Source: an uncultured Schlesneria sp.
Lineage (GTDB): Bacteria; Planctomycetota; Planctomycetia; Planctomycetales; Planctomycetaceae
Direction: 5' to 3'
NCBI GenBank assembly: GCA_903858935.1
Contig: CAIOKO010000201.1
Location: forward strand, 1-64,000
Length of the DNA stretch: 64,000 nt
Made by a program: the position numbers and the translations under genes. Positions 1 to 64,000 of the stretch are shown piece by piece. A model generated the notes under the pieces. That model ran no database searches, was not told the origin of the DNA, and saw only the letters and a program-made list of their open reading frames with translations. Position 1 is the first letter of the stretch; every line of letters starts with the position of its first letter.

Positions 1-144
1 ACAGAGAAGCGGGAGCGGAGCGGCCGAATTGCCGTCAGCCGACGTGCCATTTCTCGTTGGGGCGTTGCGAAAAAACAGGACTGGGGCAACGTTCGAAGAG
101 ATCGGCTGAACGCCGATCCGCCTGCGCCGCTGGCTGCGGGTTAA
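1..144 (+). CDS. C-terminal end of an unidentified protein (5' truncated)
   Basis: Reading frame 1 is open from the first base of the window to a TAA stop at 142-144, giving 47 codons. The encoded tail is rich in Arg and Lys and ends in Pro/Ala/Gly. A perfect hairpin with a short T run starts four bases after the stop, which is why this frame is preferred over the other two. The protein begins outside the window and I do not recognise the family. The frame is short, so this remains a tentative call. Confidence 0.4.
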   Translation, partial: TEKRERSGRIAVSRRAISRWGVAKKQDWGNVRRDRLNADPPAPLAAG

Positions 145-147
145 ACA

Positions 148-190
148 AAGCAACCGGGTCGCCGGGCTTCCGGCGACCCGGTTGCTTTTC
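148..190 (+). terminator. Rho-independent terminator
   Basis: A perfect 16 bp stem (arms 148-163 and 172-187) with an 8-base loop is followed by a short T run. It lies directly after the + strand stop at 144 and abuts the stop codon of the convergent M56/WD40 gene at 189. The T run suits + strand termination; the stem could also slow transcription arriving from the other side. Confidence 0.75.
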
Positions 191-2291
191 ACTTCGAAGC
201 TGGTTTTGGTGAACCTACTGGATTTGACGCGGGGGTCAAGCCCCATATGCTGAAGAACCAGCGTGCGGGAATCGTTGCGTCACGTTCAATCCATCTGGCA
301 TCCGGAGACAAATCGGGGATTTCAATTTCAGCCAGGGGCGATCCGTTCGGTGAAAACTCTACTGCCGCCACCAAATCTTGATGACCTTCGCTGACCCCTA
401 ATAATTCCCCGCTTGCCACGCTCCAACGAGCAACACGTCCCTGCCTGTCTCCGCTGATCAATGACTTACCATCATCCCGAAAAGTGACCACCGCTGCCGG
501 TGAATTCCAATTCATGGAAACCTGCTCAACACCGGTGCGAAACTCGATCATTGCGATTCGGCCTGATTCAGGAGTTAACCAGTCGCCGGTGGCTACGGCA
601 AGTAACTCGCCGTCAGGAGAAAACCGCACACAGTTCACAGGTCCTAATTCGCGAGGGAACTCGCGGACAGGATGATCGCTGTTCCGATTCCAGACTCTGA
701 CAATACCATCGCGACCTCCTGTCACCATCCAGGTTCCATCAAATGAGATATCTACCGATTTCGCCGAACCGCCGGGTATCCGCCAGTCACGAGTCGCCTG
801 ACAGGTTTCCGCATCCCATACACGAATCGTCCCCTCAGCACCGATCGTCACAAATTCTTGACTATCTTGAGAGAACGCCATCGCTTGGACTGCGACGTGA
901 TTCAGATTGAATTCCCGTCCTGTTTCCAAGTCGAATAAACATTGGTTTGATTGGTTTCCAAACACAACAAATCGTCCATCCATCGATTGCGACCGGATTT
1001 CTGCCCCGTTCCACGATGATTGCTTTTTCAGGTGATCCAGCGAAATCGGCATTTCGGCAAGCAGAGTTTCAGACGGCCCATCCGAGCTGGAATCATGAGC
1101 AACCGGCCCCAATGGTACAGGCGAAACCGACGTTCGATTTATCGGCTGCTTGATTTCCTGAACAGAGCGAGCCACTGGCGGCCGAGCCGCAAGCCACGAC
1201 GGCTGAAGGGGTAGAACACACGCCAGTAAAAGGCAAATGATTCGACCGCAATAGCCAAAGTCCTGACGACGAGAACCACGCATGATCCACGTTAAACGTT
1301 GGCGAAGAAAGGGAACTTGACCTAAACCCGTGGCGAGTGCCGGCATTCGCAATGGACGCTCCGCGATGAAATCCACGACTTCCAGAATGGCCTGAGCGTA
1401 CCGTTTTGGAACTTCCGGCGAAGCCGCCACGACCATGGCGTCGCAACATTCCTCCTCGACCGACTCAATTTCGCGACGGGCCCACCAGACGACAGGATGC
1501 CACCAGAAGAAACCCGTTGCCAGCAGTTCGATCACGCGGACCCAATGGTCACGCCGTCGATAATGCGCCAGTTCGTGCATCAACAACGTCCCCGTGGCGG
1601 ATTCGTCAAGCCGATCAAGAAGCCGTTCAGGAAAGATCAAATACAGTGATTGACCGCTACCCCAAAGCATCGGCGACATGACGCCTGGCATCAGCCAGAC
1701 CGTCGGTGAATAAGATAAACCCATTCGACGCGCCAACCGGTCCGAGAACCGTTGAAGATCGAGACACGCAGCATCGCCGCGTCTCAGCGACCAGCGAAAT
1801 CTGACGCAGCGAATTCCTTGAACGACGAACCAGACCAAGGCGCCGACCGCCCACACAACCAGGACGGCCGCCATGACCAGTTGGCGAAAGTTTTCACTTA
1901 GGATCCAGCCTGCTGCGACCGTTGTGAACGAACTTTTTGAAGTGTTGAATCGCTTATCGATCTCTGCAAGTGTTCGCGGTCGAGATCTCGATTTCACCGA
2001 GGCCTGGCTTTGTAGCTCTTCTGGAATAAGCGAGCGACGGGAACCCAGCTCGAGCTGATCAAATTCGAGAATGACCTGGGGCAGCAGTTGTCGAGATGTT
2101 GAGACCACCCAGTCACGGTCGATCAGCGGGATTTGAAAAATCGCTGGCGTCACGAGTTTGATCAGAATCAATACCCACAAGAAATGGGTCAGTGCCGGGC
2201 GGCGAAAGACCCGCCCGGCAGACTCGGCAATCAGCGCGAGCGGGATAATCATCAGCGCATTGATAAGTGCGATCTCGAGGTACGAAAGCAC
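189..2291 (-). CDS. BlaR1-like M56 metallopeptidase fused to WD40 repeats
   Basis: Membrane-embedded zinc protease of the M56 (BlaR1/MecR1) family. Hydrophobic segments lie near residues 3-22, 35-53 and 137-160, and a fourth at about 351-367. The zinc motif HELAH is at 239-243, and EECCD at 280-284 supplies the likely third ligand. In BlaR1 the outside C-terminus is a penicillin-binding domain; here residues of about 430-650 form WD40-type repeats with VWD, VWN and FSPDG signatures, and the last repeat looks incomplete. The gene sits 87 bases downstream of a BlaI-type repressor on the same strand. In the known systems the protease cleaves the repressor to release its targets, so the same logic is inferred here, with the propeller sensing an unknown ligand or protein. 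The first ATG opens directly on the first membrane helix, which supports the start. Confidence 0.85.
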   Translation of the reverse strand: MLSYLEIALINALMIIPLALIAESAGRVFRRPALTHFLWVLILIKLVTPAIFQIPLIDRDWVVSTSRQLLPQVILEFDQLELGSRRSLIPEELQSQASVKSRSRPRTLAEIDKRFNTSKSSFTTVAAGWILSENFRQLVMAAVLVVWAVGALVWFVVQGIRCVRFRWSLRRGDAACLDLQRFSDRLARRMGLSYSPTVWLMPGVMSPMLWGSGQSLYLIFPERLLDRLDESATGTLLMHELAHYRRRDHWVRVIELLATGFFWWHPVVWWARREIESVEEECCDAMVVAASPEVPKRYAQAILEVVDFIAERPLRMPALATGLGQVPFLRQRLTWIMRGSRRQDFGYCGRIICLLLACVLPLQPSWLAARPPVARSVQEIKQPINRTSVSPVPLGPVAHDSSSDGPSETLLAEMPISLDHLKKQSSWNGAEIRSQSMDGRFVVFGNQSNQCLFDLETGREFNLNHVAVQAMAFSQDSQEFVTIGAEGTIRVWDAETCQATRDWRIPGGSAKSVDISFDGTWMVTGGRDGIVRVWNRNSDHPVREFPRELGPVNCVRFSPDGELLAVATGDWLTPESGRIAMIEFRTGVEQVSMNWNSPAAVVTFRDDGKSLISGDRQGRVARWSVASGELLGVSEGHQDLVAAVEFSPNGSPLAEIEIPDLSPDARWIERDATIPARWFFSIWGLTPASNPVGSPKPASK

Positions 2292-2334
2292 AGCGCCCTC
2301 CGGCCCGAAGGTCTGCGATGTGGATTACGAACGA

Positions 2335-2360
2335 GGCCGGGAACAACTCTGTTCCCGGCC
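2335..2360 (-). promoter_or_regulatory. Hairpin between the blaI-like and blaR1-like genes
   Basis: A perfect 11 bp stem (arms 2335-2345 and 2350-2360) with a 4-base loop fills the short gap between the repressor stop (2378) and the protease start (2291). There is no T run after it on the minus strand, so it is unlikely to be a full terminator. It may stabilise the repressor mRNA or reduce expression of the second gene relative to the first. The stem is seen in the sequence; its effect is inferred. Confidence 0.5.
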
Positions 2361-2377
2361 CAAGACTGTAGATTTGA

Positions 2378-2767
2378 TTATCGACCTTTTTCTCGATCCA
2401 GATCATCGAGCAAATCGCGCAGCGAACCAAGTTGATCTTCGTTGAGTTTGGCTTTGACAAGATGGGACAGCAATGGCGCCAGCGAACCTTCGCACAATTT
2501 GTCCGCAGTGGCCTGCAACCGCCGACCGATCAGTTCTTCACGATCAATCTTCGGTTCGAACATGTGAGGCCATGGCTTGCGATCACGTTTGACGAACTTT
2601 TTCAGTTCAAGCCGCTCTAACAGTTTTTGTACTGTGGCGTAATGGGCACCTGTACCTCCAGGGTAGAGCGTGTCTGTCAGATCGCGGACAGTCGTTCGAC
2701 CTCGCTCCCACAGCAGGTTGATGACCGCCAACTCCGCGTCAGTAATGTCTTGCGGTGTTCGTGCCAT
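2378..2767 (-). CDS. BlaI/MecI-family transcriptional repressor
   Basis: A 129-residue winged-helix repressor of the BlaI/MecI/CopY family. The N-terminal part carries the family pattern around ITDAELAVINLLWERG and the recognition helix region YATVQKLLERLE, followed by a helical C-terminal dimerisation part ending in LRDLLDDLDREKG. The ATG at 2767 is preceded by a run of six G at a suitable distance, and the protein then starts MARTPQDITD, the usual family beginning; the longer upstream frame has no such support. It is the first gene of a pair with the M56/WD40 protease and probably represses its own promoter and other genes elsewhere. Confidence 0.9.
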   Translation of the reverse strand: MARTPQDITDAELAVINLLWERGRTTVRDLTDTLYPGGTGAHYATVQKLLERLELKKFVKRDRKPWPHMFEPKIDREELIGRRLQATADKLCEGSLAPLLSHLVKAKLNEDQLGSLRDLLDDLDREKGR

Positions 2768-2811
2768 AAGTTTTTTACCCCCCAAAAAAATACTGAATAA
2801 TATCACTCGAC

Positions 2812-2856
2812 AGGATAAGACGCGATGTCTCCTAAAGTCAATCGTTTCCCGGGAAA
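2812..2856 (-). promoter_or_regulatory. Putative promoter and operator palindrome of the blaI-like gene
   Basis: Reading on the minus strand, TTGACT (2841-2836) and TATCCT (2817-2812) are separated by 18 bases and end about 45 bases before the repressor ATG. Directly upstream of the -35-like box is a perfect 12 bp palindrome, TTTCCCGGGAAA, at 2845-2856. An operator for a dimeric BlaI-type protein in this position would fit autoregulation, although the known BlaI/MecI operators have a different sequence. The boxes are only near consensus. Confidence 0.3.
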
Positions 2857-2980
2857 GCTTTTGACGATCTTCGGGAAATCGTTGGAGCACGCTGCAGTCT
2901 GAACCCCATTTCCACGGGGAAACTTGTTAACAGGGCTTTGCGCCAGCACATGGACCATTTACCAATGCGCTGCAATGCAA

Positions 2981-3031
2981 ATTGCCAGGGCAAAGGCCCG
3001 TTAACCACCCCCGCAGGGGGGGGTGGGGTTT
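2981..3031 (+). repeat. Dispersed G/C-rich hairpin repeat, copy 1
   Basis: This copy shares its core with the two copies near 47.3 and 48.1 kb: GGGCAAAGGCCCGTTAACC (2988-3006), then a C run, a short spacer and a G run, then GGGTTT. The C and G runs can pair as a stem of about 8 bp. The G run is longer here than in the other copies. On the minus strand the repeat supplies the last codons and the TAA stop of the gene at 3001-4239. Confidence 0.7.
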
Positions 3032-4239
3032 GTCTCTACGTTGCCTGGCCACAAGGTAATCGGCCAGTTTGTGACGTCCGCAATCGACTTAGCTGCCTCA
3101 AAATCCGGAACAAACAGGAGCACGTCATTTGCCGACAACTCCTGTAGACAAACGTCTCCTGCGGTTCGCCATTCTTGCTCAATGGTCCAGTTGATCCCGG
3201 AATCTCCGACTGCCAATTGAAAAAACGGACGCTCGTCCTCGGTCAGCGATTGCCAGAGATCCTCGTCACCGTATAGGACAGGCCGAACGCCACGACTCTG
3301 CAACCAGGAACGCCTTATACAGAGACCGTACGGCTCAAAATCCCATCGGACGCGATGAGTACGATACCGGTGAAGTGCAGGAAGATTTTCGAGAGGACAG
3401 GCGGTGAAACTGACTGTTGGGCGGCCACCGCGAATCGTTTTCCCCGAAGCAATCAATCGCTTCTGAACTACAATTCGCCGCAAGGCACTTAACGTCGAAT
3501 GTTCGGCCTCAGGATGAGATTCAACCAGACTATCGGCATATTGCTCAAACGACTCGTCAGGCCACGGACCAGGACACGCCCGTGTCGTGTGGGCTAAAAA
3601 CTCCCATCCGTCAGCGGAAGGAAACGGGACAATTTCGTAAATGCGAGGGTGAATCGAACGATCTTTGTTGTCACGTTCCTCGACAATCAGCGAAACGGGG
3701 GTAATTGGCCGACATTCTTCCGTGGTCGGTCGCCAGATCTCAGCACCGGCTTTGTGAAGTTCATCCTTGATGACATCGGACTGCAAACCGGGAAGATCGA
3801 CAAGAACAATGCCGCCTCGCTGTTGCTCGATCCGTTCTTTCAGTAATCGATGTAGATTCCCTGCTGGCCTCAATTGAAGGACATAAACAGTATCTGCTGC
3901 AGCGATCAACGCTCGATCACGCAAAGGGATCTCGTCACTTCCATGCTGAGCGACATTCGCGACTGTCCCAGTAGCGCTGGCATCTTGCCGCCGGAAGGTG
4001 ACATCGTCACCGCTCGAATTGTTGACAGTGGTAACCTCGATTGTCTGGCAGGCAACGTTCAATCGCAGCGCACAATGTCGCACAAAATCGGTTCCCGCCG
4101 TCCCGTCAGCCACAACGAGATTTGATTGATCAGTGGCGATTTTTCGCAACGTGCCACGCAATGCCGCCAACCACGACTCGTCTGGAACCACGAGTCGCTT
4201 GAGTCGTGACATAACGACAGCAACTGTTGGCGGAGTCAT
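3001..4239 (-). CDS. Hypothetical protein, 412 residues
   Basis: A soluble protein with no signal peptide or membrane helix and no family I recognise. The first 60 residues contain a hydrophobic strand-like stretch (SNLVVADGTAG) and residues of about 140-155 another (GGIVLVDLPG), suggesting an alpha/beta fold, but no nucleotide-binding loop is clear. The final residues, NPTPPCGGG, and the stop codon are encoded by copy 1 of the dispersed hairpin repeat, so the natural C-terminus may have been replaced by repeat insertion. The ATG at 4239 has a GGAA about 10 bases upstream; an internal Met ten residues in is an alternative start. Confidence 0.7.
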   Translation of the reverse strand: MTPPTVAVVMSRLKRLVVPDESWLAALRGTLRKIATDQSNLVVADGTAGTDFVRHCALRLNVACQTIEVTTVNNSSGDDVTFRRQDASATGTVANVAQHGSDEIPLRDRALIAAADTVYVLQLRPAGNLHRLLKERIEQQRGGIVLVDLPGLQSDVIKDELHKAGAEIWRPTTEECRPITPVSLIVEERDNKDRSIHPRIYEIVPFPSADGWEFLAHTTRACPGPWPDESFEQYADSLVESHPEAEHSTLSALRRIVVQKRLIASGKTIRGGRPTVSFTACPLENLPALHRYRTHRVRWDFEPYGLCIRRSWLQSRGVRPVLYGDEDLWQSLTEDERPFFQLAVGDSGINWTIEQEWRTAGDVCLQELSANDVLLFVPDFEAAKSIADVTNWPITLWPGNVETNPTPPCGGG

Positions 4240-4320
4240 TTACCGATTCCATTTGGCAGTGATGAAACAGGTTTTTTGAAAATCTCGCGGTGGCATTGAA
4301 TCAGAAGAGAAATGCGGGTT

Positions 4321-4434
4321 TTGAACACTAATCTGCACTAATTTTCGCTAATCAGAAAACTCAAGATTCTGCTGACCGTTTCCTTTTCCCGGCTTATTCC
4401 TGATAGTGCAGATTAGCGAAGATTAGTGTTCGAA
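4321..4434. repeat. Imperfect inverted repeat with CACTAAT motifs
   Basis: Two arms (about 4321-4355 and 4399-4434) are imperfect reverse complements, each built from short units such as AACACTAATCT and TTCGCTAAT. The element lies between the starts and ends of two minus-strand genes with no gene inside. Its construction resembles the hairpin at 45463-45557, which shares the AACACTAAT unit. It could be a small non-autonomous element or a mRNA-end hairpin; no T run follows the arms. Confidence 0.5.
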
Positions 4435-4468
4435 AACTCTTTCTTCCTCTTTCAATCTTGTTCAAATG

Positions 4469-5914
4469 TCATTTCAATCCGAAACAAAAAAGGCCACCTG
4501 ACGTGCGTAGATAAATCCGCCCATCCACGATGGCTGGTGTTGCGTAGACGTCTTCTTTCATTTCGGTGGTGTGCAGCAAATTCAATTCTTCTGTGGCTGA
4601 GACAACGGTCAGACGGCCTGTTTCGTCCACCAGATAAACCTTGCCGTCTCCAGCGACTGGTGATGCGTAATAACTTCCATTCGCTTCCAGACGCAACGGT
4701 TTTGCCACCTTGCCAGTATTCGCGTTCAGACACTGCAGGATGCCGCCGTCTTTAATCGTGAATAACAACCCGTTGAACAGCAGTGGTGAGGCACAAAACG
4801 GAACTTGCTTGGGATAAGTCCATCGGACATGCGTTTCCGTTGCGTCTCCGACGGCACCTGGCTTGATACTCAGCAAAAGATTTTTTCCCTGATCAAACAG
4901 GCTGCGGAAGAGTTCGTATTCCGTTCGAGTCAGATGTCCATCCTTATTACGATCGGCCTGCGAGTACCGTTGATAGACCGGACCTTCACTCAGTTCAGCT
5001 TCTTCGATCGTTCCGTTCTGATCTTTGTCCTTCAGCAGAACGACGTCATCAAACGGTTCCACTCGGATTCGCTCAGCCTCATCGCCCCCGGCGGCCCAGC
5101 CGGCCAGATACAGATTTCCGTCGACCCCGACAGTCGGAGAACTGACAACGGTGCGAGAAATGCCCCGGACGGTCCAAGCTTCCTTACCGGTTTCCAGGTC
5201 ATATCCGACAACTCGCAGCGTCGCGGCGACGACGATTTGCAGCCGGCCTTCGTTATTCCACAAAACCGGAGTGCAGGAATTCCTCAGAAATTCGGATCGG
5301 TCAGTCTTCCAGATCACGTCACCAGACCGTCGATCGACACACAACAGGAAAGAATCAAGATCATGATCCTGGCAGAGAATCAGTCGCTCACCGACGAGGA
5401 TCGGTGAGCTGGCCGCACCAAAATCGTTGAGGAACGGCCCCATCAACTTCTTCCAGATCAGCTTTCCGCTGTGGTCGTGACAATACAGGCCACTCGAACC
5501 AAAAAAACTGAACACAAAATCGGCGTCAGCACAGGGAGTGCTCTGGGCATAGCTGCCAATGCGATGAATCGATTCCAGCCGTTCGTAGGGGGCTTCGGAT
5601 TCCCATTGCTGTTTGCCTGTCTGTCGATCCAGCCCGATGGTCAGCAATTTTTTCTCTCGAATCCCCGTCACGAATATTCGGTTCCCGATGACGATCGGTG
5701 ACGAATGTCCCGGCGGAAGCGGAGTTTTCCAAATCTGATTTTGATCGGGGCCAATTTCCGCAGGCAATTTGTCGCCGGACGGATCAAAGGCCGACCCAGA
5801 CAGCCCACGAAACTGGGGCCAGTCAGCCGCATCGACGCAGGAAATCCCCAAACCACAAACCAGTGTCAAAAAGATCCCGGTCAGGAACCGACCACACGAA
5901 AGAATCCGGGACAT
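4469..5914 (-). CDS. Secreted PQQ-like beta-propeller with two EF-hands
   Basis: An exported beta-propeller of the PQQ-binding-like (BamB-like) superfamily. Residues 1-29 form a signal peptide ending at VDAAD. Blade signatures of the type GLDRQTGKQQWE, VDRRSGDVIWK and YDLETGKEAW occur along the chain. Two canonical EF-hand calcium loops, DKDQNGTIEEAE (296-307) and DRNKDGHLTRTE (321-332), interrupt the propeller, so calcium binding is likely. No catalytic residues of the quinoprotein dehydrogenases are evident, so this is probably a binding or scaffold protein rather than an enzyme. The start is supported by the signal peptide at the first Met. Confidence 0.85.
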   Translation of the reverse strand: MSRILSCGRFLTGIFLTLVCGLGISCVDAADWPQFRGLSGSAFDPSGDKLPAEIGPDQNQIWKTPLPPGHSSPIVIGNRIFVTGIREKKLLTIGLDRQTGKQQWESEAPYERLESIHRIGSYAQSTPCADADFVFSFFGSSGLYCHDHSGKLIWKKLMGPFLNDFGAASSPILVGERLILCQDHDLDSFLLCVDRRSGDVIWKTDRSEFLRNSCTPVLWNNEGRLQIVVAATLRVVGYDLETGKEAWTVRGISRTVVSSPTVGVDGNLYLAGWAAGGDEAERIRVEPFDDVVLLKDKDQNGTIEEAELSEGPVYQRYSQADRNKDGHLTRTEYELFRSLFDQGKNLLLSIKPGAVGDATETHVRWTYPKQVPFCASPLLFNGLLFTIKDGGILQCLNANTGKVAKPLRLEANGSYYASPVAGDGKVYLVDETGRLTVVSATEELNLLHTTEMKEDVYATPAIVDGRIYLRTSGGLFCFGLK

Positions 5915-6173
5915 CAGCCGACTCCATGAACAGAGATTTCAAGAACAGATGTTCGAAATCAGACATCATCGAAGTCGTTTTGACAAGCATCGCTGGTTTT
6001 CAAATTTGCTCCCACTCAGGCGAGCCAGTGTGGAAAGCAAGATAAATTTGAACCAACATCCGATTGCTCTGTGACGTATCAGAACATATCCTCAAGGTCT
6101 TGTCGCCGGAACTTGTGACTCGCCTGAGACGAACTCGCGGACTGCGAAGAATGAGCCAACGTAAGGAACTGTA

Positions 6174-6857
6174 ATGTCTCTGGAATTGCGAAACGTGACG
6201 AAGACTTACCGCGACCCGAGCGGCGGTCGAGTCCCCGTCCTGAACGTGGCCGACTTCAAGCTGGCGACTGGTGAGCAAGTTGCGCTCGTCGGTTCGAGCG
6301 GCGGCGGGAAGACGACGCTGCTTAATATCATTGCGGGAATCACGACGGCCGACGCCGGGGAAGTCGTGATTGGCGGTACGAACATCGCCCGATTGTCAGA
6401 ACAATCGCGTGACCGGTTTCGAGCCGAGAGAATCGGATACGTGTTCCAGACATTCAACCTGCTGCCCGCTTTCACGGCGCTCGAAAACGTTCTGCTGGGG
6501 ATGAGCTTTGGCGGTCGAAAAGCGGATCGTGTACACGCCAAAAAACTGCTGGAACGAGTTGGCCTCGGTCACCGATTGAATCACAAGCCATCGCAAATGT
6601 CAGTTGGCGAACAGCAACGAACCTCGGTCGCTCGTGCGCTGGCCAACACACCCAGGCTTCTCCTGGCAGACGAGCCAACCGCGAATGTCGATGTCGCCAA
6701 CCAGCAGACAGTATTGCAGTTGCTCCGCGATTCATGTCGCGAGAACAACGTTTCGCTGCTGCTTGTCACTCATGCTCAAGATGTTGCGGCCCAGTTTGAT
6801 CGAGTGGAAAAACTCTCGGACTTCAATCGACCGTCAGAAGCCAAGGCGTCGAATTAG
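6174..6857 (+). CDS. ABC transporter ATP-binding protein, LolD/MacB type
   Basis: A 227-residue ATPase of the LolD/MacB/FtsE class that normally powers extraction or export by an FtsX-like permease. Walker A is GSSGGGKTT (40-48), the Q-loop lies in YVFQTFNLLPAF, the signature motif is MSVGEQQR rather than the usual LSGGQ, Walker B is LLLADEP and the H-loop is LLVTHAQD. No permease or membrane-fusion partner is encoded on either side; neighbours on both sides run on the opposite strand. The partner must therefore be encoded elsewhere, or the ATPase stands alone. The ATG at 6174 follows AAGGA at a suitable distance. Confidence 0.88.
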   Translation: MSLELRNVTKTYRDPSGGRVPVLNVADFKLATGEQVALVGSSGGGKTTLLNIIAGITTADAGEVVIGGTNIARLSEQSRDRFRAERIGYVFQTFNLLPAFTALENVLLGMSFGGRKADRVHAKKLLERVGLGHRLNHKPSQMSVGEQQRTSVARALANTPRLLLADEPTANVDVANQQTVLQLLRDSCRENNVSLLLVTHAQDVAAQFDRVEKLSDFNRPSEAKASN

Positions 6858-6996
6858 TGTCCACGATGACGCTTCTTATTCACGTCTCGTCTCGACACCT
6901 AGGTGGTTCGTGCAAAGCCGTTGGAGTCAGGATAACCTGATTAAGTCTCAGGAATGACAAACGCACACCGTCCCCGTGGACAAGCGACCGGTTGAA

Positions 6997-7629
6997 TTAA
7001 TCATCTTTCAGGGTTGGTTTGGTGAGCGTATTTGCGGTTAGTCGGCCAGTTTTCACAACGCCATTCGGAAGCAGTTCGATGGAGATTCCGTCGCCAACGT
7101 CGTTAAAGCAGGAATCTGCCGATTGGATCGATTTGATCTCCGCTTTGGACGAAGTCACGATCTGTGACAGGCAGTCATTTTTTGAGACTTGAATTTCAGT
7201 TTTCGCTGAACTTCCGACGGCAATTGGACCAAGCGCTTTTTTGCCCTTATCGGAGATCAACTGAAAACTTGTAATGTCATGGCCTGTGTTGTTGACGACT
7301 TCGATCAAGTAACGAGTATGATTGCTGACTTCGAGGGCCGAATCGACAAAGAATAAAGCGGCGGGAAAATTCGCCAGCAGCAGGATGCCAATCGCAAGTT
7401 TTCGAGCCCAATTCGTTCGGCTGCTTTTGGAAAACACTAACTCCAAAAGTAACAGAAGACCCCCGCTGAGAAATAGACAGATTCCAATGCCGATTGTCCA
7501 GACGCCCGCCAACTCCAGACTGGTCCAAGATGTCATCCGCCATAACAGGTAGATTGACGTCCCGACAATCAGTGGCATCCCCGCGCACGCGATTGCCAGT
7601 TTCTCTGGGGTCGACAAGGGGTTGGTCAA
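6997..7629 (-). CDS. Hypothetical membrane protein
   Basis: A 210-residue protein with three predicted membrane segments in the first 100 residues (about 12-30, 38-62 and 76-95), followed by a soluble C-terminal domain of roughly 110 residues that includes YLIEVVNNTGHDITSFQLIS, an Ig-like or FlgD-like strand pattern. No family was recognised. It lies just downstream of the large SGNH protein on the same strand with a 52-base gap and may be co-transcribed with it. Confidence 0.65.
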   Translation of the reverse strand: MTNPLSTPEKLAIACAGMPLIVGTSIYLLWRMTSWTSLELAGVWTIGIGICLFLSGGLLLLLELVFSKSSRTNWARKLAIGILLLANFPAALFFVDSALEVSNHTRYLIEVVNNTGHDITSFQLISDKGKKALGPIAVGSSAKTEIQVSKNDCLSQIVTSSKAEIKSIQSADSCFNDVGDGISIELLPNGVVKTGRLTANTLTKPTLKDD

Positions 7630-7681
7630 GGAATGGTCCCTTCGTGAAATTCGACCTGTACGCCAAGAAAGGAATCGAGGT

Positions 7682-10642
7682 TTAAGACGTTACGTCCAGG
7701 CTCCGCGCGACCGGATTGCTGGGCACGTTGGTTTCATCGATTGCGATTACGGTGAACGTTCGCGTCGCGGAATTGGTACCTGCACCGATCGTGTTGAAGG
7801 TGACTGCTCGAAGCGCCTGGCGATAATTTCCTACGTAACTGCCGCCAGATAATGTCAATACTCCGAGGGTCGTATTGAACGCCCCTGTGATTCCCAGTTG
7901 GTTTACAAAGGACAAGATATCGTTGCCACTTTGATAACCCGTTGTGATCTGGATGGTGAGCGATAGCAGATTGTTACTGTCGGGATCACTGACCAGAGCC
8001 TTGCTCATGATGGCAATTGGACTGGAATTGATCTGATAACGAAGATCCGCCGTATCGTTTACCTGGACCAGCGGAGGTTGGTTCACGGGAACCACCGCCA
8101 CGTTTTCTGATGCCGACACGGTATAGACGCCGTTACTTACGGTAAACGTCGCGACTCGAACCGCCGATGTATTTGGCATTCCTGCGACATCCTGGTAATC
8201 CACCGAACTCAACACCTTGTTCCAACCCAACGCCGGTGCCGAACCCGTGATTGTCAGAGTGGCCGTATGTGCCGAGGGACCCTCTGAAAACGTATGTTGA
8301 AAGGCGAGGCTGTTATAAAAACTGAGACGGTCTTCTGCCTGCCAGTTTGTGACTGTCACCGTCGCACTTGTGACTGTCGTCACGTTTGCAGGAGGTATCA
8401 ACACAAGTGTCGCGGCAATCAACAAGGGGACTGACCCTTGAAGGTAATTCAGGGTACCGTTAACACCCGTCACGAATTGCAAAACAGAAATCTTTTCCGT
8501 GACCGAAACACCTTGATATTGATTGTTGACGGTGATCGTGACGTTCCGAGTCACCGCAGAGTTTGTCTGTCCGGCGACATTCCAGAAGATGAGTGACTGC
8601 AGGGTTGCCTGGTAGTGCAGGGGAGTCTCGCTGCCGGTGATCGTCAACATCGCCGCGTGTGCGACCAGATCTTCTGTAAACGAATGCTGCAAGGCAAAGT
8701 TGTTATCAAAGGCGACGCGGTCACCGTCCTGCCAGTTCGTGAACGACACTTTCGCACTACTGAGGCCTCGGCTGCCTGGGTCCGTCACGACGACATTTGA
8801 AGCAATGCCGAGCGTAGAGGCTCCCTGCACATAAGTGCCAGATGCACTCATTCCCGACAGCCCAAGGTGGTTGGAAAACGCGGTATAAAATGTCGAAGCG
8901 ACTAATTGGTGCCCCGCCAGATTCCAGTGCAGTTCGTCACCATTATCATAGAGTGAGTTTAACTGCTGAGGATTTTTCGGATCGCCCAGGAGCTTGTAAG
9001 TGTCACAAAAAGTCATTTGATCAGGATTCGCAGCAGCCTTCGACGCAATCATCGAATTGAGTAAATCGAGCTGAACCTGCATTTGTGGAGTCCAATGTAA
9101 AGTCGAATTCGGAATCCATCCACCAAGCGGAGTGACAGAAAACACAACAATTTTCAGGCCGTCGGCCAGCGCTTCATCATAAAGGCGATCCAGAAAACTA
9201 AAGGCGGTCGCTGCGTCTGTTCCGTGCCCAATGTCATTAACCCCGGCCAACACCGAGATCATTTTGTACCCGGAGTTTCGAACCTTTCTTGTCCAGACAT
9301 CATAAACCTGCTGCGACGTATAACCGCCGACACCGAAGTTCGTCACGTTTGTCGTTGAATAATAAGATTGCAGATTGGAAATCCATCCACCCGTCCAATA
9401 GGTCAACGAATCGCCCAGGCACGCGATCGGATATCCGCTGACGACGCCTGAATTCACTGTGATATTACGAATCGATGACGGGTTGGTGGACTTGCCATCG
9501 TAAAGAGTGATGGTCAACGATTCAGTGAGCGGATTTGGCGTTGGATAGTTCGTTCGAAACGTCAACGATTGTAACACGGCCTCGTAATTGTTGAACGAAG
9601 ATGTTCCTGAAAGCGTTAGCGTTCCCGTCGTGACATCAAAATATTCTGTAATCCCTGAGATGGGGGTCGCATCGAGTACATCCCGCCCGTTGACATAGTT
9701 TCCAGTGACCTGGACCGTCGCCTGAATCAGAGTTGAGCTCGAAGGATCGTAGATCGCTATTCCAGGAGCAATCAACGTGGTATCAGTTCCACCATATGGC
9801 AGGGGAAGGGTTGGAACATCGTACAGCGAAAAAGAAAGATTAGTCACCTCCGTATTCACACGCACGATCAATGTATGTGTCCTCGATGCGCCAGTGGGAT
9901 CGGATATTGTCACCGAAACGTCGTAAACACCGGAGAGGACGAAGGTCATCGTCGTATTTTTTGCCGAGTTCGTATTGTTGTCCGAAAAGGTCACTGGAGC
10001 GGGGATATTGCCCGTGATTATCCATGAGTAGGTCAATGACGCCTCACCTGTATCAACATCGTCACCGAGTACCGAGAACGCTCCGGTGGTACCGTAGAGT
10101 GGACTATTCGGACCAGATGGCAACTTGACGAACGTGGGTCCGTGGTTCGGACCCGTAGTGAATTGCAAGACCGATGTATATGTCGTCCCCACACCATTTG
10201 TTGCAAAGGCAACAAATGAATAACTCGTGCCTGGAGTCAAGTTGCTGATATTGACAGTGAAGAGACCAGTCACTGTTGCTGCAGTGAGTTGCGTGACCCC
10301 GACCCCGCTCTGTTGTGGGTTGGAATTAATGCTTGTCATCGAGTACAGGACACCGACCGACGTCAGCGTATTACCACCGTCGAACGTGACATTCCCGCCC
10401 AGCGTTACCGATGTGCTGGTGACGTTGGATGACGTTGGAGTCGTTACCGTTGGTGCGACTCCGGAAAGCAGGGCCCGCATCTCAAGCGGTTCAACAATTG
10501 CAACAACTGCTTTCGCGGGACGGTAATGTGATCTTCGACACGGCTGAACACGATGGTCACGAGACGACGCATTGGCAACCCGCCAAAACAAAACTGGAAA
10601 CCAATTCGTCACTCGTTTGGAAAACATCTTTGGAAAAGCCAC
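7682..10642 (-). CDS. Secreted multidomain SGNH/GDSL hydrolase with LEPR-type N-terminus
   Basis: A 986-residue exported protein. Residues 53-60 read LEMRALLS, matching the planctomycete LEPR-XLL sorting motif. A fibronectin-III-like domain (about 62-165) and a PKD/cadherin-like domain (about 166-265) follow. A complete SGNH hydrolase domain sits in the middle: GDS with Ser412, GVGG ending at Gly440, GVND with Asn469, and DELH with Asp569 and His572. About four cadherin-like repeats of 120-130 residues (one before the hydrolase at about 280-400, three after residue 600) share the pattern TNWQxxDRxxFxNxxAxQHxF or its relatives. The enzyme probably removes ester groups, for example acetyl groups, from an extracellular glycan; the substrate is not known. 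Confidence 0.82.
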   Translation of the reverse strand: MAFPKMFSKRVTNWFPVLFWRVANASSRDHRVQPCRRSHYRPAKAVVAIVEPLEMRALLSGVAPTVTTPTSSNVTSTSVTLGGNVTFDGGNTLTSVGVLYSMTSINSNPQQSGVGVTQLTAATVTGLFTVNISNLTPGTSYSFVAFATNGVGTTYTSVLQFTTGPNHGPTFVKLPSGPNSPLYGTTGAFSVLGDDVDTGEASLTYSWIITGNIPAPVTFSDNNTNSAKNTTMTFVLSGVYDVSVTISDPTGASRTHTLIVRVNTEVTNLSFSLYDVPTLPLPYGGTDTTLIAPGIAIYDPSSSTLIQATVQVTGNYVNGRDVLDATPISGITEYFDVTTGTLTLSGTSSFNNYEAVLQSLTFRTNYPTPNPLTESLTITLYDGKSTNPSSIRNITVNSGVVSGYPIACLGDSLTYWTGGWISNLQSYYSTTNVTNFGVGGYTSQQVYDVWTRKVRNSGYKMISVLAGVNDIGHGTDAATAFSFLDRLYDEALADGLKIVVFSVTPLGGWIPNSTLHWTPQMQVQLDLLNSMIASKAAANPDQMTFCDTYKLLGDPKNPQQLNSLYDNGDELHWNLAGHQLVASTFYTAFSNHLGLSGMSASGTYVQGASTLGIASNVVVTDPGSRGLSSAKVSFTNWQDGDRVAFDNNFALQHSFTEDLVAHAAMLTITGSETPLHYQATLQSLIFWNVAGQTNSAVTRNVTITVNNQYQGVSVTEKISVLQFVTGVNGTLNYLQGSVPLLIAATLVLIPPANVTTVTSATVTVTNWQAEDRLSFYNSLAFQHTFSEGPSAHTATLTITGSAPALGWNKVLSSVDYQDVAGMPNTSAVRVATFTVSNGVYTVSASENVAVVPVNQPPLVQVNDTADLRYQINSSPIAIMSKALVSDPDSNNLLSLTIQITTGYQSGNDILSFVNQLGITGAFNTTLGVLTLSGGSYVGNYRQALRAVTFNTIGAGTNSATRTFTVIAIDETNVPSNPVARSLDVTS

Positions 10643-10939
10643 AGAATTTAGAGCTCTATTAGAAACTGTTACTGTTTATCGTGAGTTGGCTTCCAATCCA
10701 GCAGAAAAATTCCCCGACCCCCTGTTCTTCAAGCGGTTTTCAACCAGCATGGCCGACATTGGAAACCGTTGTCGAGAAGAAAAAACCGATTTTTTGGGAC
10801 CCGTCGGGAATTCCCAGTTGGGACAGTCTTTATACCAAACGCGTTCCGTGCCAAAGGGTTAATCGCCTTGCGACCCACCCCGGGTCGCGTCTTATTCACG
10901 TGGATCTACTAATCCTTAAGAAAGTTCTTCTTTTTTGAA

Positions 10940-10967
10940 TTGACACACAACTCCTTTTGTTTATTAT
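10940..10967 (+). promoter_or_regulatory. Orphan sigma-70-like promoter
   Basis: TTGACA (10940-10945) and TATTAT (10962-10967) are separated by 16 bases inside an A/T-rich tract. No protein gene begins downstream on this strand for more than 3 kb. It could drive a non-coding RNA ending at the T run near 11394, or it may be a chance match in A/T-rich DNA. Confidence 0.4.
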
Positions 10968-11300
10968 ATCTGTACTTTTATTTTTTTGTCGCAAATTGAG
11001 ATAAAGCACCGGGGATTTACGCCACTTGGCTTACCTTGAGATTAAACACGAAACACACGCGTTGGATCTCAGCGCAAATTCCGGTTTTGTGACTTACTAC
11101 AACGACATTGATCTTTGACATCACGGAAAGAATTTAAAGACGGATCGCCCCCGCAGCCGTCAACAGGAGCGGGCTGGTCCGTTGGGGATCGTTGCTTGAT
11201 GGCAGGGCGCGGTCGAATTCTTTGAGGTCCACAATCGTGCGCCTCGAAGATTCGACCGCACCCCACGGAACGATTGACGAGTTTTAAGTTGATCGACTTT

Positions 11301-11327
11301 GGCAAAGTTGCCAAAGTTGCCAAAGTT
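11301..11327 (+). repeat. Short tandem repeat, GTTGCCAAA units
   Basis: Three consecutive units reading GGCAAAGTT / GCCAAAGTT / GCCAAAGTT. The unit is related to the TGCCAAAC words in the degenerate repeat 340 bases further on. Confidence 0.7.
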
Positions 11328-11364
11328 CGAAACCGCAAAAATGCCTATGAAACAGGGAACTTGT

Positions 11365-11394
11365 TCAACTTGACCAACTTGGTCAACTTTTTTT
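11365..11394 (+). terminator. Palindrome followed by a T run
   Basis: TTGACCAA and TTGGTCAA (11370-11386) form a palindrome around one central base, giving a practical stem of 6 bp with a 5-base loop, followed by seven T residues (11388-11394). It resembles a weak intrinsic terminator on the + strand, though no + strand gene ends nearby. It may close a transcript from the orphan promoter at 10940. Confidence 0.35.
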
Positions 11395-11639
11395 GATGTT
11401 TAGTGCGTCTTGAAACCGGGCTCAGCGGAAGGCTGGATTGGATGACGTTTACGGAGAACCTATTCGACGAAAACGGTTTTCGCAGAGAAGAATGGGACCT
11501 ATGAGACTTATGGGTGAGACACTCAGCAGGGGGGGGCGGACGAAGGGGCGGAAACCGACTTCGTCCGCGTTGGCTTGGCGACATGGCATGTGGTCATTTA
11601 CATCCAGGCCGGTCAAAATCCGACGCGACGTATTTTATT

Positions 11640-11711
11640 GTGCCAACTGTGCCAAACTTTCTGACATGTGTGCCAACCGTGCCAAGCAATTCGCAGGTGT
11701 GCCAAACTTTG
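11640..11711 (+). repeat. Degenerate dispersed TGCCAAAC repeat, copy A
   Basis: About 54 bases from 11649 match the reverse complement of 40235-40288 at roughly 80 percent by eye, with ACATGTGTGCCAAC as the best conserved core. Both copies lie in gene-free DNA near a GGACC...TTATGGG motif. The translated forms look alike in one frame, but the lack of any start context or conserved length argues against coding. Confidence 0.55.
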
Positions 11712-11872
11712 TTTCAAAGAAAAATCGAATGGGCTTTGCTTGAACGGGAACCATTTACAGGTCGTATTGGACCCATAGTCCCGAAACGACCGATCTCAGT
11801 CGGCCAATGTGGTCGGCCTATGTGCCATGCGTGGGTTAGCGACCTTTGCACACCAGCATGAGAACGTCTTAC

Positions 11873-12643
11873 TCAGAACGTCTTACAGAGTGTCCCGCCG
11901 TCGACTAGCAATGTCGTTCCCGTGATGTAACTTCCGGCGTCGCTTGCCAGCAGCAGAGCAGGGCCCGCCAGTTCGCGCGGATCGGCCCAGCGACCGAGTG
12001 CGGTCCGTTGCGCGAAAGTTTCCAGCTCAGCCGGACTGAGGACACTGGTGGGCAGGTCGGTCAGGAACGGGCCGGGGGCGATACAGTTACAGGTGATTCC
12101 AAACGGGCCAAGATCCAGGGCCATCGCGCGGGCCAGGCCGATGAGTGCCGCCTTTGTCGCAGAATAGCTGCTTCGTCCCGACTTGGACGTCAGACCCATG
12201 ACACTGGAAATATGAATGATTCGACCCCATTTGCGCTGTTTCATCTGAGGGATCAGCGCCCGGGAAAGACTCATGCATGAGGTGAGATTCAGTTCGATAA
12301 TCCGATCCCATTTGTCATCGTCAACTTCGTCGATCTGCTGCGGGATGTTTGAGCCAGCGTTATTCACCAGGATGTCGACTCGTCCCATCGCTTCAAGAGC
12401 CGACTTCGCGAGCGATTCCACTTCGGCTCGATTGGTCATATCGGTCACGAATGAGCGGCCACGAACCGACGTTCCTTGAAGGATCTCAGGAAGAGCTTGA
12501 TCGAGTTCTTCTGCGTGGCGGCTGCAAATCACGATGTCAGCTCCGGCTTCGGCGAAACCACGAGCCATTGCCTTTCCCAACCCCTTGCTGCCGCCGGTAA
12601 TGAGCGCGACTTTGCCGGTCAAGTTGAAAAGCGGAGTTGTCAT
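11873..12643 (-). CDS. Short-chain dehydrogenase/reductase
   Basis: A classical SDR of 256 residues using NAD(P)H. The cofactor motif GGSKGLGKAMA is near residue 17, NNAGS follows in the middle of the chain, and the catalytic Ser-Tyr-Lys set lies in ISSVMGL and SSYSATK. The C-terminal pattern ASDAGSYITGTTLLVDGG is typical of FabG- and gluconate 5-dehydrogenase-like members. The substrate cannot be told from the sequence, and the neighbours give no pathway clue. The start at 12643 matches the standard family N-terminus. Confidence 0.9.
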   Translation of the reverse strand: MTTPLFNLTGKVALITGGSKGLGKAMARGFAEAGADIVICSRHAEELDQALPEILQGTSVRGRSFVTDMTNRAEVESLAKSALEAMGRVDILVNNAGSNIPQQIDEVDDDKWDRIIELNLTSCMSLSRALIPQMKQRKWGRIIHISSVMGLTSKSGRSSYSATKAALIGLARAMALDLGPFGITCNCIAPGPFLTDLPTSVLSPAELETFAQRTALGRWADPRELAGPALLLASDAGSYITGTTLLVDGGTLCKTF

Positions 12644-12852
12644 CTTCTGAATTCCTGAACCATCATTTGAGGAGAAATTTTACGTAAATTGCCATTCGTC
12701 TGAACGACCGTGCCACTGCATGCCCCCCTTCGGCCATACGTGCCCTTTTTCCTGTCGAAGGGAAAGCCACTGCTGCTCCGAAGACTGCAAAGCAGAAACA
12801 CAGAATCCGAACTAACGAAATTTGGCAAATTCAGTGGTTCAGAATATCGTAA

Positions 12853-13710
12853 TCATCGCTTTCGTGCGATTTCCGCTCTCAGCATTTCCTTTTGGAATTC
12901 TCGAAAGGGAAGTTTGCGGAGGTTTGGATCACTCAATTGCTTGTCCCAATTGTCGATCAGCTGCCTGTCTGTCTTCTGGAAATTCCAGGTCCATTCATGT
13001 TTTGCCTGCAGATGCAGCACCGGATCGGTTTCGGCTTTCAAACTGATTGCAAGTGGGAGCAGGCCACGACTTCTCAATTCCTGATTGAGTTTGAGACGTG
13101 GGGCAGGGAAGAGCGATTGAGGGTGAAGGACCGAATTGAATTGTGCCATCCAGTCCGCCACATGCAGATATTTTGAAACAACTTCAGGGGTTTCAGGCTG
13201 AAAACCCTCGACGACATACTCGAAGTTATCAGCAGTGAGCTTCAATTGCTGTTTGCTGCTTTCAAAGCTCGACGAAAAATCGGGATGAAACTGGAAACGG
13301 AGAACTTCCAACGCCTTCCGAGACGAAGCAGAAGATTCCTCAAGCGCAAATGCCAGCCGCTTCTGAGCTTCATCCTCGGCTAATCCCAGGAAGTAACGAA
13401 TTTCGTCCTGGGTCAGTTCCGAGCAAAGCTGACGACGCGGATTCAGGATCGTAAATCGTCGATGTGCAGGTTCATAGACTGTCACCTCCCTGGCTGGTTC
13501 GATGTAATCGTAGACTTTCCCGGCATGAAATAACATCAGGCTGCGAACGACGACCGGCCCCTGGTCGGAGCTCACCGCTGATGACGGCGCTGAAAGGTCA
13601 CGAATCGTGGTATAGACGCGTATTTCCTGCGCTGTCACAGCATCACCTGCAGACACTGCCAGACAGTTCAGTAGAACGATACAGGCAAATCGAATCCATC
13701 GCGTCATCAT
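12853..13710 (-). CDS. Hypothetical exported protein
   Basis: A 285-residue protein with a signal peptide at residues of about 1-27 (MMTRWIRFACIVLLNC, ending near VTAQE). The mature part is predicted to be mixed alpha/beta and contains SLMLFHAGKVYDYI and FTILNPRRQLCSELT. I do not recognise the family. The ATG at 13710 is chosen because AGGTGG precedes it closely and the signal peptide begins there; a longer frame to 13755 adds a non-hydrophobic stretch. Confidence 0.7.
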   Translation of the reverse strand: MMTRWIRFACIVLLNCLAVSAGDAVTAQEIRVYTTIRDLSAPSSAVSSDQGPVVVRSLMLFHAGKVYDYIEPAREVTVYEPAHRRFTILNPRRQLCSELTQDEIRYFLGLAEDEAQKRLAFALEESSASSRKALEVLRFQFHPDFSSSFESSKQQLKLTADNFEYVVEGFQPETPEVVSKYLHVADWMAQFNSVLHPQSLFPAPRLKLNQELRSRGLLPLAISLKAETDPVLHLQAKHEWTWNFQKTDRQLIDNWDKQLSDPNLRKLPFREFQKEMLRAEIARKR

Positions 13711-14364
13711 GTTTCCACCTGAATCCTGGTTCATGCCGTCGAACGGTGTGACCAACTTCCTCGAAGATCGGGATTTTCATCGGGACATATAAGACCGGAT
13801 TAATCAGCGAACAAGAGGGACCAAGCCCTGAACAACGCGATTTGGACGTCAGCAGCGCTTAAAAAAGCCGTGTTCGGCGAACACTGCCGAAAACATGGCG
13901 GATTTCAGTCGTAAGACGAAATCTTGTCTTCAAGGCGGAACAAGGCCTCAACGACGAAAATCAAAAAAGTCACAAAAACCTGATCCGCCTTAGAAGTCTC
14001 ATTTCCTTACCCTAAAACCAGAAGTTTTCGCGTAAACGGCAAGTCAAAACGGTGAAAAACGCCCAGCTCACGCTGCAAAGTAGCCCTCGTTGATTGAATA
14101 CCATTGCTCTTGGCACTAAACTGGGACAGCTTGGCTGACTGTAGTGATTAGGAAAACCTGTCGGCAAACGCCAACTCTGCAACGAATGCCAGAGTTCTGA
14201 TTGACGAAGGTGGTACTTCCACCTGTCGCACTCGTTTCAAAGACGGATCGCGGACGATAAACAGCGCTGGCGAATGGAATTGCCGTCAAGGGTGCTTCGT
14301 CCATGAACGATCGACCGGTAGTCGACGCCTTGGAATGAAACGAGTTTTTGTACGGAGTGATTTT
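13711..14364. other. Gene-free divergent intergenic region
   Basis: About 650 bases separate two divergent genes, so promoters for both should lie here. A small GGTGG/CCACC hairpin is present near 14207-14225, but I see no near-consensus promoter, RNA gene or repeat that I can support. Confidence 0.5.
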
Positions 14365-16596
14365 ATGACGGATCGAAAGAGTCGGGCAGTATGGATGTCC
14401 GAAAGATTCTGGCGAAAGAATCGCCTTGCGCACACATTTGCGCTCCTCAGCGTTGTGGCATTAGCCGCGACAGGGACCTTTGCGGTTGAAGAGGCCGCAA
14501 ACCTGCATGGATTGGGATTGAGCGGGATTTTCCCCTCCACGCCACCTGCGGACCTCAGTGAAGACGAATTTGCCAAACTCGACGGCAATTGGGCCGAATG
14601 GTCCAAGGGTGCGGCAGCGACCGTCGCCGATTTCTATTCAAAACTGGAGGGGAGCGATGCTGCGGCTCAACGTCGCGCTCTTGGTGCTCTGAAAGTTAAG
14701 CAAGACGTGATACGTCGTGCGTTGAAAGACTCCTCATATCGTTCGCTGTATGGCCCACTCACCTCACTGAACAACAGCTTGAAGCTTCGAATTGATTACG
14801 CGGAAGCGGTGCTTGACACTCTCGAAATCGATGGTGGCCGGATTGCGGAAGGCAAAACAAAATCTCGAGCAAGCTCGTTGTTGTCTTCAATCCAGTCATT
14901 GGAGAATCAACTGAATTCAATTGGTAACGGGAACCTTTGGCTGCCCTACTTCAAAATCACGGATTTGAAGAACGCTTTGGTATCCGAACCGGATGGCGCG
15001 TCAGCAATTGCGGCTGCATCTAAGTCTCAAGCCCTGTTAAATTCCCGAGATTCGGTGCTCGACGAAAACCAAAGAAACTTTACTCATCGCGCGGCATTTG
15101 AAAACGTTTCCAATGCACTTGACCAATATCTTGCGGTCGCAGCATGGAAAAATCCGGCGGAAGCGACGAGTAAATTACGAGCTGAGATCAAAGAACTGAC
15201 GTCCGCACTCGATTCTTATGCAGCGACGGGTGCAAAAGCGAAAGAACTTCGCGACGCTTTTTCTGATGTCCGTTTCATCTCAGCTGATGGCGGTGATCGT
15301 CTCGCCTCGGCACTGCAAAGCCGACTTTTCAACTACAATCTTCGAGTTCTGGTAACAGAAGCGTTTCTCAACCGGATCATGTCCGACAGCCGTTCCGTCC
15401 AGGGACCTGTCAATGACTTTATTCTGGGAGCACAAGTTAACGGATCGCAAATCACAAATACGACCGTCAATGTCGATCTGCTGCCAAGCAACACCACGGC
15501 CCGTTTCGCTTTGCGGCTGAATGGCAACATTCAATCGAACACGGCAGGTGTCACGCCACAAGCGACCGTCTATACGGCGGGAAATCACACCTTTAATGCC
15601 GCGAAGGAAATCAATTTCGATGGCTTCAGGTTCATGACATCTCCTGCCACGATTTCGGTGAATCCCCACAATACGACGACCGGTATTGCCACCCAGCTAT
15701 CGGGCATCCCCATCCTGGGACGAATTGCGCACAGTATTGCTTCTCAGGCAGTTGCCGAGAAAAAGGGACAATCGGAATCGATTGCAGCCAGCCGCGTCCA
15801 GGACGGTGTCTTGCCACCGTTTAACCGCGAGGTCGATTCATCATTTGCCACCGCCGGCGATAAGCTCGACCGTGAACTGTTCACGGGACTTCGGGCAACC
15901 GGCCTGTTTCCTGATACGTTCACGTACCAAACGTCAGACCAGTTGATGACGGTCAATGCTCGATTGATGTCGTCCCATCAGGTTGGTGCTGATTTGCCGG
16001 AAAGCCGCTTGATGGCGGTCACCGGAGCGACCTTGCTTTTGCATGAAACAGCATTGAATAACGCGATTGATAAGATTGGGATTGCCGGTCAGACAGTCAC
16101 TGAGCCTGAGTTACGAGCGAAGATCGAAGCTTTTTTGAGTAAAGCACTCAATCGCCCATTCAAATTTTCGGGACCTGCGCCAACACAGCCAGTTGATGGC
16201 AGCGACGATGAAAAGGCCTTGAATGCAATCATATTTGCATCGGAAGACCCGATTCGCATTCGGATTACGAATGACGAATTGACGATCGTGATTCGCGCTG
16301 GTTTCAAGCAAGATGGAAAAGACGACATTCCGATGCGAGAGATCACTGTTCCGATCTCGCTGGAAGCGAGCGGGCGACAGATTATGGCCAAAGCTGGCCA
16401 GGTCCTGGTTGCTGCTGCAGACGGCGAAGGGGGCGGGGTCGCGACGAATGCCGTCGTCCGTAAGAAAATTCAGTCAGTCCTACCGGACCGAACTGTTGAT
16501 GGAAAGGTCGAACTTAAGACTCCATCGAAAACAGTCGTTGCGTATGTTTCGACGCTGACGCTTCTTGATGGTTGGGTTGCAGTCGGAATTGATTGA
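14365..16596 (+). CDS. Hypothetical exported protein, 743 residues
   Basis: A large protein with a hydrophobic signal or anchor at residues of about 22-40 (FALLSVVALAATGTFA). The first half is rich in helix-forming residues with many Ala, Leu, Lys and Glu; the middle holds a beta-rich segment with NTTVNVDLLPSNTTARF, and the end is again mixed. No enzyme motif was found and I do not recognise the family. The ATG at 14365 has GGAG seven bases upstream, better support than the in-frame ATG at 14335. A terminator hairpin follows at 16624. Confidence 0.75.
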   Translation: MTDRKSRAVWMSERFWRKNRLAHTFALLSVVALAATGTFAVEEAANLHGLGLSGIFPSTPPADLSEDEFAKLDGNWAEWSKGAAATVADFYSKLEGSDAAAQRRALGALKVKQDVIRRALKDSSYRSLYGPLTSLNNSLKLRIDYAEAVLDTLEIDGGRIAEGKTKSRASSLLSSIQSLENQLNSIGNGNLWLPYFKITDLKNALVSEPDGASAIAAASKSQALLNSRDSVLDENQRNFTHRAAFENVSNALDQYLAVAAWKNPAEATSKLRAEIKELTSALDSYAATGAKAKELRDAFSDVRFISADGGDRLASALQSRLFNYNLRVLVTEAFLNRIMSDSRSVQGPVNDFILGAQVNGSQITNTTVNVDLLPSNTTARFALRLNGNIQSNTAGVTPQATVYTAGNHTFNAAKEINFDGFRFMTSPATISVNPHNTTTGIATQLSGIPILGRIAHSIASQAVAEKKGQSESIAASRVQDGVLPPFNREVDSSFATAGDKLDRELFTGLRATGLFPDTFTYQTSDQLMTVNARLMSSHQVGADLPESRLMAVTGATLLLHETALNNAIDKIGIAGQTVTEPELRAKIEAFLSKALNRPFKFSGPAPTQPVDGSDDEKALNAIIFASEDPIRIRITNDELTIVIRAGFKQDGKDDIPMREITVPISLEASGRQIMAKAGQVLVAAADGEGGGVATNAVVRKKIQSVLPDRTVDGKVELKTPSKTVVAYVSTLTLLDGWVAVGID

Positions 16597-16623
16597 TTCC
16601 CGCCGGTGATAAAAGACTCTCGA

Positions 16624-16658
16624 AAGTCAGCCGAAGGGATGATACCTTCGGCTGACTT
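16624..16658 (+). terminator. Terminator-like hairpin
   Basis: A perfect 14 bp stem (16624-16637 and 16645-16658) with a 7-base loop follows the stop of the 743-residue gene by 27 bases and is followed by a T-rich stretch. It also shows that the next gene starts downstream of it rather than at the longer in-frame ATG inside the hairpin region. Confidence 0.7.
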
Positions 16659-16686
16659 CGTTTGTTTCGCTGGAATGGGGGACTTC

Positions 16687-17163
16687 ATGCTGCTCGAATC
16701 TCGCCCGGCCGGGTGGTTTACCTCAAATGTTGAACTGCGATTGAATGGCCAGTTGCTGGGGATCGTTCAACATCATTGGCTGAACGAGGGAATGGATCTT
16801 GATCTGATGAGACTTCCCGTGCGGTTTGAAAAACCGTCGTGGCTGAAAAGTCATTTCGTGCTGAAAGACGCTGAAGGCAACGAACTCGGCTCCGCGACAG
16901 CACTGGGTTTTTTCGGGTCTCATTGGGAGATGGACCTTAAATCGGGACTGGGATCCTTGGAGCGAGCGGGTTGGTTTCAACGGGGTTATGTCTTGAAACA
17001 GGGTGCCGCAATCACCGCTCGAGTTGGCCCGAAAGGCTGGTTTTCTCGGGACTGGACGGTCGAGGCAGACGATTCACTTCCGGCTGTCGACGTTTTGCTC
17101 GTTGGTTTGACTTACCTCACAATCCGACGTCGTGAATCTCATCAACATTCGGCATCCGGCTGA
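16687..17163 (+). CDS. Hypothetical protein, 158 residues
   Basis: A small, probably cytoplasmic protein with repeated aromatic patterns: AGWFTSN, PSWLKSHF, AGWFQRGY and KGWFSRDW occur at intervals of about 30-40 residues, suggesting a repeated beta-rich unit. It resembles the LURP/scramblase-like beta-barrel type only loosely and I do not assign it. The ATG at 16687 is preceded by GGGGGA with a 4-base spacer; the longer frame would begin inside the preceding terminator hairpin. Confidence 0.65.
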   Translation: MLLESRPAGWFTSNVELRLNGQLLGIVQHHWLNEGMDLDLMRLPVRFEKPSWLKSHFVLKDAEGNELGSATALGFFGSHWEMDLKSGLGSLERAGWFQRGYVLKQGAAITARVGPKGWFSRDWTVEADDSLPAVDVLLVGLTYLTIRRRESHQHSASG

Positions 17164-17197
17164 TTGCCAAGTGATTTCTCCGTGGCTCGTAAACGCG

Positions 17198-17231
17198 CTT
17201 CGCCAGTTCCCTCAAGAGAAAACTGGCGAAG
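17198..17231. terminator. Hairpin between convergent genes
   Basis: An 11 bp perfect stem (17198-17208 and 17221-17231) with a 12-base loop lies between the 3' ends of the convergent genes at 17163 and 17273. It probably serves as a shared terminator, though no long T run follows. Confidence 0.5.
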
Positions 17232-17272
17232 TTCTGTGGGTGATTGAATCAAACGAGTCGTGACGCGCGAAT

Positions 17273-18715
17273 TTACTTCTTTTTCAGAAATGGCGTATAG
17301 ACCTCGCGCAACTTCGCTTCAAGATTGGACGCGTCAAGGCTGGTTTCAGCGACGATGCCATTGGGGTCAAGCAGCCACATCGTTGGCAACATATTGACGC
17401 CGTAGTATGCAGCAATCGGCGAACTCCAGCCTCGCTGGGCCCGGCCAGGAAAGAAAATTTGCTGCCAGTCAAGATGTTGATTTTCAACAAAGTTTTCAAC
17501 GGCCTTTTCATCGGTATCAATATTGACACCGATCACAGTGCAGTACTTTTTGTATTTTGCCGTTACTTCAAGAATTTTTGGAAGTTGCTGGACGAACGGT
17601 TGAGCGTTAGATGCCCAAAACACAATCAGAACCATTTTTCCTTTGTAGGCTTTGACATCAATATCATTTCCGTCGATGCCTGGGCCAGACAGATCGAGTT
17701 CCTGTCCCTTTAACTGTAAACGTCTGAGAGTTCCTTGCGCCTGCAAGCCTTGTGGAGTTTGAGCAAATTTGGAAGTAATCAACGAATAACAGGTTTTTGC
17801 GTCTTCAGCCTGGCCATTGTTTTCGCAGCTTCGTGCAGCGGCCATCAATAGAGGGACTGACCGAGGTGCCTCGTCGGGAAATCGCGTGGCATAAACCTGG
17901 GCTCGCTTGGAGAATTCTTTCAGCCAATTGGGATTTTTACTTCCGTAGCGAAGAGCATTTGCATGGGCGAGGTTGACCAGGGTCAATGCCGCCTCAGAGG
18001 CAGAATCCGATTTGGGGCTTCGCTCAAAAAAGACTTTTTCTGCCTCGTATAACGCTTCAATACTTGCCGTATCACCCTGTAAAGCCAACTGCAATCGGGC
18101 GTCGAGCAAGTTATGAACTGCAGCCGAGAAGATCGGTTCCTGTTCAGGATTCTTGCTGGTTTTCTGAAGACACTCTTCGGCGAGCTTGATGATCTGGAAG
18201 TTACGTTCCCTGCGGATTGCTCTCGTTTTCTCGATCTCTTCAGCGAACTTCTTTTCCTGTGCGGGGGTTAGTGGCTGCTCTTCTTCTTCAGAGTCTTCCG
18301 ATTCGTTTTCGTTTTCAGCTTCGCGTGGCAGCGGCAACAATCGAACTCGCTGAATTTCGTTCAGCAACCATTCAGGTGAACCTTTTTCAGCGACTTTTCG
18401 TGGGGCCGGCTCTTCCTCAGCGTCAGGTGTATTTTGTTGTTGCGGAGTTTTCTTTCCGAACAACCCTTTTGGCAGAAGACCTGGGGCTGACTTCGCCGCA
18501 GTCTGAGTCACCTTACCAGACTTATTAGGTGTTTTTCCGTCGTCGGGGCCTGGAACGGCGAGTAACGGAAGTCCACCCTTTGTTTCGGACATTTCCACAA
18601 GCAACGGGTCGTCCGTGTTAATCTCAGCCACGGGCGCGGATTGAGTTCCACAGCCGGTGAAAAATGCCGTCACTGTTAAGAAACTGTACATCGAATTACG
18701 AAAAGGAAATCGCAT
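17273..18715 (-). CDS. Lipoprotein with TlpA-like thioredoxin domain lacking CXXC
   Basis: A 480-residue lipoprotein. The signal ends in the lipobox FFTGC, so the protein is likely anchored by Cys21. A low-complexity Pro/Glu-rich stretch and a helical central region follow, the latter probably tetratricopeptide-like. The last 150 residues form a thioredoxin/TlpA domain: KGKMVLIVFWASNAQPF, then IGVNIDTDE and MLPTMWLLDPNG with the cis-proline before Thr-Met-Trp. The usual WCxxC is replaced by WASNAQ, so disulfide chemistry is not expected. The ATG at 18715 has a GGAGAGG ribosome-binding site; a frame extending to 18748 has no such support. Confidence 0.8.
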   Translation of the reverse strand: MRFPFRNSMYSFLTVTAFFTGCGTQSAPVAEINTDDPLLVEMSETKGGLPLLAVPGPDDGKTPNKSGKVTQTAAKSAPGLLPKGLFGKKTPQQQNTPDAEEEPAPRKVAEKGSPEWLLNEIQRVRLLPLPREAENENESEDSEEEEQPLTPAQEKKFAEEIEKTRAIRRERNFQIIKLAEECLQKTSKNPEQEPIFSAAVHNLLDARLQLALQGDTASIEALYEAEKVFFERSPKSDSASEAALTLVNLAHANALRYGSKNPNWLKEFSKRAQVYATRFPDEAPRSVPLLMAAARSCENNGQAEDAKTCYSLITSKFAQTPQGLQAQGTLRRLQLKGQELDLSGPGIDGNDIDVKAYKGKMVLIVFWASNAQPFVQQLPKILEVTAKYKKYCTVIGVNIDTDEKAVENFVENQHLDWQQIFFPGRAQRGWSSPIAAYYGVNMLPTMWLLDPNGIVAETSLDASNLEAKLREVYTPFLKKK

Positions 18716-19070
18716 GACCTCTCCATCCCTTGAGAGACCGAAAAACACGGTCGGACCGAACGAACGATAATCGCATCCAGTATCCGCTGTCGGGTTTTAG
18801 GCCAAAACCGGCAAATATTGCAAGATGAAGAAAATTTTTGGTCAGAGTTTTCCGTTTTCCATCAGAATAACGGGCGCCATCCAATCGGAGCTTACAGTGG
18901 CGAGGTTACGCAAGGGACGTCACACTGTGCGACAGAAACAAATGATCCTCCATACTGATTCAACTGGAGGGAACAATCGATCGTTTGATTCGATTAGAAA
19001 ATACGTGAATTCAAGTTTGTTTTTAAACAACAGGATGCTTGTTGAAAAAGAAGATGCCTGAATTGGACGA
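18716..19070. other. Divergent intergenic region, nothing recognised
   Basis: About 355 bases between divergent genes. It must hold promoters for both neighbours, but no near-consensus boxes, RNA gene or repeat could be supported by eye. Confidence 0.45.
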
Positions 19071-20012
19071 GTGGACGGTGTACCGGAAATGGATGAAAAG
19101 AATTTAAGCAACGATCAGATCCGACTAGCCGTCATTCAACAGTTAGAAGGGCTTCGTCGGACTGGTGTGACTCACTGGAAGCGTATCGAACCGATTTCGC
19201 AAAAAAGACCTGCGCCAACTCCGCAGCGACAGACAGATACACATATAAATAAACCTCCGACGGAAAACTCGCCTGAAAAGTTTCCCTCGTTAACTGATTC
19301 AATCGCCGTAGCAAACAGTCATTCCGAGACCCGTCCTCTGGTCGAAACAGAGAGTTCCCAATTGGCAAAGAAAAAGAGCGCTCCGCCCCCGTTAGTCCCG
19401 ATCCAATTTCAACCGTTGGATCTTCCTCTGGCTGACCGAATTTCAGGATTGGCCGCGCTGGCTGAACGAGTCAAAGGTTGTACGCGTTGTCAGGAACTCT
19501 CGGCCACCCGAACGCAAACTGTATTCGGCGTGGGAAACCCTCAAGCCAGAATCGTCTTTGTTGGCGAAGCCCCCGGTGCAGACGAGGATGCACAAGGTGA
19601 ACCGTTTGTGGGACGAGCGGGACAGCTTTTGAATGATATTATCAAAGCGTGTCGAATGCGGCGTGAGGACATCTATATCTGTAACGTGCTCCGATGTCGT
19701 CCACCGGGTAACAGGCTTCCAGCTCCGGAAGAGGCATCAAATTGCCGTGAATATCTCGACGGACAGTTGGCGCTTGTCAATCCAGAATACATCGTCTGCT
19801 GGGGGGCATGTGCTGCGCAAAACCTGCTTGGCTCAGTGGAAACGATTGGCAAATTGCGGCGGAAGTTTTTTACGTATGGGCGAGCAAAAGTCCTTTGCAC
19901 CTATCACCCGGCTTACTTAATGCGTAATCCAGCAGCGAAAAAGGATGTTTGGGAAGATATGAAAATGCTCTTTCTCGATATGGGCATTGATTTGACAGCC
20001 AAATCGAAGTGA
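19071..20012 (+). CDS. Family 4-type uracil-DNA glycosylase
   Basis: A DNA repair enzyme that removes uracil from DNA. The catalytic core (residues of about 125-310) carries motif GEAPGADED at 165-173, motif HPAYL at 279-283, and four cysteines suited to a 4Fe-4S cluster: Cys137, Cys140, Cys209 and Cys225. The core matches the iron-sulfur family 4 enzymes of thermophiles and many bacteria. About 115 residues precede it, rich in Pro, Ser, Thr and Lys and probably disordered, so the protein is much longer than the usual 200 residues. The frame opens with GTG at 19071; the ATG at 19089 is an equally reasonable start. It stands alone, not in an evident repair operon. Confidence 0.88.
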
Positions 20013-20431
20013 ATGTGAACGGGATTATCCCCCTTTTCGCACTCAAAAACGGTTATCATTCGTTTCTTCGCTCAATCAGAACGAGGTCGCAGGGTTGACG
20101 AATTTTGACCAGTTGGCAGAAACAATTCCGAGATCTTCTGGTTTCCCGTGCAGGTTGCCACAATCTTTTCGAAAAAAATTAAAGTTCGCCTTCAGACAAA
20201 ATAAGTTCGAAAGATGAAATCTGATATTTGCAACGAAGAAGGGCATTTTTTGATATACTGTGCGGCATGACAGTTGCCTTTGAAGGTTTAGACGTCGAAA
20301 TTGCCCTGCATACGTATTTTCTGCCGGTTCACTGAGCGACCAATGCCTTATCTTTAGGCCGTTTAAATGGAGTTCAACGAAGGTAGGGGCAAACGTCGAC
20401 AATTTCCGAGTCTCCATCAGAAAGACCAGAA
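20013..20431 (+). promoter_or_regulatory. Leader region with an extended -10 promoter
   Basis: A 419-base gene-free stretch precedes the ATP-grasp block. At 20251-20259 lies TGATATACT, an extended -10 element (TG, one base, TATACT); the -35 region is weak, as is common with extended -10 promoters. A start near 20266 would give a leader of about 165 bases. No other signal was recognised. Confidence 0.4.
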
Positions 20432-21925
20432 ATGCTCGCTGCCACCGATTCCTCAATTCAATCAATGCCTGTCGATTTGGCGTTTAACAATTATGAGACT
20501 GTCGGTTTTTACGATGAGATGTTTCTCGAAGGTGGGCAACCACGTCCACGCGGCGAATTGCTGGCCTCACGGCTGAAAGGTTTGACCGACGGAGAGTTGA
20601 TTCGCCGGCAGCGTGTCGCTGACCAGGCACTGTTGAACATGGGGATCACATTTAACGTCTACGGCCACGAAGCCGGTACGGAAAAAATCTGGCCCTTCGA
20701 CCTGATTCCGCGGATCATCGAGAGCGCAGAATGGCGTTATATTGAATCTGGATTGAAACAGCGGATCAAGGCTCTAAACCTATTCATTGATGATATTTAT
20801 CACGATCAAAACATTGTTAAAGAAGGAATTTTTCCGGAATACATGGTTCGTTCCAGCCGGAATTTCCTGAAACAGTGTGTTGGACTCAATCCCCCTGGCG
20901 GTATCTGGTGTCACATCACGGGAACGGACCTTGTCCGAGACGCTGATGGCACTGTCTATGTTTTAGAAGACAATCTTCGGTGTCCTTCCGGAGTCTCGTA
21001 CGTTCTCGAAAATCGCGAGGTAATGAAGCGAACATTCCCGCAACTGTTCAACGGCTTGTCGGTCATGCCAGTCGAGGATTATCCCGAGCAATTGTTGAAA
21101 ATGTTGCAGCACATTGCACCTCCAACGACCGAGGAACCGACCGTCGTTGTGATGACGCCAGGCATTTATAACTCGGCCTATTTCGAACATTGTTTCCTTG
21201 CACAGCAGATGGGTGTGGAACTGGTGCAGGGCTCGGATCTTGTCGTGACGAACGGTTTTGTTCACATGCGAACAACACGGGGGCTGGAACGAGTTGACGT
21301 CATCTACCGTCGTATTGACGACGAATTCCTCGATCCGTTGACATTCCGTGCGGATTCCACACTCGGAGTCCCTGGACTCATGGATGTTTATCGGGCAGGC
21401 CGTATAGCGCTGGCGAATGCGCCGGGAACTGGCATCGCGGACGATAAGGCTGTTTACGCATACGTCCCTCAGATGATCAAATACTACCTCGGCGAAGAGA
21501 TGATTTTGCCAAATGTCCCGACATACCTGTGTGCGAACGATGAGCAGCGACAGCACGTTCTAGAGCACATCGCCGAACTGGTTATCAAGCCAGCCAACGA
21601 ATCGGGCGGATACGGTATCCTCGTGGGACCGCGAGCAACCCGTGAGCAGCTTGATAAGTACAAGGAATTAATCTCTTCCAACCCGAGAAACTACGTTGCG
21701 CAGCCAACGTTGTCGTTGTCTCGAGTCCCCACGATTGTGGGTGATCGGCTGGAAGGTCGTCATGTCGACCTGAGGCCATACATCCTCTATGGGGAGGATA
21801 TTTACATTCTGCCGGGGGGGCTGACTCGAGTTGCTCTTGTAAAGGGATCACTGGTCGTGAATTCATCTCAAGGAGGAGGAAGCAAGGACACCTGGGTCTT
21901 GAAAAATGGAACGCCCCGTTTGTGA
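20432..21925 (+). CDS. Circularly permuted ATP-grasp ligase
   Basis: A 497-residue stand-alone circularly permuted ATP-grasp protein (DUF404/DUF407 class), a predicted carboxylate-amine ligase that would join a carboxyl group to an amine using ATP. The opening [12 protein letters not shown], the segment [20 protein letters not shown] and the metal-site motif [17 protein letters not shown] are diagnostic; Glu179, Asp180 and Asn181 are the likely metal/ATP contacts. [15 protein letters not shown] near residue 390 supplies the lysine and glycine-rich loop. It is the first gene of a five-gene block with alpha-E, transglutaminase and amidoligase partners. The start at 20432 lacks a strong ribosome-binding site; a Met 11 residues in is possible. 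Confidence 0.9.
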
Positions 21926-22151
21926 CGAGGGTTGTTTGTATCGATCAATACTTAGACTTGGACGATATCCTGAATTGTCCTGTTTAAGGGCGGGAAGAGT
22001 TTGTGTGATTTCGAAATGAGACTGAAAACGTTTAACTTGTTCTTCGCCCGACAACCTGGATTTGAACGCGTTCTAATGTGGAAATGAGCTTGGAGACTTT
22101 CCACCTTCGTGTCCCAGCAAACCTGAACTTTCATCGTCACGAGATATAAAA

Positions 22152-23198
22152 ATGCTGAGCCGCGTTGCCGACTCGATTTACTGGATGAGCCGATACGTGG
22201 AACGAGCCGAAAATGTGGCCCGGTTCATTGATGTCAATTTGAATCTGGCGCTGGATGTCGGCCCCGAAATGGAACGACATTGGGATCCTTTGATCTATAC
22301 TACTGGCGACCACGACGATTTTCAGAAGCGTTATCCCGAAGGAACACAGCAGAACGTCATTCAATTTTTGACGTTCGATACTCAGAATCCTAACTCGATC
22401 CTCTGCTGTTTACGAACGGCGCGAGAGAATGCGCGAACCGTTCGCGACATGATCAGTTCGCCGATGTGGGAAGAATTGAACAAATTCTTTCTGCTGGTGA
22501 AGACAGCTTCACAGCCACAGGTACTTGGGTCTCCCTTCGATTTCTTTGCTCAAATCAAGTTGTCTGCCTACACATTAGACGGCGCCGTTCAATCAACCCT
22601 CTCACACAATGAAGCCTGGCATTTTCATCGAATGGGACAACTGATTGAGCGGGCGGATAAAACATCTCGAATTCTCGACGTTAAATATTATCTGCTGCTT
22701 CCTCAGGTTTCTGATGTCGGGACACAACTCGACACCAACCAATGGTCCGCGCTCTTAAAGTCAGCAAGTGCTCTCGAAATGTATCGAAAAGCACATGGTC
22801 GAATGACGCCACAGCAGGTCGCCGAGTTCCTGTTGCTGGACCGTGAATTTCCACGTGCTGTCCGGTTCTGTGTTAGCCGAGCCGAGCATTCTTTACTGAC
22901 AATTACAGGTGGAACACGGGGGAATTTTGAAAATCGAGCCGAACAGTATCTTGGCCGATTACGCTCAGAACTCGACTACACCAATATTGACGAGGTCTTC
23001 GCTACGGGTTTGCACGAGTTCATTGATCAGTTTCAAGGAAAGATGAATGAAGTCGGAAACGCAATCTCCGACACGTTCTTTGCCGTTGAACCGATTATTA
23101 AACCGTCGAAAGCAACGAGGAAATCATACGGAAAAAGCACTTCGTTGCCTGAAAGCGGCGGCCAGACACAAGATGCCAGCAGCCAGTCTCAAGGATGA
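22152..23198 (+). CDS. Alpha-E domain protein (DUF403)
   Basis: A 348-residue all-helical protein of the alpha-E family, beginning with the typical MLSRVADSIYWMSRYVERAE. Further family patterns are ARTVRDMISSPMWEELN, AWHFHRMGQLIERADKTSRI and FPRAVRFCVSRAEHSL, with conserved Glu and Arg residues. Its biochemical role is not established; it is almost always found next to circularly permuted ATP-grasp genes, as here, so it probably assists or modifies the ligase product. The C-terminal 40 residues are polar and likely disordered. Confidence 0.92.
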   Translation: MLSRVADSIYWMSRYVERAENVARFIDVNLNLALDVGPEMERHWDPLIYTTGDHDDFQKRYPEGTQQNVIQFLTFDTQNPNSILCCLRTARENARTVRDMISSPMWEELNKFFLLVKTASQPQVLGSPFDFFAQIKLSAYTLDGAVQSTLSHNEAWHFHRMGQLIERADKTSRILDVKYYLLLPQVSDVGTQLDTNQWSALLKSASALEMYRKAHGRMTPQQVAEFLLLDREFPRAVRFCVSRAEHSLLTITGGTRGNFENRAEQYLGRLRSELDYTNIDEVFATGLHEFIDQFQGKMNEVGNAISDTFFAVEPIIKPSKATRKSYGKSTSLPESGGQTQDASSQSQG

Positions 23199-23284
23199 TT
23201 GAACCCTGACTCATCGTCCAAAGTGACACTCCCCATTGGTTGTGTCTAATAAAAAGTCCGGATTTACATACAAGAAAACAGATC

Positions 23285-26200
23285 ATGACCATTCGCGTTG
23301 CCCTGCATCACAAGACTACGTATTCGTACGACAGACTCGTCAACCTGTCACCACAAGTCATTCGACTTCGACCGGCGCCGCATTGTCGGACTCCGATCCT
23401 TAGTTATTCGCTGAAAGTGCTGCCGGAAAAGCAGTTTTTGAACTGGCAACAAGATCCATACGGCAATTTCCTGGCTCGTCTCGTCTTCCCGGAAAAAACG
23501 GGGCAACTCTCGGTCGAAGTCGATTTGATCGCAGACATGACGGTGATCAATCCGTTTGACTTCTTCCTTGAGCCGGACGCTACGGATTTCCCGTTCACGT
23601 ATTCACCGGGACTCAAGACGCAATTGCAGCCTTATCTCGTGACCGAGCCTCTCTCATCGGTGATGCAATCATTCGTCGAGCGAGCGCCACGGCATTCGGT
23701 CAGAACCAACGATTGTATTGTGGATTTTAATCAATACGTGCAAAAGGCCGTTGGTTATGTAATTCGTATGGAACCGGGGGTTCAGACATGTGAAGAAACT
23801 CTGACAAAGAAGACCGGTTCCTGCCGTGACTCAGCGTGGTTGCTGGTTCAATTGTTGCGACACGTTGGCCTCGCCTCGCGGTTCGTCTCGGGGTATCTGC
23901 TTCAGCTGAAGCCTGACGTTGCTTCGCTTGACGGACCTTCCGGTGCCGCGACCGACTTCACGGACTTGCATGCGTGGGCGGAAGTATTTCTGCCGGGTGC
24001 AGGTTGGGTGGGACTCGACCCAACGTCAGGGTTATTGGCAGGTGAGGGGCATATTCCTTTAGCGGCGACCCCTGACCCTCAATCGGCGTCACCGATTGAA
24101 GGCGGAGTCGACAAATGCGAAGTCGAATTTGGGTTTGAAATGACGATCACGCGGGTCCACGAAGATCCGCGCGTAACGAAGCCATACACTGAAGAGCAGT
24201 GGGCTGATATCGAACAATTGGGCGATTATGTTGATCGTGAACTGGCGATCGGTCCCCGCTCCTTCACAATGGGGGGCGAACCAACATTCGTGTCCATTGA
24301 CCACCGCGACGAACCCGAATGGAATACCGCCGCACTCGGTGAAACCAAGCGGAAGCTCGGTGGAAATTTATTCCGACGTTTGGCGAACCGATTTGCAAAC
24401 GGTCCGCTGCTTCACTTTGGCCAGGGGAAATGGTATCCCGGCGAATCACTGCCACGCTGGGCTCTTGGTTGCTACTGGAGGAAAGACACCGAGCCCGTAT
24501 GGACGCGTCCCGATCTGATTGCCGACGACGATCGTGATTATGGCCACGGCGAAAAGGAAGCTCGAGAATTCATTACGATGCTGGCGGATCAGTTGCAGGT
24601 CCACTCCGAACACGTCGTTCCCGGCTATGAGGATACGTGGTATTACCTTTGGAAGGCGAGAAAGTTACCGGTCAACGTTGATCCGTTTGATTCCAAGCTC
24701 GACAACGAAGAAGATCGGGCCAGACTGGCTCGTGTCTTCGAACAGGGGTTGGCCAGCACCGTCGGTTTTGTGTTACCGATCATGCCGAACTATGCACCAA
24801 ATGCTCTGACTCGATGGACCAGTGGTCCATGGTATTTGCGACAGGGACGAATGTTTCTTGTTCCCGGTGATTCACCGATGGGATATCGATTGCCACTCGA
24901 TTCGTTACCTTGGCTGCGGCCTGAGGATCGGCCAGAGGTAACCGAACTTGACCCGATGGCCGAGCGAGGCGAATTGTCGCGTCCATCGCTTAACGGACAG
25001 CTTGCCCATCAGACACATCCAAACGGTTTCGATCTTAAGGCATTGAAGCCCGATTTAGCAGTTCCTCGTGTGCTGCAAACTCGGGGGCGCATTCTCGACT
25101 ACGTAAAACGCTCCCTTGAGGATCTGGAACCCGTATTGGCAGGTACGGCAGACGAAGTGACAGCGCGACTGGGAAACAACGACTCAACGTCGCGACGACC
25201 GTTATATAACGGAAGTTCAGGCCACGGAACATGGGCTGATAATGGTTCCTCGAATGGCGTTCATGGTGCGGAACTCGAAAATTCCGAGAGCTTGGGCCAG
25301 TCGTCAAATTTCGAACCGATCGTTCGGACAGCGTTATGCGTTGAACCCCGGGGTGGCGTACTGCACATCTTTATGCCACCGGTGGATCGAATCGAGCAGT
25401 ACCTCGAACTGGTCTCGGCGATCGAAGCCACAGCCGACGAATTATCAATGCCAGTTCGAATCGAAGGTTATCCGCCGCCATATGACTATCGTGTCGATCA
25501 TTTCAAAGTAACTCCTGACCCAGGAGTCATCGAAGTCAATTTGCAGCCGTCACGCACATGGAAAGAGCTGGTTCGTAACACAACTGTCCTCTACGAAGAG
25601 GCTCATTTGTCACGGCTAAGTACCGAAAAGTTCATGCTTGATGGTCGCCATACAGGAACCGGTGGAGGAAACCACATCGTCATGGGTGGGCCGTCTCCGG
25701 CTCAAAGCCCATTTCTGCGGCGGCCTGATCTTCTACGAAGTTTGGTTTCGTATTGGAATAACCGTCCATCGTTATCTTATCTCTTCTCGGGGCTGTTTAT
25801 TGGTCCGACCAGCCAGGCACCGCGTCTGGACGAAGCTCGCCATGAAAACCTGTACGAGATGGAAATTGCCTGCTCGCAACTTCCAGAAAACGGCCCGTGC
25901 CCACCTTGGCTTGTCGACCGCGTTTTTCGGCACCTGTTAACGGACTTAACCGGAAATACTCATCGAGCCGAGTTTTGTATCGACAAACTGTTCTCACCAG
26001 ACAGCTCGAGTGGTCGATTGGGACTGGTCGAGATGCGCGGTTTCGAGATGCCGCCGCATGAACGAATGAGCTTGACGCAACAGCTTCTGGTTCGAGCGTT
26101 GATCGCACGGTTCTGGAACAAGCCCTATCGTGAGTCGCTCGTCCGCTGGGGCACGACATTGCACGATCGGTTTATGCTGCCTCACTTTGTTGAGCAGGAC

Positions 26201-26821
26201 TTTAACGAAGTACTGGATGATCTGAATGAATCGGGATTCCGATTCGAGACCAAGTGGTTTGCTCCGCACATCGAATTCCGATTTCCGTTGATTGGTGAGC
26301 TGACGATTTCTGGCGTCCAGATTGAATTGCGTCAGGCAATTGAACCATGGCACGTATTGGGTGAAGAGTTTGGTGGTACGGGAGCCGCTCGTTATGTCGA
26401 TTCGTCGGTTGAACGAGTTCAGGTCAAAGTCCGTGGGCTGACAGATCCGCGATTCGTCATCACCTGCAACGGACGCCGGGTGCCGCTTCATCCAACGGGG
26501 ACAAAGGGCGAATTCGTGGCCGGGGTTCGATTTCGAGCCTGGCAACCTCCGTCATGTCTGCACCCGACGATTGGAGTTCATTCACCGCTGGTGTTTGATC
26601 TCCTCGATAAATGGAACAAGCGGTCAATCGGCGGCTGCACGTGGCACGTTTCTCACCCAGGAGGCAGGCACTATGCGACCTTCCCGGTGAATGCCTACGA
26701 AGCGGAAAGTCGCCGAGTGGCAAGATTCTTCCAAATCGGTCACACTCCTGGACTTCAGTTGATCCCAGAAAACGAAAAGAACGTTGATTATCCGTTTACG
26801 TTGGATATGAGAAGGGCTTGA
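23285..26821 (+). CDS. Transglutaminase fused to DUF2126 putative amidoligase
   Basis: A 1178-residue two-part enzyme. Residues 1-85 form the bacterial transglutaminase N-terminal domain (RVALHHKTTYSYDRLVNLSP). The transglutaminase-like core has a full triad: Cys180 in GSCRDSAW, His229 in LHAWAEVF and Asp245 in GLDPTSG; it probably cuts or transfers peptide bonds. From about residue 300 (FTMGGEPTFVSID) to the end lies DUF2126, described in Pfam as a putative amidoligase related to the glutamine-synthetase-like COOH-NH2 ligases, including the motif HTGTGGGNHIVMGG near 788-802. The Met at 23285 is preferred because the family domain starts directly there; the longer frame to 23240 adds 15 atypical residues. 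Confidence 0.92.
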   Translation: MTIRVALHHKTTYSYDRLVNLSPQVIRLRPAPHCRTPILSYSLKVLPEKQFLNWQQDPYGNFLARLVFPEKTGQLSVEVDLIADMTVINPFDFFLEPDATDFPFTYSPGLKTQLQPYLVTEPLSSVMQSFVERAPRHSVRTNDCIVDFNQYVQKAVGYVIRMEPGVQTCEETLTKKTGSCRDSAWLLVQLLRHVGLASRFVSGYLLQLKPDVASLDGPSGAATDFTDLHAWAEVFLPGAGWVGLDPTSGLLAGEGHIPLAATPDPQSASPIEGGVDKCEVEFGFEMTITRVHEDPRVTKPYTEEQWADIEQLGDYVDRELAIGPRSFTMGGEPTFVSIDHRDEPEWNTAALGETKRKLGGNLFRRLANRFANGPLLHFGQGKWYPGESLPRWALGCYWRKDTEPVWTRPDLIADDDRDYGHGEKEAREFITMLADQLQVHSEHVVPGYEDTWYYLWKARKLPVNVDPFDSKLDNEEDRARLARVFEQGLASTVGFVLPIMPNYAPNALTRWTSGPWYLRQGRMFLVPGDSPMGYRLPLDSLPWLRPEDRPEVTELDPMAERGELSRPSLNGQLAHQTHPNGFDLKALKPDLAVPRVLQTRGRILDYVKRSLEDLEPVLAGTADEVTARLGNNDSTSRRPLYNGSSGHGTWADNGSSNGVHGAELENSESLGQSSNFEPIVRTALCVEPRGGVLHIFMPPVDRIEQYLELVSAIEATADELSMPVRIEGYPPPYDYRVDHFKVTPDPGVIEVNLQPSRTWKELVRNTTVLYEEAHLSRLSTEKFMLDGRHTGTGGGNHIVMGGPSPAQSPFLRRPDLLRSLVSYWNNRPSLSYLFSGLFIGPTSQAPRLDEARHENLYEMEIACSQLPENGPCPPWLVDRVFRHLLTDLTGNTHRAEFCIDKLFSPDSSSGRLGLVEMRGFEMPPHERMSLTQQLLVRALIARFWNKPYRESLVRWGTTLHDRFMLPHFVEQDFNEVLDDLNESGFRFETKWFAPHIEFRFPLIGELTISGVQIELRQAIEPWHVLGEEFGGTGAARYVDSSVERVQVKVRGLTDPRFVITCNGRRVPLHPTGTKGEFVAGVRFRAWQPPSCLHPTIGVHSPLVFDLLDKWNKRSIGGCTWHVSHPGGRHYATFPVNAYEAESRRVARFFQIGHTPGLQLIPENEKNVDYPFTLDMRRA

Positions 26822-26942
26822 CGCAGGCTTTCCTTGTCTGAGCCTTACTCTGCTGAAGAGAATAGCGACGGTGGGTTTTATGTCAGGCACGTAAGGTTCA
26901 GCGATGAAAGCGGAATACTGACTTTCTGGAGTCTTCGTAACA

Positions 26943-29516
26943 ATGAATGACAGCACCGGTACGGTGAGTGCTCATCCGGCCGGCGATATCGTTTCACAGT
27001 ATCAGCCACCGAATCAGCTCTTTGACGAGATGCTGGGATCGGGGGGTGTTGTGCGCCCTGCCTGGTCTCGCTTAGCCCAAAGCCTGAATGTAGAAGGATC
27101 GGAAGGGCTCGGTCGACGCAGCGATCAAGCTCGACATCTCCTCCGCGAAAATGGGGTAACGTATAACGTCTACGGGGCGGCCAAGGACCTTGAGCGTCCT
27201 TGGGAACTCGACCCCATACCGCTGATGATCCCGATCGAAGAATGGAAGTTGCTTGAAGACGCACTCAAGCAGCGAGCCCGGTTGTCGAACAGGATTCTCG
27301 CCGATGTCTATGGCCCACAAGAATTAATGCGGTCGGGTATTCTGCCCCCCAACAGCTTGTTCGAACACCCCAATTACCTTTTGCCGTGTGTGGGCATTAA
27401 GCCCCCCGGAGGAATCTTCGTTCATTGGTATGCAGCTCAGTTGGCGCGAGATGCACGCGGACAATGGATTGCACTGGGTGATCGCTCGCAGGGCCCGTCT
27501 GGAGCGGGATACGCCGTTGAGAACCGGATTGTGATTTCCCGCACTTTACCCGAAGAATTTCAAAGTCTTAACGTCGTAAGACTTGCCTCATTTTTCATTG
27601 CCCTGCAAAACACGCTGGCCAGTTTGTCTCGCAGTCATCGCGAGAACCCCCGTGTCGTTCTGTTGTCTCCTGGCCCCAGAAGTTCGCGATACTTCGAAGA
27701 TGTCTATCTTGCACGATATCTTGGCTATACGCTGGTCGAAGGCGGCGACCTTACCGTTCGTGGAGACGGAGTCTATTTGAAAACCCTTGGCGGGTTACTT
27801 GAGGTGGATGTCATTTTCCGCCGAATGGCCGATGGACGATGCGATCCGCTCGAATTACGTCCGGATTCTCGAGCAGGAATTCCGGGGTTGATCCAGGTTG
27901 TGCGCGACGGCCAGGTCGTGGTTGCGAATGCGTTGGGCAGTGGATTCCTCGAAGCCCCATTACTTCAAGCGTTTCTCCCGGCTGCATGTCGATTTCTGCT
28001 GGGAGAAGAACTAAAGCTTCCTTCCGTCCAGACATGGTGGTGCGGACGAAACGAAGACCTGAAATATGTAGAAGCCAATCTCGATCACCTGGTCGTTCGT
28101 CACGCTTTTCGCCACCACAACACAAAGGTCTATGTCGGAAGCAACCTGGCATACGACGAGCGAGCCAGACTCATTTCAGAGATGCGTGCAAGGCCCAGTA
28201 ATTTTGTGGCCCAGGAACCTGTTGTCGGATCGACAGCACCCGTCTGGTGTAATGACCGAATGCAGCCATGGCACGTGACTTTAAGAGCCTTCGCCGTGGC
28301 AGCAGATGGCGATTACCAGGTTATGCCAGGAGGCTTGTCACGAGTTGCGACTCGGTCAGAAACACTGACGGAATCTATGGCCGCCGGACAACGAAGTAAA
28401 GACGTGTGGGTTCTTGCCGATGGCCCGGTTGAACCAGTGTCATTGCTTCGTCCCAAACAAACCGCTTTGGAACTACGACGTAGCGCAAACGACTTACCAA
28501 GTCGGGCCGCAGATCACCTGTTCTGGCTGGGGCGCTCGATTGAGAGGACGGAAGCCAAGGTACGTCACGCACGCAGTGTCGTGGCTCGCATGACGAGCGA
28601 GTTGCAACCGGCTCGACTTTCAGATCTTCACTTACTGGTACTCGCGATCGACGACCCGGGCGAATCGCCATTGGCCGCTCATACGGATGAAAATGGACTC
28701 TGGCAAGCGCTGGTCGAATCGGTCTGGTCGTTTCTGCATGATCCTTATCGTAAGGCCGGTTTATTTGACGCAATTGAGACGACTCACCGGACTGCGTCGA
28801 TCGTCCGAGATCGGATTTCTGTTGATGGCTGGAGAATCATCAACCAATTGAAGTTCCCTCAATCACGTCAGGTTGCTGCGCCTAAGACATCGGCTGACCT
28901 TGCAGAAGCACTCGCCCCGTTGAATCAATTGCTGACTTCACTTTCAGCGTTCAGCGGTCTCTGTAACGACAGCATGACGCGCGGTCCAGGCTGGCGGTTT
29001 CTTGATATCGGACGGCGAATTGAACGGGCATTACAAACGCTCCGAGTCATCCGCGGTTTGCTTGTTGATGGCCAAGCGGACGTCCTGCCGCGACTCGAAG
29101 CGATGCTCGAAATTGCGGATAGTTCGATGACATACCGCTATCGATATCTCACAACGCTTCAGCTGGCACCGGTGCTAGACCTCGTGTTAGCAGACGAATC
29201 GAACCCGAGGGCCGTTGGCTTTCAGCTCATGGCATTGTCCGAACATGTGCGAAGTCTTGCCCGAGACGAATCAGAAATGGTCCGCACGGCAGAACAAAAG
29301 CTGGTTCTGTCGGCTCAGGCCTCACTCCGTTTGGCCGATGTGGAATCCTTTTGCGCAGTGAATGGTACGGGTGATCGTCGACAATTAGATAAGTTTTTGG
29401 CCCTTCTGACTTCCGATCTTCGCGCTCTCTCCGATAGCATTACGCATACGTACCTCACGCACACGGTTGATTCGAGGCAACTCGATGTCCAGCTTCAGAT
29501 TCCAAGACGAGCATAA
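26943..29516 (+). CDS. Circularly permuted ATP-grasp fused to alpha-E domain
   Basis: An 857-residue fusion that repeats, in one chain, the two separate genes at 20432 and 22152. The ATP-grasp part (about 25-480) has FDEMLGSGG, GIKPPGGIFVHWYAAQLARD and GDRSQGPSGAGYAVENR. At residues 179-181 it has Gly-Asp-Arg where the first ligase has Glu-Asp-Asn, so its metal site differs. The alpha-E part (about 505-840) begins RAADHLFWLGRSIERTEAK. The paralogue probably carries out a second ligation step or acts on a different partner. It is placed 121 bases after the DUF2126 gene and 78 bases before a second transglutaminase. Confidence 0.92.
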   Translation: MNDSTGTVSAHPAGDIVSQYQPPNQLFDEMLGSGGVVRPAWSRLAQSLNVEGSEGLGRRSDQARHLLRENGVTYNVYGAAKDLERPWELDPIPLMIPIEEWKLLEDALKQRARLSNRILADVYGPQELMRSGILPPNSLFEHPNYLLPCVGIKPPGGIFVHWYAAQLARDARGQWIALGDRSQGPSGAGYAVENRIVISRTLPEEFQSLNVVRLASFFIALQNTLASLSRSHRENPRVVLLSPGPRSSRYFEDVYLARYLGYTLVEGGDLTVRGDGVYLKTLGGLLEVDVIFRRMADGRCDPLELRPDSRAGIPGLIQVVRDGQVVVANALGSGFLEAPLLQAFLPAACRFLLGEELKLPSVQTWWCGRNEDLKYVEANLDHLVVRHAFRHHNTKVYVGSNLAYDERARLISEMRARPSNFVAQEPVVGSTAPVWCNDRMQPWHVTLRAFAVAADGDYQVMPGGLSRVATRSETLTESMAAGQRSKDVWVLADGPVEPVSLLRPKQTALELRRSANDLPSRAADHLFWLGRSIERTEAKVRHARSVVARMTSELQPARLSDLHLLVLAIDDPGESPLAAHTDENGLWQALVESVWSFLHDPYRKAGLFDAIETTHRTASIVRDRISVDGWRIINQLKFPQSRQVAAPKTSADLAEALAPLNQLLTSLSAFSGLCNDSMTRGPGWRFLDIGRRIERALQTLRVIRGLLVDGQADVLPRLEAMLEIADSSMTYRYRYLTTLQLAPVLDLVLADESNPRAVGFQLMALSEHVRSLARDESEMVRTAEQKLVLSAQASLRLADVESFCAVNGTGDRRQLDKFLALLTSDLRALSDSITHTYLTHTVDSRQLDVQLQIPRRA

Positions 29517-29594
29517 ACCGTGCTTGTTTTTTTGATTTGAGGGTATTCGAATCCGTGTTCGTTGGTTTTGTCTCTTCATCACTAAAAACTCCTG

Positions 29595-30482
29595 ATGCAC
29601 TACAACGTTCGACATACAACGACGTATTCGTACACTGACCCAGTGTCAATCTGTCAGAACGATGTTCATTTGACGCCACGCCAGACTCCGTTTCAAACAA
29701 CGGCCGGATTTCTGTTAGAAGTCTCTCCGGAACCAATGCTTCAGCGTTCCTGGATCGACACGTTCGGCAACGAAGTACGCTATTTCTCTCTGGAAGAACC
29801 TCATCAGGAACTGCGAGTCACGGCTCGAAGCCGAATCACTGTCATCAAGCGAGAACTCCCATTGCCGTTCGATACGTGCCCCTGGGAAACGGTTCGCGAC
29901 CAACTCGCTGCTTCCGAAACACTTGAAATGCGAATGATATCCCAATTTCGTTTTGAGTCTCCGTACGTTCAGTACCTGAATGCAGCCCGTGATTACGCAC
30001 TACCAAGTTTCACTCCCGGTCGTCCCCTTCTTGATGCGGCTCTCGATCTTACATCAAGGATTTATCACGAATTTGAATATGCTCCCGCAGCAACAAGCAT
30101 CAGTACCCCGACGAAAGAAGTGTTAGAAAAACGACGTGGTGTCTGCCAGGACTTCGCCCACCTTCAGATTACGGCGTTGCGAAGCCTGGGTCTTGCGGCT
30201 CGCTATGTCAGCGGTTATCTCGTGACTGCTCCTCCACCAGGAAAACCAAGACTGGTCGGAGCCGACGCTTCGCATGCATGGCTGGCAGTCTTTTGCCCGG
30301 GACATGGATGGATCGATCTTGACCCGACAAATAATGTGATTCCTCAAGAGCGGCACATTACAATAGGCTGGGGGCGCGACTACGGTGATGTGTGCCCAAT
30401 TCAGGGAGTCTTGACCGGCGGAGGCTCACACGTGTTGACCGTTTCAGTTGATGTCGCTCCGGTGCCGATTGACGCCACGTAA
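29595..30482 (+). CDS. Transglutaminase-like cysteine protease/transferase
   Basis: A 295-residue cytoplasmic protein with the bacterial transglutaminase N-terminal domain (HYNVRHTTTYSYTDPVS) and a transglutaminase-like core with the complete triad: Cys184 in RRGVCQDFAH, His227 in ASHAWLAVF and Asp243 in IDLDPTNN. It ends the five-gene block. In such blocks these proteins are thought to hydrolyse or transfer the product of the ATP-grasp ligases. A weak terminator-like hairpin follows before thrS. Confidence 0.92.
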   Translation: MHYNVRHTTTYSYTDPVSICQNDVHLTPRQTPFQTTAGFLLEVSPEPMLQRSWIDTFGNEVRYFSLEEPHQELRVTARSRITVIKRELPLPFDTCPWETVRDQLAASETLEMRMISQFRFESPYVQYLNAARDYALPSFTPGRPLLDAALDLTSRIYHEFEYAPAATSISTPTKEVLEKRRGVCQDFAHLQITALRSLGLAARYVSGYLVTAPPPGKPRLVGADASHAWLAVFCPGHGWIDLDPTNNVIPQERHITIGWGRDYGDVCPIQGVLTGGGSHVLTVSVDVAPVPIDAT

Positions 30483-30505
30483 CGCGGTCCCTATAAACGC
30501 CCCTC

Positions 30506-30540
30506 TTCGACTTACCCGTCGAGGCTGTTATTTTGCTTTA
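30506..30540 (+). terminator. Weak terminator-like hairpin
   Basis: CTTCGAC (30506-30512) and GTCGAGG (30519-30525) form a 7 bp stem with one G-T pair and a 6-base loop, followed by a T-rich stretch. It lies between the last gene of the ATP-grasp block and thrS and may mark the end of that block. Confidence 0.4.
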
Positions 30541-30578
30541 ATTTCGGTCCAATCCCTTTGTCTAGGATTGCCCTCGCC

Positions 30579-32780
30579 ATGCTTCAAGTCAAATTGCCAG
30601 ACGGTACGATTGTTGAACATCCGGATCACGCCACGGCACATGATGTCGCCTCGGCCATCAGCCCGAGGCTCGCTTCGGCAGCCATCGGGGCCGTCGTTGC
30701 CGGACAAGTCACAGATGTCCTCAGGCCGCTGAGTGAAATCACCGAAGAGCGACCGGTGCCTTTGCAACTTTTGACTGAAAAAGACCCTGCTTCGCTGGCG
30801 ATCCTGCGTCACTCTTGTGCGCACATCATGGCACGTGCCGTGATGCGATTATGGCCCGAAGTCGAATTGGCCTTCGGGCCGACAACCGGACATGGATACT
30901 ATTACGACATCGCGTGTACGCACACGATCAGTGAAGATGACTTCCCCCGAATCGAAGCAGAAATGCAGCGGATCGTCGACATGGGGGAACCATTCGAACG
31001 ATTCATCTGCGATCGCGAAGAAGCACTGAAGCTCGTCGATGGAATGTCTCAATCGCTGAAGGTTGAACATATCAACACAGGCCTCGCCACACATCCTACT
31101 GTCAGTTTTTATCGACAGGGTGAGTTCGTCGACCTTTGCCGCGGCCCACACGTTCCCGATGCCAAGCGAGTGAAAGCGTTCAAGCTGCTTTCCGTGGCGG
31201 GTGCCTACTGGAAAGGTGATGCCAGCGGGAAACAGCTGCAGCGACTGTACGGCACCGCCTGGTTCTCACAAAAAGACCTCGATTCGTACCTCGATCAGGT
31301 CAATGAAGCGAAGCGTCGAGACCACCGTGTACTCGGCAAACAGCTGAACTTGTTCGCCATCAGTCAAGAGGTTGGTCAGGGCCTTTGTCTATGGCTTCCA
31401 AAAGGAGCAACCATTCGGGCAACGCTTGAAGACTTCATCAAGCGGGAGCTGATTGCACGTGGCTATCAGCCGGTCTACTCGCCGCATATCGGTCGAGTCG
31501 ACATGTACGAAACCAGCGGGCATTTCCCTTATTACCGCGAATCACAGTTCGCTCCGATCTTCGGTCACGACGCCGGAGCTCTGGTCGACTATTGGGTCCG
31601 TCGTCTGGAAGCCCTGATCACGGATGGAACTCCCTTTTCTGCTGAAGATGAAAAGAAGCTGGCGGATTCAGCGAAGCTGATGGGAATGGAGCTCGCCGAT
31701 TTCCCCACGAACGGTACTCCTGCGGCACGTAAAGAGTTCTTGCGAGTATGGGAGAAGCAACAGGAGCGATACCTGCTCAAGCCGATGAACTGCCCGCACC
31801 ACGTGCAGATTTACAAGGCTCAACAGCGTAGTTATCGCGACCTTCCCGTGCGATTGGCAGAGTTCGGTACGGTTTATCGGCACGAACAGTCGGGCGAACT
31901 GAATGGGATGCTGCGAGTTCGCGGCCTCACCCAGGATGACGCACATCTTTTCGTTACACCCGATCAAGTTCTGGAAGAGTTCAAGTCGACGCTGGAACTG
32001 GTCAAATTCGTCCTCGCCAGCGTTGGTCTCAATGATTATCGAGTTCAACTCTCCTGCCGTGATTCGAAGAACAAATCGAAGTACGTCGGCACGGACGAAG
32101 GTTGGGAAAACGCCCAGAATTCGTTGCGACAAGTCCTGACCGAGATGCAGATGCCGTTCATTGAACGGGAAGGTGAAGCTGCGTTCTACGGACCTAAAAC
32201 CGACTTCATGGTTCGAGACTGCATCGGTCGTGAATGGCAACTGGGCACCGTCCAGCTCGACTTCAATCTCCCCGAACGTTTCCAACTGGAATACGTGGGC
32301 GCTGACAATCAAACCCACCGTCCTGTCATGATCCATCGCGCTCCGTTTGGATCGATGGAACGTTTCACGGGTATGTTGATTGAGCACTTTGCCGGGGCAT
32401 TCCCACTCTGGCTGGCTCCTGAACAGATTCGAGTCATGTCGATCAGTGATAAGTTTGAAGACTACGCCAAACAAGTCGAAGCCCGCTTCCGTGCCGCTGG
32501 CTTCCGTGTGACAACGGACCTGCGCGGTGCCAAAATCAACGCCAAAGTTCGCGATGCCCAAGTCGAACTCATCCCGTACATGCTGATCGTTGGCGGTCGC
32601 GACGTTGAAAATGGGACTGTATCAATCCGTGATCGTATTGAAGGTGATCTTGGGGCAATGCCTCTTGAGGCGGCGCTGACCAAGCTTCAGACTGAAGTGG
32701 CTGAACGAACAATCCGACAAGTGAGCGAGAAAAAGTTTCAGCAGTTTGACGAAGCTGGAGAAGCGGCCAACGAATATTGA
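30579..32780 (+). CDS. thrS: Threonyl-tRNA synthetase
   Basis: Class II synthetase that charges tRNA-Thr with threonine. An N-terminal TGS domain ([17 protein letters not shown]), the editing/SAD region with [16 protein letters not shown], the catalytic core with KPMNCPHH and [11 protein letters not shown], and the anticodon-binding C-terminus ([17 protein letters not shown], then [19 protein letters not shown]) are in the usual order. About 60-65 extra residues lie between TSGHF and LLKPMNC (roughly 31548-31770), where most enzymes have a short link. The ATG at 30579 is preferred because the TGS domain begins there; the frame is also open from a TTG at 30558. Confidence 0.95.
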
Positions 32781-32899
32781 GTTGTCCGCGAACCGGACTG
32801 CGAGTGACAGGAGTCGTAAGATTCCCGATCACAATCGTCACTTGGGTTAGACTTTTGGTTCAGCATAAACAACTTTCGATACGAAGGGAGTCTGCTGCC

Positions 32900-34126
32900 A
32901 TGCTAATGAAGAAACTGAAGTCTTGCGCTTTTTGGTTCATCCTCGTCTCTTTCATCGTGAACGGCATGGTGGTCGTAACGTTGTTGGAAGCCGCTGAACC
33001 TGCGCAGGCGGTGCCGGGCACACAACCCGATGACCCATTGGGAATGTCCTTGCCGCGCGAAATCTTTGCTGTGGCTGGGGTCGAAACAAACATCTATTTT
33101 GACAACGTGGTCCTCACGCTGAACGCTGCAAATTATGCATTTGATGTGACGTGCCCTAAGGGCAAACAGCAGGCCGAACGTTGGACCTGGACACCGACTG
33201 AGGCAGACGTTGGCGATGTTCCGTTTCAATTGGAAGTCCGCGATGATCAAAACCGGGTCGTCTCACGCGGAAACACGACTGTCAAAGTCTCGGCAACCAA
33301 GTCGGACAAGAACAAGCCACTCTCTTTGTTGCTCGTTGGGGATAGCCTGACACATGCCTCCGTCTATTCTCGGCATTTACTCGACCTGGCCGGCAAACCG
33401 GGCCAACGAGCTTTAACTTTGATTGGATCACACGGCGTTGAACCGACATTGGGCCTGAACCGCCACGAGGGATATGGGGGGTGGACGGCTCAACGATTTG
33501 CGACTCATTTTGCTGAAACAGCACGACAAGGGGACTATTCAAAACGAGGCAGTCCATTTCTATACAAGCAAGCTGACGGCACCGTAAAGCTGGACTTCCA
33601 GCACTATTGTCAGGATGTGAACGAGGGACGATTTCCCGACGTGATGACAATCTTCCTTGGTCCCAATGACATCTTTTCGTATCGGGATGAAACCATCGCA
33701 GGCGGAATCGAGGAGATGCTAGGCCATTACGATAAATTGATTGAGATGGTCAAAGCAGCCAGTCCCGCCACACGGATTGGTGTCATGCTTCCAGTCCCCC
33801 CGGCAGCCAGCCAGGATGCATTCGGCAGCAACTATGCAAGCGGCCAGACACGCTGGCAATACAAACGAAATCAGCATGCATTGGTATTGGCGATGACCAA
33901 GCGGTATGGAAGTCGACAATCCGAATCGGTTCATCTGATCCCAACACACGTAAATTTGGATACCGTTCACAATTATCCGGCAGAAACGGTGTCACCTAAT
34001 GCCCATGCGGAACTGAAGGTCGTCCGGCAGAACAACGGAGTGCATCCGGCGGCGACAGGTTATCGCCAAATCGGGGACACCGTTTTTGCCTGGCTGGCTT
34101 CCTTGGGTACTGCGGAAGCCCCGTGA
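32900..34126 (+). CDS. Exported SGNH/GDSL hydrolase
   Basis: A 408-residue secreted esterase-type protein. A signal peptide covers about residues 1-33, a short Ig-like domain follows (to about 135), and the SGNH domain has GDSLTHAS with the nucleophile Ser, GYGGWTA, GPNDIF with the oxyanion Asn, and GVHPAATGYRQIGD with the catalytic His. The natural substrate is probably an esterified glycan. The ATG at 32900 follows GAAGGGAG by nine bases; a frame open from 32777 overlaps thrS and lacks a signal peptide at its start. Confidence 0.85.
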   Translation: MLMKKLKSCAFWFILVSFIVNGMVVVTLLEAAEPAQAVPGTQPDDPLGMSLPREIFAVAGVETNIYFDNVVLTLNAANYAFDVTCPKGKQQAERWTWTPTEADVGDVPFQLEVRDDQNRVVSRGNTTVKVSATKSDKNKPLSLLLVGDSLTHASVYSRHLLDLAGKPGQRALTLIGSHGVEPTLGLNRHEGYGGWTAQRFATHFAETARQGDYSKRGSPFLYKQADGTVKLDFQHYCQDVNEGRFPDVMTIFLGPNDIFSYRDETIAGGIEEMLGHYDKLIEMVKAASPATRIGVMLPVPPAASQDAFGSNYASGQTRWQYKRNQHALVLAMTKRYGSRQSESVHLIPTHVNLDTVHNYPAETVSPNAHAELKVVRQNNGVHPAATGYRQIGDTVFAWLASLGTAEAP

Positions 34127-34432
34127 AGTCACGGAAGGAAATTCCGAATCACGCTCAGCATGTGGGCCACCTGATGGCGAAATTTCGATTGGTGTGGGGT
34201 GCATGGGCTTCGGTATTTTTGGCGATACAACGTCAAGTATTGTCAGCGCCACTTCGAAATCACTGTTCATTCATCAAAAGTGAAGAATTCACGATAAAAT
34301 GATCGAACGGTTGCGATACCTAAAACGTCAGCGGACAGAATCAACCGGAAAAAAAGCGGTTATGAAACAGGCAATTCCTGATTGGTCCCATACGTCCCAT
34401 TAAATCACCTTCGTAGCGACATCGACTTGTCA
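34127..34432. other. Gene-free stretch between convergent genes
   Basis: About 300 bases between convergent genes. It includes a TGGTCCCATACGTCCCATT word near 34382, related to the GGACC...ATGGG motif seen near 11.5 and 40.2 kb. No clear terminator was found. Confidence 0.4.
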
Positions 34433-35887
34433 TCATCCGAACACAGCCGGAATTGTCATCCAACTTTGAGCAACACCCGTCAATCGTTCTTGACGACCAT
34501 TTGTTTCAAAGAACAGGTCATCAGGCCTTAATCCCAATGCAGTCAGAATCGTCGCGTGCAGGTTCTTAACGGGTTGGGGCTGGTCGACGGCTCGCAGTCC
34601 AATTTCGTCCGTCGCACCGATTGCTTGTCCCGACTTCACGCCACCACCCGCCATCCAGATCGTGAATCCATAGGGGTTATGGTTGCGGCCGTTATTCCCC
34701 TGCATCATCGGCGTACGACCAAATTCACCAGCCCAAACCACTAGCGTCGTATCTAACAGCCCGCGTTGCTTGAGATCAGCCAATAAAGCAGCAATCGGTT
34801 GATCGGTTTGAGTCGCATTTCGCTGGTGGTAATCGGTGTTATTGTCATGTCCGTCCCAGCCCAGTTTGTCAACAGCGTTATAGAGCTGTACGAATCGGAC
34901 ACCCTTCTCAATTAATCGACGCGACAACAGGCACATTCTCCCGAACAACGCCTTATTCTTATTCTCGTCATTCAGTCCATATGCGTTGTGCGTCTGCTCC
35001 GTTTCTTGAGCCAATTCGCCGACGTCGATTGCTTCAGACTGCATTCGATAGGCCAGTTCGTATGAGGCGATTCGACCATCCAGATCGAGCACACCAGGTC
35101 GTTGCACCGCATGTTTTCGATTGAGTTGCTGAACGACATCAAGTGTCGAACGCTGAACGCCAACCAGATCCGCCGGAGGTTCCAGGTTCAGTGCCGGTGG
35201 ACCTTCGTAACGGAACTGAGTCCCTTGAAATGCCGCAGGCAGAAATCCGTTGCTCCAGTTTGCCGACCCGCCCAAGCCTCCAACTTTGTACAACAGCACA
35301 TAGCCGGGGAGGTTCTGGTTGAGTGAACCAAGACCATATGTTACCCATGATCCCATGCTTGGCTTACCACTTAAAATTGATCCCGTATTCATCAAATAAG
35401 TCGCGGGGGCGTGGTTCGAACTGTCGCTATACATCGATCGAACCAGGCACAACTCGTCCGCATGTTGAGCCGTATGTGGCAACAAGTCCGAAAACCATAA
35501 ACCGCTTTCACCATGTTGAGCCCATTTCCAGGGGCCGGACATCAGTTCGTCCTTACAATGATTAAGGACTCCTCCAACCTTGTCGTTCTGATTTTTGAAC
35601 GAATCAGGAACTGGCTGCCCATTCAGACGGATCAATTCGGGTTTGTAATCGATCAGGTCAAACGTCGAAGGACCTCCGTATTGAAACAGGAAGATGACCT
35701 GTTTCGCCCTGGGGGCAACGTGCGACAAACGCTCGGCCAAGGGATTCAGCGGATCGATCGTTGTCCCCTGCGGCGATGCTGCGCGAGCTTCTTCTGCGAG
35801 CAACGCGGCTAAAGCAACGCTGCCAAATCCGCCTCCGGATCGCTGAAGAAAGTCTCGACGATTTAGATTAAGGTTTTTAGTTGGCAT
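34433..35887 (-). CDS. DUF1501 protein with Tat signal
   Basis: A 484-residue protein of the DUF1501 family, common in planctomycetes and always near DUF1549/DUF1553 proteins. The N-terminus NRRDFLQRSGGGFG is a twin-arginine export signal. Family patterns include VIFLFQYGGPSTFDLIDYKP, VRSMYSDSSNHAPATYLMNTG and AGEFGRTPMMQGNNGRNHNP, in the fold of the alkaline phosphatase/sulfatase superfamily. The ATG at 35887 is preferred over a TTG at 35911. It lies directly downstream of the PSCyt1 gene, and the two are probably co-expressed. Confidence 0.92.
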   Translation of the reverse strand: MPTKNLNLNRRDFLQRSGGGFGSVALAALLAEEARAASPQGTTIDPLNPLAERLSHVAPRAKQVIFLFQYGGPSTFDLIDYKPELIRLNGQPVPDSFKNQNDKVGGVLNHCKDELMSGPWKWAQHGESGLWFSDLLPHTAQHADELCLVRSMYSDSSNHAPATYLMNTGSILSGKPSMGSWVTYGLGSLNQNLPGYVLLYKVGGLGGSANWSNGFLPAAFQGTQFRYEGPPALNLEPPADLVGVQRSTLDVVQQLNRKHAVQRPGVLDLDGRIASYELAYRMQSEAIDVGELAQETEQTHNAYGLNDENKNKALFGRMCLLSRRLIEKGVRFVQLYNAVDKLGWDGHDNNTDYHQRNATQTDQPIAALLADLKQRGLLDTTLVVWAGEFGRTPMMQGNNGRNHNPYGFTIWMAGGGVKSGQAIGATDEIGLRAVDQPQPVKNLHATILTALGLRPDDLFFETNGRQERLTGVAQSWMTIPAVFG

Positions 35888-35911
35888 AACGGACTCGGAA
35901 TGACAGACCAA

Positions 35912-38458
35912 TTAATCGATATACATGAACTCGTTCAAATTAAGAACTGCTCGGCATAGGTCGCGCAGTGCCAACAATTCCGCTCCATCCCCGGCGCCAT
36001 CCATTCGATGTTGATCAGCGTGGCGACGAAGTAGACCAAGGCAAATCGCTTTTTCTTTCGCGTCGGGGGATCGGCTTAGCGCTCGCTGAAACAAGGCTTC
36101 GACTCGTCGATCGGGATCGAGACCAGCCTCTTCGGTCACTCGTTGGGCCAGGATCAACGCAAAGCGAATCGATTCAGGACTGTTGAACAGCATCAATGCT
36201 TGAGGAGCCACGACCGTCGTATCACGGCGAGCACACGAGACCGTCGTGTCGGGAAGATCAAAAGCTTGAAGGAAGGGAATCGGCATCGCTCGTTTGCGGA
36301 CGAGAAACACACTTCGGACATCGGTCTCTTCAACCGGGTCTTCGTACCAGCCTTGCATTCGTCCCCCGTCACCCCCGTCTTTTGCTTCTAGGATTCCCGG
36401 TTGAGCATGCAGTAAATCGATCGGCACATGCGGCCATCGCGGCTTGCCGGAGCCTTCTGCCTTCAGTGAGCCTGATACTGAAAGCAAACTGTCACGCAAC
36501 GTCTCTGCGTCGAGACGAACCACATTTTGTCTCCATAGGAGAAGATTCGTAGGATCTTTTTCTTGATTGCGAACGGAATCTTGCGACCTGGAACCAACTG
36601 TGTCACTGACTTGTCGATACGTCGCCGAACAGACGATCGCTCGATGCAATTTCTTAATCGACCATCCGTCGTTGATAAAGGCGATTACGAGCTGGTCGAG
36701 TAACTCGGGATTTGTCGGCCGCGATCCACTAAAGCCAAAGTCATTCGCCGTCGCGACGAGCCCGACCCCAAAGTGATGCTGCCAAACGCGGTTGACCAAA
36801 GCTCGTGCTGTCCACGGATTGTCCGCTGAAGCAATCCAGTTAGCCAATGCCAGTCGCCGACCCGTTGTATCTGCTCGAGGCGGTTCGATCGCTGCTGGAT
36901 TCGGGTCGAGAACCGACACGAATCCTGGTAGCACTTCTTCACGCGGCTGCGAAAAGTCACCTTGATAAAACACATATGTCGCAGGGGCCTCTGCACCCGA
37001 ATCGGTCGCTCCCATCGCCGTGCGCGGCGAGCGTTTTTTCGCTTCAATCTCGGCAATCGCTTTGCCGAGTTCCTCAAATCGGGGCTGATCCTCCTTTTTA
37101 TCCTTGTCCAAGTTTGACTGTTCCGCCTTCAGAGGTGCCGCTTCTTCATCAACTGCCGCGTTATGTTTGGCAATTTCTTCCAGATCATCAGCCAATTCAA
37201 TCACCAGATCGTTTCGAGGAATCACACCCGCAAAAAACGACCGAAGTCGAAAATGGTCCGCCTGCGAAAGCGGATCGTACTTGTGATCATGACACTGGCA
37301 GCAAGAGAACGTTAACCCCAGAAATGCAGAACCCGCCGTGTTGGCAAGATCCGCCAGTTGCTGATCGCGATGTCGAACTTCTTCTTGAAAAATCGGGGCA
37401 GTACTGTCCCATTGGCCCAGTCTCAGAAATCCTGTGGCAATCAACATGTCGGCTTCGTCAGCGTTCTTCGGCGGGCCGTTGACAAGTTCGTCACCAGCAA
37501 GTTGCTCCCGAATGAACTGGTCATAGGGCTTGTCCTGATTGAACGAGCGAATGACATAATCCCGGTATTGCCAGGCCAATGGCCGGAATTCATCACGTTC
37601 AAATCCTTCGGTATCGGCGTAGCGAACAACATCGAGCCAGTGTCGTGCCCAACGCTCGCCATAACGTGGCGAATCCAACAGTCGGTCGACCAGGGTTTCG
37701 TAAGCATTTGACGATGAATCCTCAACAAAACTTCGAACCTCGTCGGGTGATGGCGGCAATCCTGTCAGGTCAAAACTCAATCGACGGATTAAGGTCCGTT
37801 TGTCTGCCTGCGCCGAAGGAACGATCCCCGCTTCTTCCAAACGCTTTCGGATTAAGCGGTCGATTATTTCCGGAGCGAGGTGCTGCACTGATTCCGCAAT
37901 CAGACCTTCAAGACCGTTGAAACGCGATTCATCAACAACGGGCTTTTTCAAAGACCACAGATCGAGTCTCTCGCCTCCAAATATTTTTCGAATCGGGTTG
38001 TTCGCATCGTTAAAGGCATCGCCCATTCGTCTGGCTTGCTGTGATTCATCGTCGACTAGGACCATCGCCGGTTCAGGCCAGACGGCTCCCGACTGGACCC
38101 AATGTTCCAGAACTTTGATTTCCCGGTCAGACAGACGGGACTTGGGGGGCATCTGCAAGTCAGGATTCGTGAACCGTACCGCTTCAATCAAGCGACTTTT
38201 CACAAGGTCCCCGGGGACGACCGCAGGCCCACTTTCGCCCCCTTGCTTTGCAGCAGTGAGCGAATCGAGTCGTAAACCACCTTCCTGCTTTTCGGTCCCG
38301 TGGCAGGAAACGCATTTCGATTGAATCAATCGCTGCACGATTTCGACAATCTGGTCGGTTTTTACTTCATCATTCGCAAACGCATACGTCGACGAAAACG
38401 CGAAAGTGACCACCACCATCAAAATGGATTTAAAGCGGAACAGGTTCAGATATTTCAC
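35912..38458 (-). CDS. PSCyt1/DUF1549/DUF1553 cytochrome protein
   Basis: A large exported planctomycete protein of about 848 residues. After a signal peptide (about 1-28, ending in YAFAND) comes a planctomycete cytochrome c domain with heme motif CVSCH (Cys49, Cys52, His53). DUF1549 follows (SAQADKRTLIRRLSFDLTGL and GERWARHWLDVVRYADTEGF), then a charged helical linker and DUF1553 (FSQPREEVLPGFVSVL, NWIASADNPWTARALVNRVW and CSATYRQ). Its function is unproven; one hypothesis is polymer breakdown at the cell surface together with the neighbouring DUF1501 protein. The frame opens with TTG at 38479; the GTG at 38458 is chosen because the signal peptide then has a normal length, but this is uncertain. 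Confidence 0.9.
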   Translation of the reverse strand: MKYLNLFRFKSILMVVVTFAFSSTYAFANDEVKTDQIVEIVQRLIQSKCVSCHGTEKQEGGLRLDSLTAAKQGGESGPAVVPGDLVKSRLIEAVRFTNPDLQMPPKSRLSDREIKVLEHWVQSGAVWPEPAMVLVDDESQQARRMGDAFNDANNPIRKIFGGERLDLWSLKKPVVDESRFNGLEGLIAESVQHLAPEIIDRLIRKRLEEAGIVPSAQADKRTLIRRLSFDLTGLPPSPDEVRSFVEDSSSNAYETLVDRLLDSPRYGERWARHWLDVVRYADTEGFERDEFRPLAWQYRDYVIRSFNQDKPYDQFIREQLAGDELVNGPPKNADEADMLIATGFLRLGQWDSTAPIFQEEVRHRDQQLADLANTAGSAFLGLTFSCCQCHDHKYDPLSQADHFRLRSFFAGVIPRNDLVIELADDLEEIAKHNAAVDEEAAPLKAEQSNLDKDKKEDQPRFEELGKAIAEIEAKKRSPRTAMGATDSGAEAPATYVFYQGDFSQPREEVLPGFVSVLDPNPAAIEPPRADTTGRRLALANWIASADNPWTARALVNRVWQHHFGVGLVATANDFGFSGSRPTNPELLDQLVIAFINDGWSIKKLHRAIVCSATYRQVSDTVGSRSQDSVRNQEKDPTNLLLWRQNVVRLDAETLRDSLLSVSGSLKAEGSGKPRWPHVPIDLLHAQPGILEAKDGGDGGRMQGWYEDPVEETDVRSVFLVRKRAMPIPFLQAFDLPDTTVSCARRDTTVVAPQALMLFNSPESIRFALILAQRVTEEAGLDPDRRVEALFQRALSRSPDAKEKAICLGLLRRHADQHRMDGAGDGAELLALRDLCRAVLNLNEFMYID

Positions 38459-38696
38459 GGCGTCACGCTCACAAAACAACTTCGCAACTCGAAAAAATCC
38501 CGCTTTTTCCCGTCATGGAAATACACCAACAGCCTGGCCTATTAAAGGCTCACTCATATTCTAATCATGCAGAATCGTAATTGTCGGCGCCCGTGACAAA
38601 TCGTCACAATTAAGCAGCGTGATAATTGACGATCTGGACTCTGACCGATACGTTTGCGAAGCGTGATCATCATGGCCCCAAAGCAGGAAAAGTCTC

Positions 38697-39812
38697 ATGG
38701 CCGAAGTCCGTGTTCTTGTCGGTACGCGTAAAGGTGCTTTTATCCTCACGTCCGATGGAAAACGTGAAAAATGGGATGTGAGCGGCCCCTTTTTCGGTGG
38801 CTGGGAAATCTATCATCTCAAGGGTTCACCTGTTGATCCGAATCGAATTTATGCGTCTCAATCAAGCAGTTGGTTCGGGCAATTAATTCAGCGTTCCAAC
38901 GATGGTGGCAAAACTTGGGAACCGGTCGATAACAAATTTGTCTACGACGGTATTCCTGGGACTCATCAATGGTACGATGGCACACCGCACCCTTGGGAAT
39001 TCAAACGAGTCTGGCATCTCGAACCATCTCTTTCCGATCCCGATACGGTGTATGCAGGAGTCGAAGATGCCGCCTTATTTCGAACAAGCGACGGCGGAAA
39101 GTCGTGGCATGAACTGTCAGGGCTTCGAACACAAGGGACTGGAGCCAACTGGATGCCGGGGGCAGGGGGAATGTGCCTGCACACCATCTTGATCGACGCG
39201 ATCAACCCGCAAAGAATCTTCATCGCCATTTCCGCCGCAGGGGCATTTCGAACGGACGATGGAGGCCAGACTTGGAAGCCGATCAATCGAGGCCTCAAAT
39301 CAAACCATATCCCTGACCCCACGGCCGAAGTCGGCCACTGCGTTCACAGGATCGCCGCTCACCGATCTCGCCCCAACGTCCTCTTCATGCAGAAACATTG
39401 GGATGTGATGCGAAGTGACGACGCCGGTGATTCGTGGCACGAAGTCAGCGGAAACCTGCCGACCGACTTTGGGTTTACCATTGATGTCCACGCTCATGAA
39501 CCTGAAACGGTTTTCGTCGTCCCGATCAAGAGTGACTCAGAACACTATCCGCTGGACGGAAAGCTGCAAGTTTTTCGTAGTCGAACGGGTGGAAACGATT
39601 GGGAACCCCTCACAAATGGGCTTCCGCAACGCGACTGTTACGTGAATGTATTGCGCGATGCGATGGCCGTTGATTCACTCGACGAATGCGGAATCTACTT
39701 CGGCACAACTGGAGGCCAGGTGTATGCCTCTGCCGATTCGGGGAATCACTGGATGCCGATCGTGCGGGATCTTCCTCCCGTTGTCGCAGTCGAGGTCCAG
39801 ACGCTGCCATGA
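38697..39812 (+). CDS. BNR/sialidase-like beta-propeller protein
   Basis: A 371-residue cytoplasmic propeller with repeated Asp-box (BNR) motifs: [32 protein letters not shown] and SADSGNHW. It begins [17 protein letters not shown], the usual start for this group of intracellular BNR proteins. No sialidase active site (arginine triad) is obvious, so calling it a glycosidase would be unjustified. Its stop codon overlaps the start of a MoaD/ThiS-like gene (ATGA), which suggests the two products work together. AGGA lies upstream of the start. Confidence 0.85.
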
Positions 39813-40105
39813 TTCGTATTGTACTTCCGCCGCATCTGCGAACCCTGGCCAAAGTTGGTAGCGAGGTCACGGTCGAGGTCGAAGGGCCTGCGACACGAAA
39901 CGCGATTCTCGACAAACTTGAGGCTGACTATCCCATGCTTCGCGGAACGATCCGGGATCATGTGACACTGAAACGAAGACCTTTTCTAAGGTTCTTCGCC
40001 TGCAGTGAGGATCTTTCGTTTGAACCAGGAGAAACGTTGTTACCCGAGGCAGTCGTGGCTGGTATTGAACCCTTTTTCGTCGTCGGGGCGGTTGCAGGCG
40101 GGTAG
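39809..40105 (+). CDS. MoaD/ThiS-family ubiquitin-like protein
   Basis: A 98-residue beta-grasp protein. It begins [17 protein letters not shown], typical of MoaD/ThiS, contains [16 protein letters not shown], and ends in Ala-Gly-Gly, the di-glycine tail needed for thiocarboxylation or conjugation. The ATG at 39809 overlaps the upstream TGA by the ATGA arrangement, giving translational coupling. No MoaE, ThiG, MoeB or other sulfur-transfer gene is nearby, so a role in molybdopterin or thiamine synthesis is not supported by context. It may instead be a sulfur carrier or a protein tag working with the BNR propeller. Confidence 0.82.
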
Positions 40106-40167
40106 CGCCGCCGTTGTGCGAGAACATTCCAGCCGTACGGCCGTGACCGGCTGCGATGGGACGAATC

Positions 40168-40288
40168 GGACCAATAGGAGTTATGGGACATTAGGGTGCC
40201 CGTTCAAAGAAGTCACATTCAAAGTTTTCAATGCCATATCTGCCGATTGATTGGCGCAGTTGGCACACATGTCGGAACGTTTGGCACA
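40168..40288. repeat. Degenerate dispersed repeat, copy B, with GGACC motif
   Basis: Positions 40235-40288, read on the minus strand, match copy A at 11649 at roughly 80 percent by eye. A GGACCAATAGGAGTTATGGG word at 40168-40187 parallels the one at 11495-11514. The element lies in the gene-free stretch 40106-40514. Confidence 0.5.
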
Positions 40289-40451
40289 GGGTAGACGCAA
40301 TGCGACCAATTCTGGGCTTTTGATACGCAACACCATTGGCGTAAAGACACGACCCGATCGACGAAGTCGATAAACCAAATCCATCGTCAGTTCCATTCCC
40401 CGTGACGTTTGGCTTTCCGAAGACGCCACATCACCCATAAATCGCATCATT

Positions 40452-40475
40452 GGCGGTTCGACTCCGTCACTCTCA
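40452..40475 (+). other. tRNA 3'-end-like fragment (T-arm plus acceptor strand)
   Basis: GGCGG (40452-40456), a 7-base loop TTCGACT, and CCGTC (40464-40468) form a T-arm with one G-T pair and a canonical loop, followed by a 7-base stretch ACTCTCA as in an acceptor 3' strand. No matching 5' half (TGAGAGT) or anticodon arm is upstream, so this is at most a fragment, such as an old integration-site remnant. Confidence 0.35.
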
Positions 40476-40514
40476 TAATGTGGTTGATTAATTACTTAAC
40501 TGGAAATCCAATTC

Positions 40515-41960
40515 ATGAACCGTGTCGAAACTCCCCAGAGTCGTTGTTTGGCTGGCGTTGCTCGATGCGATGTCACTCCCGTCGTCGGGACGTTCCATCG
40601 CATGTGGGGAGCGGCGACACACAATCGTTCGACCGGCGTCCATCGGCCTCTCACGGCGACCGTCCTGTATTTGCAATGCCTGTCTGGCGACGACCATCCG
40701 CCGAAGGTGCTGATTGCTCTCGATCACTGTTTGCTATGGCCGAAGGAAATGAATCAGTTGCTCGACTCGATCAGTGCGGCGACCGGATTGGGCCGTGAAG
40801 CGCTGATCGTCTTCTTTTCCCACACGCACGGTGCGGGATTGATGGGGTTGGAACGCAAGAATCTTCCTGGAGGTGACTTGATCGCTCCTTACCTGAACGA
40901 ACTGGCAATCAAGATCGGTGGTCTGGTTCAAGAGTCAACGCGTCGTTCTGTCCCGGCTTCGATTGTTTATGGTCAGGGAAAATGCAGCCTGGCGCAGAAT
41001 CGTGATTACTTAGACTCCGAACGAGGCCACTACGTTTGCGGATACAACCCAAACGGATTGACCGACGATACGGTCATGGTTGGTCGGGTCACCTCCGACA
41101 CGGATTCCCTGATCGCAACGTTCGTGAACTATGCCTGTCATCCAACCACGTTGGCGTGGGAGAATACGCAGATCAGTCCCGACTATATCGGTGCCATGCG
41201 GGAAGTTATTGAAGGGGCAACCAATGCTCCATGCCTGTTTATTCAAGGGGCATCCGGGGATATTGGGCCGAAGCACGGCTTTGTTGGCGATGTCAGCGTC
41301 GCTGATCGAAATGGTCGGGAATTGGGATATGCCGCTCTGGCCGCCCTGGAATCGCTGCCATCGGCGGGCGAAGATTTTAAATATGTTGGACCAGTGATTT
41401 CAGGGGCAACGTTGGGCATCTGGAAGTACTTGCCAGAACCTGTCGAACGCGCGTCGCAGCATTCACGATGGATCGAGAGGAGAGACATTGCGCAACTGAA
41501 GTACCGCAGCGAACTTCCTTCGCGTGCCGATCTTGAACAAGAAGAATTGCAGCATCGTGCTGAAGAACAGGAAGCGATCGCCAAAGGAGATGCCGAAGAA
41601 ATTCGTAATGCTCATGCGATGGTCGAACGAACGACTCGCCGACTAATTCGCTTTGCGCCGCTGCCACCAGGCGAGAGTTATCCGTATCCGGTGATCGCAT
41701 GGCGGATCGGAGATGCCGTCTGGCTGGCTCTGGATGGCGAACACTACAATATCCTGCAACGAACGTTACGCGCACGGTTTCCAAAGGTTCCCTTGATCAT
41801 CGGAACAATCGCCAATGGCTCAACTGTCTGGTATTTGCCAGAATCGACCAGTTACGGACTTGGGCTGTACGAAGAAGAGGTTTCGGTACTCGCTCAAGGC
41901 TGTCTTGAGGCGGTCATTGATGCGGCGACTAATGTAATACAGAAACTGATCGAGGCTTGA
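40515..41960 (+). CDS. Neutral/alkaline ceramidase-like protein
   Basis: A 481-residue protein with the N-terminal domain of neutral/alkaline non-lysosomal ceramidases, here without an evident signal peptide. Family features are CDVTPVVGTF near the start, FFSHTHGAGLMG with the metal-binding histidines, FVNYACHPTTLAWENTQISP, and the serine-containing IQGASGDIGPKHG. Many proteins of this type in planctomycetes act on unknown substrates, so ceramide hydrolysis is not certain. A helical segment rich in Glu and Arg (about 325-375) precedes the last domain. Confidence 0.85.
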   Translation: MNRVETPQSRCLAGVARCDVTPVVGTFHRMWGAATHNRSTGVHRPLTATVLYLQCLSGDDHPPKVLIALDHCLLWPKEMNQLLDSISAATGLGREALIVFFSHTHGAGLMGLERKNLPGGDLIAPYLNELAIKIGGLVQESTRRSVPASIVYGQGKCSLAQNRDYLDSERGHYVCGYNPNGLTDDTVMVGRVTSDTDSLIATFVNYACHPTTLAWENTQISPDYIGAMREVIEGATNAPCLFIQGASGDIGPKHGFVGDVSVADRNGRELGYAALAALESLPSAGEDFKYVGPVISGATLGIWKYLPEPVERASQHSRWIERRDIAQLKYRSELPSRADLEQEELQHRAEEQEAIAKGDAEEIRNAHAMVERTTRRLIRFAPLPPGESYPYPVIAWRIGDAVWLALDGEHYNILQRTLRARFPKVPLIIGTIANGSTVWYLPESTSYGLGLYEEEVSVLAQGCLEAVIDAATNVIQKLIEA

Positions 41961-42281
41961 ATTGAGGACAGATACAGAACGTTATGTGATCTCCCTGTGC
42001 CGCTGCTCCGGAGCCTTTTTAGAAGCGGTGACTTCGCCTTTTTCAAGGCACACGAAGAGCACTGCAAGGCCGAAGGCGGTCAAGAGTTGGCACAGGGGAC
42101 AATGTGTGAAAAAACATGTGAAGGCTGGAAGCCTCCACTACAAAAATAGACTTCCTTGACGCAAGTCTTGCCGCTACGGTGTGAACGACGTATTCTTCAT
42201 TCATTGAAGATTCACAATCCGGCGATGCCGGATGACAGTAAATTGAAGGAACGACTGATCGAATTGAGCGAAGGAAACGAG
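41961..42281. other. Gene-free stretch before the S41 protease
   Basis: About 320 bases with only a small AGGCT/AGCCT hairpin at 42122-42134. The S41 reading frame extends into the last part (to 42156), but without a ribosome-binding site or signal peptide there. No promoter could be supported. Confidence 0.4.
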
Positions 42282-43757
42282 ATGATGCAGTGGCGGCGAT
42301 TTGGGTTGACGGTTCTGCTGATCCTGGTCGGCAGCGGGTTGTTTGTGAATTCCGCACATGCGGCAACCGAAGATGATTACTACGAATTGATGAAAGTCTT
42401 CGTAGATACCTTCGAGCAGATCGATCGCAATTACGTCACTCAAGTCGATAAGCGCGAGTTGATTGAAGCCGCCATGCGAGGAATGCTGCTGAAGCTCGAC
42501 CCTTATTCGTCCTATATCGACCCGCAGGAGCTAAGAAGTTTCACCGAACATGTCGAGCAGGAATTCGGCGGTATCGGTATTCAGGTCACGATTGATCCAC
42601 GCACACGCCAGTTAATGGTGATGTCCCCTCTACCGGGAACTCCTGCGTTCAAAGCAGGCATGCTTGCCGGTGATCGCATTCTGGAAATCAACGACAAACC
42701 GACAGCCGATTTCCAGGAAGGCCGTGAAATGGATTCTGCAATCTCGCTCATGCGAGGTAAGCCGGGGGTCGTGGTAAAAATTAAATTACAGCATGAAGGC
42801 TCCGAGACACCGGAAACGATCGAAGTGACTCGTGATGTGATCAAGACGCCGACCGTACTTGGAGACCATTACGAAGCCAAAGGAGAATGGTCGTTCATGC
42901 TCGATGAGAAAGAAAAGATCGGGTATATCCAACTCACCAGCTTCGGACGCAACAGTGCTGAGGAACTCCACGATGCCTTACTCAAGCTTCAGAAAGAGGG
43001 GATGCGGGCACTGGTACTTGATCTGCGGATGAATCCCGGCGGACTTTTGACCGCTGCAACGGCAATTGCCGATTTCTTTATTTCGAATGGTGTCATCGTC
43101 AGCACGAAGGGACGAAACACCGAAGAACACTTCATTGAAGCCAAGAAGGCGGGAACTTTCAGCGGCTTCCCGATGGCCGTTCTCGTCAACAAATACAGTG
43201 CGTCAGCCGCCGAAATCGTCAGCGCCTGCCTGCAGGACTACAAGCGAGCAATCATCGTGGGCGAACGGACCTGGGGTAAAGGGAGCGTACAGAACGTTGT
43301 CGAACTCGAAGGGGGCAAGAGCGCTCTGAAACTGACAACGGCCAGTTATCATCGGCCAAGCGGCAAGAACATTCACCGGTTCCCCAAGTCGACGGAAAAA
43401 GACGAATGGGGCGTAATGCCCGATCCGGGCTATGAGCAGAAAATGTCCGATCAGGAATTGCATGACCTGCAAATCGCACGTCGTGATCGCGATGTCATCC
43501 GCAAAAACGGAACTGTTCCAATTACGACGTTCGTCGACAAACAACTGAATCTGGCACTCGAAGGAATTAAAAAGCAATTAGCCGAAGGAAAGCCGATTGT
43601 CGAGCAACCGGTTCAACGACCTGTTGACCCCGAGAAAAAGGCCGTCGATAAAAAAGCTGCAGGGATTATTAATCCCGCAAAATCACGAGTCCCATTCGTC
43701 GACGCCATTCTCGAATACTGGCGGGTCCAACCTGGTCGTCGGGTCGAATTCCTGTGA
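42282..43757 (+). CDS. S41-family C-terminal processing protease
   Basis: A 491-residue exported serine protease of the Ctp/Tsp type. The signal peptide (MMQWRRFGLTVLLILVG, ending in AHAAT) is followed by helices, a PDZ domain (GGIGIQVTID through LAGDRILEINDKP) and the S41 core. The catalytic serine is Ser308 in YSASAAEI, with Lys333 in TWGKGSVQ; Asp319 sits where Tsp has its conserved aspartate. It probably trims or degrades envelope proteins from their C-termini. The ATG at 42282 has AAGGA upstream and opens the signal peptide; the longer frame to 42156 does not. Confidence 0.92.
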   Translation: MMQWRRFGLTVLLILVGSGLFVNSAHAATEDDYYELMKVFVDTFEQIDRNYVTQVDKRELIEAAMRGMLLKLDPYSSYIDPQELRSFTEHVEQEFGGIGIQVTIDPRTRQLMVMSPLPGTPAFKAGMLAGDRILEINDKPTADFQEGREMDSAISLMRGKPGVVVKIKLQHEGSETPETIEVTRDVIKTPTVLGDHYEAKGEWSFMLDEKEKIGYIQLTSFGRNSAEELHDALLKLQKEGMRALVLDLRMNPGGLLTAATAIADFFISNGVIVSTKGRNTEEHFIEAKKAGTFSGFPMAVLVNKYSASAAEIVSACLQDYKRAIIVGERTWGKGSVQNVVELEGGKSALKLTTASYHRPSGKNIHRFPKSTEKDEWGVMPDPGYEQKMSDQELHDLQIARRDRDVIRKNGTVPITTFVDKQLNLALEGIKKQLAEGKPIVEQPVQRPVDPEKKAVDKKAAGIINPAKSRVPFVDAILEYWRVQPGRRVEFL

Positions 43758-43785
43758 GTGCCCCCCTTTTGTAACGCGCCATTTC

Positions 43786-44700
43786 ATGTTTGGATCAAAA
43801 ACTCAGGCATCGCTTGACGATCCGACGGCACTCGCCCGATTTGGCGGGCTGGAAGTCGTCGCCAGGATGATTGTCGAAGGTTACATGATCGGACAGCACA
43901 AGAGCCCGTTCAAAGGTTCCAGTGTCGAATTCGTCGAACACCGGCAGTATTACCCCGGCGACGAGATTCGGCATATCGACTGGCGGGCCTACGGCAAAAC
44001 GGGGCATTACTACGTTAAGGAATACGAAGAAGAGACGAATCTTCGTGCCTACTTGCTGGTCGACTGCTCGGGCAGCATGGCCTTTCACGGTAAGACAATC
44101 AGCAAGTTCGACTACGCTCGACAACTTGCTGCAGCGCTTGCCTATCTTTTGCTAGCCCAGCGTGATGGATGCGGGTTGATCACATTCGACACGAAGGTGG
44201 AGGACCGGTGGGAACCCTCTACAAATCGCGAAACGTTCGGCCAGATCGTCAGATTACTTCAAGCTCGTCGACCTGGCCAGGAAGGGAGTCTCGGCAACGT
44301 CGTCGCTCAGATTTTGCCGTCGCTGAAACGGCGGTGTCTCGTGTTTCTGTTCACCGATGGTTTTGACAATCTCGACTCATTCGCCGCCGCCTTGAAGCAA
44401 CTGCGTATGGCTCGACATGAAGTGGTTCTCTTTCAAATCACTGCCCCGGAAGAAGAAGAGTTTCCGTATACCCAGCCAACTCAATTTCGAAACCTCGAAA
44501 AAACAGGCCAGGAGATCCTCGCTGATCCACATCGACTGCGGAAATTGTATCTGTCACGATTCAAGGCGTTCCGCGAGGGACTGATCAAACAATGCGGTTC
44601 GGCAGGAATCGACTTTCTGTCATTGACGACCGAACAACCATACCAGAAGGCATTGGGAGAATTTCTCTCGATGCGAGTTCAACGCAAGCGACAACGATAG
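43786..44700 (+). CDS. DUF58 protein with vWA-like fold
   Basis: A 304-residue DUF58 protein. The family block RQYYPGDEIRHIDWRAYGKTGHYYVKEYEEE lies at about residues 52-85 (quoted here in parts: YYPGDEIRHIDW and YVKEYEEE), followed by a vWA-like metal site DCSGSMAF. DUF58 proteins usually pair with MoxR AAA ATPases; none is visible here, so the partner lies elsewhere. The ATG at 43786 is 28 bases after the S41 stop and has no strong ribosome-binding site; a frame open from 43597 overlaps the protease gene. Confidence 0.88.
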   Translation: MFGSKTQASLDDPTALARFGGLEVVARMIVEGYMIGQHKSPFKGSSVEFVEHRQYYPGDEIRHIDWRAYGKTGHYYVKEYEEETNLRAYLLVDCSGSMAFHGKTISKFDYARQLAAALAYLLLAQRDGCGLITFDTKVEDRWEPSTNRETFGQIVRLLQARRPGQEGSLGNVVAQILPSLKRRCLVFLFTDGFDNLDSFAAALKQLRMARHEVVLFQITAPEEEEFPYTQPTQFRNLEKTGQEILADPHRLRKLYLSRFKAFREGLIKQCGSAGIDFLSLTTEQPYQKALGEFLSMRVQRKRQR

Positions 44701-44724
44701 CAGCGGGACTTTAAAGTTTTTTGC

Positions 44725-44754
44725 CACTGCTTGACCGTCTTCGGTCAAGCAGTG
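44725..44754 (+). terminator. Terminator-like hairpin after the DUF58 gene
   Basis: A perfect 13 bp stem (44725-44737 and 44742-44754) with a 4-base loop follows the DUF58 stop by 24 bases. The stretch after it is only moderately T-rich. Confidence 0.65.
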
Positions 44755-44861
44755 CTCTTGGTTTGTGATCGAATAGACGAATCCTATGCGTCGGACAAGA
44801 ATCCGATACAGTGGCACAAACCGAATCCAAGGAATAACGTTAACAAAGTAGGGTAAAACCA

Positions 44862-45446
44862 ATGTCATCCAAGAAATTATTGCTCCTTGCAGGAGACTTC
44901 GTCGAAGACTACGAAATCATGGTGCCATTCCAGGCGTTGTCGTTTGTCGGCTATCAAGTCGACGCCGTCTGTCCAGGCAAAAAAGCGGGAGATCAAGTTC
45001 GTACGGCGATCCATGATTTCGAAGGGGATCAGACATACAGTGAAAAGCCGGGCCACAATTTCACATTGAATGCGACTTTCGCTGAAATCAAGGCGAGCGA
45101 CTATGCGGGCCTCGTAATTCCCGGTGGTCGAGCCCCCGAATACCTGCGTTTGAATGAAGATGTTTTGGATCTGATCCGGTCATTCGCCAACGATACGAAA
45201 CCGATCGCGGCGATCTGTCACGGAGCTCAATTGCTGACCGCTGCCGGAGTCATCAAAGGTCACCGGTGCACCGCCTATCCCGCCTGCGGCCCGGAAATCA
45301 CGGCGGCAGGGGGGCAATACGTTGCTGTCCCGGTTGATCAAGCCTACGTTGACGGGAACTTCGTCACTGCCCCCGCATGGCCGGCTCATCCTGCGTGGCT
45401 CCGAGAATTTGCCAAGGTACTAGGGGCGAAGTTCGAGATTGCGTAG
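44862..45446 (+). CDS. DJ-1/PfpI-family protein
   Basis: A 194-residue member of the class I glutamine amidotransferase-like superfamily. The nucleophile elbow AAICHGAQ places Cys119 at the active site, and [10 protein letters not shown] is the conserved loop supplying an acidic partner. Members act as glyoxalases, deglycases, proteases or stress proteins; the sequence alone does not decide between them. The start has a purine-rich stretch upstream. Two strong hairpins follow the gene. Confidence 0.9.
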
Positions 45447-45462
45447 AAAAGAGTAAGAGTTC

Positions 45463-45557
45463 AACCACGGATAACACTAATGGGCACGGATGATATAAGA
45501 ACGCGTCTCAATTGATTTCTTCGCATTTATCCGTGCCCATCAGTGTTATCCGTGGTT
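45463..45557. repeat. Long inverted repeat (29 bp arms)
   Basis: Arms 45463-45491 and 45529-45557 are reverse complements with one mismatch, around a 37-base centre. Each arm contains AACACTAAT or its complement, as does the element at 4321. It lies in the gap between two convergent genes and is followed by a separate terminator. It may be a small non-autonomous element or an mRNA-end structure. Confidence 0.75.
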
Positions 45558-45581
45558 AAATCGTATTCCCTACTCTAATGA

Positions 45582-45618
45582 AAACGAGGGATAACGTGCT
45601 CGTTATCCCTCGTTTTTT
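45582..45618 (+). terminator. Strong intrinsic terminator between convergent genes
   Basis: A perfect 15 bp stem (45582-45596 and 45601-45615) with a 4-base loop runs directly into a T tract on the + strand, and the stem's A-rich left flank gives a shorter T run on the minus strand. It sits between the convergent PfpI and DUF3500 genes and probably serves both. Confidence 0.85.
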
Positions 45619-45669
45619 TCTTTCCGACACAGGAACGGCCGGTTGGCTCGACGATCTGTCGTATCAGTC

Positions 45670-46704
45670 CTATTTCGCTGGCAACGCAAAATCCCCAGCC
45701 AGGTTTCGCCACATCGAATGGACGTGATTGGCGTTGTTCTGAGTGTTGTTGTATTCGATGACGAAGGTTGGTCCCTGCACCCGGTAATGGTGTGCCTGAT
45801 GGAGATCAGGTTCGCCGTACCAGGCAAAGGTGATCTTATCCAGGCCTGCCGAATTCAATGCGGTTCGACGTTCCGCTTCGACGTCGTCAGGAAGGTTCTT
45901 CAGGTATTCGCCCAAAAGTTCCTGCAACAACTTCTTCTGGTCATCGGACATCTTGCTGACAGGAAGACCGACCGCTTCACCGACAACCGCTTGAGGATTG
46001 GGTTGTGCAGCGACCGGACCTAACGGAACTTCACCGGGTGCTTCTTTACTGACCCAGCACAGCTTTTGTTGTTCTGGATTGCAGAGCTTCAGGATTTGAC
46101 GAGCGATATCCTCTTCAGGTCCCAGCACACGGATCGTTCGCCCTTTACCAGCTTCGATCGTGCCAGGATTGGCTCCGAAGAACTCGGGCGTACTTCCAAT
46201 CACCTTGCCGTCTTTGATGCTGAAATTGAGGCAAAGGTGATGCCCTTCGACTCGCCAGCCCCACAGGCCGGTTTCGGATGGTGTCCCGAAAATGCTGATG
46301 TAGTATTTGCCCGGATCGCGGCGATCACGTCGATAGGCTCGTTCGCCCGGTTCGATCAGATACAGCACCTCTTCAAGGCTCATCACATTCAAAACCTGAT
46401 CGTAGCCCGCTTCCGACAGGCCACTGCGGATCAGTTTTTGAGCGGCCTGAAGCGGTGCCCCTTCGAGGGCCTTCAGCGGCAATCCTTTTCTCTCGCGGGG
46501 AATGAAATGCCAGTTCAATCGCTCGGGGTCATCGTATTTAAACGATGTTATTTTGACCTGGTCAGGTGAAATCGCCGCGAGGTATCCCTTGGCCGCTTCA
46601 GTCATTCCGAGTCCCGTCTTGGGAACGGGTTGTGACTGTGCGACTAACAGAGCCCCCATTGCGACGAGGACCGTAAAAGCAAGGATCAGCTTCCGAGTTG
46701 CCAT
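45670..46704 (-). CDS. Exported DUF3500 protein
   Basis: A 344-residue protein of the DUF3500 family. A signal peptide covers about residues 1-22. Family patterns include LNWHFIPRERKGLPLK, FGTPSETGLWGWRVEGHHLCLNF, FFGANPGTI and, near the end, DLHQAHHYRVQGPTFVIEYNN with NHVHSMWRNLAGDF. The function is unknown; the conserved His residues suggest a metal-binding or hydrolytic site, which is inference. It is downstream of a HIT gene on the same strand. Confidence 0.9.
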   Translation of the reverse strand: MATRKLILAFTVLVAMGALLVAQSQPVPKTGLGMTEAAKGYLAAISPDQVKITSFKYDDPERLNWHFIPRERKGLPLKALEGAPLQAAQKLIRSGLSEAGYDQVLNVMSLEEVLYLIEPGERAYRRDRRDPGKYYISIFGTPSETGLWGWRVEGHHLCLNFSIKDGKVIGSTPEFFGANPGTIEAGKGRTIRVLGPEEDIARQILKLCNPEQQKLCWVSKEAPGEVPLGPVAAQPNPQAVVGEAVGLPVSKMSDDQKKLLQELLGEYLKNLPDDVEAERRTALNSAGLDKITFAWYGEPDLHQAHHYRVQGPTFVIEYNNTQNNANHVHSMWRNLAGDFALPAK

Positions 46705-46795
46705 AAATTTTCTCCAAGGGTGTAAAACATAAGGGTAGGGGGGCGATCAGCCTGCTGAAAAACTTTAACAAGTATTGTGAACCGAGTATCTCTTG

Positions 46796-47131
46796 TTAAC
46801 CTGGCGGCCAACTGAGAGGCCGTCCGCCGAGCAGGTGGATATGCAGGTGGTTCACCGATTGTCCTCCGTTTCGACCGCAATTGATGACAGTTCGATATCC
46901 ATCGGACAGTTGCAATTGCACAGCAAGTTTGCGGGCGACGCAAAGGAGATGCCCTAACAATGGTGCATCTTCATCGGTCGAATCGGCCAGCGAGGGAATT
47001 TCTTTCTTGGGTATGATCAAGACATGAGTTGGTGCCTGACCATTGATATCCCGAAACGCGAGACATTGTTCGTCCTCGAACAGGATTTCGGCAGGGATCT
47101 CACGATCAATGATGCGTTTGAAAATCGTCAT
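46796..47131 (-). CDS. HIT-family (histidine triad) nucleotide-binding protein
   Basis: A 111-residue HINT-type protein, a nucleotide hydrolase acting on phosphoramidates such as AMP-lysine. It begins TIFKRIIDREIPAEILFEDE and carries VLIIPKKEI and the histidine triad VNHLHIHLLGGR near the C-terminus. The length is normal for the family. The stop codon lies in a small TTAACAAG/CTTGTTAA inverted repeat (46765-46799). Confidence 0.92.
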   Translation of the reverse strand: MTIFKRIIDREIPAEILFEDEQCLAFRDINGQAPTHVLIIPKKEIPSLADSTDEDAPLLGHLLCVARKLAVQLQLSDGYRTVINCGRNGGQSVNHLHIHLLGGRPLSWPPG

Positions 47132-47299
47132 ATCTGAACATCCAAGGCGCGTGGTCTACCGGGATTCCCACATCAATAGTGCAAGGTGATTTCTCCTGCT
47201 GACGGTAGCAAAAGCCCCGTTGGAACTCAAACATTGGCTCATGCGTCAATCGCACGAGCAACTATTTCGCCAGGAAATAACAATCATGTGCGTGATCAA

Positions 47300-47349
47300 A
47301 ACGAAACCCCACCCCCTCCACGGGGGTGGTTAACGGGCCTTTGCCCTAG
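47300..47349 (-). repeat. Dispersed G/C-rich hairpin repeat, copy 2
   Basis: A 50-base copy in reverse orientation to copy 3 at 48081-48130, with a single mismatch. It contains an 8 bp C-run/G-run stem with a 5-base loop, the GGGCAAAGGCCC word and a CTAG end that faces the enclosed gene. It lies in the otherwise gene-free stretch 47132-47508, where nothing else was recognised. Confidence 0.85.
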
Positions 47350-47508
47350 CGCCTTTAAACTTGCGATCAAATCGAGAATACTTCACGACCGACATCGTCA
47401 TCGGCAGTTTGACGGTGCATATGTGGCCTTAACAGGGGCGCACCCCTCGATCGTTGGTACGCGGAAGCGGGTCAATCTTAATTGGAATTCCGATGGCGGG
47501 CGTGAATC

Positions 47509-47970
47509 ATGGGCGACTTCTTCAAGCCGTGGCGACGAAAGATCGGGGCGGTGACGCTGGTGATGGCGTGCGTGTTCTCAGTGGGATTGGTAAGGAGTTT
47601 TTACATCTCGGATGTCATGGAATACTTCCCTGGTGAATCATCCATGATTCGTCTTATATCGTGGCGCGGAAATGTGAGTTGCAGTTATCTGATCGGCAAA
47701 CCTCCGTCGAAATTCGTTAAAAGGTTCTTGTTCTTTGCGTATGAGAATCCGTATCCGTTTGAAACTGAGTTCGAGGGTTGCCAGTGGGTTTGGCGGGTCG
47801 GTCACATGGGCGTTGCAACCTGTTCTGATACAACTTCCGACTCCATCGCTGTTGTTTCCCCCTACTGGTCCATCGTCTTTCCGTTGACTCTACTTTCTGC
47901 GTACCTGCTGCTCACCAAACCGCGTATTGCGAAACCGAAAACCAACGTCGAACACAGGCTTTCTGAATAA
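47509..47970 (+). CDS. Small hypothetical membrane protein
   Basis: A 153-residue protein with hydrophobic segments at about 11-30 (IGAVTLVMACVFSVGLVRS) and 121-138 (SIVFPLTLLSAYLLLT), and a soluble loop of about 90 residues between them that contains two Cys. The pattern WRRKIG near the start and PYWSIVFPLTLLSAYLLL near the end suggest a family; from general knowledge small proteins of this shape recur in planctomycete genomes, but I assign no function. It is the only gene between two inverted copies of the 50 bp hairpin repeat, which may have carried it. Confidence 0.72.
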   Translation: MGDFFKPWRRKIGAVTLVMACVFSVGLVRSFYISDVMEYFPGESSMIRLISWRGNVSCSYLIGKPPSKFVKRFLFFAYENPYPFETEFEGCQWVWRVGHMGVATCSDTTSDSIAVVSPYWSIVFPLTLLSAYLLLTKPRIAKPKTNVEHRLSE

Positions 47971-48080
47971 GCGGGCAGGTCACCGAGTAGTTTTCGGGCA
48001 ACTGCCATACGACGGGCAAAGCGGGTTACGGGGCCATTGTACCAGAATTACTTTTCGATTGGGTTACGAGTTAAGAGACA

Positions 48081-48130
48081 CTAGGGCAAAGGCCCTTTAA
48101 CCACCCCCGTGGAGGGGGTGGGGTTTCGTT
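48081..48130 (+). repeat. Dispersed G/C-rich hairpin repeat, copy 3
   Basis: This copy is the inverted partner of copy 2, with 49 of 50 bases matching. It lies just after the end of the small membrane-protein gene and 23 bases from the 3' end of the convergent bioF gene. The stem CCACCCCC/GGGGGTGG is followed by GGTTTCGTT, which could help end transcripts from the + strand, but copy 2 has no such position. Confidence 0.85.
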
Positions 48131-48153
48131 CTTGGGTCGAGACATTTGTCGAC

Positions 48154-49332
48154 TCAAACGGATCGTTTTGAAGGTATCAATTCACCAATCTTCACAGCCA
48201 GACTCGTCACGATTTCTTCCGGCAGACCGCTGTGCAGTGTTACCCTCAGCCGCGATGTTCCTTTCGGGACGGTCGGGGGACGGATCGCTCCGACAAGGAA
48301 GCCGTGCTCCAGAAGTCTTTCGGCAACCTTCATGGCTGCCTGTGGTTCATTAAGAACAATCGGGACAATTGGCCCGACGGAACCGGGGAAGGGGACTACG
48401 CCAGCACTGGCAAGTTGAAGTCGAAAGAGTTGGCAGAGGGAATGAAGTCGATCACGGCGTGACGGCTCAGTCTGGATAATCTCCAGGGAGGTTGTTGCTG
48501 CGGCACAAAGCGATGGAGGAAGCGAGGTCGAATAAATCTGTGTGCGGGCTTTATTCCACAAGTAGTCGATCAACGTCTGGCTACCTGTCACGAAACCTCC
48601 AAGGCAGCCGATGGACTTGCTCAGCGTGCCAACCCGAACTGCAATCCTCTTTTCCACACCCTGCAGTTCGGCAACACCGCGACCTCGCTCGCCAAAAACT
48701 CCCGTCCCATGTGCCTCATCAAGGATCACGGTCGTTTCGTATGTCTCCGCGATCTCACACAGTTCGGGAAGCGGGGCCAGATCGCCGTCCATGCTGAAAA
48801 CGCTGTCGGTGACCAGAAACTTACGACGAGCCGACTCACGAGCCAACGACTGCTGTAATCCCGTCAGATCATCGTGCCGATAAACGCGGAGCCTGGCTCC
48901 CGACAGTCGGCAACCGTCAACCAGGCTGGCGTGATTCCATCGATCACAAAAAACGGTGTCGCTGGCGCCTGCTAACGCAGCAACCGTTCCGACGTTGGCC
49001 GCCATTCCCGTTGGAAACAGGATCGCGGCTTCGGTCCCTTCGAATGCGGCTAATGCTCGTTCAAGATTTACGTGCAGATCAGTTCGACCCGATACCAGCG
49101 GACTGGCTTTTGCCCCAACACCGTGCGAGCGAAGGCCCTCCGCTGCCGCCGCCACAACTCGCGGATCGTTGGCAAGACCAAGGTAGTCATTCGACGCGAA
49201 GTCCCATACTTCGCGCCCATCGATGAAGACTCGTCCTTCCCCGATTGGTTTGACCTCGCGACGACGTCGAAACAGTCCTTCATCGGATAGTTTTTGAAGT
49301 TCGTCCGGAAGCCAGTCGAGAAGGTCGGTCAT
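48154..49332 (-). CDS. bioF: 8-amino-7-oxononanoate synthase-like PLP enzyme
   Basis: A 392-residue alpha-oxoamine synthase that condenses an amino acid with an acyl-CoA; BioF joins alanine and pimeloyl thioester in biotin synthesis. Family features are DFASNDYLGLANDP, HGVGAKASPLVSG, the cofactor residues in LDEAHGTGVFG (205-215) and the PLP lysine Lys239 in GTLSKSIGCLGG. Other members (Kbl, serine palmitoyltransferase) look alike, and no other biotin gene is nearby, so the substrate is probable rather than certain. The ATG at 49332 is chosen because a terminator for the upstream gene lies at 49398-49436, before the longer frame's start at 49449. Confidence 0.88.
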   Translation of the reverse strand: MTDLLDWLPDELQKLSDEGLFRRRREVKPIGEGRVFIDGREVWDFASNDYLGLANDPRVVAAAAEGLRSHGVGAKASPLVSGRTDLHVNLERALAAFEGTEAAILFPTGMAANVGTVAALAGASDTVFCDRWNHASLVDGCRLSGARLRVYRHDDLTGLQQSLARESARRKFLVTDSVFSMDGDLAPLPELCEIAETYETTVILDEAHGTGVFGERGRGVAELQGVEKRIAVRVGTLSKSIGCLGGFVTGSQTLIDYLWNKARTQIYSTSLPPSLCAAATTSLEIIQTEPSRRDRLHSLCQLFRLQLASAGVVPFPGSVGPIVPIVLNEPQAAMKVAERLLEHGFLVGAIRPPTVPKGTSRLRVTLHSGLPEEIVTSLAVKIGELIPSKRSV

Positions 49333-49397
49333 CTCAGTTTTTTCGTTGGATTCCGTTTGAATGGTTGCGATGAAGTTCACACGTTTAAAGTCAGTGC

Positions 49398-49436
49398 AAA
49401 AACAGCCGGGAGTATCATTTCCGATACTCCCGGCTG
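49398..49436 (-). terminator. Intrinsic terminator after the MFS gene
   Basis: A perfect 14 bp stem (49403-49416 and 49423-49436) with a 6-base loop, followed on the minus strand by five T residues (49402-49398). It terminates the MFS gene upstream and separates it from bioF. Confidence 0.85.
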
Positions 49437-49483
49437 ACGAGAAGTTCAACTCATGAACTCATTCTTTGGGACGAGGCTCAGAG

Positions 49484-51130
49484 TCAGCTTTCGGCTGTTC
49501 CCAGCGACGTGCCGGATTCAATCGTCACCGGTTTGTAACCGCCGATGGCCTTGAAGTAGATCAGCAGGCAAAGGTAGATCGCAGCCATCGTTGCAGGGAT
49601 ACAAGAATCGGCGACCAGAGTATCCCGGTCTCCTTTGATACTGGACTCAATCAACTTGCGATCATCAGCGGACAGCTTTGCCAACGCGGCTTCGCCTGTC
49701 GTGCCATCTTCGCGAATCTTGTCCAGTTCTTTCTGTGCGGCACCAAGCTTCTTGCCGTCCAGTCCGTAGGCGTCCGGGAAAATCAGGAACTTACTGGACT
49801 TTTCGGCCTTGCTCGCCCCGTACAACTCAGCACTCGCCTTTTGCAGGGCTTCGCCTGAATATCGGTCCTTGAAATATCCCAGACCTGGCGAACCGATCAA
49901 ACCTGCCGACATCATTCCAATTCCACCCATGATGCTGATCGCGATCGCGCCAGTTCGGGGGAATCGGTCAGAAGCGACGGCAAGCATGGTAGGCCAGAAG
50001 AACGTCTTGCCAATGCCGTAGACGGTCAACGCAAGTAATGCACCGCTGAAGGCTTCGATGCGGCTGGTTAGATTCAGACCGATACAGGCCAGGATCGCAC
50101 AAGTCAGCAGAAGTCCGACAGGCGAGACACCGATCTTCTTTTCGATGAAGTCGGCACAGAATCGCAAGGCAAACATCAATGCCGACGTAAACACGAACAG
50201 TATTTTACCTTGTTCCGACGACAGGATGTTTCCGGTGATGTTCTGGATCCAGCCATCCGTCCCCAGCTCAACGGCACCGACCAGGGCGTGAGTGATGAAC
50301 AGAATGAACAGCAGAATCGATCCCATCGAAAACTTGGTGATGAAGCCGACCGCGAGCAGCAAGCCAGCACCAACCGCGTACCCAATGTACTTGGCGTTGT
50401 CTTCGCCTAATTGGGGAATGCCCTTAAGAACGTCACCCAGGAACATCGACAACAGGAAGCAAACAACAAGACCACCAAGAATCCCCACGTCCTGAAGCAT
50501 GTCCCCCAGCTTCAGGCCCTTCTTCGACGCTTCTGATTTTGGGAAGCTTTGACCCAGGAACATGATGCCGTAGATGATGGTCGGGATCAGATACAGCGAA
50601 AGTTGAATCTTCCAGTCGAGCTTCATGCGGTCGTCCAGAACCCATCCCAGAATACCACCCAGGATCAATCCGGCGGGCCAGCTGGCGTGCAGAATATTCA
50701 AGTAGTGGGTTCGATTGTTCGGAAAGAGTGTTGCCACCAGAGGATTGGCGACCGCTTCCAGGCATCCGTTCGCCAGGGCAAACAGGAACATCCCCCAGAA
50801 CAACGCGTTGTAGGCGTTTTCCGGAGTCGAAGCACCGAATGTCACAACAGCCGACAGAACGTGGAGGGCAAATGCTGTGGCGACCAGTTTTCCGTAACCA
50901 ATTTTGTCACAGAGGACGCCACCGATAATGATCCCAAAACAGAAGCCTGAAAAACCGGCACCACCGATTGCACCCAGTTGAGTGCTCGAAAAGCCGTACG
51001 CGGCTTGCCAGTTATCGAAAATTCCACCGCGGATCGCAAAACCGACGCCTGCGGCGAGAATCGCCATAAACCCCGCCCACAGCAGCCGCTGTGCGTTGGG
51101 TGCCACACTCTCACTGTTTCCACCACTCAT
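49484..51130 (-). CDS. MFS transporter, sugar permease type
   Basis: A 548-residue major facilitator protein with about 12 hydrophobic segments. The opening [21 protein letters not shown], the motif [13 protein letters not shown] after the second helix, and [16 protein letters not shown] in the middle resemble sugar permeases of the FucP/glucose-galactose group. An insertion of about 80 polar residues ([20 protein letters not shown] through GDRDTLV) separates the final helices and is unusual for the family. The start at 51130 is preferred because GGTGGA precedes it; the in-frame ATG at 51145 has no ribosome-binding site. The substrate cannot be decided from the sequence. Confidence 0.88.
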
Positions 51131-51384
51131 TGTTGTTTCCACCATTAGAAGTATTGAGAAGGCGCATCCTTGCGAACGACTCCGTTGCCGTCACTGACGG
51201 CCAGCCGCCAGCGAACCCGGCGAAAGGGATGGCATGCTAACGGGTTGTGAGACATCTTTCCATGAATGGGAACGTCGTTCTTGATGCGTCGGGGAGAACT
51301 GATCTCGTTATAACCGGCACCACCGGACCTCAAACCACCAATCTGACACCCATTTACGACGTATGACTTGAGTGTCTTTGCCGG

Positions 51385-52374
51385 TCAGACCCGGCGAAGA
51401 ACCAGCAGGTGATCGGAGTGAAACCGGGCTTCGATTCCGTCGGGAAAATCGACCGACTTTCGAGTGACCAGCATGTCCGCCAGTCGATTCCAATGTGCAA
51501 ACCCCATCGCCTGACGTGGCCAGTCCTGTTTCTTCCAGAGCTCACAAAACATCTCACGGATCAAATGTCTCGACTGGTCGGCCAATAAACGGACATCCAG
51601 ATGGCATGAGTCTGGCTGCTGATCCATCAGACATTGTGCGAGTAATTGCGATGCCGCACGATGAAGGACTTCGTCAATTTCCATCGCTTGTTCGGCCAGT
51701 CGGCAAAGTGCGGCATCGACTTGTGGATTGATCTCTTCACGGAGCAGGGGGAGGATCACATGCCGAAGCTTGTTTCGAGTCATTGCCGTGTCTGAGTTTG
51801 ACTGATCCGTGCAATAGATTTGGCCCCGCTCATGGAGGAAGGATTCAACAAGCGCCCGATTAATGGCAAGAATCGGACGGACCAGTCGGCGACCTGAAGC
51901 GGTTGATCTCACGGGCGGAATGCCAGTCAGTCCGGCAATCCCCGTTCCCCGAAAAAGGTGGTGCAAAACCGTTTCTGCCTGGTCGCTTGCCGTGTGGGCC
52001 AGGGCGATCGCTGGACAACTGAATTTCGCCGCTGAAATCTCAAGAAACTCATATCGAAGTCGCCGAGCCTGCTCTTCGAGTCCGCTGGCATTTGCGGCAA
52101 GACTCCCCTCTGGAATTTCTCCGATTTCATTGGGAAGATTAAGAGATGCCGCAAGTTCACGGACCCAGCGTGCATCTGCGTCACTGGCCCCACCTCTTAA
52201 GCGGTGATTGAGATGGGCGACGAATAATTCCAGCGAGAATTCTTGACTCAGATCGACGAGCCCCTGCAGCAGAGCGACACTGTCGGCACCACCGGAAACG
52301 GCGACTAACAATCGGGAATTCGCAATATCGCACCGCTTCAGTCCGTCGCGAAGTTCATCAAGAAAGCCTGGCAT
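51385..52374 (-). CDS. tilS: tRNA(Ile)-lysidine synthase
   Basis: A 329-residue N-type ATP pyrophosphatase that converts the wobble cytidine of tRNA-Ile (CAU) to lysidine so that it reads AUA. The PP-loop SGGADSVALL lies about residue 28, followed by VAHLNHRLRGGASDADARWV, ALAHTASDQAETVLHHLFRGTG and RPILAINRALVESFL, all family blocks, and a short C-terminal domain. The ATG at 52374 is chosen because it follows the upstream stop by 20 bases; the longer frame begins with GTG at 52419, inside the preceding gene. Confidence 0.92.
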   Translation of the reverse strand: MPGFLDELRDGLKRCDIANSRLLVAVSGGADSVALLQGLVDLSQEFSLELFVAHLNHRLRGGASDADARWVRELAASLNLPNEIGEIPEGSLAANASGLEEQARRLRYEFLEISAAKFSCPAIALAHTASDQAETVLHHLFRGTGIAGLTGIPPVRSTASGRRLVRPILAINRALVESFLHERGQIYCTDQSNSDTAMTRNKLRHVILPLLREEINPQVDAALCRLAEQAMEIDEVLHRAASQLLAQCLMDQQPDSCHLDVRLLADQSRHLIREMFCELWKKQDWPRQAMGFAHWNRLADMLVTRKSVDFPDGIEARFHSDHLLVLRRV

Positions 52375-52393
52375 ATTCTTTTTCTTACAGGGA

Positions 52394-53947
52394 TCAAGAT
52401 TCTTCTGGCTTTTCACCACTTGAAATAATCATCGCCTGAAACAGTCCTTCCCACGTAAACTCGACCGCTTCCGCCGCAATCGGAAGGCCTGCCTCCCTGG
52501 CTGCGGCCGTCGTTACCGGGCTGATACTCGCCAATTTTGTTTTGTTGCCCAGCCAGCTTTTTGCATCATCGGTCAACAAACGTGCGAGACTTCGAGCAAT
52601 CGAGGGACTTGATAATCCGATCCAGTTCACTTCACCTCGCTCAAACGGGAGTAGCGAGCTCGCTGGCAAGCGATCCACGTCACGATTCTGGTAAACGACT
52701 AATTGTTTCAATGTCGCTCCAGCGGCAGCCAACTCGACGGGAAGGACATCCCGTCCGCGACTGGCGCGCGCCCAAAGGACATTTTTTCCGGCGACATGAG
52801 GGCCCAATTCACGGGCAAGGGCTTCTGCACGAAACTCCGTCGGTACCAGATCCGCTCGTAACGAGTATTTTCTGAGTGCCGCTGCCGTGCTCGGCCCAAT
52901 CGCAGCCAGCCGCGACTTGGCAATCGCACGCATATCTCGACCAGATTCCAGTAATCGACCAAGAAGGCCGTTCACACCATTCACACTGGTAAAGACGATC
53001 CAATCATATTCGTTCAGCCGTGACAGGATGGCGTCGACTTCTTCCCAGTTATCGGGAGGTGCGATCTCAATCGTTGGCAAGACGAGAGGCTGCGCACCAA
53101 GTTCTACGGCGCGAAGAGCAGTGTCATCCGCTTGTTCCTCCGGACGAGCAATTCCAATCACCTGACCGAATAAAGGACGATCTTCGAACCAACGAGCCTG
53201 CTCACGCAAACGGACACAATCGCCGATAATCACCAGCGACGGAGCATGCAGCTCGGCGGCGGTGGCGAGTGAGGCGATGTCTTGCAATGTGCCTGTTACG
53301 GATCGCTGCCTGGGTGTCGTCGCACGACTGACAACACAGACCGGGGTCGACGTCGGCTTGCCCGCTCCAATTAATGACTGAGCGATTGCCCCCAGTCGAT
53401 GCAGCCCCATGTAAAACACCAGCGTTCCAGGGAACGTTGCGAGGGCAACGTAATCTAACGATGTCGACTTCGTTGGATCTTCATGCCCCGTGACGAACGC
53501 GACGGCCGATGCGTGATCCCGATGAGTCAGCGAGATCCCCGTATATACAGCCGCTCCCGTGGCAGCCGTGATGCCAGGCACGACTTCAAAGGGAATTCCC
53601 GCATCGGAAAGAGCGGCAGCCTCTTCCGATCCGCGACCAAAAATAAACGGGTCTCCACCCTTCAGCCGAACGACTGTTTTGCCAGACCGAGCCGCTTCAA
53701 TCAAACGCCGATTGATCTCGTCCTGACGCAAAACGCGACCTGCCGGCCCGTCGACCCGGCAAGTTTGTTCCGCCAACGCATGAGAGTGTCGCAACAAAAG
53801 CGGATTCACCAGGCCGTCATATAACACGAGATCAGCCCGCGCCAGACATTCCGCGCCGCGCAACGTCAGTAACCCAGGGTCACCTGGACCGGCACCCACC
53901 AGGTAAACACGACCGACAGTAGAGCGAGGGTGTTGCGGATCAGGCAT
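52394..53947 (-). CDS. Uroporphyrinogen-III C-methyltransferase / uroporphyrinogen-III synthase fusion
   Basis: A bifunctional tetrapyrrole enzyme of 517 residues. Residues of about 10-250 are the methyltransferase (CobA/SirA type): VGAGPGDPGLLTLRG, RLKGGDPFIFGRGSEE and TFPGTLVFYMGLHRLG are the substrate and S-adenosylmethionine motifs. Residues of about 265-510 are the HemD uroporphyrinogen-III synthase domain (YDWIVFTSVNGVNGLL and WIGLSSPSIARSLARLL). It would close the ring of uroporphyrinogen III and then methylate it toward precorrin-2, for siroheme or cobalamin. Such fusions are known. It lies in a run with tilS (20-base gap) and proB (44-base gap), probably co-transcribed. Confidence 0.93.
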   Translation of the reverse strand: MPDPQHPRSTVGRVYLVGAGPGDPGLLTLRGAECLARADLVLYDGLVNPLLLRHSHALAEQTCRVDGPAGRVLRQDEINRRLIEAARSGKTVVRLKGGDPFIFGRGSEEAAALSDAGIPFEVVPGITAATGAAVYTGISLTHRDHASAVAFVTGHEDPTKSTSLDYVALATFPGTLVFYMGLHRLGAIAQSLIGAGKPTSTPVCVVSRATTPRQRSVTGTLQDIASLATAAELHAPSLVIIGDCVRLREQARWFEDRPLFGQVIGIARPEEQADDTALRAVELGAQPLVLPTIEIAPPDNWEEVDAILSRLNEYDWIVFTSVNGVNGLLGRLLESGRDMRAIAKSRLAAIGPSTAAALRKYSLRADLVPTEFRAEALARELGPHVAGKNVLWARASRGRDVLPVELAAAGATLKQLVVYQNRDVDRLPASSLLPFERGEVNWIGLSSPSIARSLARLLTDDAKSWLGNKTKLASISPVTTAAAREAGLPIAAEAVEFTWEGLFQAMIISSGEKPEES

Positions 53948-53991
53948 GAATCATTTTCACGATGCAGGGGACTGCATGGAGTAGAGAAGGT

Positions 53992-55131
53992 TTATTTTTG
54001 ACTTGTCACCACCAGATTGTCGCGATGAATCACTTCATCGTACGGGATCGAACCAAGTTCGCGAGTGATCTCGTCCGTTCGCTTCCCGACGATGGAACTC
54101 GCTGTCGAAGAATCGTAATTCGTTAACCCCCGGGCAAACTCTTCGCCCGTCTGATCGACAATTGATACCACTTCGCCCTTGGCGAATTCACCCTCGACCC
54201 TCAACACGCCGATCGCCAGCAGCGATTTTCCCTGTTGTTCGACCGCACGCCGAGCACCTGCATCGAGCACCAATCGCCCTTTGGGGGGCATTGTATAGCC
54301 AATCCAGCGTTTCCACGCGGAAACTCCGTCACCTTCACCAAGAAACATCGTCCCGATGTCGGCTCCTGAAAGAAGTTCATTAAGAACGTTCTGGCGTTTG
54401 CCGTTGGCGATCATGACATTCACACCAACTGCGGTCGCTGTTCGGACAGCCTCCAACTTCGTCCCCATGCCTCCCGTTCCCCGGGAACTTTTCGAGACAC
54501 CGACAAGATTCAGCAGATTGTCGTCAAACTTGTCGACGAAGGGGATCCGTTCGCTCGCTGGATTCGTCGGATCACCTGTCAGCAGCCCGTCTACCACCGA
54601 GAGAATGATCAACAGATCTGCCTGAATCAGCCCGGCGACCATCGCAGCAAGGCGATCATTGTCTCCCAACTTGATTTCCGCAGTACTCACCGAATCATTT
54701 TCGTTGATAATCGGTATCACGGAATACTCTGCCAATGTTCGTAACGTATTTCTAACATTGAGGTAACGACCACGCCCCTTGAAATCATTGGCTGTCAGCA
54801 GCAACTGAGCCGCGTGATATCCATAGGGGCGAAATGCTTTGTCATAGATGTGGATCAAATGAGCCTGACCGGTGGCCGCTGCAGCTTGAAGGTGCGACAG
54901 ATCTTTCGGGCGTTCCTTTAGTCCCAGTAGACCCATTCCGGCCCCGATCGCACCACTGGAAACAAGAACGAGCTTGCGGCCCGACTCGCAGATTCGATGA
55001 AGCTGCTCGGCTAATGCAGCGATCCGATCGGCATCGAGACGATCATCGTCAGTCGAAAGAACGTTCGTCCCGACCTTGACCACCAGGGTTTTCACGCGAT
55101 CCAAAACCTCACGTCGGCGTTCAAGCGTCAT
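53992..55131 (-). CDS. proB: Glutamate 5-kinase with PUA domain
   Basis: The first enzyme of proline synthesis: it phosphorylates glutamate with ATP. An amino-acid kinase domain (about 1-265) opens with KTLVVKVGTNVLS and holds LVSSGAIGAGMGLLG, INENDSVSTAEIKLGDNDRL and GGMGTKLEAVRTA. The PUA domain follows (about 285-370; KGRLVLDAGARRAV and then NYDSSTASSIVGKRTDEI). The length is normal for PUA-bearing ProB. It is the first gene of a minus-strand run with the cobA-hemD fusion and tilS. No proA is nearby. Confidence 0.95.
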   Translation of the reverse strand: MTLERRREVLDRVKTLVVKVGTNVLSTDDDRLDADRIAALAEQLHRICESGRKLVLVSSGAIGAGMGLLGLKERPKDLSHLQAAAATGQAHLIHIYDKAFRPYGYHAAQLLLTANDFKGRGRYLNVRNTLRTLAEYSVIPIINENDSVSTAEIKLGDNDRLAAMVAGLIQADLLIILSVVDGLLTGDPTNPASERIPFVDKFDDNLLNLVGVSKSSRGTGGMGTKLEAVRTATAVGVNVMIANGKRQNVLNELLSGADIGTMFLGEGDGVSAWKRWIGYTMPPKGRLVLDAGARRAVEQQGKSLLAIGVLRVEGEFAKGEVVSIVDQTGEEFARGLTNYDSSTASSIVGKRTDEITRELGSIPYDEVIHRDNLVVTSQK

Positions 55132-55742
55132 CGGAACGAATTCTTTCGGAAAAATTTGAGGACCAGGCCGCCCGTAATTCGCATATCATTCATCGCAGAT
55201 TTGTCGGAACTCCAAATCAAGTGTATGCGAGGTGTGGTTTTTCGCCAGTAATCGACTGCGGAACTCACCGCCCTGACTTGATGTTTTGAAAAAAAGCCAG
55301 GCAGTCACGAGAATTGGCCCCCATATTCAAACGATTCACAATCGTCACAATCAAAAACTTCGCGAGACGGTTATTCAACTCGACTCATCCGACATCATCG
55401 AATTCATTCGAAACGGGGGAGGGGTGGCGCCCATCGTACAAGACATGCGATTCAATTGATGAATGAAATTGAAAATCGCGGCTCAGGATGCACAACAATT
55501 CCAACAACTCCCTGAGACATCGCTGATTTGAAGTCAGACGGTTGCAACAACTTCTTCCTTGAAGCGAGAATCCCCAAGTCTTCGGGCTGTAAATGTTTCT
55601 TGCTTCTGAGAAATTGCGAAGCGACTGTGAAGCATTAGTTGTCAGGTGGAATGGATGTTGCCAGAATCCGTTCGACGCGCCTTGAGATGAGGCGGCATCG
55701 TCCTTTCTGATCATGTATTACTCGTTCCGGGTCTAAAGCAAC
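55132..55742. other. Divergent intergenic region, nothing firm
   Basis: About 610 bases between the divergent proB and Rieske genes. The promoters for both runs must lie here, but no near-consensus boxes or RNA gene could be supported. An antisense frame in this stretch has no start context or recognisable content. Confidence 0.45.
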
Positions 55743-56849
55743 ATGGAAGAGAAAAAGCCTTCCACTGCCGATATCCTCGCCAAAATCCGTGCTCAAAAAG
55801 CCGCAGCGGCGGCTGAGGCGCCTGCGGCCGCACCAGAAATACCAGCTGCCGTTGCTGCTTCTGAGACGGCACCAACCGCAGCTGCACCAACACCTGTCAC
55901 TCCAAAACCTGCGGCGGTTCCTGGCGCTAAGCCAGGTTCAACCAAAGAAATTCTGGCTGCGATTCGTGCTGGCGGTGCAAAACCTGCGGCGGCACCAGTT
56001 GCATCAACCACAGCAGCTCCTGCTGCGAGTGCGGCTCCTGCTGCGAACGTAACCCCAACACCTGCCGCATTGGGTCCAAAGCTTTCGCCTCAGGAAATGC
56101 TGCAGAAGATGCGTGAGGCGAAGGGAGCAGGTGCTGCTGCTGTTGCTCCAGCTGCTGCTGCCACAAAAACAACTACCCCAGTCACGGCTCCACCGATACC
56201 GGCAAAGCCCGTCCCGGCGGGAAAAGCTGGCAAACCAACAGCCGTTCGTCGTGGTATGGCAAGCTTTGCGACTGTGGCGGCAATCAGTGCAATCTGTTTC
56301 CTCATGGGCTTTGCGTCTGGAAGCAGCCTGCTGATCGCTGCTGGTGCACTCGCATGGGGTGCCTTGTTGTCACCGTTTATGGCGGCTTGGGCTGCTCTTG
56401 CCGGCGTCAGCGGAATTGGGACGCTTGGTATTGCTCGCTTCATGTTCCCCAATGTGCTTGTCGAACCTCCCTCGAAATTTAAGGTTGGTCCCCTATCGGA
56501 TTATCCGCTGAATACAGTTTCAAATAAATGGAAAGATCAGTTCGGGATCTGGGTTGTACATACCGATCAGTACGAAGGTCGCAATATGATTTTCGCGCTG
56601 GCCTCTGTTTGTACGCACCTTGGTTGTACGCCAAACTGGCTGGATGGTGAGCAGAAATTTAAATGCCCATGTCACGGCTCTGGATTTTACATGACTGGCA
56701 TTAACTTCGAAGGCCCTGCACCGCGTCCGCTTGAGCGAATGGGGCTGCGAATCGCCGAAGATGGTATGCTGGAAGTAAATAAGAGTGTGAAATACCAGGA
56801 AGAAATGGGTCAGTGGACAGACACAACCTCTTACGTTGAAGTTGTTTAG
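55743..56849 (+). CDS. Rieske iron-sulfur protein with a long repeated N-terminus
   Basis: The Rieske subunit of a cytochrome bc-type complex, which passes electrons from quinol to the c-type cytochrome. The 2Fe-2S ligands are Cys290 and His292 (CTHLGC) and Cys308 and His311 (CPCHGS), with Cys295 and Cys310 as the disulfide pair. Hydrophobic segments lie at about 173-190 and 195-232. The first 165 residues are Ala/Pro-rich and hold three related helix motifs, STADILAKIRAQ (7-18), STKEILAAIRAG (66-77) and SPQEMLQKMREAK (115-127). Such a tail is not part of the usual Rieske subunit. It is the first gene of the operon. Confidence 0.92.
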   Translation: MEEKKPSTADILAKIRAQKAAAAAEAPAAAPEIPAAVAASETAPTAAAPTPVTPKPAAVPGAKPGSTKEILAAIRAGGAKPAAAPVASTTAAPAASAAPAANVTPTPAALGPKLSPQEMLQKMREAKGAGAAAVAPAAAATKTTTPVTAPPIPAKPVPAGKAGKPTAVRRGMASFATVAAISAICFLMGFASGSSLLIAAGALAWGALLSPFMAAWAALAGVSGIGTLGIARFMFPNVLVEPPSKFKVGPLSDYPLNTVSNKWKDQFGIWVVHTDQYEGRNMIFALASVCTHLGCTPNWLDGEQKFKCPCHGSGFYMTGINFEGPAPRPLERMGLRIAEDGMLEVNKSVKYQEEMGQWTDTTSYVEVV

Positions 56850-56916
56850 ACTGTCTCAATGACCGTTTGCGTTGCGTGTTTTGTGAGTTTGGTGGGATTC
56901 AGTCGGGGATCGTTCG

Positions 56917-57690
56917 ATGTCTGTTGGTGACTACATTCGCGGTTCGCAGATCTGGAAGAGCATCTTTCGGCATCCTGCACCGGTTGATCGCCGCAACCGC
57001 GTTGTGGTGATGCTCACCAATTTCTTTCTTCATCTGCATCCGGTATCGGTTAAGCAGCAGGGGATCGCTCTCTCGTATACCTGGTGTATGGGTGGGATTA
57101 CGTTCTTTCTGTTTCTGGTGGAAACGATTACCGGCGTGTTGCTGATGTTCTACTACCGCCCAACACTCGAATTTGCCTTTAACGATATTCTGGCACTGCG
57201 TGACGTGACGACGCTGGGGATCATGCGAGAAGTACATCGCTGGTCCGCTCACGCGATGGTGATCACGGTCTGGCTGCACATGTATCGCGTGTTCCTGACG
57301 GGAAGTTATAAGCCCCCTCGGGAATTTAACTGGGTGATTGGTGTTCTGTTGCTGGTTTTGACGTTGCTGTTGTCATTCACCGGGTATCTTTTGCCTTGGG
57401 ATCAATTGGCGATCTGGGCTATCACCGTTGGTTCGAACATGGCACGTGCGACGCCGTTTCTTGGTTATGAAGGCCCTGGTGCACAGCTGTTAAATATTGG
57501 AGGTTATGACCTCATCACCAACGGCAGCGACGCTCGCTTCCTTCTGCTGGGTAGCCGATTCGTGGGTGAGGCCACGCTGAACCGGTTCTATATCCTTCAC
57601 TGCGTTGCCATCCCTCTGGTGGTATCGCTTTTGATTGCAATTCACTTCTGGCGAGTTCGCAAGGATGGTGGCATCAGCCAGCCTTTGTAA
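56917..57690 (+). CDS. Cytochrome b6-type subunit
   Basis: A 257-residue membrane cytochrome b of the b6 (split) type, with four helices carrying two b hemes. Histidine ligands are in VHRWSAHAM, VWLHMYRV, YILHCVAIP and AIHFWRV, the four positions known from cytochrome b6. GYLLPWDQLAIWA and FYYRPTLEF are family signatures. Cys57 in YTWCMGGIT aligns with the cysteine that binds the extra heme c of b6f and related complexes. It follows the Rieske gene by 67 bases and precedes the subunit IV-like gene. Confidence 0.93.
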   Translation: MSVGDYIRGSQIWKSIFRHPAPVDRRNRVVVMLTNFFLHLHPVSVKQQGIALSYTWCMGGITFFLFLVETITGVLLMFYYRPTLEFAFNDILALRDVTTLGIMREVHRWSAHAMVITVWLHMYRVFLTGSYKPPREFNWVIGVLLLVLTLLLSFTGYLLPWDQLAIWAITVGSNMARATPFLGYEGPGAQLLNIGGYDLITNGSDARFLLLGSRFVGEATLNRFYILHCVAIPLVVSLLIAIHFWRVRKDGGISQPL

Positions 57691-57786
57691 TGCTTTTGGC
57701 ACTGTGGTTTGATTTGGGTTTTGTTGATTAGCGGCTTAATGGAAACATGATTCACTCAGACTGTTGGGTGGCAGACAACAAGTACT

Positions 57787-59172
57787 ATGACTCATTTAAC
57801 ACATAATCCCGATCTCACTTCCTCGGTCATCTATGGGCTGGGGTGGGTTTACCTGTTGATGTTCCTGATGAACGCATACTGGGTGCGTCGCAGTTACGCC
57901 CTCGATGGCAACTGTCGACTGAGCCTCGGCGGGATTCTCGGTAAGGGCGAGCAGATCCCCGTTGCCGCATTCTGGGCTGTCTATGCAGGAATGCTGTTGA
58001 TGGTTGCCGTCACTCACCTGACCGGCTGGAAGAATCCTCAACAGTTTTCTCTGCAAATGCCTGAGTTCCTCAAAGAGCCGATCAATCGTGCGTCCAACCC
58101 TGTCGCATTTTTCATTGGCTCAACAACGATCTACGTGTTGATGATCGTCCTGCGGAAGTGGTGGACGACTCCCACTGCTGGTTGGATCTTGTTGAATTTG
58201 TCAATTTTGTTTCTTGCTTTGAGTGTGACGGATTACGACTTCCGCCAGATTGTCGGTAAACCAGACAATGTTCCAATCGTGGCGATGCTTTATATCGTCG
58301 GCTTTTTTACATGGCTGTACTTCAAAAAGTCGGTTGATAACGACGAGCGTACCGCTGCTGGCCGGCCTTTATTCGAACAGGAAAACAACGAAAAGGTTCT
58401 CACGTGGCCCGATCTGGTCTACTCGGAACTTATTTGTATGGTCCTGTTGACCGCCGTACTTATTGCTTGGGGTATTGTTCTTCAGGCTCCTCTGGAAGAA
58501 CCCGCCTCCGCCGCAAAGACCCCTAATCCTTCGAAGGCTCCCTGGTACTTTCTGGGCCTTCAGGAAATGCTTGTGTACTTCGATCCCTGGATGGCCGGGG
58601 TGGTGCTGCCGAGCGTTATCCTTGTCGGACTGATGGCGGTCCCATACATCGATTTCAATAAAGCAGGAAATGGGTACTACACGTTCAATGAACGTAAGTT
58701 TGCGGTTTCAACGTTCTTGTTTGGATTCTTGCCATTGTGGGTGGCGATGATTGTTCTCGGTACATTCCTGCGAGGCCCGAACTGGAACTTCTTCAGTCCT
58801 TACGAGTTCTGGGACGTCCATAAGCTGGAGTTGCTGAACAATATTAACTTGTCAGAGCTGTTCTGGATTAAAGGTCTCGGACGTCCACTTCCTGTGGTTC
58901 CTCCAGGAGCGACATTTGCCCAGCAGGCACCAATTATTCTGCTGCGAGAGTGGTTGGGATTGGTAGGCGTTGCGTTTTATCTCGTGGTCCTGCCGAACAT
59001 CATGGCAGCGACTGTTTTCAAGAAGTATTATGTCAAAATGGGCTTCTTGCGATATATGGTTCTCGCCAATCTCATGCTGATGATGATGTCATTGCCAATC
59101 AAGATGGTTTTGCGGTGGGCAGTAAATCTAAAATACATCGTGGCGATTCCTGAGTGGTTCTTCAACATTTGA
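57787..59172 (+). CDS. Cytochrome b C-terminal (subunit IV-like) protein with extra helices
   Basis: A 461-residue membrane protein. The first 200 residues hold about five hydrophobic segments not seen in petD-type subunit IV. The part from about residue 215 carries the subunit IV pattern, including NPSKAPWYFLGLQEMLVYFD and VVLPSVILVGLMAVPYID. The quinol-site PEWY motif reads APWY here, so the usual Glu is absent. A further stretch of polar residues and two or three C-terminal helices complete the protein. It completes the split cytochrome b with the preceding gene. Confidence 0.88.
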   Translation: MTHLTHNPDLTSSVIYGLGWVYLLMFLMNAYWVRRSYALDGNCRLSLGGILGKGEQIPVAAFWAVYAGMLLMVAVTHLTGWKNPQQFSLQMPEFLKEPINRASNPVAFFIGSTTIYVLMIVLRKWWTTPTAGWILLNLSILFLALSVTDYDFRQIVGKPDNVPIVAMLYIVGFFTWLYFKKSVDNDERTAAGRPLFEQENNEKVLTWPDLVYSELICMVLLTAVLIAWGIVLQAPLEEPASAAKTPNPSKAPWYFLGLQEMLVYFDPWMAGVVLPSVILVGLMAVPYIDFNKAGNGYYTFNERKFAVSTFLFGFLPLWVAMIVLGTFLRGPNWNFFSPYEFWDVHKLELLNNINLSELFWIKGLGRPLPVVPPGATFAQQAPIILLREWLGLVGVAFYLVVLPNIMAATVFKKYYVKMGFLRYMVLANLMLMMMSLPIKMVLRWAVNLKYIVAIPEWFFNI

Positions 59173-59261
59173 TTACGTTTGATCGATTTGTGCGAGACTG
59201 ACATTCGTAACTGAACGACATGTTGTTCCGCTGACGACATAATAAGGATGGGTTCGGTATC

Positions 59262-62200
59262 ATGCCGGCGACCGACGATTATCTTCGCAGTCCCAAGGTG
59301 ATGCATCAGGTGTTCTTCGCCAGTGCGGCGCTCCTGTTTTTCGTCACCCTTTGGATGATGTGGGCCGATTACAACGACGAATGGCGAACCTTTCAGCGCC
59401 AGGCGTTTGCCCTTCAAGCAAAGCGGGACGAGTCCCGCGAAACCAAGATCAAGAACGATCCCGCGTTTCAACAGAGTATTCAGGCATTGACGCAGAAAGT
59501 CGATGCGGCCAAAGAGTCTGTCAAAACTCATGAGAAGGAGCTTGCAACCCTTCAAGCGGCCGCAAATACCGCCAAGGTAAAGCTGGATAACCACATGCGC
59601 GCATTGAAATTGCGCCGCGCAGAACGTGACGTGGTTCGAGCAAACTACAATCTGGCAGTAAGCAACAACTTGCCTGCCCCGCAGTTGTCAAAGTTGGAAT
59701 CGGAATTTGCATCAATCGAAGCCGATGTCCAAAAGAAAGAGGCTCAGTTTGTTGAGCTGTCCCATGAATCCAACGAGGCCAAGACAGCCGTTTCGAAGTT
59801 AACTGGCGAGCGTGATTCGGCTGAAGCCGCGAAGAAAGCCGCAGAAGCGGAAATCACATTGATCGATGCGTCACTTAACAAAATTGCGCCTCAAAAAACA
59901 AATTGGGAAGGCAAATCGACGGGCCTCGACGGAACCTTGAAGAGCCTTAAATTACAGTTGATGCAGTTGCCGATCATCGACGGTTTCAATGGACGTGAGC
60001 GGATTACCCAGGATTGGATGCCGAAGCTCGAGATTGATCTGGGTGGGATGTCAAAGGTTGCGCGGTTCGATCGCTGTCGAACCTGTCATGCGATGATTGA
60101 TTCGGTAAATGCAGGCAGTGCTCCTGCGTATCCCCACGGCTCCGAGAAGGATGGAAATTATCCACATCCGTTTGCGTCGCATCCACGACTCGATCTTTAT
60201 TTAACGTCTGCCAGTCCTCATCCGCTGCCGAAGTTTGGTTGTACGGTCTGTCACGAAGGCCAAGGGTCAGGAACAACATTTACGAACGCGTCACATACTC
60301 CGAACGATCCTGCTGAAATGGCGAAATGGGAGCATGAACACAAGTGGTTTGACAATCACTTTTGGGAACATCCGATGTATCCCCAGCGATTCCAGGAATC
60401 AGGCTGCATCAAGTGCCACGTCAATGTTACCGAACTGGGCGTGAATGAAGAGTTCGGAGCGACTGCGCCAAAGGTCTTCAAAGGTTATCAGCTTGTAAAA
60501 ACTTATGGCTGCTTTGGATGCCACGAAATTTCTGGTTATGACGGAACCAAGATCGTCGGTCCCGATTTGCGTCTTGAGCCGTCAACCCCCGAAGAAGCTG
60601 AAAAGATTGCCAAAGATCCGCTGCAAGTTGCCGGAAAGCTGCGGAAGGTTGGCCCGTCATTAAAGTATTCCGCATCCAAATCGGATGTCGGCTTCGTAGC
60701 ACACTGGACGGCTGAGCCTAAGCGATTCCGTCCGACGACGAAGATGCCACAATTCTTCGGCTTGGATAACCAGACCGATGACTTGGCTCATAGGTACACG
60801 CCAATCGAAATCGCTGCCGTTGCACACTATTTACAGGCAAACTCAGCGCCCTTCGAGACATTGTCACCGGCCGAAGGTTACAAGCCAGATGCTGCTCGAG
60901 GTCAAAGCCTCTTTGCAACTCGAGGTTGCGTTGTCTGCCACTCACATGAAGACGTTCCTGGCCTGAACGCCACATTCGGTCCGGAGCTCTCCAAAATTCA
61001 TGGGAAACTCAAGTCAGGTAAGGTCGGTTTCGACTGGCTCTACACGTGGATTCGCGAGCCTGAGCGATATCATGCCCGCACAAAGATGCCGAATCTTTAC
61101 CTCGATGCCGAAACAACAGCTGACGGGACAATTGATCCTGCTGCAGACATCGCTGCATTCCTCCTTAAGGTTGATGGGTACCCCGCGAGCTTCAAGCCAA
61201 CGGCGACTTATGAAACTCCTGTTGTTGATGATTCCTCTTTGGATTCGCTTATTCGATCGATGCTGACGAAGATTTTGACTTCAGACCAGATCACCAAATT
61301 GCTTGAAACCGGGAAATACCCACTTCCTGCTGAGAACATCAAGACCGACGAAATTGAACTTGCGAAAGACGGTGAATTTTCTGCAGAGGAATGGAAGCAA
61401 CGCAAGCTGACGTATGTTGGTCGTAAAACGATTACGAAATACGGTTGTTACGGTTGCCATGAGATTCCGAAGTTTGAAAATGGTCGACCGGTCGGTACGG
61501 CTTTGCAGGATTGGGGCAAGAAGGATCGGTCACGATTAGCGTTCGAACATATCCATGAATACCTGCATCATCACGGAAACCCAAGTCTGGGCGTTGAGTT
61601 CGAAGCAATCGATGCGAAGCAGGCTGCACGGCTTAAACTCGAATCGGTCACTGGCGTTCGAGTATCTAACATTAAGCCAGGACATGGCCCAAGTGGAGAC
61701 TCACTGCGGTTAAATGACATCATCGTGAACTTCAATGGCGTCGATATTAAGACCCCTGCCGACCTGCAAGATCGTCTCAGTCGAACGGTTGTGGGAGAAG
61801 AGTCGAGGGTTACCGTATTGCGAGATGGTAAAGCGGAGACATTACGAATTCTTCCCGACGGGTCCTTGCAGGCTCGTGTTGAAGAGGGAATTGGTCAGGC
61901 AAAACGAAATGAATTCAAGAACGAGGAAGACAAGGACCGTGAACTGTCTGCAGCGTTCTACTATGAAAGCTTGACGCATCACGGTCGACCAGGGTTCCTG
62001 TGGCAAAAACTGCGTCAGCCTCGCAGTTATGACTACAAGACGATTGAAACGAAATCAGCATATGACGATCGGTTGCGAATGCCGAAATTTCCACTTTCTG
62101 AAAGCGAAATTGACGCCATCGCAACCTTCGTTGTCGGTTTAATTGCAGAACCTCCTGCAACAGAATACCTGTACAACCCGAGCGGGCCAGCAGGAGCAAA

Positions 62201-63341
62201 GATTCGTGGCGAGCAGCTGATCGAGCAGTACAATTGCTCTGGCTGCCATATCCTCGAAATGCCAAAGATACGTTATGCCGCAGACGTTGACAGTCTGGCA
62301 GCTTCCGATACATCTGGTGAGTATCCCGAGGCAGTAAAATTGCTGATGCAATTGCGACCGCCTCGTAACGGACTGACCGGCGCTAAGAAAGTTGTTACGG
62401 TCGACGGCGAAAAGAAAACGCTGTCGATGCTGGAACTGCACGGATTGGTAACCAGTGCGCCAAATCCTGAAGACCCTCCTGAAGATCAAGAGTACGTTGT
62501 TGAACTGTGGGAAACCCTTAAACTGGCCGGAAAAGATTTCTTGCCGACTTACAAGTTCATCTTCCCGGCAGCGAATCTCGATGCTCTTCTGCCGGCCCGT
62601 GGTGGAAAGTATGCCGAATGGCTGGTCGATCGTCTGGTGGATACGAAGCAGGCTAAAGAACGCTCCTTAGCATGGCAGATGGCTCCGCCGCCGCTCTACA
62701 AGGAAGGCATCAAGGTTCAGACTCCTTGGCTATTCAATTTCCTGAAGAATCCAGGCAAGATTCGCCATACGACCGTGTTGCGAATGCCGCGGTTCAATAT
62801 GAGCGATGACGAGGCACAATCGCTCGCCAACTATTTCGCAGCCGTTGATGGAACTCCTTATCCTTATCAACTGATTGCGGAGCGTGAACCGGGCTATCTG
62901 CAGAAACGCGATGCCGAATTCCATGCGGCATTCCCGGCAAAGACGAATGATTACCTGTCCGAATCGTGGAAGATGTTGAATGTCCCACTGTGTATCAAGT
63001 GCCACTCGGTCGGCGGTAATCAGGTTAAGATTTCCGATCCAGCAAAAGATATTCGTGGACCTAACTTGGATTTGGCAGCCGATCGATTGCGACCTGACTG
63101 GACACTTTTGTGGTTGTACAAGCCGAACTGGTTGACGCCGTATACTTCGATGCCTGTTCCATTGCCTCCACAGGGGCCTGGAGCTCAGCCTCGGTACCCG
63201 GAACAGTTTGGTGATGACGGACTCAAGCAGACGATTTCGCTGCGAGATGCGCTGATTAATTATCACAAATTGTTGGAACGCGAAGGGAAGGCGGTTTCAC
63301 AACCTGCCCCATCTACTCCTGCGGCAGGAGGTGGACAATAA
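59262..63341 (+). CDS. Octaheme cytochrome c with coiled coil and PDZ domain
   Basis: A 1359-residue membrane-anchored electron carrier. One membrane helix (about 13-32) is followed by a long coiled coil (about 60-210) of charged heptads. Eight CxxCH heme motifs begin at residues 272, 327, 382, 417, 556, 729, 992 and 1244. A PDZ-like domain (about 774-866; VSNIKPGHGPSGDSLRLNDI and VNFNGVDIKTPADL) sits between the sixth and seventh hemes. It probably receives electrons from the Rieske protein and passes them on. The last 12 residues are Pro/Ala-rich. Its stop overlaps the start of the next gene by one base. Confidence 0.9.
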   Translation: MPATDDYLRSPKVMHQVFFASAALLFFVTLWMMWADYNDEWRTFQRQAFALQAKRDESRETKIKNDPAFQQSIQALTQKVDAAKESVKTHEKELATLQAAANTAKVKLDNHMRALKLRRAERDVVRANYNLAVSNNLPAPQLSKLESEFASIEADVQKKEAQFVELSHESNEAKTAVSKLTGERDSAEAAKKAAEAEITLIDASLNKIAPQKTNWEGKSTGLDGTLKSLKLQLMQLPIIDGFNGRERITQDWMPKLEIDLGGMSKVARFDRCRTCHAMIDSVNAGSAPAYPHGSEKDGNYPHPFASHPRLDLYLTSASPHPLPKFGCTVCHEGQGSGTTFTNASHTPNDPAEMAKWEHEHKWFDNHFWEHPMYPQRFQESGCIKCHVNVTELGVNEEFGATAPKVFKGYQLVKTYGCFGCHEISGYDGTKIVGPDLRLEPSTPEEAEKIAKDPLQVAGKLRKVGPSLKYSASKSDVGFVAHWTAEPKRFRPTTKMPQFFGLDNQTDDLAHRYTPIEIAAVAHYLQANSAPFETLSPAEGYKPDAARGQSLFATRGCVVCHSHEDVPGLNATFGPELSKIHGKLKSGKVGFDWLYTWIREPERYHARTKMPNLYLDAETTADGTIDPAADIAAFLLKVDGYPASFKPTATYETPVVDDSSLDSLIRSMLTKILTSDQITKLLETGKYPLPAENIKTDEIELAKDGEFSAEEWKQRKLTYVGRKTITKYGCYGCHEIPKFENGRPVGTALQDWGKKDRSRLAFEHIHEYLHHHGNPSLGVEFEAIDAKQAARLKLESVTGVRVSNIKPGHGPSGDSLRLNDIIVNFNGVDIKTPADLQDRLSRTVVGEESRVTVLRDGKAETLRILPDGSLQARVEEGIGQAKRNEFKNEEDKDRELSAAFYYESLTHHGRPGFLWQKLRQPRSYDYKTIETKSAYDDRLRMPKFPLSESEIDAIATFVVGLIAEPPATEYLYNPSGPAGAKIRGEQLIEQYNCSGCHILEMPKIRYAADVDSLAASDTSGEYPEAVKLLMQLRPPRNGLTGAKKVVTVDGEKKTLSMLELHGLVTSAPNPEDPPEDQEYVVELWETLKLAGKDFLPTYKFIFPAANLDALLPARGGKYAEWLVDRLVDTKQAKERSLAWQMAPPPLYKEGIKVQTPWLFNFLKNPGKIRHTTVLRMPRFNMSDDEAQSLANYFAAVDGTPYPYQLIAEREPGYLQKRDAEFHAAFPAKTNDYLSESWKMLNVPLCIKCHSVGGNQVKISDPAKDIRGPNLDLAADRLRPDWTLLWLYKPNWLTPYTSMPVPLPPQGPGAQPRYPEQFGDDGLKQTISLRDALINYHKLLEREGKAVSQPAPSTPAAGGGQ

Positions 63342-64000
63342 TGATGACGCGAGTTTCTGGAAATTCGATCACTGTGATGAATCATCGTGTTTTAAAGGCA
63401 GCCGTCGGGCTGATGTTGTCAGCATCTGTGTTGCTGATGTCAGGCTGCGGCGATCTGGTCAATGGTGCGAACCTGAAACCAACGGTGAAATATAAGCCGA
63501 GTACGGTTGGTGGGGACGCTTCAGAAACAAAGGGCTCGGGCGCAGCTGAGTCGACGGAAACAGCATCCAGCGATGGTGTCGGAACGCTTCGTGGAAAAGT
63601 CGAATTCGCAGGGGCGTTTACACCTCTTCCTCCTTTGTACCTTAAAGGAAGTGACGTTAAGGACGCCGCTGTCTGCGCCGCTGTCGAAGCGCCCAACGAA
63701 ACCATTCTGGTAAAAGACGGGGGTTTAGCCAACGTCTTTATCTATCTAAGAAAAGCTCCGAAAGCGTCAAGCTCCGCTCCAAGCGAAAGCCTGATCTTCG
63801 ATCAGAAGGCTTGTGTCTTTAAGCCTCACGCAATGATTGCCCGAGTCGGACAAACGGTCAAGATTCTGAACAGCGACGGAGTCGCTCATAACACCCATAC
63901 ATACGGCAAGAAGACTGTTCAATTCAATTCTGTCGTCGGTGAAAACAATGCTGTTGGGGTACCGATGGAATATAAACAGGCGGAGCAGGAACCGATAAAA
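63341..64000 (+). CDS. Lipoprotein with cupredoxin-like features (3' truncated)
   Basis: The frame is open from an ATG at 63341, overlapping the upstream TAA, to the end of the window (220 codons). AGGAGG lies nine bases before the start. A signal peptide ends in the lipobox LLMSGC. After a Ser/Thr/Ala-rich linker (about 45-78), the domain opens GTLRGKVEFAG, reads LANVFIYLRKAP, and continues to GQTVKILNSDGVAHNTHTYG, a pattern seen in cupredoxin and carboxypeptidase regulatory-like proteins of methylamine-utilisation type. Copper ligands cannot be confirmed because the end is missing. By position it is a likely partner of the cytochrome complex. Confidence 0.8.
   Translation, partial: MMTRVSGNSITVMNHRVLKAAVGLMLSASVLLMSGCGDLVNGANLKPTVKYKPSTVGGDASETKGSGAAESTETASSDGVGTLRGKVEFAGAFTPLPPLYLKGSDVKDAAVCAAVEAPNETILVKDGGLANVFIYLRKAPKASSSAPSESLIFDQKACVFKPHAMIARVGQTVKILNSDGVAHNTHTYGKKTVQFNSVVGENNAVGVPMEYKQAEQEPIK

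Follow-up and report, generated by a model that had tools for sequence, protein, structure and literature searches.

A gene between two inverted repeats

The window analysed here is a stretch of 64,000 nucleotides from a contig (C201) of an uncultured Schlesneria sp., whose genome (G000) is an assembly of 280 contigs and 7.93 Mb. Between a HIT-domain protein gene and a class I/II aminotransferase gene, which we take to be 8-amino-7-oxononanoate synthase-like, lies an 831-base segment bounded by two copies of a repeat (table 1). The left copy agrees with the reverse complement of the right at 49 of 50 bases, and the agreement extends weakly inward (19/29) to give 79-nt arms with 68/79 identical bases. 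The best interior ORF encodes a protein of 153 aa; the ORF list between the arms also has shorter, overlapping entries without support, and includes no transposase. A third copy, isolated in another part of the window, matches the left copy at 42/50 bases and the right at 40/49. The original prediction had described near-perfect 50-base inverted repeats, one enclosed gene, no transposase between the arms and a distant further copy, and in all of this it was accurate.

The core pattern of the repeat, at up to 3 mismatches, occurs three times in the window compared with 0.01 on average over 100 shuffles. The two copies around the gene are intergenic. The third overlaps an ORF at its predicted end, and the repeat seemingly supplies the last codons and stop. 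No direct target duplication is visible immediately outside the arms. Other inverted repeats of the window comprise two hairpins with 32-nt arms (45460-45560 and 4319-4435) and a distant 58-nt pair (11647-11704 with 40232-40289). Rfam gave no match in the window at gathering thresholds.

Table 1. Features of the window, with positions in window coordinates, and the loci of the third site discussed in the text.
Feature	Position	Strand	Remarks
Third REP copy	2984..3033	-	overlaps predicted 3' end of ORF 3001-4239 (-)
Left neighbour, HIT-domain protein gene	46796..47131	-	flank for empty-site test
Left REP copy (L)	47300..47349	+	8-bp stem and 4-bp stem
Doublet linker	47350..47383	+	common to gene-less G001 doublet and G005; alignment, boundaries by eye
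Segment upstream of gene	47384..47508	+	present in G005, absent from G001 and G004
153-aa protein gene	47509..47970	+	hydrophobic segment near each end, variable middle; unnamed multi-copy family
Segment downstream of gene	47971..48080	+	last 29 bases are the weak inward arm extension (19/29)
Right REP copy (R), inverted	48081..48130	-	sequence comparison, hairpin fold
Right neighbour, class I/II aminotransferase gene (PF00155)	48154..49449	-	flank for empty-site test
Third-site locus L311 (G000:C69)			
Third-site locus L310 (G001:C142)			
Third-site locus L312 (G004:C183)			
Third-site locus L313 (G005:C71)			

A REP-type hairpin family and its pairs

A 91-base repeat query returned at least 51 matches in the window's own genome (40 of 124 candidates scored), and the core at up to 3 mismatches matched there 151 times, with a single match for the reversed control. 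At up to 2 mismatches, 153 matches were found in G001 and 115 in G005 (controls 0). The repeat was detected in four of 15 Schlesneria genomes (G000, G001, G004 and G005), and among the matches listed from the genome collection (80 of at least 91 stretches) all that bear names belong to uncultured Schlesneria.

We aligned 29 copies, comprising the three from the window and 26 of near-full length from 23 of 30 own-genome loci. Their fold has two stems, of 8 bp and 4 bp, with 96.0% of 348 cells paired and six cells changed on both sides; none of 500 shuffles reached either value. By a weaker measure, the number of pairs changed on both sides, there are two, both in the longer stem, and 38 of 500 shuffles reached this. 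Folded as single-stranded DNA, the three window copies gave z-scores of -2.23, -3.58 and -1.28, the third being unremarkable by folding energy alone. The consensus of the 29 copies starts AACGAAACC and ends GCCCTAGC, with CTAG as its foot. We conclude that the repeat is a high-copy, REP-type hairpin family in which the hairpin is maintained by compensating changes. A hairpin repeat family that tends to insert near gene ends was one of the two options in the original prediction, and it was broadly borne out: the approximately 150 copies of the family stand singly or in short inverted pairs. The two repeats around the gene share one subtype, and several of the doublets inspected end in a variant right half.

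The orientation of neighbouring copies was analysed for the first 100 listed in each of G000, G001 and G005 (of 151, 153 and 115, respectively), a sample that favours well-conserved copies. Neighbours less than 150 bp apart face inward in 30 of 32 cases, and those 150-1200 bp apart in 10 of 13 (G000 4/4, G001 3/5, G005 3/4; p ~1e-4 at an expectation of 1/4). Farther out, inward-facing neighbours fall to 7 of 64 (1/17 at 1200-3000 bp and 6/47 beyond). Inverted pairs with a short linker are a common unit here, the arrangement that defines a REPIN or BIME. The window pair is one of the ten inward pairs at 150-1200 bp and, because inward orientation prevails in neighbours up to 1200 bp, it looks like a stretched doublet.

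Length and ORF content vary among these ten wide pairs. The pairs on contigs C69 (G000) and C142 (G001) each enclose an ORF, of 152 and 162 aa, and the two ORFs are homologous; three of the seven besides these and the window pair have no ORF of at least 60 aa, and four have untrusted ORFs of 60-92 aa. Rescanning at up to 4 mismatches revealed an additional degenerate repeat in two of the ten (G000 C69 and G001 C132), and in C69 the ORF is situated between this degenerate repeat and the right one. Two contigs, L129 (G000:C130) and L302 (G001:C142), are short and REP-rich, and one wide pair of C130 contains two copies of another repeat. Near-perfect terminal inverted repeats with no transposase inside would suit a conventional transposon or MITE with a passenger gene; however, no target duplication is visible, these repeats are also scattered through the genome singly and in short doublets, and the wide pairs differ in content with no conserved interior, so that we regard this origin as extremely improbable.

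The family of the enclosed gene

The window protein has at least 39 matches in its own genome. Across the genus the number ranges from none to 84 or more in a genome, with matches in 12 of 15 genus genomes and in none of 44 outside it. A profile search of the order matched 15 of 170 genomes, namely the same 12 and three of other genera with one match each (up to 23 candidates scored per genome). Pfam, NCBIfam, PHROGs and PADLOC yielded no family for the window protein; at E <=0.1, single members of a set of 19 that we aligned gave weak matches (E 0.0097 to 0.084), which were disregarded. Solved structures searched with profile A1 gave no hit at E <=1, and the window protein was not found in viral contigs or plasmids. 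The gene thus belongs to what is, from its predicted products, an unnamed, genus-centred and hyper-expanded family of small membrane proteins.

In the 19 aligned members, mean column entropy is 1.41 and 1.08 bits at the two ends and 2.78 bits in the middle. Hydrophobic segments lie near both ends, and L061 and L062 peak in the middle too. From its charges and hydropathy, the protein would probably sit in the inner membrane, with its two termini inside and a variable portion on the outer side. Family loci with proteins of ~150 aa include, besides the window gene, L144, L145, L147, L148, L155, L156 and L157. Many members lie in tandem arrays, and many are truncated. Short stretches on contigs C222 and C87 of G005 share 78-81% identity with the final ~32-37 residues of the window protein, which suggests that family tails are shared beyond orthologues; the C87 remnant is without a REP. 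The best own-genome paralogue, on contig C260, has 42% protein identity, and its DNA likeness to the window is restricted to the gene ends, a few dozen downstream bases and the repeats.

Arrays in three species (L148 5241-8133, L160 4135-7506 and L163 5003-7604) have similar flanks and share genes pairwise (six pairs, 79-88% protein identity), none of which is full-length in all three, a pattern that suggests rapid gain or loss. An integron-like array, in which an attC recombination site would follow each gene, was considered and tentatively set aside: spacers, measured from the end of one profile match to the start of the next, are mostly below 70 bases and reach 165, with no common site by eye.

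Between G000 and G005 the window gene has a dS of 0.342 and a dN/dS of 0.21, and the neighbouring HIT and DUF3500 genes have dS values of 0.447 and 0.532 for the same two genomes. As its dS resembles that of its neighbours, the gene is approximately as old as the G000/G005 split; judged by these rates, it is inherited in place and under constraint. Six matching member pairs from arrays with similar flanks gave dN/dS ratios of 0.16 to 0.29, and by this measure all seven tested orthologue pairs are under purifying selection. Pooled dS is 0.512 for the gene ends and 0.316 for the middle (with the opposite order in one of the seven pairs), which hints at exchange between paralogues.

History of the site and known repeat systems

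The HIT and aminotransferase flanks were found together in eight genomes including the window's own; in seven others the HIT gene was not found beside the aminotransferase gene, which makes them uninformative. G005 has both repeats and the gene, with a protein 86% identical to that of the window. In G001 the gene is absent and the doublet measures 128 bp: the left half and linker of the window pair match this doublet, and in the window the gene separates them from the right half. Neither gene nor repeats are present in G004, nor in G006, G014, G002 and G003. In G005 (C215, L045), an extra palindromic insert of ~220-240 bases lies between the gene and the right REP, and a sequence like it adjoins a REP in G000 (C38, L021), both observations being made by eye. 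The original prediction had named two findings that would count against it. The first, a repeat at many sites but always single and never with the gene, was seen in part, in that most copies stand without the gene; the other, the same gene at this place without repeats, was found in none of the seven relatives with both flanks together.

The direction of change at the site is less clear. G004 lacks ~60 and ~25 flank bases that are common to the other three REP-bearing species (by eye), and because these shared bases are also missing, its empty state may be a deletion. The four species differ pairwise by 10.2-12.2%, and their site patterns conflict (98, 83 and 53 over 5849 positions), so the phylogeny is nearly a star. 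With the species almost equidistant, the order of events is a matter of inference. The succession 'doublet first, gene later' is unpolarised by these four sequences, and G001 would look identical had it lost the gene.

Within these bounds, the reading that we favour, and consider somewhat probable, is that an old copy of a family gene came to lie inside a REP doublet (REPIN/BIME) and was then inherited in place. The arms would be the two halves of one doublet from a repeat family shared by four closely related species of one genus. The arrival of the doublet in the gap that separates the HIT gene from the aminotransferase gene would be the work of a Y1-type (HUH) transposase supplied in trans and using single-stranded DNA, the route put forward for known REPs. 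A gene of the multi-copy two-TM family would later have landed in the linker by insertion or ectopic recombination, stretching the doublet to 831 bp, and would thereafter have been inherited in place. In support of this, a second site, on C260, carries (by eye) two tandem family genes with a right repeat after them and, ahead of them, a left repeat followed by a linker and an inner repeat that is truncated. At the corresponding place in G001 and G005, family genes and repeats are likewise present, with an extra REP in G001. G004 matches only the side of the gene read as valyl-tRNA synthetase, and with one side alone it is an unclean empty site.

The alternative that the gene came first, with a REP inserting on each side in separate events and G001 later losing the gene by deletion between the repeats, is in our view rather unlikely. 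About 150 REPs would presumably flank some genes on both sides by chance, and the patchy content of family genes, even in arrays with matching flanks, makes loss plausible; the extra REP of G001 at the second site also fits. Also in its favour is a third site, that of the homologous ORFs in C69 and C142, where a search with the C142 ORF product gave a single match apiece in G000, G001, G004 and G005 (table 1). This small gene, with a hydrophobic front and a cysteine-rich tail, is accompanied by differing sets of repeats. An inward pair is found in G001, and in G000 it is joined by a further repeat; the two repeats of G004, whose locus is cut on the left, point the same way, and G005 shows one repeat within the flanks fetched and has an interrupted frame. 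To the right of the gene G000 and G004 are collinear, and to the left G000 and G005; the G001 contig starts nearby. Where comparison was possible the gene thus holds its position, while the repeats around it have changed. From this distribution, the repeats at the third site seem to have come to the gene, rather than the gene to a doublet, and the site favours neither movement of a cassette nor a general rule of genes entering doublets. Independent landings, however, do not predict that 10 of 13 neighbours at 150-1200 bp face inward; the remnant in G001 is spaced like an ordinary doublet, and the gene without REPs is unseen at the window site in the eight genomes with both flanks.

The other option in the original prediction, a small cassette moved in trans, did not find support. 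In its general form, stretched doublets would be gene-carrying mobile units, the whole inward segment being moved by a Y1-type transposase in trans. At two sites, seen in two species and in three, inward pairs do enclose family genes, and the repeats could presumably serve as ends like those of IS200/IS605. Against this, the window gene has diverged like its neighbours, its age equalling that of the host divergence; its nearest own-genome relative is the diverged paralogue described above, with DNA in common only at the gene ends and repeats; and four species each have just one copy of the gene at the third site. Enclosing REPs are also absent from most of the family loci fetched. Among the matches listed for the own genome, two of 12 family loci are enclosed by inward pairs (C201 and C260) and one more has a repeat ~240 bp away, and of 14 further loci in G001, G004 and G005 none is enclosed and two have a single repeat within 1 kb. 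These loci were picked from the best-scoring matches and from arrays rather than at random, and the 14 leave out the places matching the window and C260 sites.

The spread of REPs has been attributed to REP-associated Y1 transposases (in the portions of PMC3116915 and PMC6006769 drawn on here), and we searched for such a gene in the four REP-bearing genomes. For 43 loci of 49 Y1 matches, up to ~1.5 kb on each side was inspected, less at contig ends. No REP was present in the fetched flanks of 42 of the 43; the one locus with a nearby REP looks IS200-like. Three other Y1 proteins score above the cut-off of the NCBIfam IS200/IS605 model and below that of the REP-associated model. A RAYT adjoining the repeat (a REPtron) was sought and none among the 43 loci, some of which are cut at contig ends, was convincing. 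No cognate transposase was found among the Y1 loci examined and, taken with the points above, gene-carrying mobile units are very unlikely. The more specific proposal, that inward REP-gene-REP segments of up to ~1 kb are moved in trans by a single-strand transposase and so help to scatter the two-TM family in Schlesneria, is in our view highly doubtful.

The favoured reading, of a family gene that entered a doublet, has points against it as well: the near-star phylogeny, the possible deletion in G004, the pattern at the third site, the lack of a linked Y1 gene and the single subtype of the window repeats. If it is correct, the gene may resemble a mobile cassette without being one, as an old copy lying within or between common repeats. 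The analysis also brings out an unnamed family of putative membrane proteins that is conserved at both ends and variable between them and that has, in one genome, 84 matches or more. Should it prove true that wide REP pairs carry genes, REPs would be gene vehicles rather than bare repeats.

Judged by titles and the starts of abstracts, we found no published work on the Schlesneria repeat or the two-TM family. REPs tagged with GTAG or CGTC have been reported in Planctomycetes, with units of many families lying close together in opposite orientation (as described in part of PMC3733652). The Schlesneria repeat is likewise a REP-type palindrome of this phylum, although its foot, CTAG in the 29-copy consensus, differs from both GTAG and CGTC. 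Class 3 TnpA-REP systems, found mainly in Planctomycetes, Acidobacteria and Proteobacteria and having a CnGA foot, resemble it in forming high-copy secondary structures in the same phylum (according to the excerpted text of PMC6006769), whereas no Y1 gene is convincingly linked to the Schlesneria repeat. IS elements that insert into REPs offer another likeness, in that foreign DNA interrupts a REP or doublet (the cited part of PMC1525189), but the content of the doublet here is a gene of a host family without a transposase.

For REP, BIME and REPIN elements (Nunvar 2010, PMC2817692, and PMC3116915, in the extracts considered), the difference is that no adjoining RAYT gene was found here. Bertels and Rainey (2011) report, in the portion of PMC3116915 concerned, that neighbour distances in P. 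fluorescens do not deviate above 400 bp; the inward orientation observed here reaches ~1.2 kb and is a different measure, as the 400 bp concerns distance and not orientation. The likeness to these elements lies in the short hairpin, the 115-153 pattern matches per genome in the three genomes counted and the inverted doublets with short linkers.
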